Below, one piece after another: positions 1-41,195 of a stretch of 41,195 nucleotides of DNA. Location of the stretch: assembly GCA_903857795.1 (NCBI GenBank), contig CAIOGM010000088.1, positions 1 through 41,195 of the forward strand, in the 5' to 3' direction. Under the pieces are notes generated by a model that ran no database searches, was not told the origin of the DNA, and saw only the letters and a list, made by a program, of their open reading frames with translations. The stretch is from an uncultured Geobacter sp. Lineage in GTDB: Bacteria; Desulfobacterota; Desulfuromonadia; Geobacterales; CAIOGM01. The translations under genes were made by a program, and so were the position numbers. Every line of letters begins with the position of its first letter. Position 1 is the first letter of the stretch.

Positions 1-36
1 CGTTCAAAAACCTGTCGGGTTTATTGGCTGTATAAA

Positions 37-74
37 TGGCCTTGGAATACCCTTTCAAAAGGCATTCAAGGCCA
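37..74. repeat. Imperfect inverted repeat (hairpin)
   Basis: The outer arms TGGCCTTG and CAAGGCCA are perfectly complementary. The inner segments (GAAT/ATTC and CCTTT/AAAGG) also pair after small offsets, so one long imperfect stem is possible. There is no T-run on either side, so it is not a convincing terminator. Two copies of ACTTCCAAATCAC follow at about 93 and 115. No gene is recognisable between 1 and 203. Confidence 0.5.
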
Positions 75-203
75 ATATATATGAAATCCCATACTTCCAA
101 ATCACCCGCTAAACACTTCCAAATCACGCACGCCGCTACAGTTCCTGGGGAGGGTAGCGCAGAGAGCAGAAGTTGCACGGGAGTTTGCACGAACCGTAAG
201 AAA

Positions 204-243
204 TAAAAAAAGGACCTAGCTGGAATCGGCTAAGTACTTGTTT
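204..243 (-). terminator. Rho-independent terminator of the decayed tRNA-Gly
   Basis: On the minus strand an 11-bp stem with one mismatch (AAGTACTTAGC pairing with GCTAGGTCCTT) is followed by a run of seven T. Its sequence resembles the terminator behind the intact tRNA-Ala at 707-742, so it probably served the tRNA-Gly fragment just upstream. Confidence 0.7.
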
Positions 244-247
244 TTAT

Positions 248-294
248 TGGAGCGTGAAACGAGATTCGAACCCGCGACCTTCAGCTTGGGAAGA
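248..294 (-). pseudogene. tRNA-Gly(CCC) pseudogene, only the 3' half conserved
   Basis: The minus strand reads CTTCCCAAGCTGAAGG, then a complete T arm with GGTTCGAATC, then an acceptor end finishing in GCTCCA. This is the anticodon-to-3'-end half of a bacterial glycine tRNA with anticodon CCC. Upstream of the anticodon loop the match fails: the 5' side of the anticodon stem cannot pair, and the acceptor 5' strand is absent. A short AGTTGGT resembling a D loop remains near 302-308. The break just before the anticodon loop fits a recombination scar at a tRNA attachment site, but ordinary decay of a duplicated gene explains it equally well. No integrase lies in the window. Confidence 0.65.
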
Positions 295-308
295 TTCCGG
301 TGACCAAC

Positions 309-706
309 TACAGCAGGGATCTGTTGAGAAGTGGGGTCGCCGCTGCTCCCGATTACACTCAACTGGGCAGGCAGGATGGCAAAATTGCCGTGCAACTGCT
401 CACTGGTACTGCACCACAATCTCCCGCCCCCCCTACCCCGTTGTTACGTCCTTCCCTCTGCCATGAAGACGGATGCCGTTTGTCCCGCGTACCGTCGGGG
501 TGACTTTCGGAACGCTCCCCAGAACAGCTCGGTACGATTACTGTGATAGACGGATAAATTTATGCAGACGACACGGAGTACAAAAATCAAGGAAAATCAG
601 AAAAACGACACTCACCCGCAAAAAAAGGTAGTGAATTTTTACATCACTCAACAGCACCAGCGGATTCTATTACACCATTTACTACACCATGGGGAAATTT
701 GGGCAA
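309..706. other. Non-coding stretch between the two tRNA loci
   Basis: Short open frames here have no recognisable domain, no convincing ribosome-binding site and no consistent codon use. A C-rich run lies near 422-436 and an AT-richer stretch near 555-650. I see no RNA gene or clear promoter. It may be the decayed remainder of a mobile element next to the tRNA-Gly scar, which is inference only. Confidence 0.4.
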
Positions 707-742
707 GAAAAAAGGACCCAGGCAATTGCCTAAGTCCTTGTT
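707..742 (-). terminator. Rho-independent terminator of tRNA-Ala
   Basis: On the minus strand AAGGACTTAGGC and GCCTGGGTCCTT form a long stem around a short AATT centre, followed by a T-run. It begins just after the CCA end of the tRNA-Ala gene. Confidence 0.85.
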
Positions 743-747
743 TCTAA

Positions 748-823
<76 letters not shown>

Positions 824-836
824 AAAAGAGAAGCAA

Positions 837-865
837 CTTATATCAAGAACTTCCCCTTCTGTCAA
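837..865 (-). promoter_or_regulatory. Sigma70-type promoter of tRNA-Ala
   Basis: On the minus strand the -35 is TTGACA (860-865), the spacer is 17 nt and the -10 is TATAAG (837-842). The tRNA begins 14 nt downstream of the -10. This is a near-consensus stable-RNA promoter. Confidence 0.85.
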
Positions 866-875
866 ACCTATTTTT

Positions 876-2132
876 TCATTGAACCTCTTTTTTTTCGCTC
901 GGCAACCGCCGGAATAGCTCCACGCGCTTCTGATGGATGAACGCCGGACGCTGAGTCGAATGCAGGGGAATAATCCCGTCAACCGGAAGAGCGGAAAAAA
1001 GTCGGGGATCTATCCCCAGAGCGACTGTGGAAAGCCCGACGATCCTGACGGCCTCTTCCCACCCCGGGAGCGGGCCCCCTTCCCCCTTGTCGGCGGCGGC
1101 CACCAGCGGAAGCAGCCCCGCCACCCCGGCTCTCACCGCCTGTTCGGCCACTCTCACCTGTGTGCCGACTCGCAACTCCTCCCAGAGGTTGACCGTGGTA
1201 TGAAGCCGGTTCACCCACCTGAGCGCCGTCTTTAATGCTCCAGGAAGTGTCAACCGGTCGCAGAATGCCCCTGCCATGCGAAAGCCTGCCTCGTCGTGAC
1301 CATGGTGGCGGGGATACTGCTCCGGCGGGCTCTCCAGCTTCCCAAGATCGTGGAACAGGGCGCAGAAACGGCCGACGACGTCATCGGTTACAGTGCAGAG
1401 CCGCTCCAGAACCTGTAGTGAATGGGTCAGGAGATCCCCTTCGGGATGGTGCACCAGAGGACCGGCAGGGATCGTTGCCATCCGGAAGAGCTCGGGCAGA
1501 AATTCCCGCCCCACCCCGAATTCGATCATCTTCCGGAAAAACCGGGCAGGGTCGGCGCTGGCCAGCGCCTTGAGGAGCTCACCGCTGAACCGCTCCACCG
1601 GAATGCGGCCGAGCCCTTCGCGCCACTCCCGTTCCCGGATCAGATCCACCGCGCCGGAACTCATCCTCCAGCCGGCCGCCTCGAAGCGAAAGAGCCTGAA
1701 GATTCTCACGGGATCGGTGACGAGGCTCTCGGCGCTGCACGGTATCAGCGCTCTCTCCTGCAGCGCTCCCCGGCCATTGAGGGGATCGATAAGGTCGCCG
1801 GCAAGTGAGAGAGCCATGGCGTTGACGGTGACATCCCGACGGCGAAGGTCGCTCTCCAGCTCCGCCGGAGAGTCGATGGTCGTCACCTCGATCTTGCCCA
1901 AGGGGTCGTGAAACCGGAAGAAGATGGGAGCAGCGCTTGTAGGCTGGACCCGACGAAAGCCGAGCCGTTCCAACTGCCCGGCGGTGACTGCGGCCACCAG
2001 ATCGATATCCTGGGCGCTCTCTCCCAGCAGCAGATCCCGCACCGTCCCCCCCACGAGGAAGAGACGGTGGTGGAGGTCGGGAGGAAAGAGAGTCAGGAGT
2101 GGGAGAAGATATGCAGGGAGCGGGAGGTTCAA
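876..2132 (-). CDS. tRNA nucleotidyltransferase / poly(A) polymerase family protein with HD domain
   Basis: This 418-residue class II nucleotidyltransferase adds C or A residues to RNA 3' ends. The N-terminal head domain has FLVGGTVRDLLL (about 25-36) and the metal-binding pair D42 and D44 in DIDL. The RNA-binding region starts near 130 (DPVRIFRLFRFEA). The C-terminal half has an HD motif (HDLGKLE, about 262), as in multifunctional CCA enzymes. Geobacter sulfurreducens is known to split these activities among separate CC-adding, A-adding and poly(A) polymerase enzymes, so sequence alone does not say which one this is. The start is TTG with only a weak ribosome-binding site, so it is uncertain. 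It begins 8 nt after the oxidoreductase gamma gene and is probably co-transcribed with it. It ends just before the tRNA-Ala promoter. Confidence 0.9.
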   Translation of the reverse strand: MNLPLPAYLLPLLTLFPPDLHHRLFLVGGTVRDLLLGESAQDIDLVAAVTAGQLERLGFRRVQPTSAAPIFFRFHDPLGKIEVTTIDSPAELESDLRRRDVTVNAMALSLAGDLIDPLNGRGALQERALIPCSAESLVTDPVRIFRLFRFEAAGWRMSSGAVDLIREREWREGLGRIPVERFSGELLKALASADPARFFRKMIEFGVGREFLPELFRMATIPAGPLVHHPEGDLLTHSLQVLERLCTVTDDVVGRFCALFHDLGKLESPPEQYPRHHGHDEAGFRMAGAFCDRLTLPGALKTALRWVNRLHTTVNLWEELRVGTQVRVAEQAVRAGVAGLLPLVAAADKGEGGPLPGWEEAVRIVGLSTVALGIDPRLFSALPVDGIIPLHSTQRPAFIHQKRVELFRRLPSEKKEVQ

Positions 2133-2140
2133 GATCGGGT

Positions 2141-2683
2141 TTATCCCTTCACCGCTGCGGCCCCGGCCATGATCGCCTGCATGTTGGCCGGGATGAACCG
2201 ATGATTCCGCTCGGGGAGCACGCTCTTGAGGGCGTCCTGAAGCGACCCCAGCTGTACGGCGCCGGATGCGGCGGCATAGGCGCCGGCAGCCACCATGTTG
2301 ACCATCCGGGCATCCCCCAGCTCCATGGCGATCCGGTTCATGGGGATGGTGATGATCTGCAGATCGTCACGGTCATAGGCGGAGCACTCCACCAGAGAGC
2401 TGTTGAGGATGGCGAGCCCCCCCGCCTTGACCTTGGCCCCATACCGGTCGAGAGATGTCTGGTTCAGATAGACCCCCACCGACGGTCGACCGATGATCGG
2501 CGAACCGACCTCGCCGTCGGCGATGACCACGGTGCACATGGCCGCCCCCCCCCGCTTTTCCACACCATAGGCAGGGAAGAAGGAGACGTTTTTCCCCTCG
2601 TTGATCGCCGCATAGGAGAGAAGGTTCCCCGCCAGGAGCACCCCCTGTCCGCCAAATCCCGCCATGAACAGGTCATATTTCAT
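2141..2683 (-). CDS. 2-oxoacid:ferredoxin oxidoreductase, gamma subunit
   Basis: This 180-residue gamma chain belongs to a CoA-dependent 2-oxoacid:ferredoxin oxidoreductase, which oxidatively decarboxylates a 2-oxoacid to acyl-CoA and reduces ferredoxin in the cytoplasm. The N-terminus has the family signature AGFGGQGV (about 8-15), followed by [13 protein letters not shown]. The length is normal for a free-standing gamma subunit. Its ATG overlaps the end of the beta gene by 11 nt, indicating translational coupling. The substrate cannot be read from this subunit. Branched-chain 2-oxoacid (Vor) and 2-oxoglutarate (Kor) types share the architecture. Confidence 0.92.
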
Positions 2684-3491
2684 GCATGAACTCCGGATAA
2701 GGAAGTGCGCCCGGCTGCTCCACGGGACCGGCAGGAGCCGCAGTGGGGTGCCACTGGGCGGTGTCTTTGAACGTCCCCAGAGGGAAGTAGCCGATCAGCT
2801 CCCCCCCTATCCTCTCGTTGGCCTGAAGCGGGGTGACCCCCCAGGCGGTGGGACAGGTGGAGAGCGCCTCGATGAAGGAGAACCCCTTCCCCTCCACCTG
2901 GTAGCGGAACGCCTTCTTGATCTGCTTCTTGGCGTCCATGAGATTCCTGGGGTTGTTCACCGCTACCCGGGCAGAAAAGGCGACCCCACCCAATTGAGCC
3001 AGCAGCTCCGCCATCCGGATGGGGTGACCGTCCTTGGAGTGGTCGCGGCCATAGGGGGAGGTGGAGGTCTTCTGCCCCACCATGGAGGTGGGGGCCATCT
3101 GGCCGCCGGTCATCCCGTAGGTGGTGTTGTTGACGAAGATGACGGTGATATCCTCGCCGCGATTGGCCGCGTGGATGATCTCCGCCGTACCGATGGCCGC
3201 CAGGTCGCCGTCCCCCTGGTAGGTAAAGACAAAGCTGTCCGGCCGGGCCCGCTTGACCCCCGTGGCCACGGCCGCCGCCCGACCGTGGGGCGCCTCCACC
3301 ACATCCACATCGAAATAGCCGTAGAGAAAGACCGAGCAGCCCACCGAGGCGACGCCGATGGTCCGTTCCCGGACCCCGAACTCATCCATCGCCTCGGCCA
3401 CGAGGCGGTGGATGGTGCCATGCTGACAGCCGGGACAGAAGTGGGTCTGGACATCCTTGAGACTGTCCGGTCGCTTGAAAACCTGTTGCAT
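2673..3491 (-). CDS. 2-oxoacid:ferredoxin oxidoreductase, beta (thiamine diphosphate) subunit
   Basis: This 272-residue subunit binds thiamine diphosphate and carries out the decarboxylation step. [13 protein letters not shown] (about 17-29) is typical of the beta-subunit N-terminus. GDGDLAAIG followed by [12 protein letters not shown] is the TPP/Mg2+ binding motif. It starts 10 nt after the alpha gene stop with a GAGG ribosome-binding site and overlaps the gamma gene at its 3' end. The order ferredoxin-alpha-beta-gamma is a standard oxoacid oxidoreductase operon. Confidence 0.95.
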
Positions 3492-3501
3492 GGAGACCTC
3501 G

Positions 3502-4560
3502 TCAATAATGCTTCTTTATCTGCTCGAAGAGCTCTTCCGGCACCGGCAGGGAGCCGGCGCCGGGGGGGCGACCGTAGAAGAAAACCTCCGCATCACGAGC
3601 CACGGAGAGCCGCACGTCATCCACCATCTGCCCGGTATTCAGTTCGATATCCAGGAGCTTCTTGCAACTCTGGCTCACCTCCGCAAACGCCTTGGCCGGG
3701 AACGGGAAGAGGGTGATGGGACGGATGAGCCCTACCTTGAGTCCGGCCTCGCGGGCCATCATCACCGCGCTCTTGGCGATCCGGGCCACGGAGCCGAAGG
3801 CGGCGACGATCAGTTCGGCGTCATCGGTGAGGTAGAGCTCATGACGGCTCTCCTTTTCCGTCAGCTCCTGGTATTTCCGGTGGAGTTTCCAGTTGTGGGC
3901 CTCAAGCTCGCCGTCCCCCAGAAAGAGCGACTTGACGATCTTCTGCGGAGTCCCCTCCTTGCGGCCGCGCACGGCCCACTCCTTTGCGGGAAGCAGCGTG
4001 TCGGGGCGGGGGTTGGGAATCAGCGCCTCCTTCATCTGACCGATGACCGAGTCGGCCAGGACCATGGCCGGCATCCGGTAGAGGTCGGAGAGGTCGAAGG
4101 CGAGCATGGTCAGGTCATACATCTCCTGAACCGACGCCGGCGCCAGGACCACGATACGATACCCCCCGTGCCCTCCCCCTTTCACCGACTGCCAGTAATC
4201 GGCCTGGGAGGCGTCGATACCGCCGAGTCCGGGGCCGGAGCGGGAGATATTGACGATGACCCCGGGCAGTTCGGAGCCTGCCATATAGGAAATCCCCTCC
4301 TGCTTGAGGGAGATTCCGGGGCTGGACGAGGAGGTCATGGCCCGCACGCCGGTGGCCGACGCACCCAGGAGCATATTGATGGCGGCGACCTCGCTCTCCG
4401 CCTGGATGAACTCGCCGTTCAGGGCAGGGAACTCCCGGGAGAGGTATTCGGGGATGTCGCTCTGCGGCGTGATCGGGTAGCCGAAATAGTAGCGGCAGCC
4501 GGCCTCGATGGCGGCCATGGCGACCGCCTCGTTCCCCTTGACGAACAAACGTTGTGACAC
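3502..4560 (-). CDS. vorB: 2-oxoacid:ferredoxin oxidoreductase, alpha subunit (VorB-like)
   Basis: This is the alpha subunit of the complex, about 352 residues. The start is taken as GTG at 4560, which has GGGAGG five bases upstream. An in-frame ATG at 4590 would add ten residues without homology-like content. The N-terminal pyrimidine-binding region has [11 protein letters not shown]-type sequence ([16 protein letters not shown]) and the catalytic-region [14 protein letters not shown]. The central block [20 protein letters not shown] resembles the 2-oxoisovalerate (VorB) branch more than the longer KorA proteins. The Vor assignment is by recall of family pattern and length. 2-oxoglutarate remains a possible substrate. 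It is the second gene of the operon. Confidence 0.88.
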
Positions 4561-4641
4561 GACAACCTCCCACCGCCATGAGCGGATCACGGCGGAGACG
4601 TAGTACCTTCAAATGGTTCCTCGCGGGAGCAACCGGGGGAT

Positions 4642-4875
4642 TCAGCGGGGCTTGTCCTTGAACACCGTGATCGCCACGTCGGGGCAGAGCTCGGCGCAGA
4701 GGGCGCAGCCGGTGCAGCGTTCCGGGTTGGTGGTGACGGCGGGGGTGAACCCGAGGGTGTTGATCTCGCTCTTCAGGGAGATCAGCTTGAGGTGACAGGC
4801 GGTGGTGCAGAGCCCGCACCCCTTGCAGCGTGCTTCATCTATCTCGATCCTGCCCATGGAACCATCCGTACTCAT
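4642..4875 (-). CDS. 2[4Fe-4S] ferredoxin subunit of the 2-oxoacid oxidoreductase
   Basis: This 77-residue ferredoxin subunit passes electrons from the TPP centre to soluble ferredoxin. It has two cysteine clusters, CKGCGLCTTAC (about 17-27) and CTGCALCAELC (about 54-64), each followed by a fourth cysteine that completes a 4Fe-4S site in the usual crossed pattern. ATG at 4875 has no clear ribosome-binding site. A second in-frame ATG at 4857 follows GGATGG and may be the true start. It is the first gene of the operon, with a candidate promoter at 4895-4922. Confidence 0.93.
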   Translation of the reverse strand: MSTDGSMGRIEIDEARCKGCGLCTTACHLKLISLKSEINTLGFTPAVTTNPERCTGCALCAELCPDVAITVFKDKPR

Positions 4876-4894
4876 AACGTTAATGTGTGGCCAG

Positions 4895-4922
4895 ACTATC
4901 AGAAACGGACGTACCGCGTCAA
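4895..4922 (-). promoter_or_regulatory. Candidate promoter of the oxoacid oxidoreductase operon
   Basis: On the minus strand TTGACG (4917-4922) is separated by 16 nt from GATAGT (4895-4900). The -10 matches consensus at four of six positions. It lies 20 nt upstream of the first possible start codon. No operator-like palindrome is obvious. Confidence 0.45.
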
Positions 4923-4972
4923 TCCTTAAGACGGAACATGACCGAACCCGATGTTACCGATTTATTTGCGAC

Positions 4973-5001
4973 TTGCTTTCGGTCCGAAGAGCCACTATAC
5001 T
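4973..5001 (+). promoter_or_regulatory. Sigma70-type promoter of the small zinc-ribbon membrane protein
   Basis: TTGCTT (4973-4978), a 17-nt spacer and TATACT (4996-5001) predict transcription from about 5008. That excludes the upstream in-frame ATG at 4951 and supports the ATG at 5041. Confidence 0.65.
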
Positions 5002-5040
5002 CACCCACATTTTCTCCTTAATGTTTATTGCGGACCCAAT

Positions 5041-5364
5041 ATGCCTACCCTGGAATCACTGTCGCGTTTTTTAATGATGTATCTTCTTCTTGGAATCCCC
5101 GCGGTCATCTGCGCCCTGTGCATGGTGGTAATGGCCCGAAGGGACAAGGGGGCGTTCAGGAGATGCAGCCACTGCGGGCATTCGGGAAGAATGCACTCAA
5201 TTCTGCAGCACAGGGAGTTCTGCTATGCCACCGGGTTTCTCCTCCTGGCGGGGGTCTTCCCCGGGATACTCTTCCTCTTGTGGGCGAACAGGCGCTACGC
5301 CTGCAAGGACTGCGGCAGCGTAGCCAAACATCTCCCCTCTTCCCAGGCTCTCTCCAACTACTGA
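5041..5364 (+). CDS. Small two-pass membrane protein with zinc-ribbon-like cysteines
   Basis: The family is not recognised. The 107-residue protein starts at ATG 5041, chosen because the promoter at 4973-5001 would place transcription initiation after the earlier in-frame ATG. A hydrophobic helix spans about residues 10-32 and a second about 65-84. Between and after them lie CSHCGHSGR (about 44) and CKDCGSVAKH (about 91), two CxxCG pairs that could form a zinc ribbon folded across the cytoplasmic side of a hairpin. No strong Shine-Dalgarno sequence is visible. It stands alone between the oxidoreductase operon and a strong terminator. Function unknown. Confidence 0.7.
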   Translation: MPTLESLSRFLMMYLLLGIPAVICALCMVVMARRDKGAFRRCSHCGHSGRMHSILQHREFCYATGFLLLAGVFPGILFLLWANRRYACKDCGSVAKHLPSSQALSNY

Positions 5365-5384
5365 CGAAAACTTCAGTTAGCTCC

Positions 5385-5432
5385 AAAAACCAAAGAACCG
5401 CGCCCTATACCGGGAGCGGTTCTTTGGTTTTT
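5385..5432. terminator. Strong bidirectional terminator
   Basis: A perfect 16-bp stem (AAAAACCAAAGAACCG and its complement) encloses a 16-nt centre, with A-runs on the left and T-runs on the right. It sits between convergent genes ending at 5364 (plus) and 5470 (minus) and can serve both. Confidence 0.92.
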
Positions 5433-5469
5433 GCCGACCATCTGCGTCGGCGTACTGTCTACCGCCGCA

Positions 5470-6414
5470 CTACTCGGCTTTTTTCCAACTCGTGTCGGGA
5501 TCATAGAGCTTCAGCGCCGCGGCTGTCGCAGCGGTCGCCTCCCCCAGGTCTTTCTGATAGATAACTCCACTCTGGTTCACGATGAAGGTCATGATCCCGG
5601 AGGAACCGTACTGTGCGGGAAAGGCGACCAGGGCAAAACCGAGGATCATCTTGCCGTCTACCACGTAGTCGAATGCCCCCCCTTCGGCATGTTCCCCCTG
5701 GGCCTTGAGAATCCTGAAGAGATAGCCGTGATACGGGTCGATGGCGGGAGAGTCCCCGTACCCCTCCTGGGCGGCGCGGGCAGCCAGGGGACCCAGCGGG
5801 CTCTCCTTCTCTCCCTCTTTAACGTCCCAGTAAAGTCCGTCTTTGGCGCCGGGGGTACTCCGGAAGTGCGCGGCAAACGCCCTGGCGCCGTCACCGTTCC
5901 GGGCGGCCGAGACATACTCCCGCTGGGCAACCACATAAGCCCGGGCAAACTCCATGGCTCTCAATTCATTCTTGCCGATCCTCCGGTTGAGAATCTCCTC
6001 CCTGCCGGCTGCGGTGTTAAAGAACCATCGTGTTCCCTTCTTCACCAAGGGGATCGCAAAGGGGTCTTCGCCGGGGCCGACGATCAGCACGACCTTGTCC
6101 AGGCCAACCGGTTCTAGACGATTTTTCTCTTCATAGCGCTGAACAAAACCTTTCCTGCCGGCGGCGTCGGCAACCGGGTCACCGGACGAGACCAGCGGTT
6201 GGGAACCGGGTCCGAGAATCGCCACCAGTTTTGCCAGATCGTCACTCTTGACCGCGGCGATGAGTCTCTGTACCGCCTTCTCCGGTGAGGCAAAAGTTTT
6301 CTGTTTTTTCCCTGCCGCGAAGGCGGCAGACGATGTCCCCAGCAGCATGAGCGCCAGCAGCAGAGGAAGCAGTCGGTATGTGAAGAAAGAGGCAGGTATC
6401 GTAATGGCCATCAT
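5470..6414 (-). CDS. DUF2950 family exported protein
   Basis: This 314-residue exported protein of unknown function matches the DUF2950 pattern. A signal peptide occupies about residues 1-33 (hydrophobic LLPLLLALMLLG, cleavage after AFA). The mature part has FASPEKAVQRLIAAVKSDD near the N-terminus, then GTRWFFNTAAGREEILNRRIG and RAYVVAQREY. The second half contains GYLFRILKAQG and YGSSGIMTFIVNQSGVIYQKDLG, blocks I associate with this family. GGAGG lies seven bases before the ATG. It is 56 nt downstream of a DUF3300 gene on the same strand. The two families are commonly neighbours, so a shared envelope role is likely but unproven. Confidence 0.88.
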   Translation of the reverse strand: MMAITIPASFFTYRLLPLLLALMLLGTSSAAFAAGKKQKTFASPEKAVQRLIAAVKSDDLAKLVAILGPGSQPLVSSGDPVADAAGRKGFVQRYEEKNRLEPVGLDKVVLIVGPGEDPFAIPLVKKGTRWFFNTAAGREEILNRRIGKNELRAMEFARAYVVAQREYVSAARNGDGARAFAAHFRSTPGAKDGLYWDVKEGEKESPLGPLAARAAQEGYGDSPAIDPYHGYLFRILKAQGEHAEGGAFDYVVDGKMILGFALVAFPAQYGSSGIMTFIVNQSGVIYQKDLGEATAATAAALKLYDPDTSWKKAE

Positions 6415-6470
6415 GGTTGTTCCTCCGTCAAGAGTAGCTGCAACGCCATCCCTCTGATTTGCCCGGTTGA

Positions 6471-7961
6471 TTATCTGCGACCACCACCGCCATGGCCGCC
6501 ACCATGGCCGCCGCCACCGGATTCGCCACCACCACCGGACCTGAAGCCCCCCTCGGCGCCGCCGGAGCGGCCTCCCTGGTCGCCGTAGCCGCCTCCGGAC
6601 TGTTGCCGACTGGACTGCCCCCGGTCGCTGGCGGCACGGGTGCTGGCGCCGTCACCATAGGTGGGATTAAAGGCGCTGTCGCGGCCACCGGAACTCCCAC
6701 CCCCACGGTTACCACCGGACGGCGCCGCGCTTCGATTGCCTCCGCTCTGGCCGGAACCGGAGGTGCTCCCCTTGACAGGCGGGGTTGGGGTACGCCCCGC
6801 CGAACCGCCGCCGGAGGAAGCGCCACTCCGGTAACTCCCCCCCCGGCTCCCCTGGTCAAGGGATCCTTTGTTTCCCACCGACTGCTGAGAGGTAGGAGAA
6901 TGTCCGCCGGGTGAACCGCCGGAAGGATAACTCCCTCGACCCTGCCCCCCCTTGGGCCCCTGACTAGCCGACCCTCTGTTGCCGGCGGACTGACTCCCGC
7001 CACTGCGGCTGTCACCGTACCCCCGGGCGTCTCGTCCCGCCTGCGAGGCGCGAGCCGGAGACTGGCCGTACTTCTGGGCCATGGCCGGATTCCGGTACGC
7101 CACCCCTTTACGATGGGCCGGATCATGCTGCCAGGTCCCCTGGCCGTTCTGACCGACCATTCCCCGGTTCTGGTAGTTTTTCTGATAGGTGGTGCGATTG
7201 ATATAGGTATTGTTGATGGTGGTGTTGCGGTAGACATTCACATTCACGCTGCCGCCGTGCCAGTTGCACCCCCCCCAGGCATATCCCCAGGCCATGCCCA
7301 CGGCGATTCCCGCGGTAAAAGCGAACGCCCCCCCGTAGACAGGTGGCGGATAGGCGTAGTAGGGGTAAGGGGGATAGGCGGGATACATCCAGGGACCGTA
7401 TACCACTGTCGGGCTGTAGGTGGGGACATAGATGACCTGGGGGTTGGCGGGCTGAATAATGATGGTCTCTTTTTCCACCACCACCTTCTGCTCCGGAGTA
7501 GCCTGCAGGTTCCCCGCATCATAGGCCCTCTTCCTTAAGGCCTGAACCGTAGCCATCAGCTCCTTCTCCTGATTCAGAAAGGCGTCACCCAGCTTGGAGG
7601 TCACCTCCAGCTTCTGGCTCATCATCGTGAGCACCGAAGGGAAATTCACCAGTGACTTCACACTGGGGTCCCACCCCTTCTGTTCCAACGCCTTGGCCAG
7701 AGAGTCTCCATTGAGCGACTTGTTCTGCTGCACCCACCGGTCCGCCTCCACTATCTCCAGCGGGTAGGTCGAGGCCATCAGGATCTGGGCCACCAGTTCG
7801 TCGGGATAGAGGGCAATAGGCGCCACCAGCTGCGCCAGCTCTTCCTGAGAAAACTGCGGGGGTGGAGTGTCACCGTTCTGCGCCATGGCCGGCAGCGGGA
7901 GGGCCAGGAGAACCGCAGTAACGAGACTAATGATGCGCATCCAGAATGGTTTCCGTCTCAT
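6471..7961 (-). CDS. DUF3300 family exported protein with Gly/Ser-rich tail
   Basis: This 496-residue secreted or surface protein has a signal peptide at about 1-27 (cleavage after AMA). The DUF3300 domain spans about 35-180, recognised by LVAPIALYPDELVAQILMAST, then EADRWVQQNK and WDPSVKSLVNFPSVL. A Tyr/Pro-rich block around VIYVPTYSPTVVYGPW leads to a hydrophobic Gly/Trp segment near 230. The last 200 residues are low-complexity Gly, Ser, Gln and Arg, ending in GGHGGGHGGGG. AAAGGAG precedes the ATG. The tail looks disordered and could bind matrix or nucleic acid, which is speculation. It is upstream of DUF2950 in a probable two-gene operon. Confidence 0.88.
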   Translation of the reverse strand: MRRKPFWMRIISLVTAVLLALPLPAMAQNGDTPPPQFSQEELAQLVAPIALYPDELVAQILMASTYPLEIVEADRWVQQNKSLNGDSLAKALEQKGWDPSVKSLVNFPSVLTMMSQKLEVTSKLGDAFLNQEKELMATVQALRKRAYDAGNLQATPEQKVVVEKETIIIQPANPQVIYVPTYSPTVVYGPWMYPAYPPYPYYAYPPPVYGGAFAFTAGIAVGMAWGYAWGGCNWHGGSVNVNVYRNTTINNTYINRTTYQKNYQNRGMVGQNGQGTWQHDPAHRKGVAYRNPAMAQKYGQSPARASQAGRDARGYGDSRSGGSQSAGNRGSASQGPKGGQGRGSYPSGGSPGGHSPTSQQSVGNKGSLDQGSRGGSYRSGASSGGGSAGRTPTPPVKGSTSGSGQSGGNRSAAPSGGNRGGGSSGGRDSAFNPTYGDGASTRAASDRGQSSRQQSGGGYGDQGGRSGGAEGGFRSGGGGESGGGGHGGGHGGGGRR

Positions 7962-8104
7962 ACAGATGCTCCTTTGGGTAAGGTTCCGGAATGACTGGTA
8001 CGGGAAAACACCCGTCGGACTATAGCAGACAGTTGAGAGGAACTCAACACGAGAACTGACTGCGGGCTACTCGAACGGTTACGACACCCGGGCTATGAAC
8101 GAGG

Positions 8105-8138
8105 GAGAGCCCGCGGTGAAGTACACCGGCGGGCTCTC
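8105..8138 (-). terminator. Stem-loop, probable terminator of the duplicated-domain protein
   Basis: GAGAGCCCGC and GCGGGCTCTC pair perfectly, and an inner GGTG/CACC extends the stem. It lies 50 nt downstream of the stop at 8188. No proper T-run follows on the minus strand, so it may act only as a 3' stabiliser. Confidence 0.55.
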
Positions 8139-8187
8139 TGTTGTGTGCGTATGGATGGTCTGCCGATAGGTGATGAGACCCTGACCG

Positions 8188-8823
8188 CTACTTCTTGGGG
8201 GCCTTCTCCACGGCGATGGCCAGCGCCTCGGTGTAGGTGATGACGACCTCGTCACCCACCTTGACACTCTGCAGGTTTTTCGGGTCCTTGGCCTTGACGG
8301 TAAAGCTCTTGCCGTCTGGTCCCTTGAGGGTTGCACTCTGGGCTTTCATGTCCAGGGACTCGATGGTTGCGGTGAGTGTCGTCTGGCTCCCCACCAAACC
8401 CGCCGGCCGGTCGCCGGGCTTGGCCGTTTCCACCAGATCGGTCTGGCTGGTCGGAACGACTGCTTCACCCGGCTTGAGGAGACGGTAGGCAACCGACTCG
8501 TAATAGGTGGTCACGACCTCGTCCCCGACTTTCACCTGGCTAAGATTCTTGACCTCCGGACCGACCTTGATATCAAAGGCGTTTCCCTTGGGGCCTACGA
8601 GCGTCACCATCCGTTTTTCCAGGTTCAGCGCCCGTACAATAGCGGTCACCGTAATCGTCCGCTCCTTCTTTACCGCAATTCTCTTGTGGGGTGGTTTGGC
8701 AGCGGGAGCCTTATCCTGAGGGGCAGCAGGAGCGGAAGCAGTTTCATCGGCAATGGCCGTTCCCCCGATAGAGAGGGCCAGAAGAGATCCTGCGAGCAGG
8801 GTGACAATCCGTTTTTTCATCAT
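8188..8823 (-). CDS. Exported protein with two tandem copies of a small beta-rich domain
   Basis: The family is not recognised with confidence. This 211-residue precursor has a signal peptide at about 1-26 and an Ala/Pro/Lys linker. Two homologous domains follow. The first runs TITVTAIVRALNLEKRM, then VGPKGNAFDIKV, then LSQVKVGDEVVTTYYESVA. The second runs TLTATIESLDMKAQSA, then GPDGKSFTVKAKD, then LQSVKVGDEVVITYTEALA. Each looks like an OB-fold-sized beta barrel ending in VKVGDEVV. ATG at 8823 is chosen because AAGGAG lies seven bases upstream. An earlier in-frame ATG at 8889 would put unrelated residues before the signal peptide. Probably periplasmic. Function unknown. Confidence 0.82.
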   Translation of the reverse strand: MMKKRIVTLLAGSLLALSIGGTAIADETASAPAAPQDKAPAAKPPHKRIAVKKERTITVTAIVRALNLEKRMVTLVGPKGNAFDIKVGPEVKNLSQVKVGDEVVTTYYESVAYRLLKPGEAVVPTSQTDLVETAKPGDRPAGLVGSQTTLTATIESLDMKAQSATLKGPDGKSFTVKAKDPKNLQSVKVGDEVVITYTEALAIAVEKAPKK

Positions 8824-8940
8824 GAGAATGCTCCTTAAGCTGTTGTCTGCCGGTTTCGGGCAGGAGGTTGCACCGCGTGAGTGCAACACGCGGCAATCGG
8901 GTGGTTACTGGTCACGATCCGGCGGCTAACCGGCAGATAC

Positions 8941-9018
8941 CGTCACGGTCCGTCGATGAACGAACCGCTGTCCTCTTCGTCGGGGAACGTCACGGTCCGT
9001 CGATGAACGAACCGCTGT
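8941..9018. repeat. 31-bp exact direct repeat duplicating a gene end
   Basis: The 31 bases at 8941-8971 recur exactly at 8988-9018, 47 bp apart. The right copy encodes the last nine codons and stop of the minus-strand gene at 8990-9307. The left copy lies beyond that stop and is non-coding. This is a local duplication of the gene's 3' end. Confidence 0.9.
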
Positions 9019-9307
9019 ACTCTTTGCCGTTTATCCTGATCCTGACGGCCCCTTCCTTGTTCTTCAGAATGGAGACCACAGGCATGTACTGGGAATTATC
9101 ATAACCGAAGCTGCTGCAGGCGAAGAGCTTGCCGTTGGTGAAACGCAGATAGGCCGAGGCGGTGCACCCCTGATAGTCACCGACGACCCGGCTCTCCTCC
9201 ACTACCGTATACCCTTCCGCAGGTGGTGATGGAGGGTCGGCACAAAAGCAGAGTCCGGGGAGCGCCAGGAGAGCAGAAAGCAGGGTTATGACGACCGATT
9301 CTCTCAA
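8990..9307 (-). CDS. Small exported protein, function unknown
   Basis: This 105-residue protein has a signal peptide at about 1-23 (LLSALLALPGLCFCA). Depending on cleavage it could be an ordinary secreted protein or, less likely, a lipoprotein. The mature part is short and beta-rich: YTVVEESRVVGDYQGC, then AYLRFTNGKLFACSSFGYD, ending RIRINGKEYSGSFIDGP. The two mature cysteines could form a disulfide. The start is TTG at 9307, supported by AAGGAGG six bases upstream. Family not recognised. The final nine codons are duplicated just downstream of the stop. Confidence 0.75.
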   Translation of the reverse strand: MRESVVITLLSALLALPGLCFCADPPSPPAEGYTVVEESRVVGDYQGCTASAYLRFTNGKLFACSSFGYDNSQYMPVVSILKNKEGAVRIRINGKEYSGSFIDGP

Positions 9308-9400
9308 CTATTGCCTCCTTGAAGCCTCTGTCGATCGTTGACGGGAGCCAACTATACCGGATTTTGTCCATAATTCAACTTAAAAACGGCATTTCGAATA

Positions 9401-9526
9401 ACACGGAGCAACGGAGAAATCAAGCTCTTGCATAAGGAAAGTGTTTCTCCAAAAAGGTGAGTCATTGAATTGATATTCTCAATGAAATCCGCACGGACTT
9501 CACTCCGTTGCTCAGTAGCTCCGTGT
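9401..9526. repeat. Imperfect palindromic intergenic element
   Basis: ACACGGAGCAACGGAG at 9401-9416 recurs in inverted form at 9503-9526, where 8 extra bases interrupt it. CATTGA and TCAATG form an inner palindrome near 9465-9486. This fills most of the 270-nt gap between 9308 and 9578. No gene is seen there. Confidence 0.55.
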
Positions 9527-9578
9527 TTCAAATGCTTTTCCCAGGTTCAATGAAAAATAGTTGTTCGTCTTCACGGGT

Positions 9579-10361
9579 TCATAATCCGGCAAACCACCCC
9601 TTGAGGTTCCGGGAGACGTTGGCGCATAAAGCACGCAATCGGCGCAGCGGTGACTCCGGAGTGGCGCGAGACGCCACTGGAGATGAGGGGGGAACGTCGC
9701 TGATGACGGCTCTTGCCGCAGGTTGCACGACCGTCACCTTCGGCGCCGGCGGTGCACGGCGAGGCGCCGGTTCTTCCCGGAGCAGGGCCTGGGAAGAAAC
9801 AGTCACCCTGCTCTCCTCCTCTTTTCCTGACGCGCCCCTCCCCCTTTCCGCTGCTGCCGGAGCAGGGGGAGACGGTTTCCGGGTGAGCGGCGGCCGCTGC
9901 CGTGGCGGAAGCGGATCCGGGGTGAGGGGTGGGGCAAGACATTCCGGGGCCGATTTCGACTCCGGAACAGGTGACTTCCCACCCTCCAGATCATACTGCC
10001 GCGCCAGCAAGAGCAGCTCTTCCTCGACGCTCTCTGCAAGGAGGTGATCGGGGTACTCCTTGAGGAACCGCGACATGACCCTGGCCGCCTCCGGCCGATC
10101 GCCCTTACGGAATGAAGCGCGGGCCAGCCAGAAGAGTGACATATCGCGCAGCGGTGATGCGGGATTCTCCCTGAGCAACCGGGAGAGCTCCCTGACGGCG
10201 ACCCCGTACTCTCCGTTCTGGCAGGCGGTGAAGCCGCTGACAAAGAGCTGAGCGTCTCCGGAGAGCGGAGCCGGGAAGAGCAGCGCAGGAGTGGCGACGG
10301 TAATGAGCACGCCGAGAAGGATCCTGGTCAGTAACGCCGTTAGCTCTCTGTTTACGGGCAC
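9579..10361 (-). CDS. Exported TPR-like protein with Pro/Ala-rich linker
   Basis: This is about 260 residues. GTG at 10361 is preferred because GGGGGAG lies four to five bases upstream. An in-frame GTG at 10388 is the alternative. A signal peptide covers about 1-35. Residues about 35-125 form TPR-like helices: AQLFVSGFTACQNGEYGVAVRELSRLL, then LFWLARASFRKGDRPEAARVMSRFLKEYPDH. This resembles YbgF/CpoB-type or outer-membrane assembly TPR proteins. A low-complexity Pro/Arg/Ser region follows, ending in a short basic helix. Probably a periplasmic or envelope scaffold, but no partner gene is adjacent. Confidence 0.75.
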   Translation of the reverse strand: MPVNRELTALLTRILLGVLITVATPALLFPAPLSGDAQLFVSGFTACQNGEYGVAVRELSRLLRENPASPLRDMSLFWLARASFRKGDRPEAARVMSRFLKEYPDHLLAESVEEELLLLARQYDLEGGKSPVPESKSAPECLAPPLTPDPLPPRQRPPLTRKPSPPAPAAAERGRGASGKEEESRVTVSSQALLREEPAPRRAPPAPKVTVVQPAARAVISDVPPSSPVASRATPESPLRRLRALCANVSRNLKGWFAGL

Positions 10362-10484
10362 GGTTCTCCCCCTTCCCCCGAGACTCACAAAATTAGAAAT
10401 TAAAAATTACAAATTGCTTATATCATTATCGATACACATCTGTCAACGGTGAACGGTAAACGCGGGCGCCCCCCCATAAAGCGG

Positions 10485-10513
10485 TTGAACGCCGCTGCAG
10501 ATCCCTCTATACT
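10485..10513 (+). promoter_or_regulatory. Promoter of uvrC giving an apparently leaderless mRNA
   Basis: TTGAAC (10485-10490), a 17-nt spacer and TATACT (10508-10513). The uvrC ATG at 10521 begins only eight bases after the -10, so transcription would start at or within two bases of the start codon. No Shine-Dalgarno sequence precedes this ATG. Confidence 0.6.
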
Positions 10514-10520
10514 CCCGGCC

Positions 10521-12350
10521 ATGCTCACCGTCGATGCCATAAGCCACTTCCCCATCGCCCCCGGCGTCTATCTCATGAAAGATGCGGCAGGAATCATCCT
10601 CTACGTGGGGAAGGCCCGCATACTCAGGAACCGGGTCCGCTCCTATTTCGGCGCCTCCGCGGATGGCCGCTATCAGATCCCCGCTCTCATGAACCGGGTC
10701 TTTGCCATCGACTTCATCGTGACTGACACGGAGAAAGAGGCGCTGATCCTGGAGAACACCCTCATCAAGGAGCACCACCCCCGGTACAACATCGAACTCC
10801 GCGATGACAAGACCTATTTTTCCCTCCGGCTGGACCCTGCCGAAGAGTTCCCCCGGCTCACCGTGATCCGCAAGGTGCTGCCCGACGGCGCCCGCTACTT
10901 CGGCCCCTATGCCTCGACCTCGGCGGCCCGGGAGGTGCTGGATCAGCTCACCCGGATCTTCCCGCTGCGCCACTACCCCCTGGAAACCTGCCGCCGCCGG
11001 AAACGCCCCTGCCTCTTTTACCAGATCCGGCACTGCTGCGCCCCCTGCCACGGCCTGATCAGCGGCGAGGAGTACGGGGCGCTGGTTCAGGGAACAGCCC
11101 TCTTTCTTGAAGGGCGCAATCGGGCGGTCCTCGATCTGCTCCGGCAACGGATGGCCGAGGCGGCCGGGAGGGAACGGTATGAGGAGGCGGCCCGCTTCCG
11201 CGACCTGATCCGGGCCATCGAGACCACCCTGGAGAAGCAGAAGATGGTCCTCCCCGGCGGGGAGGCCGACATCTTCGGCTATGTCCGCCAGGGGAACTCT
11301 CTGGAGGTGGCGCTCCTCTATCTCAGGGGGGGGCGGATCATCGGGGGGCGCAACTTCTCGGTAGCCTGGGAGCTGGATGACGCCGAGGGGCTCGGCAACC
11401 TCCTCCTGGAGTACTATCATCAGGAGGTCGCCATCCCCGAAGAGGTCCTTCTTCCACTGGAGCTGGAAGACGCGCCGCTCTACGCGGAACTCCTCTCCGA
11501 AAAAAAGGGGCGCAAGGTGGCGGTCCATCTCCCCCGGCGCGGCGTCAAGCGGGAGCTGATGCTGCTGGCGATAAAAAATGCCGAGAGTTCGGCCGCAGAG
11601 CGGCACAAGAGCGAGCAGGCGGAGAGAGAGACCCTGGAGGAGTTGCAGGAGCGGCTCTCCCTTCCCAGGCTCCCCCGCCGGATCGAGTGCTATGATATCT
11701 CGCTCTTTCAGGGAGAGGAGGCCGTGGGGAGCCGCGTCCTCTTCCGGGAGGGGAAGAGCGACCCCAAGGGGTACCGTCACTACCGGATCAGGAGCGTGAG
11801 CGGCACCGACGACTTCGCCATGATGCGGGAGGTGCTGACCCGACGCTTCAGCCGGGAGGAGGAGCTCCCCGACCTGATCGTCGTGGATGGCGGCATGGGC
11901 CAGTTGAACATCCTGACGGAGGTGCTGCGGGAGCTGGGGATCGAGGGGATCGGGCTGGCCGGGCTGGCCAAGAGCCGGGTGGAGCGGGAGGCGACGGCAA
12001 CGGCGGTCACCAGGAGCGACGAGCGGCTCTTCCTGCCGGGGCGCAAGAATCCGGTCACCCTCCGCCAGAACTCGGCCCCGCTGCTCCTCCTGGCGAGGAT
12101 CCGCGACGAAGCCCACCGGTTCGCGGTGACCTATCACCGTAAGCTTCGGGGAAAGAAAGGGCTCCATTCACCGTTGGACGACATCCCCGGTATCGGCGAT
12201 CAGCGGAAGAAGGAGCTGCTCCGGCGGTTCGGAAGCCTGAAGAACGTTCGGGAGGCGAGCGTGGAGGAGTTGCAGGAGCTGAAGGGGATCTCCCGGGAGC
12301 TGGCGGAGAGCATCCGGGAGCGGTTGGGTGGGGATCAGGCAGGCTTATGA
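10521..12350 (+). CDS. uvrC: Excinuclease ABC subunit C
   Basis: UvrC makes both incisions around a DNA lesion in nucleotide excision repair, acting with UvrB. The 609-residue protein is of normal length. The N-terminal GIY-YIG nuclease contains [19 protein letters not shown] (about 14-32). The UVR helical motif for UvrB binding is near 205-235 ([18 protein letters not shown]). The RNase H-like 5' nuclease domain includes RIECYDIS and [11 protein letters not shown]. Tandem helix-hairpin-helix motifs end the protein ([32 protein letters not shown]). The ATG at 10521 begins the conserved region. Upstream in-frame GTG codons lie inside the promoter. The 3' end overlaps the convergent epimerase gene by 6 nt with no terminator between. 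Confidence 0.97.
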
Positions 12351-13379
12351 GGTCGCCACGTTCCGGATGTACCACTGGAGGGCGGCATCCAGCCCCTGGT
12401 CGATGGTGTGGGTCGGCTCATACCCCAGGAGCCGGCGCCCCTTGCCGATGTCCGCCTGGGAGTGGAGTACATCCCCCTTGCGGAAATCGCGGTAGAGCGG
12501 CCGGGCTCCGGCAAGGTGACCGTAATGGGGGAGGAGCCGCTCCCGGAGCAGGAGATACAGTTCGTTGAGGGAGGTCCGGGCGTTGAGCGCCGTGTTGTAG
12601 ATCTGGTTCACCGCCTCGGGGTCAACGGCCGTGGCCGCCAGGATATTCATCTGCACCACGTTCTCCACGAAACAGAAGTCGCGGCTGGTCTCGCCGGTGC
12701 CGTTGATGAAGAGCTCTTCCCCCTTGATCAGCGAGGCGATCCAGCGGGGGATGACGGCGGCATAGGCCCCGTCCGGGTCCTGACGCGGCCCGAAGACGTT
12801 GAAATAGCGGAGGCCGATGGTCTGGATGCCGTAACTCCGGCTGAAGACCTCGGCGTAGAGTTCATTCACATACTTGGTCACGGCGTAGGGGGAGAGCGGC
12901 CGGCCGATGACCTCCTCCACCTTGGGGAGCCCCGGATGGTCGCCATAGGTGGAACTGCTGGCGGCATAGACCAGCCGCTTCACCCCTTCGTCCCGCACCG
13001 CCACCAGCATATTGAGGGAGCCGGTGACGTTGTTATCGTTGCTGGTGATCGGGTCTTCCAGCGAGCGGGGGACCGACCCCAGGGCAGCCTCATGGAGGAC
13101 GTAGTCGACCCCGCGGCAGAGCGTCCGGCAGCACTCCAGATCCCGGATATCCCCTTGGGTAAAGGTGAACCGGCCCCACTGCTCCGGGGTCACCAGGCTC
13201 TGCACCTCATCCAGGTTCCGCTGCTTGCCGGTGGAGAAGTTGTCCATCCCCGCCACCACCTGATCGAGTCTCAGAAGCTGCTCCACCAGGTTGGAGCCGA
13301 TGAATCCCGCGGCGCCGGTCACCAGCCATCGCTTCGGCGCCCCCCGCAACTCTTCCCGTACCTCATCGTATCTGCTCAT
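12345..13379 (-). CDS. UDP-N-acetylglucosamine 4-epimerase (WbpP type)
   Basis: This 344-residue SDR-family epimerase interconverts UDP-GlcNAc and UDP-GalNAc, or their uronic acids, feeding exopolysaccharide or O-antigen synthesis. The NAD-binding motif is [10 protein letters not shown] (21-30). The catalytic Ser block is [15 protein letters not shown] (about 138-152), and Y165 and K169 form the YxxxK pair in [14 protein letters not shown]. Similarity to Pseudomonas WbpP/Vi-antigen TviC runs the full length by recall, beginning at [14 protein letters not shown] 13379 has GGAGGG upstream. A longer frame reads back into an intergenic repeat and is rejected. It follows the WbpO-type dehydrogenase after a 302-nt repeat-bearing gap. 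Confidence 0.93.
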
Positions 13380-13490
13380 GACCACCCTCCCCACGTCATC
13401 CCAAACCATCCCGTCCAAAGAAATCGATGACCCAAGAACCCGCAAACATTGAACCCTGAACCGTGGCGAATTACTCAATTTCATGGCAAT

Positions 13491-13651
13491 CTCCCCCTCA
13501 CCCTGTCCCTCTCCCACAAGGGGAGAGGGAACGTGACAGGAGACAGTGGTGTTGAAATTGCCGAGTTTCTTTGGGTTAGCTTCCTTTTCACTCACTGACT
13601 CATCCCATTACTCCCTCTCCCCTCAGTGGGAGAGGGTAGGGGTGAGGGGTG
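13491..13651. repeat. Pair of inverted C/T-rich repeats in the wbpO-wbpP gap
   Basis: An element at 13491-13530 (core CCCTCTCCCACAAGGGGAG) recurs inverted at 13611-13650 (core CCTCTCCCCTCAGTGGGAG). Each is itself palindromic, and together they bracket about 80 bp. The same family appears inside the deacetylase gene at 39357-39464. The rest of 13380-13681 contains no gene, and a fragment near 13450 resembles the GTTCA-rich repeat at 20172. Confidence 0.8.
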
Positions 13652-13681
13652 GTTTAGTATCATCTTGATCGCGAAACGGTT

Positions 13682-14968
13682 CTAAAGCCTCCAGACCCGG
13701 ACCCCTTCCGCCTGGAACAGCGCCCGGTCATAGATCCCCTTCACATCCACCAGCACCGGATTACCGAAGGTCAGGTGGCAAATATCGGTGACGGAGAGCG
13801 CCCGGAACTCGGCATGTGCCACGGCCACCACCACCGCAACTGCAGTTTTGAGGGACTTGAAGGGGACAAGGGTGACGCCGTACTCGTGCAGGGCCTCCCC
13901 GGAGTCGGCCTGGGGGTCGCAAACCTGCACATCCACCCCGTACTCCTGCAGTTCGGCGATGATATCCACCACCCGGGTATTCCGGACGTCGGGACAGTCT
14001 TCCTTGAAGGTGATCCCGAGTATGGTGACCCGACACCCCGCGATGCTGTGGCCGGCCCGGATCATCTCCTTGACGGTCTGGCGGGCGATGAATTTCCCCA
14101 TGCTGTCGTTGATCCGGCGGCCGGCCAGGATCACCTGGGGGATATAGCCGACCTTCTCGGCCTTGTGGGTCAGATAGTAGGGGTCAACGCCGATGCAGTG
14201 CCCCCCCACCAACCCCGGACGGAACTTGAGAAAGTTCCACTTGGTCCCGGCGGCGTCCAGCACCTCGTTGGTATCGATCCCCAACCGCTCAAAGATCAGC
14301 GCCAGTTCGTTCATGAGCGCGATGTTCAGGTCCCGCTGGGTATTCTCGATGACCTTGGCCGCCTCCGCCACCTTGATGGTGCTGGCCCGGTGCACCCCGG
14401 CGGTCACCACCGATTCATAGACTCGCGCCACCACTTCCAGGGTAGCGGCATCCTGGCCGGAGACCACCTTCTTGATGGTGGTGAAGGTATGCTCCTTGTC
14501 CCCGGGATTGATCCGTTCCGGACTGTACCCCACCGTAAAATCGACACCGCACTTCAGCCCCGAGGCCCTCTCCAGGACCGGAACGCACTCCTCCTCGGTG
14601 GCGCCCGGATAGACCGTCGACTCGTACACGACGATGGCCCCAGGTTTAAGCGCCTTCCCCACGCTCTCCGACGCCTTGAGGAGCAACCCCAGGTCCGGTA
14701 CGTGGGCCTCATCCACCGGGGTCGGCACCGCCACGATGTGGAAATCGGCCGTTCGGAGATCATCGATCAGGGCGGTGAAGAGGATATCGGCGCCTGCCAG
14801 CTCCTGAGAGGTCACCTCCCCGGTCCGGTCATGGCCGTTGCGCAGCTCCTCGATCCGGACCGGATTGATGTCGAACCCCACGGTCTGACGAACCTTGCCG
14901 AAGGCGATCGCCACCGGCAGTCCCACGTAGCCAAGCCCCACCACCGAAATTATTCGCTCACTGCTCAT
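13682..14968 (-). CDS. UDP-N-acetyl-D-galactosamine/glucosamine 6-dehydrogenase (WbpO/TviB type)
   Basis: This 428-residue NAD-dependent enzyme oxidises C6 of a UDP-N-acetylhexosamine to the uronic acid in two steps. The Rossmann motif is VVGLGYVGLPVA (9-20). YESTVYPGATEEECVP lies near 115-130. The catalytic cysteine is C258 in GGHCIGVDPYYL. The C-terminal domain contains GITFKEDCPDVRNTR. AAGGAGGGG precedes the ATG. It lies 34 nt downstream of epsI and upstream of the WbpP-type epimerase, so the pair probably makes UDP-GalNAcA for a polysaccharide tied to the exosortase system. Confidence 0.94.
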   Translation of the reverse strand: MSSERIISVVGLGYVGLPVAIAFGKVRQTVGFDINPVRIEELRNGHDRTGEVTSQELAGADILFTALIDDLRTADFHIVAVPTPVDEAHVPDLGLLLKASESVGKALKPGAIVVYESTVYPGATEEECVPVLERASGLKCGVDFTVGYSPERINPGDKEHTFTTIKKVVSGQDAATLEVVARVYESVVTAGVHRASTIKVAEAAKVIENTQRDLNIALMNELALIFERLGIDTNEVLDAAGTKWNFLKFRPGLVGGHCIGVDPYYLTHKAEKVGYIPQVILAGRRINDSMGKFIARQTVKEMIRAGHSIAGCRVTILGITFKEDCPDVRNTRVVDIIAELQEYGVDVQVCDPQADSGEALHEYGVTLVPFKSLKTAVAVVVAVAHAEFRALSVTDICHLTFGNPVLVDVKGIYDRALFQAEGVRVWRL

Positions 14969-15001
14969 CGGTTGCCCCTCCTTTTCATGCCTCGGCTCCC
15001 C

Positions 15002-15637
15002 CTATGAGGGGAGGAATTTCTGAAACAGCGGGTAAAAATCCTGGACGAACTTGATGACCGCCTCCTGCTTCTTCCCCTCATCCCCCCCGGCAGGAGCGGA
15101 GATCCGGATAAAGGTGGCGTCCCGCCGACGGGAGGTGATGGAACTCCGGATCTGGGCCAGCTTCAAACCGACCTCGCTGGTGATCGCCTCATCCCCCTTG
15201 GCCCGGAACCAGTAGATGAAGAGCTCCTTCTCTCCCCCCTTCTGATACACCGCCTGAACCACCGGAAACTCCTTCGCCCCCGCCTTCAGGGTGACGACCT
15301 TCTCCGAAACGATGAGCCACCCGCCGCCAGGCAGACAGTTCTTGGGCGAGTGGATCTCCCCCCCCCCCTTCCCGCCGCCATGATAGCCGATGTAGAGATT
15401 AACCTTATCCCCCTGGGGGTTCACGTACTGGGCCGAGAGGTAGTCCGTCGGCTTGAGCACCTGAAGGATCTCATCACTGAACTCGCCCCGGGAGGTCTGC
15501 CGCCATTCGCCGTTGGTCACGGGGAACTCCCGCAGCGGGGTGATGGCAGGAACCATAATATCCTTGTGCAGGTTGACGTAGAGTCCCGCCCCGGCCAGGA
15601 GGAGATAGACGACAATGAACCGCCATGCCTTGATCAT
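15002..15637 (-). CDS. epsI: EpsI family protein
   Basis: This 211-residue EpsI-family protein is a regular partner of exosortases and is sometimes fused to them. One N-terminal membrane helix spans about 5-24. The extracytoplasmic domain has the conserved HSPKNCLPGGGW with H96 and C101, then a WFRAKGDEAITSEVGLKL block. The family role in exosortase-linked export is suggested but not defined biochemically. Its ATG overlaps the exosortase stop as ATGA, so the two are translationally coupled. Confidence 0.92.
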   Translation of the reverse strand: MIKAWRFIVVYLLLAGAGLYVNLHKDIMVPAITPLREFPVTNGEWRQTSRGEFSDEILQVLKPTDYLSAQYVNPQGDKVNLYIGYHGGGKGGGEIHSPKNCLPGGGWLIVSEKVVTLKAGAKEFPVVQAVYQKGGEKELFIYWFRAKGDEAITSEVGLKLAQIRSSITSRRRDATFIRISAPAGGDEGKKQEAVIKFVQDFYPLFQKFLPS

Positions 15638-16470
15638 TTCTCCCCCCTGTTCATAAGCGTTCCGAGTCCGGCCAGGAGCAGCAGGGCCACGGCAAAGACT
15701 GCCAGCCCGGCAAATTCATGAAAGAAACCCTCGGCTGCCTTTGCCCCCCAGTACTGAGCCAGCATACCGGTGCCGATGACCCGCAACCCGTTGGTCAGAA
15801 TGGCGATGGGTACCGCCGCGACGATCATAATGATCCGCTTCAGGGTGCTCTTCTGGGTAAAGAGGGCAAACGCCGCGGCCAGGGCCAGCAGGGAGACCAG
15901 AGAGCGGATGCCGCTACAGGCGTCGGCCACCTCCAGCGTCGTCTCCGGGAGCATGAGAATGTTCCCCTCCCGGATGATGATCACCCCCATGAGTTGCAGG
16001 GCGTCTACCGAGTATTTGGAGACCAGCTGCTTGAGCGGAAAGGCGACTGAGTTGTAGATGATGGCCGGCAGAGGGATCATGAAGAAGAGGTAGAGCACCG
16101 GCAGGAGCATGAGCCGGAAAAGCGCCGCCCCGAAGAGATAGAGAATCATCCCGGCCAGGATCACGATGCAGGAGGAGCGCATGGTGTAGAGCTCGTAGGC
16201 CAGATAGCCGCCACAGAGCTGCAGCAGACCGAAGATGAGGATGAACAGCCCGGCAAGAGACGGGGCCACCTCTGTCTTCAGCAGCTCCTCGCGCCGCTCA
16301 TAGAGGAGATAGCCGGAGATGAGCGGCACGATGAAGCCGTGGGAGTAGTTGGGATCAACGTACCACTGCTGCACCATGGACGGCATGATGTTGTAATACA
16401 TGAGCATGAAGAGCGGCAGGAGCAGCAGCAGGGGAATTCGATAACTCTTGAGGGATTCTGTCAGGGTCAT
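15634..16470 (-). CDS. Exosortase (EpsH family transpeptidase-like membrane protein)
   Basis: Exosortases are polytopic inner-membrane cysteine proteases or transpeptidases that process proteins with a PEP-CTERM-type C-terminal signal. This 278-residue protein is almost entirely hydrophobic, with about eight helices. NYSHGFIVPL (41-50) is a conserved N-terminal feature. The catalytic triad is visible as C185 in DACSGIRS, R230 in NGLRVIGTG and H251 in FFHEFAG. ATG 16470 follows a GAAGAGAG stretch. A GTG at 16503 with AGGA upstream would add 11 residues and is equally possible. No sorting-signal substrate (short motif, helix, basic end) was found in this window. Confidence 0.94.
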   Translation of the reverse strand: MTLTESLKSYRIPLLLLLPLFMLMYYNIMPSMVQQWYVDPNYSHGFIVPLISGYLLYERREELLKTEVAPSLAGLFILIFGLLQLCGGYLAYELYTMRSSCIVILAGMILYLFGAALFRLMLLPVLYLFFMIPLPAIIYNSVAFPLKQLVSKYSVDALQLMGVIIIREGNILMLPETTLEVADACSGIRSLVSLLALAAAFALFTQKSTLKRIIMIVAAVPIAILTNGLRVIGTGMLAQYWGAKAAEGFFHEFAGLAVFAVALLLLAGLGTLMNRGEK

Positions 16471-16537
16471 GGTGCTCTCTTCTCGGAACAGCTCAGGTTC
16501 CACTAAAATATCCTAATTACCCGGCAACGAGCGGTGC

Positions 16538-16566
16538 ATCATACACGGAACCAAACCTTACGGCAA
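16538..16566 (-). promoter_or_regulatory. Promoter of the exosortase operon
   Basis: On the minus strand TTGCCG (16561-16566), a 17-nt spacer and TATGAT (16538-16543, five of six consensus bases). It predicts a start near 16531, upstream of both candidate exosortase start codons. Confidence 0.6.
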
Positions 16567-16619
16567 CCCATTACATGGGGATTACATCCGATATGGTGGA
16601 CAAAGGGCGGCGATTCTCC

Positions 16620-16648
16620 TTGATTCGGAAATATTAGCGTGATACAAG
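16620..16648 (+). promoter_or_regulatory. Candidate promoter of the aldolase gene
   Basis: TTGATT (16620-16625), a 17-nt spacer and TACAAG (16643-16648), each with four of six consensus bases. It would give a leader of about 50 nt ahead of the aldolase ATG. Confidence 0.4.
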
Positions 16649-16704
16649 AACGCATTGTGTCGTATCGTATAGACCTTCATCATCCAAGAAAAGGAGATCC
16701 GCAG

Positions 16705-17991
16705 ATGGCAACAACATACACCGCCGATTTCGAAAAGGCGCTCCAGGTCGGACGCCCCCCCAACATCCAGGCGCTCTTCCCCAACTCCAAGGCCCTCATC
16801 GTCAGCGGCAAGGTCGTGGACCGGGCCATGCTGGCCAAGGGGAAGGCCGTCGCCATGGCCGCCAACGGTCGGAGCTACTTCGTCATCCGCGGCGCCCTCA
16901 TGGCGGCCCAGCGGGCCAACTCCCCCATCATCATCGAGATCGCCAAGTCCGAAGGGGGAAGAAGCTCCTACTGCGCCGTGAACTATTGGAACATGGCCCG
17001 CATCGTGGACGCCCTCTGCAACGAACTGGGAATCACCGTGCCGGTGGCCATCCACGCCGACCACTACGGCATCAAAAACGACAAGGATCTGGCAGAGGCC
17101 ATGGTTGAGGTTCCCACCATGTTCGAGGCAGGGATCACCTCCATAGCCATCGACGCCTCCCACCAGCCCGACGACAAGAATCTGCTGGCCAATATCGCCA
17201 TCAACCCCTGCATCCCAGCCTGGGCCTCCATCGAGACCGAAGTGGGAGAGATCAAGGGGAACAGCGGCCTCTCCACCGTCCCCGAGGCCAAGTTCCTCAT
17301 CCAGGGGTTGAACGCCCATGAGATCTACCCCGACTGGATCGCCCTCAACAACGGCACCTCCCACGGTTTGGAAGCCAGCGACGCCGGCATCCAGGTGGAG
17401 CTCACCGCCGGCATCCATCACGCCCTGGCCCCTTACAAACTGAGCGGCGCCCAGCACGGCACCTCCGGGAACAGCTCCGTACGTCTCAGAGAGATTGCCA
17501 ACCAGACTGCCACCACCAAGGCAAACGTGGCCACCGCCCTCCAGATGATCTCCTGGGGACTGGAAGTCAACGACTACGGCAATGCCCAGCTGGACGCCGA
17601 CGGCAACTTCATCAAGGTGCCCGGCGAAGGGATGACCGAAGAACTATGGGCGGAAGTGGTCGCCTACGCCACCGCCAAGGGGTGGAAAAAAGGTGATTAC
17701 AAGAGCCTCAACCTCCCCTTCGAAAACAAACTGCTGGCCCAGCCCAAGGCGATTCGGGATCGGATGGCCAAGCGGGTGGAAGAGTTCGTCTACAAGATGT
17801 TGACCGAGGTCTTCAACGCACGGGACACCGCCCCCCTGGGAATCGCCGCCATCCTCAAGGCAAACTCTTATGATCTCGGCCCCAAGGGGAGTCTCCTGGA
17901 AGATCCGGCCTACTGGACCAAGGAGCAGATCATCGAGCGGGCCAAGCAGCTGGACGGCGACAAGGGCGCCACCGGGAACTTCGACGACTAG
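16705..17991 (+). CDS. Class II fructose-bisphosphate aldolase
   Basis: This zinc-dependent aldolase (428 residues) reversibly splits fructose 1,6-bisphosphate into glyceraldehyde 3-phosphate and dihydroxyacetone phosphate. In an organism living on small acids it would mainly serve gluconeogenesis. AIHADHYG (115-122) carries the catalytic Asp119 and the Zn ligand His120. ETEVGEIKGNSG holds a further active-site region, and the His residues in NGTSHG and AQHGTSG match the remaining Zn/phosphate-binding positions. It is longer than the 350-360 residues of the E. coli FbaA type. AAGGAG lies eight bases before the ATG. A terminator follows at 18014. Confidence 0.92.
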   Translation: MATTYTADFEKALQVGRPPNIQALFPNSKALIVSGKVVDRAMLAKGKAVAMAANGRSYFVIRGALMAAQRANSPIIIEIAKSEGGRSSYCAVNYWNMARIVDALCNELGITVPVAIHADHYGIKNDKDLAEAMVEVPTMFEAGITSIAIDASHQPDDKNLLANIAINPCIPAWASIETEVGEIKGNSGLSTVPEAKFLIQGLNAHEIYPDWIALNNGTSHGLEASDAGIQVELTAGIHHALAPYKLSGAQHGTSGNSSVRLREIANQTATTKANVATALQMISWGLEVNDYGNAQLDADGNFIKVPGEGMTEELWAEVVAYATAKGWKKGDYKSLNLPFENKLLAQPKAIRDRMAKRVEEFVYKMLTEVFNARDTAPLGIAAILKANSYDLGPKGSLLEDPAYWTKEQIIERAKQLDGDKGATGNFDD

Positions 17992-18013
17992 ACAGAAACC
18001 AGCCGAATAACGA

Positions 18014-18037
18014 GGGGGGCTTTAGAGCCCCCCTTTT
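18014..18037 (+). terminator. Rho-independent terminator after the aldolase gene
   Basis: GGGGGGCT and AGCCCCCC form an 8-bp GC stem around TTAG, followed by TTTT. It is 22 nt after the aldolase stop. Confidence 0.9.
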
Positions 18038-18055
18038 CGTATCAGTAGAGAACTC

Positions 18056-18883
18056 ATGAATCAGACCGACCTCACCCGACTCCGTGACTGGTTTACCCCC
18101 TTCTGCGCCGTGTATAGCCGCGATGCCGACGATGAGGCGCGCCGCAACTATCTCCTCAAGGAGCACCATACCCACCGGGTGGCCGAGGCGGCCAGAACCA
18201 TCGCCGCCGACCAGGGGCTCACCGGCAATGACCTGCTCCTGGCGGAGAGCATCGGGCTGCTCCACGACGTGGGGCGGTTCCCCCAGTACCGGGAATTCAG
18301 GACCTTCAGGGACAGCGATTCGGTGAATCATGCGGGGCGCAGCGTCCGGGTCATGGTCGAGGAGCGGCTCCTGCGCCACCTCCCCCGAGAAGAGCAGCGG
18401 CTTATCATTAGAAGTGTAGCGCTCCACAACGTCTACCGGATTCCGGCATTTCTCGATGAACGGGAGAGCCTCTTTCTCCGCCTGATCCGCGATGCGGACA
18501 AGCTGGACATCTGGCGGGTGTTCCTGGAATATTACGCGCTTCCCGAGGAGGAACGGGCTTCGGCCGTGGGACTCGGCTTTCCCGACCGTCCCGGCTGTTC
18601 ACCCCGGATCCTCGACGCCATCACCAGGGAAGAGATGATCAACCTGGCGGAGGTGAAGAGCCTCAACGATTTCAAGCTGCTGCAGCTCTCCTGGATCTTC
18701 GATCTCAACTTCGGCGCCACCCGCCGGCTGTTCCGGGAGCGGGGATACCTGGAACGATTCGCCGCGGCCCTCCCCCCCCATGAGGAGGTCAAGCTGGCCC
18801 TCTCCCTCCTCGCCTCTCATCTGGAGCGCTCCGCCGCCACCGAAGCGACCGTCACTTCAGGAGGAGCCGCGTGGATACGGTAG
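18056..18883 (+). CDS. HD-domain phosphohydrolase
   Basis: This 275-residue cytoplasmic metal-dependent phosphohydrolase of the HD superfamily has an unknown substrate. The ligands are visible in order: His in EHHTHRVAEAA (about 38-40), the HD pair in LLHDVGRFPQ (about 68-71), His in SVALHNVYR, and Asp in RDADKLDIWR. No second signalling domain is present. The ribosome-binding site before ATG 18056 is weak. Its last codons overlap the GTG of the next gene by 13 nt, so translation of the two is probably coupled. Nucleotide or cyclic-dinucleotide turnover are possibilities only. Confidence 0.85.
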   Translation: MNQTDLTRLRDWFTPFCAVYSRDADDEARRNYLLKEHHTHRVAEAARTIAADQGLTGNDLLLAESIGLLHDVGRFPQYREFRTFRDSDSVNHAGRSVRVMVEERLLRHLPREEQRLIIRSVALHNVYRIPAFLDERESLFLRLIRDADKLDIWRVFLEYYALPEEERASAVGLGFPDRPGCSPRILDAITREEMINLAEVKSLNDFKLLQLSWIFDLNFGATRRLFRERGYLERFAAALPPHEEVKLALSLLASHLERSAATEATVTSGGAAWIR

Positions 18884-20172
18884 TCCTGGAACTCTGCCTC
18901 ATCGCCCTCCTCATCGTCATCCACGGTTTCTTCTCCTGCGCCGAATTCGCCATCATCTCCATCCGCAAGAGCCGGATCGCCCACCTCACCGCCGCCGGTG
19001 ATGAGCGGGCGGAAATCATCGGCAAGCTGCAGAAGGATCCGAACCGGCTCCTGGCCACGGTGCAGATCGGGATCACCATCGTCGGCTCCACCGCCTCGGC
19101 CGTGGGGGGGATCATCGCCGTGGAGCATCTCAAGCCGCTCCTCGTCGCCTCCCCCTACCCCTTCCTCAGCCACTCCGCCGAACCGGTGGCGGTGACGGTG
19201 ATGGTCTCCCTGGTCTCGTACCTCCTCCTGATCCTGGGGGAGCTGGTCCCCAAGTCCCTGGGGCTCCAGTACGCCGATCCTCTGGCGCTCCGGGTGGCCC
19301 GTCCCATCGCCCTCTTCGCCCGACTGGCGGGGGTCGTGGTCTCGTTCCTGACGGTCTCCAGCCGGGCGGTCTTCGCCCTCCTCCGGATCAAGGGGGAGAA
19401 CAAGACCTTCATCACCCGGGAAGAGGTCCAGCATATGGTGGCCGAGGGGCACGAGACCGGGGTCTTCAGCGCCACCGAGCAGGAGTACATCAAGAACATC
19501 TTCGACTTTACCCACACCAGCGTCCGCGAGGTGATGGTTCCCCGGACCCGGATGGTGGCCCTCAACCTGGAGCTGTCAGCGGCCGAGCTGGTAAAGACGG
19601 TGACGGACAACATGTACTCCCGCTACCCGGTCTATCGGGGGGATATCGAGGAGATCGCCGGCTTCATCCTCGGCAAGGATCTCCTGGGGAGGACGGTGAC
19701 CGATCCCGGCTTCGATATCGCGTCAATCGTCCGTCCGCCCCACTTTGTCCCCGAGGGGAAGAAGGTCAACGAGCTGCTCAAGGAGATGCAGCGGATGAAG
19801 CTTCACATGGCGCTGGTGGTGGACGAATACGGCGGGATCAGCGGGGTGGTGACCACCGAGGACCTGCTGGAGGAGTTGGTGGGAGAGATCGAGGACGAAC
19901 ACGACGCCGAGGAGCCGAGCCGCCTCGTGACCCTCCCCGACGGAAGCATCCTGGCCGACGCCCTCATCTCCATCTATGATCTGGAAGAGCCGCTGAACAT
20001 CTCGCTGAACCACGACCTCCCCTACGACACCGTCGCCGGGCTGATCCTGGACGCTCTGGGGAGGTTTCCCCGGAAGGGGGAGAAGGTGGAGTGGCAGGGG
20101 TACGTCATCACCTGTGAAGAGGTGACCCGCACCGGTATCGTGAGGGTCAGAATTGAGAGGATAGGTCCTTAG
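18871..20172 (+). CDS. Hemolysin-family CNNM/CBS/CorC_HlyC membrane protein
   Basis: This 433-residue protein has an N-terminal CNNM transmembrane domain of about four helices (starting [24 protein letters not shown], then [15 protein letters not shown] and [14 protein letters not shown]). Two CBS domains cover about 200-330 ([52 protein letters not shown]). A C-terminal CorC_HlyC domain starts near 345. Homologues are linked to Mg2+ or Co2+ efflux, and the name hemolysin is historical. The start is GTG with GGAGGAG upstream, inside the HD gene. A repeat-rich region separates it from the convergent terC. Confidence 0.92.
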
Positions 20173-20265
20173 GTTCGGGGTTCAGGGTTCGGGGTTCAGG
20201 GTTCGGGGTTCAGGGTTATGAATATTGAACCTTGAACATAGAACCTTGAACATAGAACCTTGAAC
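20172..20265. repeat. Two 14-bp tandem repeat arrays facing each other
   Basis: GGTTCGGGGTTCAG occurs three times at 20172-20213. AACCTTGAACATAG occurs two and a half times at 20228-20265. The second array is nearly the inverse of the first (GTTCAAGGTTC against GTTCAGGGTTC), so a transcript could fold into a long stem with G-U pairs. It lies between the convergent CNNM and terC genes and could terminate both. Confidence 0.85.
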
Positions 20266-20267
20266 AG

Positions 20268-21170
20268 TTATTTTTTCGCCATGGACAGGAGGATGGAGAG
20301 GGAGAGGACTGTTACCATGACCACCAGGGAGTAGGAGGTCGGGATATGCCAGAGATCGGCAACCAGCATCTTGACCCCCACGAAAGCCAGGATGAAAGAG
20401 ATGCCGAACTTGAGGTAGACGAACAGCCCCATGGCGCCGGAGAGCAGAAAAAAGAGCGCCCGAAGCCCCATGATGGCGAAGACGTTGGAGGTGTAGACGA
20501 TGAACGGGTCACGAGTGACGGAAAAGATCGCCGGGATCGAGTCGAGGGCAAAGATGACGTCGGTGCTCTCCACCACCAGGAGGGTCAGAAAGAGCGGCGT
20601 GGCGTGGCGAGCCCCCTCCTTCATGATGAAGAACCGGTCGTTCCTGATATAGGGGGTCACAGGGTAGAGCCTGCGGGCTAACCGGACCAGGAGGTTGTGC
20701 TCCGGTTCGATCTTCTCCTCACCGCCGAAGGCCATCTTCACCGCGGTGATCACGAGGATCACCCCGAAGAGGTATATCATCCAGGAGAAGGCGTTCAACA
20801 GCTCCACGCCGAGAAAGATGAAGAGCCCCCGCATGATCAGGGCGCCAATGATCCCCCACTTGAGGATCTTCGGCTGGTAGAGCCGCTCCACCTTGAAGTA
20901 GGAGAAGATCATGATGAAGACGAAGAGGTTGTCCACCGAGAGCGACTTCTCGATGAGATAGCCGGTAAAAAACTCCACCCCCTGCCGGCTCCCCAGGTAG
21001 CGGTAGACACCGGCATTGAAGAGCATCGCCAGGGCGAACCAGATACCGGTCCAGGCAAAGGCTTCGCGGAAGGAGATCTCGTGACTCTTCCGGCTCAGCC
21101 CGAGGTCGATGGTGATCATGACGGTCATGAGCAGCCCGAAGGCTCCCCAGAGTACAAGATGGTTGTCCAC
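20268..21170 (-). CDS. TerC family integral membrane protein
   Basis: This 300-residue polytopic protein has about nine helices. The TerC signatures are ACIDIC-type IEKSLSVDNLFVFIMIFSYF (about 74-93) and VVESTDVIFALDSIPAIF (about 199-216). The acidic residues within membrane segments are characteristic. Family members such as Alx and YkoY are implicated in manganese export or metal loading of secreted proteins. The start is GTG with AAGGAG five bases upstream. There is no room for a manganese riboswitch, because the ABC gene begins within about 30-50 nt on the other strand. Confidence 0.92.
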   Translation of the reverse strand: MDNHLVLWGAFGLLMTVMITIDLGLSRKSHEISFREAFAWTGIWFALAMLFNAGVYRYLGSRQGVEFFTGYLIEKSLSVDNLFVFIMIFSYFKVERLYQPKILKWGIIGALIMRGLFIFLGVELLNAFSWMIYLFGVILVITAVKMAFGGEEKIEPEHNLLVRLARRLYPVTPYIRNDRFFIMKEGARHATPLFLTLLVVESTDVIFALDSIPAIFSVTRDPFIVYTSNVFAIMGLRALFFLLSGAMGLFVYLKFGISFILAFVGVKMLVADLWHIPTSYSLVVMVTVLSLSILLSMAKK

Positions 21171-21201
21171 AAAGGCTCCTTACAGGCAATGGTGGCGGCA
21201 A

Positions 21202-22239
21202 GTGTCCTACGCTCAAAGGATTTTGTCAATCATTTCATCCGGCAGAGCTCTGCGGGGCGCCCCGGAGCAGCAGGGCGCCGAAGCGTCCGCGACTGATTTC
21301 CCCGGTATCGCCGTCTCACTCCGTGACCTGGAGAAACGGTTCGGCGACTTCACGGCCGTGGACCGGATCTCCCTGGAGGTGCGCAAAGGAGAGATCTTCG
21401 GCTTCCTCGGCCCCAACGGCGCGGGAAAGTCGACTACCATCCGGATGCTCTGCGGCATCATCACCCCCACCGGCGGGAGCGGCTCCGTGGCAGGGTTCGA
21501 TATCGTCCGGGAGCCGGAGGCGATAAAACGGAACATCGGTTACATGAGCCAGAAATTTTCCCTCTACGAGGAGCTGACCGTTGAGGAGAACATCGACTTC
21601 TACGGCGGGATCTACCGGATCCCGGCTCAGAAGAGAGAGGCGCGCAAGGAGTGGGTCCTGGCCATGGCCGGGCTCACCCACCGCCGAAGCAGCAAGAGCG
21701 GCACCCTCTCCGGTGGCTTGAAGCAGCGTCTGGCCCTGGGGTGCGCCATCCTCCACGAACCTCCGGTCATCTTCCTGGACGAGCCGACCTCCGGCGTCGA
21801 TCCGGTGAGCCGGAGGAACTTTTGGGAGCTGATCCACCTCCTGGCCGGCGAAGGGGTCACCGTCTTCGTAACAACCCACTACCTGGACGAGGCCGAATAC
21901 TGCGACCGGCTCGCCCTCATCTACCGGGGGGAGATCATCGCCATGGGAACCCCGGAGGAGCTCAAGAGCGGCGCCATGACCGAGAGCGTCATCGAGGTGG
22001 TCTGCGACCGCCCCCAGGAGCTCCTGGAGAGGATCGAGCTCCTGGAGGGGGTCCGTTCCGCCGCTCTCTTCGGCAGAGGGGTGCATATCATCGCCGACGG
22101 CGCCACCACTCTCAGAGGAATCGACGACCTCCTGGCTGAGAACGGGCGGAACTCCCCTCCCGCAGAGATCGTCACCCCGTCATTGGAGGAGCTCTTCGTC
22201 TCGCTCATCGAGGCGCGGGACCGGCAGGAGCAACGGTAA
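21202..22239 (+). CDS. ABC transporter ATP-binding protein (drug/Na+ efflux type), no adjacent permease
   Basis: This is an ATPase subunit of about 345 residues. Walker A is GPNGAGKST (about 70-78), the Q-loop region is YMSQKFSLYEELTVEEN, the signature is LSGGLKQRLALG, and Walker B is VIFLDEPTSGVDP with a following H-loop TTHYLDEAEYCD. The profile is that of CcmA/NatA-like exporters, which normally sit next to ABC-2 permease genes. Here the next gene encodes a prohibitin-like protein instead. The start is uncertain: GTG 21202 has a weak GGTGG upstream, TTG 21223 is an alternative, and an ATG at 21109 would run through terC. The partner permease must lie elsewhere or has been lost. Confidence 0.88.
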   Translation: MSYAQRILSIISSGRALRGAPEQQGAEASATDFPGIAVSLRDLEKRFGDFTAVDRISLEVRKGEIFGFLGPNGAGKSTTIRMLCGIITPTGGSGSVAGFDIVREPEAIKRNIGYMSQKFSLYEELTVEENIDFYGGIYRIPAQKREARKEWVLAMAGLTHRRSSKSGTLSGGLKQRLALGCAILHEPPVIFLDEPTSGVDPVSRRNFWELIHLLAGEGVTVFVTTHYLDEAEYCDRLALIYRGEIIAMGTPEELKSGAMTESVIEVVCDRPQELLERIELLEGVRSAALFGRGVHIIADGATTLRGIDDLLAENGRNSPPAEIVTPSLEELFVSLIEARDRQEQR

Positions 22240-22273
22240 ATAACCCAACTGTTACCCCAAGGAGGTACATACC

Positions 22274-23179
22274 ATGGCACAAGACATTCAGCAGGTCGTC
22301 GGTCTATTGAAAGGAAGGGGCAAGTGGTTCTTGCTACTGTTCATTATCCTCTTCGCGTTACCCATCGCCAAGGGATCGCTGATCAACTGGCGGGTCATCG
22401 AACCGGGCTACACGGGGATAAAGATCAATCGACTCATTAACCGTGGGGTGACTCGCGAAGACATCGTGACCGGGTTCGTCTTCTACAACCCGATCCAATC
22501 AGCCGTGGTGGTCTACCCCACCTTCATCCAGAGGGTCGCCTGGACCCAGGATATCCATGAAGGATCACCCCGGAATGAACAGTTGACCTTCAACACGAAG
22601 GATTCCGTCCCGGTGGATATCGATGTCGCCGTCAGTTATCAACTGGAGTCGTCCCGTGTCCCCGAGTTTTATACGAAGTTTCGCGCGGACAGGATCGACT
22701 CGTTCACCCACGGCTTTCTCCGCGACACCACCAGAAACATCGTGGCGCAGATCGGTTCCGAATATACCTTCGACGACATCAACGGCGCGAGGAAGGAGGA
22801 GTTTCTCGCCCGGGTCGGCAAGGACCTGGGTGATAACGTGAAGTCCTATGGGGTCATTGTCCAGCAGTTCGGTCTGATCGGCAGTCTCCGCCCTCCCAAG
22901 GCGCTCCTCGAAGCGGTCAACTCCAAGACCCAGGCGATTCAGAAGAGCATCCAGGTAGAGAATGAAGTCCGTCAGGCGGAAGCGGAGGCGAAGAAGAAGA
23001 TCGCCATCGCCAACGGTGAAGCTGCCGCCAACCGCGCCTTGGCCTCCTCCCTGGATCCCAAGCTCCTCGAATGGGAAAAATTGCAGATAATGCGGCAGCA
23101 GATCGCCAAGTGGGACGGCAAGATGCCGGGGGTCATGGGGGGAGGCAACATGCTCCTCAATCTCCCGGCGCCCAAATAG
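22274..23179 (+). CDS. SPFH/prohibitin family membrane protein
   Basis: This 301-residue protein has one N-terminal helix (about 17-34, WFLLLFIILFALPIAKG) followed by an SPFH/Band-7 domain (VIEPGYTGIKINRL through SYGVIVQQFGLIGSLRPP). A charged coiled-coil segment follows (VENEVRQAEAEAKKKIAIANGEAAANRAL). The C-terminus is short. Prohibitin-like proteins form large ring assemblies on membranes and modulate proteases or microdomains. A strong AAGGAGG sits upstream of the ATG. Which strand side it faces and what it scaffolds cannot be read from the sequence. Confidence 0.9.
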   Translation: MAQDIQQVVGLLKGRGKWFLLLFIILFALPIAKGSLINWRVIEPGYTGIKINRLINRGVTREDIVTGFVFYNPIQSAVVVYPTFIQRVAWTQDIHEGSPRNEQLTFNTKDSVPVDIDVAVSYQLESSRVPEFYTKFRADRIDSFTHGFLRDTTRNIVAQIGSEYTFDDINGARKEEFLARVGKDLGDNVKSYGVIVQQFGLIGSLRPPKALLEAVNSKTQAIQKSIQVENEVRQAEAEAKKKIAIANGEAAANRALASSLDPKLLEWEKLQIMRQQIAKWDGKMPGVMGGGNMLLNLPAPK

Positions 23180-23198
23180 AGTGCGTCCATACGGTTCC

Positions 23199-23223
23199 GG
23201 TTCCCACGCTGGAGCAGGGAACC
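23199..23223. repeat. REP-like hairpin (degenerate copy)
   Basis: GGTTCCC and GGGAACC flank a centre CACGCTGGAGC-like. This matches the GTTCCCACGCT hairpins of the tandem repeat at 40829-41195. It lies between the prohibitin-like gene and larE. Confidence 0.7.
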
Positions 23224-23246
23224 ATGAGAAGAGAGAAGGAGCGTGA

Positions 23247-24065
23247 ATGAAGCGCAGTATTGAGCAGAAACGGGCACTGTTGGAACAGCTCCTCCGGGAG
23301 ATGGGGGGCTGCGTCATCGGGTTTTCCGGCGGCGTCGATTCGACCCTCCTCTTTAGCGTGGCCGCCGGCGTCCTGGGCGACCGGGCCCTGGCGGTGACCG
23401 CCACCTCCGAGACCTACCCGGAACGGGAACTCCGCGAGGCCGAAAACCTGGCGCAGAGCCTGGGGGGGCGACACCGGGTCATCGTCTCCGAGGAGCTGGA
23501 GATTCCCGGCTTCACCCAAAACCCGGTTGACCGCTGCTACCACTGCAAGAAAGAGCTGTTCGGGAAGCTCTGTGCCATCGCCGCGGCCGAGGGGATTCCG
23601 GTGGTGGTGGACGGGAGCAACCTGGACGACCGGAGCGACTACCGCCCCGGCAAACGGGCCCTGGCTGAGCTGGGGGTCAGGAGCCCCCTGGAGGAGGCCG
23701 GCTTCACCAAGGCCGACATCCGGGAGCTCTCCCGGGAGCTGGGGCTCCCCACCTGGGACAAGCCGGCCTTTGCCTGCCTCTCCTCCCGGTTCCCCTACGG
23801 CGACGAAATCACCCGGGAGAAGGTGACTCAGGTGGGACGGGCCGAGGAGAGCCTCCGGGAGCTGGGGCTGCGGATTCTCCGGGTCCGGCACCACGGCGAC
23901 GTGGCCCGGATCGAGCTGGGGGAGGAGGAGTTTTCCCTGGCGGTGACCACCCTCCGCGAGGAGGTGGTGAGCCGGGTGAAGGGGGCAGGCTACGCCTATG
24001 TCTCCCTGGATCTCCAGGGGTATCGGACCGGCGCCATGAACGAAGTGATCGAGATGCGCCCATGA
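23247..24065 (+). CDS. larE: Nickel-pincer cofactor biosynthesis protein LarE
   Basis: LarE is an ATP-using sulfur transferase. It activates the carboxylate of the LarB product by adenylylation and adds sulfur, on the way to the nickel-pincer nucleotide cofactor used by lactate racemase and related enzymes. The 272-residue protein has the PP-loop SGGVDST (27-33). C97 and C100 lie in RCYHCKKELF, and C177 lies in PAFACLSSRFPYG. The last aligns with the sulfur-donating cysteine region. Some LarE proteins donate their own cysteine sulfur and others use a three-cysteine iron-sulfur site. The C97/C100/C177 set fits the second class by inference. AAGGAG precedes the ATG. It overlaps larB by ATGA. 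Confidence 0.93.
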   Translation: MKRSIEQKRALLEQLLREMGGCVIGFSGGVDSTLLFSVAAGVLGDRALAVTATSETYPERELREAENLAQSLGGRHRVIVSEELEIPGFTQNPVDRCYHCKKELFGKLCAIAAAEGIPVVVDGSNLDDRSDYRPGKRALAELGVRSPLEEAGFTKADIRELSRELGLPTWDKPAFACLSSRFPYGDEITREKVTQVGRAEESLRELGLRILRVRHHGDVARIELGEEEFSLAVTTLREEVVSRVKGAGYAYVSLDLQGYRTGAMNEVIEMRP

Positions 24066-24838
24066 ACGCCGACCGGCTCAGGGAGTTGGTGGAACAGCAC
24101 AGAAACGGCGACATCGACACCGACGAGTTGATGGGGGTGCTGAAGGTGCTCCCCTTCGAAGATCTGGGGTTCGCCCGGATCGACCACCACCGCCGGCTCA
24201 GGAACGGCCACCCCGAGGTGATCTACGGCGAGGGGAAGAGCCCGGAGCAGGCGGCGATCATCTTCCAGCGGCTGGCGCTCCAGAACGGCAACGTCCTCTG
24301 CACCCGGGCCACCAGCGATATGGCCGGGGCGATCCGCTCTGTCGAGCCCCTGGCGCGGTATCACCCGCTCTGCCGGATCGTGGAGCTGCGGCGAAGCGTC
24401 GCCGCAGGGGAGGGGCTGGTAGTGGTCGCCACCGGCGGCACCTCCGACATCCCGGTGGCCGAAGAGGCGGCCATAGTCCTCGAATCCTTCGGGAGCCGGG
24501 TGGAGCGGCTCTTCGACGTGGGGGTTGCCGGCATCCACCGGCTTCTGGCCCACACCGACCTGATCCGGCAGGCCAACTGCGTCATCGCCGTGGCCGGTAT
24601 GGAGGGGGCGCTCCCATCGGTCATCGGCGGCCTCGTGGAGGTGCCGGTCATCGCCGTCCCCACCTCCATCGGCTACGGCGCGAGTTTCGGCGGAGTAACG
24701 GCGCTATTGGCCATGCTCAACTCCTGCGCCAGCGGGGTCAGCGTGGTAAATATCGACAACGGCTTCGGCGCCGCCTGCCAGGCGGATATGATCAACAAGC
24801 TGGCCGTCAGGGGCCGGGGAAGGGAGAGCGCTCCATGA
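24062..24838 (+). CDS. larB: Nickel-pincer cofactor biosynthesis protein LarB
   Basis: LarB carboxylates nicotinic acid adenine dinucleotide at C5 of the pyridinium ring and hydrolyses the phosphoanhydride. This supplies the dicarboxylated mononucleotide that LarE thiolates. The 258-residue protein has a small N-terminal region and a PurE-like domain from about residue 115 (VVVATGGTSDIPVAEEAA, then VIAVAGMEGALPSVIGGL, then PTSIGYGASFGGVTALLAMLNSCASG). The length is normal. It is coupled to larE and larC by ATGA overlaps on both sides. Confidence 0.94.
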   Translation: MNADRLRELVEQHRNGDIDTDELMGVLKVLPFEDLGFARIDHHRRLRNGHPEVIYGEGKSPEQAAIIFQRLALQNGNVLCTRATSDMAGAIRSVEPLARYHPLCRIVELRRSVAAGEGLVVVATGGTSDIPVAEEAAIVLESFGSRVERLFDVGVAGIHRLLAHTDLIRQANCVIAVAGMEGALPSVIGGLVEVPVIAVPTSIGYGASFGGVTALLAMLNSCASGVSVVNIDNGFGAACQADMINKLAVRGRGRESAP

Positions 24839-25704
24839 AAAAGATTCTCTATCTGGACCCCTTTGCCGGGGTAAGCGGCGATATGTTCGTGGGGGCTCTC
24901 CTGGGCCTGGGGGTCGATCTGGAAGCGGTCCGTCGAGACGTGGGATGTCTCAATCTGGAGGGGTTCGAGATCCGGGCCTCACGGGTGACCCGGCAGGGGC
25001 TCGCGGGGACCAAGTTCGACGTCCTTAATCCGGCCACGGGGAGGAGTGTGGACGATCCCCGTGACCATGTTCACGGTCACACTCACGATCATCATCACGA
25101 CCATGGTGAACTCCATGCTCATGGCCAACACCATCACCATGCCGCTGACGAACCCATGCGGCAGAGTCAACGGGGGCTCGGCGAGATCCGGCGGCTCATC
25201 GGGGAGAGCTCCCTCCCTGTCGAGATCGTCGCGGACGTCATGGCGCTCTTCGAGATCATCGGCAGGGCCGAGGCGGCGGTCCATGGAAAGGGGATCGAAG
25301 AGGTCCACTTCCACGAGGTGGGGGCAGTGGACACCATCGTCGATATCGTTGCAGCCGTATCGGCCCTGCACCGTCTGGAGGTGGATGAGGTCGTCTGCGC
25401 TCCCATCCATGTGGGCTCGGGAACGGTGCGCTGCGCCCATGGCCTGCTCCCGGTGCCGGCCCCGGCCACCCTGGAGATCCTCCGGGGGCTACCGATCTAC
25501 GCCACCGAACTGCAGGGGGAGCTGGTCACCCCCACCGGAGCCGCGCTCCTGAGACACTTCTGCTGCCGGTTCGGCCCCCTGCCGCCGCTCCTGGTGGAGG
25601 CCATCGGCTACGGCGCAGGAACCAGGGAGTACGCTCTCCCCAACCTCCTCCGCGCCACCCTGGGGAGAGAGACACTGTTACCGGTGAATCGGCCCGACCG
25701 CTGA
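24835..25704 (+). CDS. larC: Nickel insertion protein LarC, N-terminal part only (LarC1-like)
   Basis: LarC inserts nickel into the pincer precursor in a CTP-dependent reaction. This 289-residue protein has the N-terminal DPFAGVSGDMFVGALLGLG (8-26). A His-rich loop of about 30 residues near 77-106 probably binds metal. EVHFHEVGAVDTIVDIVAA and PVPAPATLEILRG complete the LarC1 core. It stops soon after YALPNLLRATLG. The C-terminal LarC2 domain, about 110-140 residues in full-length LarC and holding the CTP site, is absent. It is not in another frame: the next gene runs inward on the opposite strand from 25732. It may be a truncated gene or a variant with LarC2 encoded elsewhere. No larA lies in this window. 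Confidence 0.88.
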   Translation: MKKILYLDPFAGVSGDMFVGALLGLGVDLEAVRRDVGCLNLEGFEIRASRVTRQGLAGTKFDVLNPATGRSVDDPRDHVHGHTHDHHHDHGELHAHGQHHHHAADEPMRQSQRGLGEIRRLIGESSLPVEIVADVMALFEIIGRAEAAVHGKGIEEVHFHEVGAVDTIVDIVAAVSALHRLEVDEVVCAPIHVGSGTVRCAHGLLPVPAPATLEILRGLPIYATELQGELVTPTGAALLRHFCCRFGPLPPLLVEAIGYGAGTREYALPNLLRATLGRETLLPVNRPDR

Positions 25705-25731
25705 CAAAAATCATTTCACCACCAACTTCAT

Positions 25732-26193
25732 TCAAAACGGCAGATCCGGGTCGGTGGAGAGTTCCCCGGTGATCATGTCGCGAGCCGCCCCTTCCCATTT
25801 CAGCAGCTCCCCCCCTCTCGAACCGGTGAGAGAAGGGACGGGGGAGAGCCGGCTCTGGCCACTCTTCCCCTTCGCCTCTTTCTCCAGCTCCTTCTTCAGG
25901 TAGGACCTGGTAGCTGCGCTCTCCTTCTGCTCCTGCTGCTTCTCCCGGTTGCGCCACTCCTCCTTCTGAATCTTCTGCAGGTCGACCCCCTGAAGCAGAT
26001 GGGCAGAGACCACCGCCAGCTCCTTCTCCCGGTACGAGATCCACCAGCCGGCGTCCGCCATCGACTCCAGGCTGCTCGCGATGGCCGCCAGGAGCTCCGG
26101 GGACGACTCCCGCCAGACCCTGAGACGTTCCTCCCGTATGCGAGAGGCCCATGTTACCTGTTTGGGTGAACCTTGCAGCGTCGGCAGCTTCAT
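25732..26193 (-). CDS. Hypothetical protein with PKQVTWASRIRE-type N-terminus
   Basis: The function is not recognised. The 153-residue protein begins MKLPTLQGSPKQVTWASRIREERL, a short motif I associate with small proteins and N-terminal modules of plasmid or phage-linked genes. DAGWWISYREKELAVV follows near 48. A long highly charged helical stretch (about 72-112, rich in Glu, Lys and Gln) looks like a coiled coil. No signal peptide or membrane segment is present. AAGGA lies about seven bases before ATG 26193. It is convergent with larC, ending 28 nt from its stop. Confidence 0.7.
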   Translation of the reverse strand: MKLPTLQGSPKQVTWASRIREERLRVWRESSPELLAAIASSLESMADAGWWISYREKELAVVSAHLLQGVDLQKIQKEEWRNREKQQEQKESAATRSYLKKELEKEAKGKSGQSRLSPVPSLTGSRGGELLKWEGAARDMITGELSTDPDLPF

Positions 26194-26673
26194 TTAAAAT
26201 CCTTTCCGAGGTAATTTCCGTCTCCCGCTGCCCCTTAAAAAGGGTTTTCCTGGAACCGACGGAGTGGATGTTACTTTTTTCAACATCGGCACCAGTCCGG
26301 CAACCTACTGATAATGAACTGCTTTTAGCAGTTGACGTTATTTTTTCATCTATGCGGTTTCAGGCTCAACTGATTGATATCGAACGACTAAATGCTTTGT
26401 GTTAATAAATTTAACATAAAAACGCCACAGCCACCCCCGGCTCCTCCACCGCCGCCGGATTATTCCCGCAAAATGAACCTGAACACGGCTGTTATCCACG
26501 AAGGACACGAAGAAATCCCAGGATTTCCTTCGTGAAACTTCGTGTCCTTCGTGGATAACTGTTTTTTGGGGTAAATAGTTACATGTTCCACCCGACCCGG
26601 CATGAACCTTGAATGAGGATCAACTGATTACTATGGAGTAGATCCAGAGCCGCTGACTAAAAAAGGTGGAGAT
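26194..26673. other. Intergenic region with palindromic repeat
   Basis: The 480-nt gap is AT-rich at 26200-26420. It holds a perfect long inverted repeat at 26491-26559. An open frame at 26151-26405 on the plus strand has no recognisable domain and starts inside the neighbouring gene. A weak promoter-like pair (TTGAAT at 26609, 17-nt spacer, TATGGA at 26632) could drive the hemerythrin gene. No other gene is seen. Confidence 0.5.
26491..26559. repeat. Perfect 22-bp inverted repeat with nested hairpin
   Basis: GTTATCCACGAAGGACACGA at the left end (26491-26510, arm continuing to 26512) is exactly complementary to 26538-26559. The 25-nt centre itself contains GAAATCC/GGATTTC. The core TTCGTGTCCTTCGTGG looks like a dispersed intergenic repeat. 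Confidence 0.9.
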
Positions 26674-27111
26674 ATGTCATATCAGTTCGACGAAACGCTA
26701 TTTCTTGGCAATGAAGAGATCGACCGACATCACGGGGCGATATTCGAGCAGTACGACAGGCTCACCGACGCGGTCCAACGGGAAGACATGGCGCTCATCA
26801 GGGAGGAGTTGGCCAAGATAATCAGCAGTTGCAGCGGTGAGCATGTGGCCACGGAGGAGAGGCTGATGGAGGAGTACGCCTACCCGCAGATCGACTCCCA
26901 TCGTCAGGCGCATCGGGATCTGGACCGGGTCATCAGCAGCTTGACCGACAGAATAGATCACGACGGCTGCACCGTTGAGATCGCAAAGGAGGCCGTTGAG
27001 TTTCTGTTCCGTTATGTTGTCGGGCATATAAACACCTTCGACCTGGAACTTGCCTCATACATCAGCTACGTCATCGGGACCATGACCACGCTGAATAAAT
27101 TTTCCAGATAA
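26674..27111 (+). CDS. Bacteriohemerythrin
   Basis: This 145-residue four-helix di-iron oxygen-binding protein has all seven expected ligands: H20, H57, E61, H76, H80, H118 and D123. They lie in IDRHHGAIF, GEHVATEERLMEEY, SHRQAHRDL and GHINTFDLE. It is a single domain with no signal peptide, so cytoplasmic. In anaerobes such proteins are thought to buffer or deliver O2, or to sense it. An AGGTGGAG ribosome-binding site precedes the ATG, and a strong hairpin follows the stop. A second hemerythrin is encoded at 36534. Confidence 0.95.
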   Translation: MSYQFDETLFLGNEEIDRHHGAIFEQYDRLTDAVQREDMALIREELAKIISSCSGEHVATEERLMEEYAYPQIDSHRQAHRDLDRVISSLTDRIDHDGCTVEIAKEAVEFLFRYVVGHINTFDLELASYISYVIGTMTTLNKFSR

Positions 27112-27113
27112 CA

Positions 27114-27157
27114 AACGGGGAGTCGGCGTCTCTTCCGGCGCCGACTCCCCGTTGCTT
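27114..27157. terminator. Strong stem-loop terminator between convergent genes
   Basis: AACGGGGAGTCGGCG pairs perfectly with CGCCGACTCCCCGTT around TCTCTTCCGG. The following T-run is poor on the plus strand. It sits between the hemerythrin stop (27111) and the YaaR-like stop (27173). Confidence 0.8.
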
Positions 27158-27172
27158 CGTATCCGTCGCTCT

Positions 27173-27622
27173 CTAGATGCAGTTGCTGAGGATCATCCCC
27201 TTGATATCGCCGATCTCGCTGGCGATCTGAATGTTATAGTGCTGATTGTTCATGGTATTGTGATAGAGATAGTCGGCGCCTTCATCCTTGACGCGCGTAA
27301 TTATCTGAGGCCGCTGGGAAGGGGCGAACAGTTTATCGAGACAATAGGCGAGAGTCGTGACTTTTCTGGCGAATTTCCCGATCGAGTCCTTGAAGCAGTT
27401 GAAATTGTCCAGCGTCGGCTCGTCTTCCAGATTATAACCTGCCTCTTCCAGCTGCGCGGCTATCTCGTCCAGGTCGACATTCTCCGTCTCCGAAATTATC
27501 TTCGCATTTCTTACCGGTTCCTTGACGACCCGCTCTTCAAACAGCCCTTTTTCGAACACGACACGGCTGTTCCTCGGTCTGCTTCTTTGAGGGAGATAAC
27601 GGGTGGTACGGATAATTTCCAT
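27173..27622 (-). CDS. YaaR-like (DUF327) protein
   Basis: This 149-residue cytoplasmic helical protein resembles DUF327/YaaR proteins. It has VDLDEIAAQLEEAGYNLEDEPTLDNF near 48-74, then FKDSIGKFARKVTT. The C-terminal half carries the pattern IITRVKDEGADYLYHNT followed by IASEIGDIKGMIL. The function of the family is not established. The N-terminal 40 residues are basic and variable. No clear ribosome-binding site precedes the ATG. It follows the chemoreceptor gene on the same strand after 128 nt, so co-transcription is possible. Confidence 0.65.
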   Translation of the reverse strand: MEIIRTTRYLPQRSRPRNSRVVFEKGLFEERVVKEPVRNAKIISETENVDLDEIAAQLEEAGYNLEDEPTLDNFNCFKDSIGKFARKVTTLAYCLDKLFAPSQRPQIITRVKDEGADYLYHNTMNNQHYNIQIASEIGDIKGMILSNCI

Positions 27623-27750
27623 GAGCCGCTCACAGGGGTAAGAAATATGGTGCCTGTTATTAGTATTCGGTGTCTCACGGAAAAAATTGAGCGGCTATTG
27701 GTGAAGATCCGGCAAAAACAGCTATTTCCTTGCCGGCGACTCCTCCCGGC

Positions 27751-29853
27751 CTACACAGCTCCCAATTCGAGACAGTGGTATCCGATCCGGACAGCTCCCC
27801 AATGTCTGCCCCGAACCATGATCGGGGTGGAGATATCGTTCATGATTTCGCCGGTGTCCCGGATATAGGTCTGAAGCAGGGAGTCGTCACGATTGAGCGC
27901 CGCCCGCAGTCCGGTACGATCATTGAAGATCCGCTTGGTCCGGTTGTTCAGCTTGTCCTGATCCGGGTCACCGGTCAGCGGTTTTGTGTAACGCCGGTTG
28001 TGACAGGGGACATAGCCGTGATCATCGGCGCAGATGGCGAAGAAAATCCCGCTCTCCCTCTCCAGTATCCGCTCCTGGAGTGCGGCGATCTCCGAATCGA
28101 AGAAGCGGTCAAAGGAGGTGGTGAACTTCTGCGGGGAGGTAGCGGGAACGGGGCGGTAGCTCCGATCGAAAAGCTGCTCCAGGGTAAGCTTGCGTCCTGA
28201 CACCGCCCGCTCCAGCGCAACCTCCACCGAACTCCGCAGTTCGTAAGCTAACTCTTTCATCCGGTCATGGTGGTTCCCCACCCGGAACTTGCCGACGGTG
28301 GAGAAGACCTGCTCTACCACTTGGGCCAGCCGTCCGAACAACTCCCCGTTGGTCTGCATCTGCGTATGAACCGCCGACGCCGATTGGGAGATCTGGTGAA
28401 TCCTCAGGGAGATATCTTCGGTGGTCCGGCTCTGCTCTTCGGTGGCGCACGCGATTTGGTCGATCATCTCCGTGGCCTCCCCGGTGAGCCGGAGGATGTT
28501 CTCCAGGGAATCCCTGGCCGCGACGGATTTGGCGACCCCCTCCTGAACACGCTCCTTCACGAAAAACATGGACGTTTTCGCGGCGGCGCTCTCTTCCTGT
28601 ATGTTCCTGATGATCTGGGAGATCTCCCTGGTCGAGGTCGCCGTCTTGGCGGAGAGACTCTTCACCTCATCGGCGACCACCGCAAATCCCCTCCCATGCT
28701 CTCCGGCCCGGGCCGCCTCGATGGCGGCATTGAGCGCCAGGAGATTGGTCTGATCGGCGATATCCTCGATGAGAGTGGAGATTTCACCGATGGTCCCGGA
28801 TGAAACCGCCAACCGCTCCACCATCTTCAGGGTCTCCACCACACTGCCGCTGATCACCTCCATACAGCTGAACGCCTCCGCCACTGCAACCATCCCCGTG
28901 CCGGCGGCGCCGTCTACCTGGCTCGAGAGATGGGCGGCGCGCTGGGTGTTGGCGGCGACATCGCTCAAGGTGGCGGCCATCTCTTCGGCGGCCACCGCAA
29001 CGGATATGGACTGTTCCTTTTGCTCCGCCGCGGAGGAGACCGTGGCAAGAGTCTCACCATCGACCTTGCAGATGGCGACCGCCGTATACTCGGTCTGCCG
29101 ATAGAGATCGGCGAGGGTCTGCCTGAGCTTGCCGGTCAGGTTATTGATTCCCGCGGCAAGCTGCCCTATTTCGTCGCCGGAACGAACCGGCAGCAGCGCG
29201 GTCAGATCACCCTCTCCATCGGCCAGACGCTTCACCGCATGGGAGCAGGCAAGGATATCCCGCACGATGGTCTGCCTGAAGATGAGCAGCATGCTTCCCA
29301 TCATTGCCAGGAAGAAGACGATCCCGCCCCCCGAGAGGTAGAGGGAGAGCCTCTTGGCGCTTGCATACCCCATGTCAAGGGAAGTCGTGAGCATGATCGC
29401 GCCGAGGTAACGGTGAGCCGTGTCATGGCAGCTCCGGCAACGGCTCTCGTTGGGCAGCGGGATCACGCTATTCAGACTCCGCGTCCCGTCCGCCGTCAGG
29501 GTCCGTTCTTCCCCCCTCCCGCTGGAGAGGGCCGCGACGATCTCCGGGTTCTTCTCCCGCCCCCGACCCCCTGTCTCCACTCCGTCAGCATTGAAGAGCC
29601 GCAGGTCGCTGACAAAATGGCGTCCCTTCATCTCCGTCACGTAGGCGGCTATCTCGGATGATTCCCCCTTCATCATGGCGTCGGTGACACTCTTGGTGAC
29701 GATGGCCGCCAGGTTTCTGCTGTTGCTCACCTGAAGCTCCATGGTCGACCGATACTCCAGCCACAAGGCGAGGCAGCCCATGGCGGAAAAACCGATCACG
29801 AGTGTAGCGCCGATAATTCCGGATACCTTGTACAGCAACACGCTCCGCGGCAT
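27751..29853 (-). CDS. Methyl-accepting chemotaxis protein with periplasmic c-type heme motif
   Basis: This 700-residue chemoreceptor has membrane helices at about 11-33 and 171-193 that bracket a periplasmic domain. The domain holds one heme-attachment motif, CRSCH (139-143). Geobacter chemoreceptors with a PAS-like periplasmic domain and covalent heme are known, so redox or gas sensing is likely. A HAMP-like segment follows at about 195-250. The signalling hairpin is [40 protein letters not shown]. After it comes a C-terminal domain with [31 protein letters not shown] and [13 protein letters not shown], a module found at the end of some chemoreceptors. ATG 29853 has AAGGGG upstream. It is divergent from the multiheme cytochrome. 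Confidence 0.93.
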
Positions 29854-29894
29854 GGGCAGCCCCCTTGGGACAGATGTGGAGTTCGATATTCTCA

Positions 29895-29922
29895 GAATAA
29901 ACGGCGGCGGATGACAGAGCAA
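29895..29922 (-). promoter_or_regulatory. Promoter of the heme chemoreceptor gene
   Basis: On the minus strand TTGCTC (29917-29922), then about 16-17 nt, then TATTCT (29895-29900). It predicts a start about 35 nt before the ATG at 29853. Confidence 0.5.
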
Positions 29923-29979
29923 GAACTATTATCATGAAAAGGATTCGAACGGGCGCAACGGAGCAGACCGGAAAAGTTA

Positions 29980-30008
29980 TTGACGAGCGCGTGAGCCATG
30001 GTTACTCT
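29980..30008 (+). promoter_or_regulatory. Weak candidate promoter of the cytochrome-Cache gene
   Basis: TTGACG (29980-29985), a 17-nt spacer and TACTCT (30003-30008). The -35 is good and the -10 is poor, so an activator or another sigma factor may be needed. The leader to ATG 30075 would be about 60 nt. Confidence 0.35.
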
Positions 30009-30074
30009 GTCAACTCACTTACTAGAGATGACCGGCAGACCAACCCGTGGGCGTCACCACCAAGGAGTTCCCCT

Positions 30075-32039
30075 ATGGCCATTCGGAGTAAAATCGGATC
30101 AGCGTGGAACCTGATCAGCCTTGTCGGCATGATCCTGGCGGTCACCGCCGCCGGTCTCATCGTCGTCTTTACCGCCTTCGAGATGCTCACCGAAGCCGAA
30201 CATGCCTACCTGGGGCTCATGACCTTCTTCCTCTTCCCGGGGATGCTCCTCTTCGGGCTGGCGCTGGTCCCCCTGGGGGCGTGGCTGGAGCGCGACAAAC
30301 GGCGGAAATCGGCCATCGAAGGGATGGTTTCCCTGGAGGAGGAGATCCCGCCGTTTCCGACCCTCAACCTGAACGATTCCCACCAGCGCCGCATGTTCAT
30401 CTTCTTCATCACGGCGACGGTCATCTTCGTGATCATCATGGCCATCGCCTCTATCAAGGGATTTGAATTCACCGAGTCCACCACCTTCTGCGGTGAACTC
30501 TGTCATCCGGTCATGACCCCCGAATATACCGCCTGGCAGTACTCTCCCCACGCCAAGGTCAGGTGCGTGGAGTGCCACGTCGGCGCCGGCGCCGCCTGGT
30601 ACGTCAAGGCCAAGATCTCCGGGATGAAGCAGCTCTATGCGGTCCTGTTCCATACCTATCCGGAGACCATCGAGACCCCCATCGACAACCTCCGGCCGGC
30701 CAGGGAGACCTGCGAACACTGCCACTGGCCCGACAAGTTCTCCGTAGCCCGTCAGAAGATCTTCTACCATTACGCCCTTGATGAAGATAACACCCCGCGC
30801 AAGATCGACATGTTGATCCATATCGGCGGCTCTCCCCTGAAGGCGACCTCCAACGGCATTCACTGGCACATCGGGTCGGAGGTCAGCTTCATTGCCCGCG
30901 ACCAGAAACGGCTCTCCATCCCCTATATCGCCGTCAAGGAGAAGAGCGGCAAGGTCACCGAATTCATGGACACCGAGAAGCCGCTCACCAGGGATGAGCT
31001 CGCCAAGGGGAACCGGCGGCTCATGGACTGCACCGACTGCCACAATCGACCGACCCATATCTACCACTCCCCCAGCGAGGGACTGGACCTGAACTTCGTC
31101 TCGAACCTCATCGACCGGAAGCTCCCCTACATCAAGAAGGTCTCCATGGAGGTGCTGGACCGTCCCTACAAGAGCAAGGAGGAGGGTTTCAGCGCCATCA
31201 GCAAGGATATTCCCGCCTTCTACGCCAGGAACTATCCGAAGATCTCCCGGGAGAAGGGGGCGGCCATCAGCGCCGCCGTGCTGCAGGTGAAGGATATCTA
31301 CGAACGGAACTTCTTCCCCGCCATGAAGGTGAAGTGGAACACGTACCCGAATAACATCGGCCACTTCTATACGCCGGGCTGCTTCCGCTGCCACGACGAC
31401 AAACACCGGTCACCCGAAGGGAAGGTGATCTCCAAGAGCTGCGAACTCTGCCACGAGCTCCTGGGGCAGGTCCAGGAGAACATCCCGCCGGGGGCCGTGG
31501 TCAACCAGTTCGTTCATCCGGTGGAGATCGGCGACGAACTCTTCGAGACCAACTGCAGCGACTGCCACTCCAGCGGAAACCATCAGGTCACCGCCGAAGG
31601 GAAGCAGCCGGAAAAGAGCGCCCCACGCCCCGCCGCCGGCCCCCTCTCCTCCGCATCCCAAAGGAATCAGGAAGCGGCAAGGGCCATGGTGAAGAGCGCC
31701 GTGACCTATCTGAAGGCCAACGGCACGGCAAAAACCCTGGTGGAGATCAGCGACAGCAAGGGGCAGTTCGTCAAAGGAGAGCTCTATCTCTTTGTCATCG
31801 ACCTGCAGGGGCGGATGCTCGCTCACGGGGCGAATCAGACCCTGGCGGGGAAGAGCATGATCGACTTCAGGGATCCTGACGGGAAATATTTCTTCAGGGA
31901 TTTCATCCAGGTCGCCCGGAAGGGGAGCGGCTGGGTCGATTATAAATGGATCAACCCCGTGACCAGGAAGACTGAACCCAAGTCGAGCTACGTGGAGTCG
32001 GCCGGCGACATCATCATCGGCTGCGGCGTCTATCACTGA
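30075..32039 (+). CDS. NapC/NirT-type seven-heme cytochrome c with C-terminal Cache-like domain
   Basis: This 654-residue inner-membrane electron-transfer protein has helices at about 11-35, 46-71 and 108-127. Heme motifs follow: one CX3CH (C139-H144, CGELCH) and six CX2CH at 164, 213, 319, 436, 456 and 494. The block ETCEHCHWPDKFS is typical of NapC/NirT relatives that take electrons from the quinone pool. After an Ala/Pro linker (about 510-525), residues 530-654 look like a single Cache sensor domain: AMVKSAVTYLKANG, YLFVIDLQGRMLAHG, then GSGWVDYKW. ATG 30075 has AAGGAG seven bases upstream. The upstream in-frame ATG at 29934 has no good site. It may report or respond to a periplasmic ligand, which is inference. 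Confidence 0.9.
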   Translation: MAIRSKIGSAWNLISLVGMILAVTAAGLIVVFTAFEMLTEAEHAYLGLMTFFLFPGMLLFGLALVPLGAWLERDKRRKSAIEGMVSLEEEIPPFPTLNLNDSHQRRMFIFFITATVIFVIIMAIASIKGFEFTESTTFCGELCHPVMTPEYTAWQYSPHAKVRCVECHVGAGAAWYVKAKISGMKQLYAVLFHTYPETIETPIDNLRPARETCEHCHWPDKFSVARQKIFYHYALDEDNTPRKIDMLIHIGGSPLKATSNGIHWHIGSEVSFIARDQKRLSIPYIAVKEKSGKVTEFMDTEKPLTRDELAKGNRRLMDCTDCHNRPTHIYHSPSEGLDLNFVSNLIDRKLPYIKKVSMEVLDRPYKSKEEGFSAISKDIPAFYARNYPKISREKGAAISAAVLQVKDIYERNFFPAMKVKWNTYPNNIGHFYTPGCFRCHDDKHRSPEGKVISKSCELCHELLGQVQENIPPGAVVNQFVHPVEIGDELFETNCSDCHSSGNHQVTAEGKQPEKSAPRPAAGPLSSASQRNQEAARAMVKSAVTYLKANGTAKTLVEISDSKGQFVKGELYLFVIDLQGRMLAHGANQTLAGKSMIDFRDPDGKYFFRDFIQVARKGSGWVDYKWINPVTRKTEPKSSYVESAGDIIIGCGVYH

Positions 32040-32064
32040 TTCCGGGAAGGTGAGGGGGAAAGAT

Positions 32065-32102
32065 ACAGAGAGCTCCGGGGGATTCCCCCCGGAGCTCTCT
32101 GT
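32065..32102. terminator. Bidirectional terminator between cytochrome and marC genes
   Basis: ACAGAGAGCTCCGGGG pairs with CCCCGGAGCTCTCTGT, a 16-bp perfect stem with a six-base loop, between convergent stops at 32039 and 32131. T-runs are short. Confidence 0.85.
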
Positions 32103-32130
32103 TAACGGTCGTTCCTGCCGGGGATATGCC

Positions 32131-32751
32131 TCAGAGTAGCCGCGGGAACGCCCCCTTGATACCGCTGATGATGAACTGGATCCCCAGGGACAGCGTTATG
32201 AGACCGAAGACCTTGGAGAGGACATCCATTCCCGTCTCCCCCAGGTAACGCATGATGAGCGTGGAGTAGCGGAATGAGACGTAGATGAGAATCGTCATGC
32301 AGACGATGGCGCCAAAGAGCTTCATCTCCAAGGCGTCGGAGTGATGCAGTCGTTCGGTAAAGAGGATGACCGTGGACATGGTGCCGGCGCCGGTGGTGAG
32401 CGGGATCGAAATCGGGATCACCGCAAGGGAGATCATCCGGGAAAAAGAGCCGCCGTTATCCTGCTCCTGGGGCGCCGACTTCATCATGCCCAACCCGGTA
32501 TTGAGCAGGAGGAGGCCGCCGGCTATCCTGAAGGCATCGATGCTGATATCAAAGAAGTCCAGGATGGCCATGCCGGTGAACATGGCGACGGCCATGGTGA
32601 TAAAAGAAGAGAGAGTCGCGATGAAGCAGAGTTTATGCTGTTCACGGGAATCCAACTCCTTGCAGAGGGAGAGATACAGCGGAATAGCCGGAATATTGTT
32701 GGCGACGGCAATGAGCCCGAGCAGATAATGCTGAAACGAAAGCTCATTCAT
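32131..32751 (-). CDS. MarC family integral membrane protein
   Basis: This 206-residue six-helix membrane protein of the MarC/UPF0056 family has an unresolved transport role. Signatures are AVANNIPAIPLYLSL near the N-terminus, GGLLLLNTGLGMM, and ISIPLTTGAGTMSTVI (about 114-129). It ends with a helix containing SKVFGLITLSLGIQFIISGI. AAGGAG lies seven bases before the ATG. It begins 36 nt after the PPK2 gene on the same strand and is probably the last gene of that transcript. Confidence 0.92.
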   Translation of the reverse strand: MNELSFQHYLLGLIAVANNIPAIPLYLSLCKELDSREQHKLCFIATLSSFITMAVAMFTGMAILDFFDISIDAFRIAGGLLLLNTGLGMMKSAPQEQDNGGSFSRMISLAVIPISIPLTTGAGTMSTVILFTERLHHSDALEMKLFGAIVCMTILIYVSFRYSTLIMRYLGETGMDVLSKVFGLITLSLGIQFIISGIKGAFPRLL

Positions 32752-32787
32752 TCAGTTACTCCTTCCATGCTGCTTGAATAGTGCCCA

Positions 32788-33651
32788 TCAATACGGTTCC
32801 GGCACGAGCTTGTACGGGTAGTCGGGCTCCGTATAGCCGTCCGGTTTCTGCCGTTTGGGGAGGACCACCTTGGCGCGGGGAAGCTCCTCATAGGGAATCC
32901 TGCTCAGGAGATGGGAGATGATGTTCAGGCGAACCTTCTTCTTGTTTTCCGAATGGGCCATGAACCAGGGGGCCCAGGGGGTGTCGGTGGCGGCGAACAT
33001 CTCGTCCCGGGCCCGGGAGTAATCATACCAGTGGCTGTATGACTTCAGATCCATGGGAGAGAGCTTCCAGATCTTCCGGCCGTCATCAATCCGCCCCTTG
33101 ATCCGGCGGGTCTGCTCTTCCTCGCTCACCTCCAGCCAGTACTTGAGCAGGATGATCCCGGATTCCACCATCATCTTTTCGAACGCCGGGACGATTTCCA
33201 GGAAGTGCTTTGCCTGCTCCTCCGTACAGAACCCCATGACCCGTTCAACGCCGCAACGGTTGTACCAGCTCCGGTCAAAGATGACCACCTCGCCGGCCGC
33301 CGGCAGATGCGGCAGATAGCGCTGGGCGTACATCTGCGACTTCTCCCGTTCCGTCGGGGCGGTCAGCGCCATCACGCGAAAGACCCGCGGACTTACCCGT
33401 TCGGTGAGCGCCTTGATCACCCCTCCCTTGCCAGCGCCGTCACGCCCTTCGAAGACCACACAGACCTTGAGCCCCTTCTCCTTGATCCACTCCTGGAGTT
33501 TGACCAGCTCCACGGCCAGCTTGGCCAGCTCCTTCTCATAGCTCTTACTCTTCAACTCCGGGAGCACATCCGGACCCTGTACTGCGACCCCATTGCCGTG
33601 TGCGGCAACTTCTGTCGCCGCGGCGTTCTTCTTCTCTTTTTTTTTGCCCAC
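32788..33651 (-). CDS. ppk2: Polyphosphate kinase 2 family protein
   Basis: This 287-residue PPK2 uses inorganic polyphosphate to phosphorylate nucleoside mono- or diphosphates. Walker A is FEGRDGAGKGG (about 68-78) and the Walker B-type motif is IFDRSWYNR (about 123-131). YWLEVSEEEQTRRIKGR and PWFMAHSENKKKVRLNIISHLL are characteristic later blocks. The single-domain length fits class I, which mostly handles diphosphates. The exact substrate is not readable. The first 30 residues are Lys- and Ala-rich. The start is GTG with AAAGGAG upstream. It follows the membrane protein gene at 33674 by 22 nt. Confidence 0.94.
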   Translation of the reverse strand: MGKKKEKKNAAATEVAAHGNGVAVQGPDVLPELKSKSYEKELAKLAVELVKLQEWIKEKGLKVCVVFEGRDGAGKGGVIKALTERVSPRVFRVMALTAPTEREKSQMYAQRYLPHLPAAGEVVIFDRSWYNRCGVERVMGFCTEEQAKHFLEIVPAFEKMMVESGIILLKYWLEVSEEEQTRRIKGRIDDGRKIWKLSPMDLKSYSHWYDYSRARDEMFAATDTPWAPWFMAHSENKKKVRLNIISHLLSRIPYEELPRAKVVLPKRQKPDGYTEPDYPYKLVPEPY

Positions 33652-33673
33652 AAGGGTACTCCTTTAGTGTTGA

Positions 33674-34606
33674 TTACCTGCAGACCTTGTCATACAGAGC
33701 AGCATCGCCTTTATCCCAGATACTCTCGAATCTGTGCCCTGTCTCACTTATTTTACGGGAATTGCTGTTTTTACTCTTGAGTGTTACGGGGTCCAATTCT
33801 ATGAAAGCAAAGGTATCGATGCTCTTGTCGCTGCAATTTACAGCATTGGCAAAAACTGTTACATCATTATTCACGAGCAGCCACGCCGTGTTTATCAATT
33901 TGACACTGCTGCCGGCGCCGCGACCGAAATACCTGTACAATAAAACATTACCCCCCTGTTTGTAATACGCCGACCACCCTTTGGCAATAAAGAGATCGGC
34001 ATTAGCTGCGAGGGATCCCTTTTCAACACTCTGTTTATCGTTTTTGGCAGGGGGTGTGCTAATGGTTTTCGTGATTTGGTGAGGGTCTCTCAACATCGAC
34101 GACATATTTGACAATGCAGCGCCCACAGTGGCAATATCGTTTTTCGATGTGAATCTCTGATAGCTTCTCGATGCAAGTCGCGGCGCCACAGTCTGTTTTT
34201 TCGCAGTGACGAATTTACGAAGATCAATGTCAGCGGCTTTTGGTTTCTGTTTGGCGACGACTGCGACCGGCTTGACAGTTAGTAGGGCTGAAGACGCCAC
34301 AGCGGCAGTCGGTTTGACCGAATGCGACGAAGATGTCGCATTGAATGGCTTAGTGTCAGGATGTCTATTCTCACCCTGGTGATGCGACGTTGCCGAATCA
34401 TAGACAATCTGCTTGGCCGGTTTTTTGATGGGGTTCTTGACGGTTTTCGACTTGGCGGCGGGCAGTAGGAAATAGACGACTATCCCTACCACAATAATGA
34501 GCACCAATGCAATCGCAGCATAAATAATTTTTTTTCTTTTGGTTTTGGCGGGAGAGTCATTCGCCGGCGCCGCGTCCTGCCCTTCGCCTTCATCTGTATT
34601 TTGCAT
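33674..34606 (-). CDS. Single-pass membrane protein with C-terminal extracytoplasmic domain
   Basis: The family is not recognised with confidence. This 310-residue protein has a short acidic cytoplasmic tail, a basic stop (KTKRKK) and one helix at about 27-48. A long Lys/Ala/Val-rich linker (about 50-190) follows. The C-terminal domain (about 205-310) has WSAYYKQGGNVLLYRYF, then TVFANAVNCSDKSIDTFAFIELD, and ends WDKGDAALYDKVC. The paired cysteines and the final Trp-to-Cys pattern recall surface-adhesin-E-like domains, a weak resemblance. AAGGA precedes the ATG. Base composition is visibly lower in GC than its neighbours. It is 59 nt downstream of the FlgO-like lipoprotein genes. Confidence 0.7.
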   Translation of the reverse strand: MQNTDEGEGQDAAPANDSPAKTKRKKIIYAAIALVLIIVVGIVVYFLLPAAKSKTVKNPIKKPAKQIVYDSATSHHQGENRHPDTKPFNATSSSHSVKPTAAVASSALLTVKPVAVVAKQKPKAADIDLRKFVTAKKQTVAPRLASRSYQRFTSKNDIATVGAALSNMSSMLRDPHQITKTISTPPAKNDKQSVEKGSLAANADLFIAKGWSAYYKQGGNVLLYRYFGRGAGSSVKLINTAWLLVNNDVTVFANAVNCSDKSIDTFAFIELDPVTLKSKNSNSRKISETGHRFESIWDKGDAALYDKVCR

Positions 34607-34664
34607 GGAATCGAGTCCTTTTGCTCAGATTGCACGTAGAGCTGCTTGAATATCAGCCTTATTC

Positions 34665-35282
34665 CTACCTTACGCTGTAACTCGTTATGGTGCCATCGAC
34701 ACAGACATAACTAAGCTCCTTCGTGACCATGCGTGAGATTCTGCTTGTCATTGTATTGATTTTCTTGGCAAAAATCAGCAATTTATTCCCTTCGAGATAG
34801 TCATATGTGCCGACTATGGCCTCACCCTGACGATACTCATCGTTTTTGACCTCGCTGGGCACCCGGGTCAACGACACCAGTCCACTATCCGATAATTTAA
34901 AATATTTTGCAAATTCGGCCTGAACTATTGTGTAGCAGCATGCGTTACTGAGGCTCCCCCGCATCAATTCACCCATCAGAAGCCCTATCGGTTTCGGAAC
35001 ATACGTATTGATATCCACAAAATCAGTCACCAGTACCGTCAAACGATGCGCATCGTCAATTCCTGCACACTGAGTAGGACTACTGGCATCACCTCCAGGC
35101 AGTTGACGGCACTCGCCGCAGTTGTCGGTACACATCTCGACTGCAATACTATTAAAAATCTGCTTCAGATCCGCGGTATTAAGTAAGTCGGTGATCGTGC
35201 AGCTGCTGTCAAGTTGCGGTTGATGCGCGCAACCGGTCAGCAACAATATCAACGAGGCGCCTGTCAATAGAAGTTGTTTCAT
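34665..35282 (-). CDS. FlgO-like domain lipoprotein, copy 2
   Basis: This 205-residue lipoprotein has lipobox LLLTGC with acceptor C18. A cysteine-rich stretch follows (C28, C51, C55, C58, C72). The domain at about 80-195 fits the FlgO pattern: LTVLVTDFVDINTYVPKPIGLLMGELMRGSL, a two-cysteine CCYTIV, then LTRVPSE, and GEAIVGTYDYLEGNKLLIFAKKINTMTSRI. FlgO of Vibrio is an outer-membrane lipoprotein of the flagellar base, but no flagellar genes are nearby. The ATG at 35282 overlaps the previous stop as ATGA. Confidence 0.75.
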   Translation of the reverse strand: MKQLLLTGASLILLLTGCAHQPQLDSSCTITDLLNTADLKQIFNSIAVEMCTDNCGECRQLPGGDASSPTQCAGIDDAHRLTVLVTDFVDINTYVPKPIGLLMGELMRGSLSNACCYTIVQAEFAKYFKLSDSGLVSLTRVPSEVKNDEYRQGEAIVGTYDYLEGNKLLIFAKKINTMTSRISRMVTKELSYVCVDGTITSYSVR

Positions 35283-36019
35283 TTTGATATGTCTTCTATC
35301 TTGATCCATTTTGAAGTCTCGAGATCACTACCCGATTGTTTTTGCTTTGCATTGTGCGGCGTATCACCGACTATCTTCATAACCCTTTGCCTGTCTTCGT
35401 AGTAGAGTAAAGAATCAGCATACTCGGTCAATGGCATGTGCACCTGCCCAGATGACACAATAATTCCAGAGCTCATATCTATAACTCTAGTATTTACAAT
35501 TATATGTCCATCTGTAACCGAATATGTTCCTACGACAATTCCACCTATCTTATAATTGTCACGTATTTTTTGTATATCTCTGCTTAATGAAAACTCACCA
35601 GTCCCATTAACTGTAATATCCTTGGTCAACCTGACTTCATATACTTTCCATTTACGCACCTGCAGTTCGTGTATCAAATTCTCGGAAAAAAGCCTGCCGA
35701 AGCTTGACGTCTCCGACAAATTATTAAGGTTGACTATGGTTGTAACTATAAATGTGTTATCCAGGCTTTTTCTGTCAGAATTTCTTTCAATCTGATCCGC
35801 AGTGAAAATAATTTCTGCATTCAACTTTCCAATAGAAGTCCTGCTCCGAGGAATGGTAAGAGGTTCTTCGATCGTAAATTTTTGATAGGGAGTCAGTTGC
35901 GCCGTTTCATAATTTTCTGCACGGATATTGCCTTGCGGATAGCTTGAGGTAGTGGCACATCCTGCAGTGAACAGCAACTGAACTGAGATCAGGAGACCAA
36001 ACGTAGCGCGCCGTATCAT
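35279..36019 (-). CDS. FlgO-like domain lipoprotein, copy 1
   Basis: This 246-residue lipoprotein has lipobox FTAGC with acceptor C21. The mature protein has a 75-residue N-terminal region containing TIPRSRTSIGKLNAEIIF. The FlgO-like domain follows: FIVTTIVNLNNLSETSSFGRLFSENLIHELQ, KVYEVRLTKDITV, GTGEFSLSRDIQKI, and GGIVVGTYSVTDGHIIVNTRVIDMSSGIIVSSG. The last block, a GTY strand followed by N-x-R-V-I-D and a bound tail, is typical of the domain. ATG 36019 overlaps the preceding lipoprotein stop as ATGA, and its own stop overlaps the next ATG. AT-rich codon use sets it apart from flanking genes. Confidence 0.78.
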   Translation of the reverse strand: MIRRATFGLLISVQLLFTAGCATTSSYPQGNIRAENYETAQLTPYQKFTIEEPLTIPRSRTSIGKLNAEIIFTADQIERNSDRKSLDNTFIVTTIVNLNNLSETSSFGRLFSENLIHELQVRKWKVYEVRLTKDITVNGTGEFSLSRDIQKIRDNYKIGGIVVGTYSVTDGHIIVNTRVIDMSSGIIVSSGQVHMPLTEYADSLLYYEDRQRVMKIVGDTPHNAKQKQSGSDLETSKWIKIEDISK

Positions 36020-36273
36020 CTTGCACCCCCACAATCGCCCATGCATGTATTAGTTCCTTCAGGCAGTACAATATATTCAGTCTGTTTAGTTCTGTATGAT
36101 ACAGGATAATCTCTGCAACCATTCCGGCACCAACTATCCCACACGATACTATAAGAATCCCGATAGCATTGACTATCACTTGCACATGGATTTGTAATAA
36201 TTCCGTTGCGACAGTTGGATGCGCACCCCGACAACAAGATTGTTACAGACACCAGACATAACAATTTTCTCAT
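36016..36273 (-). CDS. Small cysteine-rich lipoprotein
   Basis: This 85-residue precursor starts at ATG 36273, seven bases after AAGGAG. The lipobox is LLSGC with acceptor C17. The short mature protein has seven further cysteines (C21, C30, C36, C49, C53, C77, C81), suggesting disulfides or metal binding, in a periplasmic or outer-membrane anchor. The family is not recognised. It is the first gene of the lower-GC operon and overlaps the FlgO-like gene by ATGA. A promoter candidate lies at 36322-36350. Confidence 0.75.
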   Translation of the reverse strand: MRKLLCLVSVTILLSGCASNCRNGIITNPCASDSQCYRDSYSIVWDSWCRNGCRDYPVSYRTKQTEYIVLPEGTNTCMGDCGGAR

Positions 36274-36321
36274 ATACTGACTCCTTGACATAAAATTTGC
36301 CCGTCGAATTCAGAGCATTCT

Positions 36322-36350
36322 TATATATGTATCGGCACAAGGCCTGATAA
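36322..36350 (-). promoter_or_regulatory. Candidate promoter of the lipoprotein operon
   Basis: On the minus strand TTATCA (36345-36350), a 17-nt spacer and TATATA (36322-36327), each with four of six consensus bases. It lies 50 nt before the first ATG (36273). Confidence 0.4.
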
Positions 36351-36431
36351 GTTTAGCGCGCGCACCAATTACGCAACATATTAAACAATACATATATTAC
36401 TAAAAATATTAAATAATTATTTCCAATCAAC

Positions 36432-36466
36432 AAAAAGCTCCTAAACAGTGACGAGTTCAGGAGCTT
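36432..36466 (-). terminator. Rho-independent terminator of the second hemerythrin gene
   Basis: On the minus strand AAGCTCCTGAAC and GTTTAGGAGCTT form the stem, followed by TTTTT, about 70 nt after the stop at 36534. Confidence 0.85.
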
Positions 36467-36533
36467 GATCTTTTCGTTGACGGAGGTCCCAATCTAACGA
36501 CGTGGTGAATCAGCATCTCTCATCTGCCTCCAT

Positions 36534-36923
36534 TTAGAAGCAGATGGTCAGCTTCTTGTCTTCTGTGATCACGTGATTCAGGAGCCATTTGCCAAGAAAA
36601 CCGATCAGTTCGCTGCGCAACGCAGAATCGGTGCAGTGTGAAGAATCCCTCATTCCGGCGATCCGGCATTCAAACTCATTATGCTCCATGATATGGCTAT
36701 CGATATCAACATACCCTATTTCTTCCATATACAACTCTTCCGACCTGAAATGGCAAATGGCATACTGCTCAAGGTCAGCGATTATTGCGGCGTAATACTG
36801 CTGGTCATCTGCCCCGGAACAGCAGTCGCTTATGCTGTTAACTATCTCGAACAAGGCCTTGTGATGGCTGTCAAGCTCATCGTTGTTTACAGAGTAGTCA
36901 TCATGCCACTGTAGTATCTGCAT
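36534..36923 (-). CDS. Bacteriohemerythrin (second copy)
   Basis: This 129-residue di-iron protein has ligands H21, H58, E62, H77, H81, H117 and D122, in LDSHHKALFEIVN, CHFRSEELYMEEIGY, DSHIMEHNEF and NHVITEDKKL. The start WHDDYSVNNDELDSHH is typical of the family. It is more divergent and richer in Cys (C34, C35, C57, C86, C97, C128) than the copy at 26674. No signal peptide is present. It is transcribed alone, with its own terminator, toward the lipoprotein operon on the same strand. A separate oxygen-response role from the first copy is possible. Confidence 0.92.
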   Translation of the reverse strand: MQILQWHDDYSVNNDELDSHHKALFEIVNSISDCCSGADDQQYYAAIIADLEQYAICHFRSEELYMEEIGYVDIDSHIMEHNEFECRIAGMRDSSHCTDSALRSELIGFLGKWLLNHVITEDKKLTICF

Positions 36924-37079
36924 CGCTCTCGCACTCTCCGGTTCGGACTGAATCCGACAAATACATCAACATTATTAGAATACGCAAAACCAGGAGCGCA
37001 TTATAACCATCAATCTTTTACCAGAAAAGAGCGTCGTAATCCACAGTAAATAAAGCTCCTCTAAAAGACAAAAAGTTTC

Positions 37080-37108
37080 TTGACCGCGCGCCTACCATTC
37101 ACTATAAT
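37080..37108 (+). promoter_or_regulatory. Consensus sigma70 promoter of tRNA-Leu
   Basis: TTGACC (37080-37085), a 17-nt spacer and a perfect TATAAT (37103-37108). The tRNA begins 13 nt downstream of the -10, followed by a GCGCGC-like discriminator context upstream. Confidence 0.93.
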
Positions 37109-37120
37109 CACGGACGTTAT

Positions 37121-37206
37121 GCCGGAGTGGTGAAATGGTAGACACAGCAGACTCAAAATCTGCCGACCGCAGGGTCATGCCGGTTCGAGTCCGGCCTTCG
37201 GTACCA
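37121..37206 (+). tRNA. tRNA-Leu (anticodon CAA)
   Basis: This 86-nt class II tRNA starts GCCGGAG and ends with an encoded CCA. The anticodon stem is GCAGA/TCTGC around CTCAAAA, giving CAA, which reads UUG. A long variable arm (CCGCAGGGTCATG region) precedes the T arm CCGGTTCGAGTCCGG. The acceptor pairs GCCGGAG with CTTCGGT using two wobbles. Confidence 0.97.
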
Positions 37207-37593
37207 AAAGACAATCCAGAGTAGTCCGATGAAGTGTGAAAGCCCTTGAGAAATCAGGGGCTTTTTGCTATTTTATGCCCGCTCACTTGTGGCAGCTATC
37301 CGGCGGCTGATGCAGCCACCGACGGTGCCGACGATGCGCTGTTGCTCGGGAAATTGATTCGGGATATTCTAATAGAAAAGTTTTGGAGCTGTGCCTTTGT
37401 AATAGCCTGTCGAGTTGAACCGCCTTCTTCCCCTGTATCTAAAAGTCGTTTCCTGTATATTCTAGATATGAGGAGATAATGCAGAAAAACTGGAATTATC
37501 TGCTTCTTCACAGAGCGTATGATCGAAATATGTTGATTAACACGTGCAGGCAGCACGCTGGAAGGGACTAAACAACATCGAGCGACCCCGCCT
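37207..37593. other. Non-coding region downstream of tRNA-Leu
   Basis: After the tRNA terminator (37239-37267) I see no convincing gene. A 30-codon frame at 37479-37571 starts with ATG five bases after AGGAG but has no recognisable homology and could be fossil sequence. Short frames elsewhere lack signals. The tRNA 3' end is intact and no repeat of it is found, so no element boundary is evident. Confidence 0.45.
37239..37267 (+). terminator. Rho-independent terminator of tRNA-Leu
   Basis: AAGCCCTTGA and TCAGGGGCTT form a stem around GAAA, followed by TTT. Confidence 0.88.
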
Positions 37594-37938
37594 TCATACT
37601 CTTACCTTCTCCTCAGCAGCACCTTCCCGCTCATAAAAAACCACCCCAATCCGTTCGATATGCTCCCTCAGCTTCGCATGGTCAAGCTGTTCGAAAATCG
37701 AAAGGTCAAACATCCACGGCAGAAGCAGCTCATCAAGTTCATCAAGAATTTTCAACAGGATGTTGTGATTCAGCTCATTGCCGTACATCGTCAAGTCAAT
37801 ATCCGAGCCGGTTTTGTAATTTCCCTTGGCACGCGAGCCATACAACACAACCAGTTCCACCTCCGGATGAGAAGCAAACACTGCCCGGATCTTTTCTACC
37901 GCAGCCAAAGGCAATCCAAAGAGGGGATCCGTCATCAT
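37594..37938 (-). CDS. MntA-like nucleotidyltransferase (antitoxin-type)
   Basis: This 114-residue minimal nucleotidyltransferase has the motif GSRAKGNYKTGSDIDL (about 34-49), containing GS and the two metal-binding aspartates. ELVVLYGSRAKG gives the usual lead strand. In MNT/HEPN pairs the MNT protein AMPylates and silences the HEPN RNase. The ATG overlaps the upstream HEPN-type gene stop as ATGA. The length and single-domain form are normal. Confidence 0.88.
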   Translation of the reverse strand: MMTDPLFGLPLAAVEKIRAVFASHPEVELVVLYGSRAKGNYKTGSDIDLTMYGNELNHNILLKILDELDELLLPWMFDLSIFEQLDHAKLREHIERIGVVFYEREGAAEEKVRV

Positions 37939-38342
37939 GCTTGCAAACTCAAGGCTTCAAATCGGAGATGTAAACTAACAAATTCAGGGTAATACTGTGT
38001 CACTATTTTGTTGGAGATATCATCAGCAACGTCTTCATTATAGGTGTAGCTGGCAAGAACTCTGCTCTTGATCATTTCCATCCAGGTTTCACCATTTTCA
38101 ATCAGACCACGCCTGAATGCCAGGCGGAAGGCATCACGGCCGCCGATAATTCCGACCTCACCTTGTGCTTCAAAAATGTCTTTGATACAGTTCCAAGCAA
38201 GCTCGTATGTATACTCAAAACATTGTATCAATCCCTGCTGCTCAAACTCGTTAAGCTCGCCTTTTTCAATAAATCTTGTGAGTTGACGGAGAGCTTTGGA
38301 ATAGTTGTCTAACCGTTGTTTCCAGCGAATGTCTTCCGTCAT
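37935..38342 (-). CDS. HI0074/HepT-like HEPN protein, RNase motif altered
   Basis: This 135-residue all-helical protein belongs to the nucleotidyltransferase substrate-binding (HI0074) type, partner of the MntA-like gene. RWKQRLDNYSKALRQL starts the first helix, and GLIQCFEYTYELAWNCIKDIFEAQG is the family hallmark. The expected RX4HXY RNase motif reads R-V-L-A-S-Y-T-Y, with Tyr (TAC) in place of His. Many family members have SHTY here. Loss of the histidine would be expected to weaken or remove RNase activity. ATG 38342 has AAGGAG upstream. A GTG/ATG further up adds seven residues. Confidence 0.88.
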   Translation of the reverse strand: MTEDIRWKQRLDNYSKALRQLTRFIEKGELNEFEQQGLIQCFEYTYELAWNCIKDIFEAQGEVGIIGGRDAFRLAFRRGLIENGETWMEMIKSRVLASYTYNEDVADDISNKIVTQYYPEFVSLHLRFEALSLQA

Positions 38343-38359
38343 ATGCTGAGTCTCCTTGT

Positions 38360-38584
38360 TCAATCAAAGAGAGCCACCGCCTGCCGCGCCAGCTCCGTTC
38401 CAGCCAACAGCTCACTGAGTAGTTCACTGAACTCCTGCGCCGCCAGGTCATGCTGCCGAACCATGGTGGAGAGTTCCCGAGCCAGCTCCAAAGCGGCGCC
38501 GGAGTCAAGATCACAGGTGGCGACCTCCTGTCCGGAAAGAGCTCCTCCCGCTCTGCCATTCAAGCTCTGCGTCATCTGTTTCAC
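38360..38584 (-). CDS. Small hypothetical helical protein
   Basis: A frame of 74 residues, GC-rich like the flanking deacetylase and unlike the toxin pair. It is predicted mostly helical: DSGAALELARELSTMVRQHDLAAQEFSELLSELL. No signal peptide, cysteine pair or known domain is seen. The start is GTG 38584 or ATG 38575, with only AGG upstream. It lies 17 nt before the HEPN gene start and 50 nt after the deacetylase stop on the same strand. It may be a real downstream gene of the deacetylase transcript. Confidence 0.45.
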   Translation of the reverse strand: MKQMTQSLNGRAGGALSGQEVATCDLDSGAALELARELSTMVRQHDLAAQEFSELLSELLAGTELARQAVALFD

Positions 38585-38633
38585 CTGGGAGCTGTTCGGT
38601 GGAGTGATGGAGTTGGCCGTGAGCAGGCGACCG

Positions 38634-39560
38634 CTACTCGCCCAGCCTTACAAACCTGAAACCCCGTTTTTTGAGCTCCGGCACGGCAGCCATGACCCCC
38701 TTCCCGGTCCCGGCCTCGGGGTGGTTCATATGGAGGATGACGATGTCGCCCGGACGGACCCCCAAGAGCGCCTGCTTCACCTGCTCCGCCGGGAGGGTTG
38801 CCCCGGCATCCCCCAGCACGGAGAAGCCGGCGACCTGCTCTCCCAGTTCCCCGGCAATTCTGACAGCGACCTCATCATAATAGGCGGTGCCAGAGCGGTA
38901 AAAACGGGGCCGCCTGCCGGTGAGCTCGGCGATGTTACGCGCATTCAGCTCAATCTCGTCCACCAGCTCCCCCACATCCCGGGTCCCGGCGATGCCGTAG
39001 ACGCTCCTGCCGTTCACCGAAGCGGGGCGGTGGCGAAAGCCGTGGTTGGCGATCTCGAACAGCGGATTGGCCGCCAGCCGGTCGAAGAGCTCCCGGTTCG
39101 GGGCGATCCAGCGGGCATTGATGAAGAGCGTCGCCGGCACCTGCTCCCGCTCCAGAAATGCGAGGAGTTCCCGATCCACCCCCATCCCCTTGCCGCTGCC
39201 GCAGGCGTCGAAGGTGAGCGCCACCACCTTCTCTCCGCTCCCGACTTTCAGTCGGGTGGTCACCCCGGTCACGCTCTCCCCCCACTCCGTGGGGAGCTGT
39301 CCGGCATACCGCTCCACCAGTTTTCGCTTCAGCACCCGGTAGGAGGATTCTTCCGACAGCTCCCCTTTTCGGGGGAGGGGCGGGGAGAAGCTCTGCTCTT
39401 TTTCGGGAGAAGCCGCTTCACCCACCCCCCGGCCCCCCCCCGTCAAGGGAGGGGGAGGAGAGTGTTGCACAAGATCCGTCCGGGCTGCCGCCGACAGCTG
39501 CCCGAAGAGTACGGTCGCCACGGCTCCGGCAAGGAGCATCCGCGCACGTCCCGTTTTCAT
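38634..39560 (-). CDS. Polysaccharide deacetylase (NodB domain), exported
   Basis: This 308-residue exported protein has a signal peptide at about 1-26 and a NodB catalytic domain from about 110. D118 lies in ALTFDACGSG, H173 and H177 lie in ANHGFRHR, and later motifs are RRPRFYRSGTAYYDE and GDIVILHMNHPEAGTGKG. It would remove N- or O-acetyl groups from a cell-surface glycan with a metal ion. Residues 33-68 are encoded by an inserted palindromic repeat and lie in the linker between signal peptide and catalytic domain. ATG 39560 follows GGGGAG. The upstream GTG overlaps the phosphoglycerate mutase stop. The two genes are coupled. Confidence 0.88.
   Translation of the reverse strand: MKTGRARMLLAGAVATVLFGQLSAAARTDLVQHSPPPPLTGGGRGVGEAASPEKEQSFSPPLPRKGELSEESSYRVLKRKLVERYAGQLPTEWGESVTGVTTRLKVGSGEKVVALTFDACGSGKGMGVDRELLAFLEREQVPATLFINARWIAPNRELFDRLAANPLFEIANHGFRHRPASVNGRSVYGIAGTRDVGELVDEIELNARNIAELTGRRPRFYRSGTAYYDEVAVRIAGELGEQVAGFSVLGDAGATLPAEQVKQALLGVRPGDIVILHMNHPEAGTGKGVMAAVPELKKRGFRFVRLGE
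39357..39464. repeat. Palindromic repeat inserted in frame in the deacetylase gene
   Basis: Two inverted C/T-rich arms translate on the minus strand as HSPPPPLTGGGRGVGE and SPPLPRKGEL, separated by a short EKEQ linker. They match the intergenic family at 13491-13651. The insert is 36 codons and keeps the frame. Confidence 0.75.
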
Positions 39561-39562
39561 GG

Positions 39563-40777
39563 TCACTCCCCTGCCGGGCCGCGCCCCATCATCATGGAGA
39601 TGAGCCGGAACCCTTCGGGGACGAAGCAGCCGGTGGCCTTGGCTGCCACCTCGTCGTAGGAGCCCCCGCCGTTACCGGGGAACCCCTCGCCGCCGTAGAT
39701 GACGAACGGCACCGGGTCAGAGGTGTGGGTCATGATGCTGATGGGGGTCGGATGGTCGGGCATACAGAGAATCCGGTAGTCGCCAAACGCCTTGATCCCC
39801 TCCAGCACCGGTCCCACCACCTTGGCGTCAAAATCCTCGATGGCCTGAATCTTGTGGTCGAGACGCCCCGCATGGGACGCCTCATCGGGCGCCTCCACAT
39901 GGAGATAGACGAAATCCCTGCTCTTGAGCGCCTCCAGGGCAGCCTCCGCCTTCCCCCGGTAATCGGTATCGATGTATCCGGTGGCCCCGGGCACGGCGAT
40001 TATGTCGAGCCCGGCGGCGATGCCAATCCCCTTGATCAGATCCACCGCAGAAATGACGGCGCCGGTCAGGCCATAGCTCTCCTGATAGCTGCTGATCCGC
40101 GGGGTGCGCCCTTGCCCCCAGAGCCAGATGGAGTTGGCGGGGAGATGGTCCTCCGCCTCGCGCCGCTTGTTGAGGGGGTGGTTGTGGAGGATCATCTGGG
40201 AGCTGTTCATCAGGTTGATGATCCGGTCGGCCCCCTCGCCGCTGGGGAAAGAGTCGATCACACTCTTGCCGGTGATGTCGTGGGGGGGGACCGTCTTCAT
40301 GGCGGAGCAGCCGTTACGCCAGACCATGAGGTGGCGGTAGCCGACTCCGGGGAAGAAGTGAAATTCATCATCCTCCAGCTGCTCGCGGAGCGCGGCGATC
40401 AGCTCCCCCCCCTCGGGGGTGGAGATATGATCGGCGGAGAAGTCCTTCATGTAGATCCGCCCCCCGTCGGGCGCCAGGGTCACGAAGTTGAGACGGAAGG
40501 CGACATCGTCCGGCCCCAGCGCCACGCCGATACTGGCCGCCTCCAGGGGGGAGCGGCCGGTGTAGCAGCAGCGGGGGTCGTAGCCGAAGACCGAGAGGTT
40601 GGCCACATCGCTCCCCGGAGGGAGCCCCTGAGGCACCGTGGCGGCCAGTCCCAGGAGGCCGTTTCTCGCCATGAAGTCCATGTTCGGGGTATTTGCCGCC
40701 TGGAGAGGGCTCTTCCCGCCGAGAATATCCAGCGGTTCATCGGACATCCCGTCCCCCAAAAGCACTATATATTTCAT
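39563..40777 (-). CDS. apgM: Cofactor-independent phosphoglycerate mutase, archaeal type
   Basis: This 404-residue alkaline-phosphatase-superfamily mutase interconverts 2- and 3-phosphoglycerate using two metal ions and a phosphoserine intermediate. MKYIVLLGDGMSDEP (1-15) starts the metal-binding core. S56 in PPGSDVANLSVFGYDP is the catalytic serine. HVEAPDEASHAG and CMPDHPTPISIMTHTSDPVPF hold the remaining ligands. The length is normal for ApgM and shorter than GpmI. Upstream lies the repeat region. The 3' end overlaps the deacetylase gene. Confidence 0.95.
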   Translation of the reverse strand: MKYIVLLGDGMSDEPLDILGGKSPLQAANTPNMDFMARNGLLGLAATVPQGLPPGSDVANLSVFGYDPRCCYTGRSPLEAASIGVALGPDDVAFRLNFVTLAPDGGRIYMKDFSADHISTPEGGELIAALREQLEDDEFHFFPGVGYRHLMVWRNGCSAMKTVPPHDITGKSVIDSFPSGEGADRIINLMNSSQMILHNHPLNKRREAEDHLPANSIWLWGQGRTPRISSYQESYGLTGAVISAVDLIKGIGIAAGLDIIAVPGATGYIDTDYRGKAEAALEALKSRDFVYLHVEAPDEASHAGRLDHKIQAIEDFDAKVVGPVLEGIKAFGDYRILCMPDHPTPISIMTHTSDPVPFVIYGGEGFPGNGGGSYDEVAAKATGCFVPEGFRLISMMMGRGPAGE

Positions 40778-40828
40778 CGTAACATTCCTTTCTGTAAGTC
40801 AGTGATGTCATCCGTGGGGATGGCACTC

Positions 40829-41195
40829 TTTCATGGTTCCCACGCTCCTGCGTGGGAACCGGTACGACGCCGCTCCAGTGGCGGATTCTCCGGCAATCGG
40901 ATTCATCACGTTGTCACTGTCTGACGCTGGAGCGTCACCGGCTGCGTTCCCACGCTGGAGCGTGGGAACGATGGGAGGTCGCCCCCTCCGGCCTTCGGCC
41001 ACCTTCTCCCTCAGGGAGAAGGGAGTAACTGAAACACAGCGCTAACCGGATTGGACCCTGAGCATTTCATGGTTCCCACGCTCCTGCGTGGGAACCGGTA
41101 CGACGCCGCTCCAGTGGCGGATTCTCCGGCAATCGGATTCATCACGTTGTCACTGTCTGACGCTGGAGCGTCACCGGCTGCGTTCCCACGCTGGA
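40829..41195. repeat. Start of a 236-bp exact tandem repeat containing REP-like hairpins
   Basis: The sequence at 40829-40959 recurs without a mismatch at 41065-41195, an offset of 236 bp, and continues past the window end. Each copy starts with GGTTCCCACGCT paired to GCGTGGGAACC, then ACGCTGGAGCGT, then a second GTTCCCACGCT hairpin. Between copies is another palindrome, TTCTCCCTCAGGGAGAA. The whole 417-nt space from 40778 holds no recognisable gene. Confidence 0.93.

Follow-up and report, generated by a model that had tools for sequence, protein, structure and literature searches.

FlgO has been described in two flagellar systems that bear on the operon reported here. In Vibrio, FlgO is an H-ring protein at the outer-membrane edge, and its mutants variously swim less well, have filaments that are fragile, or place some flagella in the periplasm (PMC6504787, PMC7175336). 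The Vibrio genes flgO, flgP and flgT are sigma-54 class III genes (PMC6504787). For Arcobacter, the cited portions of PMC9321776 describe flgO and a paralogue, flgO', in a shared operon, a motor with concentric outer-membrane rings attributed to FlgO, and the loss of RpoN, FliA and FlgM. G. sulfurreducens encodes FliA, for which control by RpoN is predicted (PMC2725144).

The operon described here lies on a 41-kb contig of an uncultured Geobacterales metagenome-assembled genome (G000), and "the window" refers to this whole stretch. It comprises four genes, A to D, all on the minus strand (Table 1). With the Vibrio H-ring system (FlgO with FlgP and FlgT) it has in common the FlgO domain, lipoprotein character and a flagellar link; unlike that system, it carries two FlgO paralogues and a new lipoprotein, A, behind a sigma-28-type promoter. 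Profile searches for FlgP (LPP20) in eight genomes gave a single match, in G029, and none in the genus's four species, with 14 control genomes also unmatched, while FlgT matched in 0 of the eight genomes and its control likewise matched nowhere. We do not claim the operon as a Vibrio-type H-ring. The Arcobacter arrangement, as given in the cited portions of PMC9321776, is alike in placing flgO before its paralogue in one operon. It differs in that FliA has been lost there, whereas a sigma-28 site precedes the operon here, and those portions mention no third lipoprotein like A. We would class the operon, as the best fit, with the Vibrio/Arcobacter FlgO kind in a new form, characterized by a FlgO/FlgO' pair, a sigma-28-type promoter and an extra conserved lipoprotein.

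Table 1. Features of the operon and its surroundings, in window coordinates
Feature	Position	Strand	Description
Gene A	36016..36273	-	85 aa, Cys-rich lipoprotein; start at 36273 behind AAGGAG (ribosome-binding site)
Gene B	35279..36019	-	246 aa, FlgO-domain lipoprotein (FlgO)
Gene C	34665..35282	-	205 aa, divergent FlgO-domain lipoprotein (FlgO')
Gene D	33674..34606	-	310 aa, single-pass membrane protein
Sigma-28 (FliA) type promoter core	36330..36355	-	TAAACTTATCAGGCCTTGTGCCGATA; 56 nt upstream of the gene A ATG
Terminator-like hairpin	36435..36466	-	12 pairs, then TTTGTTGATT; between gene A and the hemerythrin gene upstream; consensus scan
tRNA-Leu	37121..37206
Nucleotidyltransferase gene pair	37594..38363		beyond tRNA-Leu
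CxxCH-containing membrane protein gene	29934..32039		701 aa; adjoins MarC

The lipoprotein genes and their conservation

The gene layout given in an earlier note on this DNA was borne out in full. Genes A and B, and genes B and C, overlap by ATGA, D follows C after 58 nt, and genes for PPK2 and MarC, whose identities are backed by Pfam, follow in turn after gaps of 22 nt (D to PPK2) and 36 nt (PPK2 to MarC). The lipoboxes of A, B and C read LSGC, TAGC and LTGC, respectively. Among members of the three families with a recognised lipobox, none carries Asp at +2, the pattern expected of outer-membrane lipoproteins. It is also true, within the window, that no flagellar, pilus or secretion genes stand beside the operon. 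Upstream, the terminator-like hairpin is the predicted end of the hemerythrin transcript and would set the operon apart; such hairpins were not rarer in shuffled sequence, with three found by the consensus scan against 3.1 expected. On the far side, the gene adjoining MarC on the opposite strand encodes a membrane protein that carries several CxxCH haem motifs and looks NapC/NrfH-like by eye.

By sequence, B belongs clearly to the FlgO-domain proteins and C joins them as a divergent member, in line with the earlier description of two FlgO-like lipoproteins. B matches PF17680 (FlgO) at 8e-37 and 126 bits. C matches at 9.9e-5, its 22.6 bits falling exactly on the curated cut-off of 22.6, and FlgO is matched by every one of the 28 orthologues of C (best 1.6e-11); profile comparison relates the C family to the B family with a probability of 96.8%. 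Residues 89-198 of B align (2.5e-15) with the solved FlgO-domain proteins 9yfg and 9yds, entries that each hold the FlgO-domain protein in 58 copies. When the alignments of A, C and D were searched as profiles against the PDB, nothing significant emerged.

Gene A reaches no family at the cut-offs of the libraries searched, and its relatives are present in 27 loci. An alignment of 23 rows shows invariant C17, C30 and C36, one of the three being the cysteine to be lipidated, together with a conserved DYPVSYR motif. Gene D matched no known family. A low-confidence model places a helix at residues 22-47, and the protein also has a linker rich in Lys, Ala and Pro and, at its C terminus, a conserved domain of ~110 residues. 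The AlphaFold models of A and D have mean pLDDT values of 48.5 and 42.5, respectively, too poor for use. Of the families put forward in the earlier note for profile comparison, FlgO is matched by B and C, FlgP is unmatched in the genus, and surface-adhesin protein E gave no profile match in four D proteins at E values up to 10. D is restricted to the window's genus, where it is co-encoded in all four species, with a single weak match elsewhere. It is possible that D connects the inner membrane with the outer one.

Among 147 relatives, B-like genes occur in 56 genomes and C-like genes in 47, and C-like genes are rare outside the order. Comparison of gene calls across 40 fetched loci and the window shows that the A-B-C order is kept in most of the 27 A-bearing loci, mostly with small overlaps. 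The tandem is found in several genera of the order while the flanking genes vary freely, PPK2 and MarC being unlinked to the operon in the sister species. Because the same order and overlaps recur in several genera amid changing neighbourhoods, A-B-C is a real unit, beyond chance. The genes that follow C vary: D in the window's genus only, and elsewhere an outer-membrane barrel (six loci) or a small lipoprotein (three loci). Of the four genes, whose co-occurrence in other genomes the earlier note proposed as a check, A-B-C do recur together, with B-C alone in some lineages, and D keeps to its genus.

Some B-C pairs without A lie beside secretion genes. In five genomes of genus g4 (L101-L105; for example, L101:8967-19000), a gene for a ~2300-aa protein and a ShlB/FhaC-type exporter gene are followed by B-C, an arrangement that suggests a link between the FlgO pair and two-partner secretion. 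In L096 and L098-L100, B-C pairs adjoin a type I secretion operon (OEP, HlyD, ABC) with TPR and glycosyltransferase genes near, and L096 also encodes a protein with 42 ALTTAQ repeats close to the pair. The g4 clade has a long stem in the B-C tree, and its re-use for another purpose is possible.

The sigma-28-type sequence and the association with flagella

A perfect sigma-28 core, TAAA-N15-GCCGATA, precedes gene A and is the sole match at one mismatch or fewer in the 41-kb window. The whole genome holds four perfect cores in 4.05 Mb: one before flgM (PF04316, 4e-14), one before an HD-domain gene that adjoins a gene judged CheD-like by eye, one before A and one without a credible gene. Cores with one mismatch precede a flagellin gene and the flgJ-flgM-flgK-flgL run. 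Since the pattern at one mismatch or fewer is not clearly enriched genome-wide (57 occurrences versus 45 for the reversed pattern), only the perfect copies and the position are taken as evidence here.

A sigma-28-type sequence is conserved at a fixed distance before A. A survey of 26 loci, which covered 45-70 nt before A with starts fixed by the lipobox, found three perfect sites, seven with up to one mismatch and nine with up to two, where resampled sequence gave expectations of 0.00, 0.01 and 0.13; these loci include related ones and are not 26 independent tests. The sites with up to two mismatches sit 51-64 nt before A. Measured against the sequence that precedes the other genes of the loci, sites with one mismatch or fewer are over-represented (6/40 vs 9/433, p 0.0007). 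Sigma-54 sites upstream of A were sought, and none was convincing. The sigma-28 site is absent from most FlgO loci outside the order, as it is from most loci of a second FlgO type discussed below. Several lineages lack it before the operon itself, and some of these carry a divergent HTH gene instead. In six such loci (L071, L073, L074, L080, L081 and L089), the HTH regulator gene precedes A-B-C and control seems to have been rewired.

The genome that carries the window also encodes a flagellar cluster on another contig (C122), comprising flagellins, flgL, flgK, flgJ, flgI, flgH, flgA, flgG, flgF, fliA, flhG, flhF, flhA, flhB and fliR to fliL; FlgH, FlgI, FlgM, FliA and flagellin were named by profile and most others by eye. 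Across the order, the C gene is present in 44/119 FlgH-positive genomes versus 2/28 FlgH-negative ones (p 0.0014, kinship ignored), so that 44 of 46 C-bearing genomes have FlgH and 75 of the 119 FlgH-positive genomes lack the operon. Across 395 genomes of the phylum, FlgH is found in 62/64 genomes with a strong FlgO match versus 173/331 others (p 1.6e-13, kinship ignored). Weak FlgO matches show no excess (FlgH in 34/63). One exception to the FlgO-FlgH pairing, G497, has FliG. Another genome, that of the sister species G003 (L066), carries A-B-C-D and the sigma-28 site, with FlgH not found and FliG matched only marginally; perhaps the genome is incomplete, or perhaps the species truly lacks flagella. 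In G174 and G409, FlgO tandems adjoin flgK/flgL. The earlier view of the set as not tied to a flagellum is not supported, given a flagellar cluster with FliA in the genome, a conserved sigma-28 promoter and strong FlgO matches that track flagella across the phylum.

The order also contains a second FlgO cluster (L112-L119, L124), which encodes a lipoprotein with the motif STQKKxRxAHHWDVLADD, a FlgO lipoprotein and an outer-membrane barrel, and which often adjoins a gene pair for ~1600-aa and ~400-aa proteins. It resembles A-B-C in pairing a FlgO lipoprotein with another lipoprotein, and resembles six A-B-C loci in having a small outer-membrane barrel downstream. It differs in that its FlgO is only ~30% identical to B and the partner is not recognisable as A or C. 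In two genomes it is embedded in the flagellar cluster (loci L114 and L117; genomes G059 and G051), with fliL/fliM on one side and hook genes on the other. The idea that the two FlgO types exclude each other in genus g13 was considered and dropped, as numbers are small and G021 and G066 carry both.

Interpretation of the operon

In what we take, with fair probability, to be the best reading, A-B-C is an accessory of the flagellum at the outer membrane, made late under sigma-28 control. The conserved sigma-28 promoter argues that the unit is probably such an accessory and not an independent envelope machine. In the proposed mechanism, a FliA-dependent promoter would drive A-B-C late, alongside flagellin and the hook-associated genes. 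FlgO and FlgO' would most likely assemble, by analogy with the Vibrio H-ring, as a ring or disk that encircles the L-ring at the outer membrane's inner face, and the Cys-rich lipoprotein A would be a new third, structural component. In the window's genus, the co-encoded D could tie the inner membrane to this disk. Any motility effect of the operon is one that we infer from this model. Several observations count against a flagellar role, among them the retention of operon and promoter in G003, the many flagellated relatives that do without the operon, the lineages lacking a sigma-28 site, the B-C clade beside secretion genes and the unmatched FlgP in the genus.

Some of these observations are also accommodated if the lipoproteins belong to the FliA regulon in a non-structural capacity and act elsewhere in the outer membrane, for example in surface attachment or a swim/attach switch. 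The sigma-28 core before an HD-domain gene, itself non-structural, fits such a role, as do the lack of the operon in many flagellated relatives and the g4 clade next to a gene for a ShlB-type exporter or to type I secretion genes and the ALTTAQ-repeat protein. We nevertheless regard it as rather unlikely: FlgO elsewhere is a motor ring protein, and in four other genomes FlgO tandems or clusters lie within or adjoin flagellar clusters. A lower probability still attaches to the proposal of the earlier note, a flagellum-independent assembly of three lipoproteins and D that reaches from the inner to the outer membrane. The window holds no flagellar gene, G003 retains the operon, and D spans the inner membrane and accompanies the operon throughout its genus, all of which suit that proposal. 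It is hard to reconcile with the conserved sigma-28 promoter, the co-occurrence with flagella and the near-absence of D outside the genus. What stands of it is that an envelope assembly is the likely product, with the D bridge a genus-specific possibility.

Base composition raises a different question. The A-B-C unit is, as reported earlier, AT-richer than its flanks (GC 0.434 versus 0.607), and GC3 in the operon is 0.35-0.53 against ~0.80 in PPK2, MarC and a polysaccharide-deacetylase-like gene. These values, the nearby tRNA-Leu and nucleotidyltransferase pair, and a position unlike that in the sister species could indicate that the operon is a passenger of a recently acquired AT-rich island with no settled role. 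We judge this highly improbable. In the concatenated B-C tree, the genus's four species fall together (support 100), and the sister species share the low operon GC, so that arrival by recent transfer is unlikely (the earlier note had read the composition as a sign of transfer); the proteins are also strongly conserved. The operon has moved, since its neighbours differ between the window's species and the sisters. A search for an island bounded by the tRNA and att repeats was negative, with no tRNA-end repeat longer than 12 nt in the window, and a reading of the list of open frames for 30-41 kb (not a profile search) recognised no integrase. The nucleotidyltransferase pair, which lies in the same AT-rich stretch and consists of a nucleotidyltransferase and a nucleotidyltransferase-substrate-binding gene, is possibly a toxin-antitoxin module.

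Returning to the flagellar accessory, a more elaborate picture can be offered tentatively and with some doubt. In this picture, the Geobacterales may possess an undescribed outer-membrane flagellar ring composed of FlgO/FlgO' and A under late sigma-28 control, tied by D to the inner membrane in one genus, with a diverged branch of the pair re-used beside secretion systems.

The analysis assigns a lipoprotein operon that had no annotation to what is likely the flagellar regulon of Geobacterales, and brings with it a conserved lipoprotein family, A, that is new to the libraries searched. The operon offers a direct test of the role of FlgO pairs outside Vibrio and Arcobacter. FlgO genes can be flagellar even at a distance from the flagellar cluster, and neighbourhood taken by itself is therefore a misleading guide.
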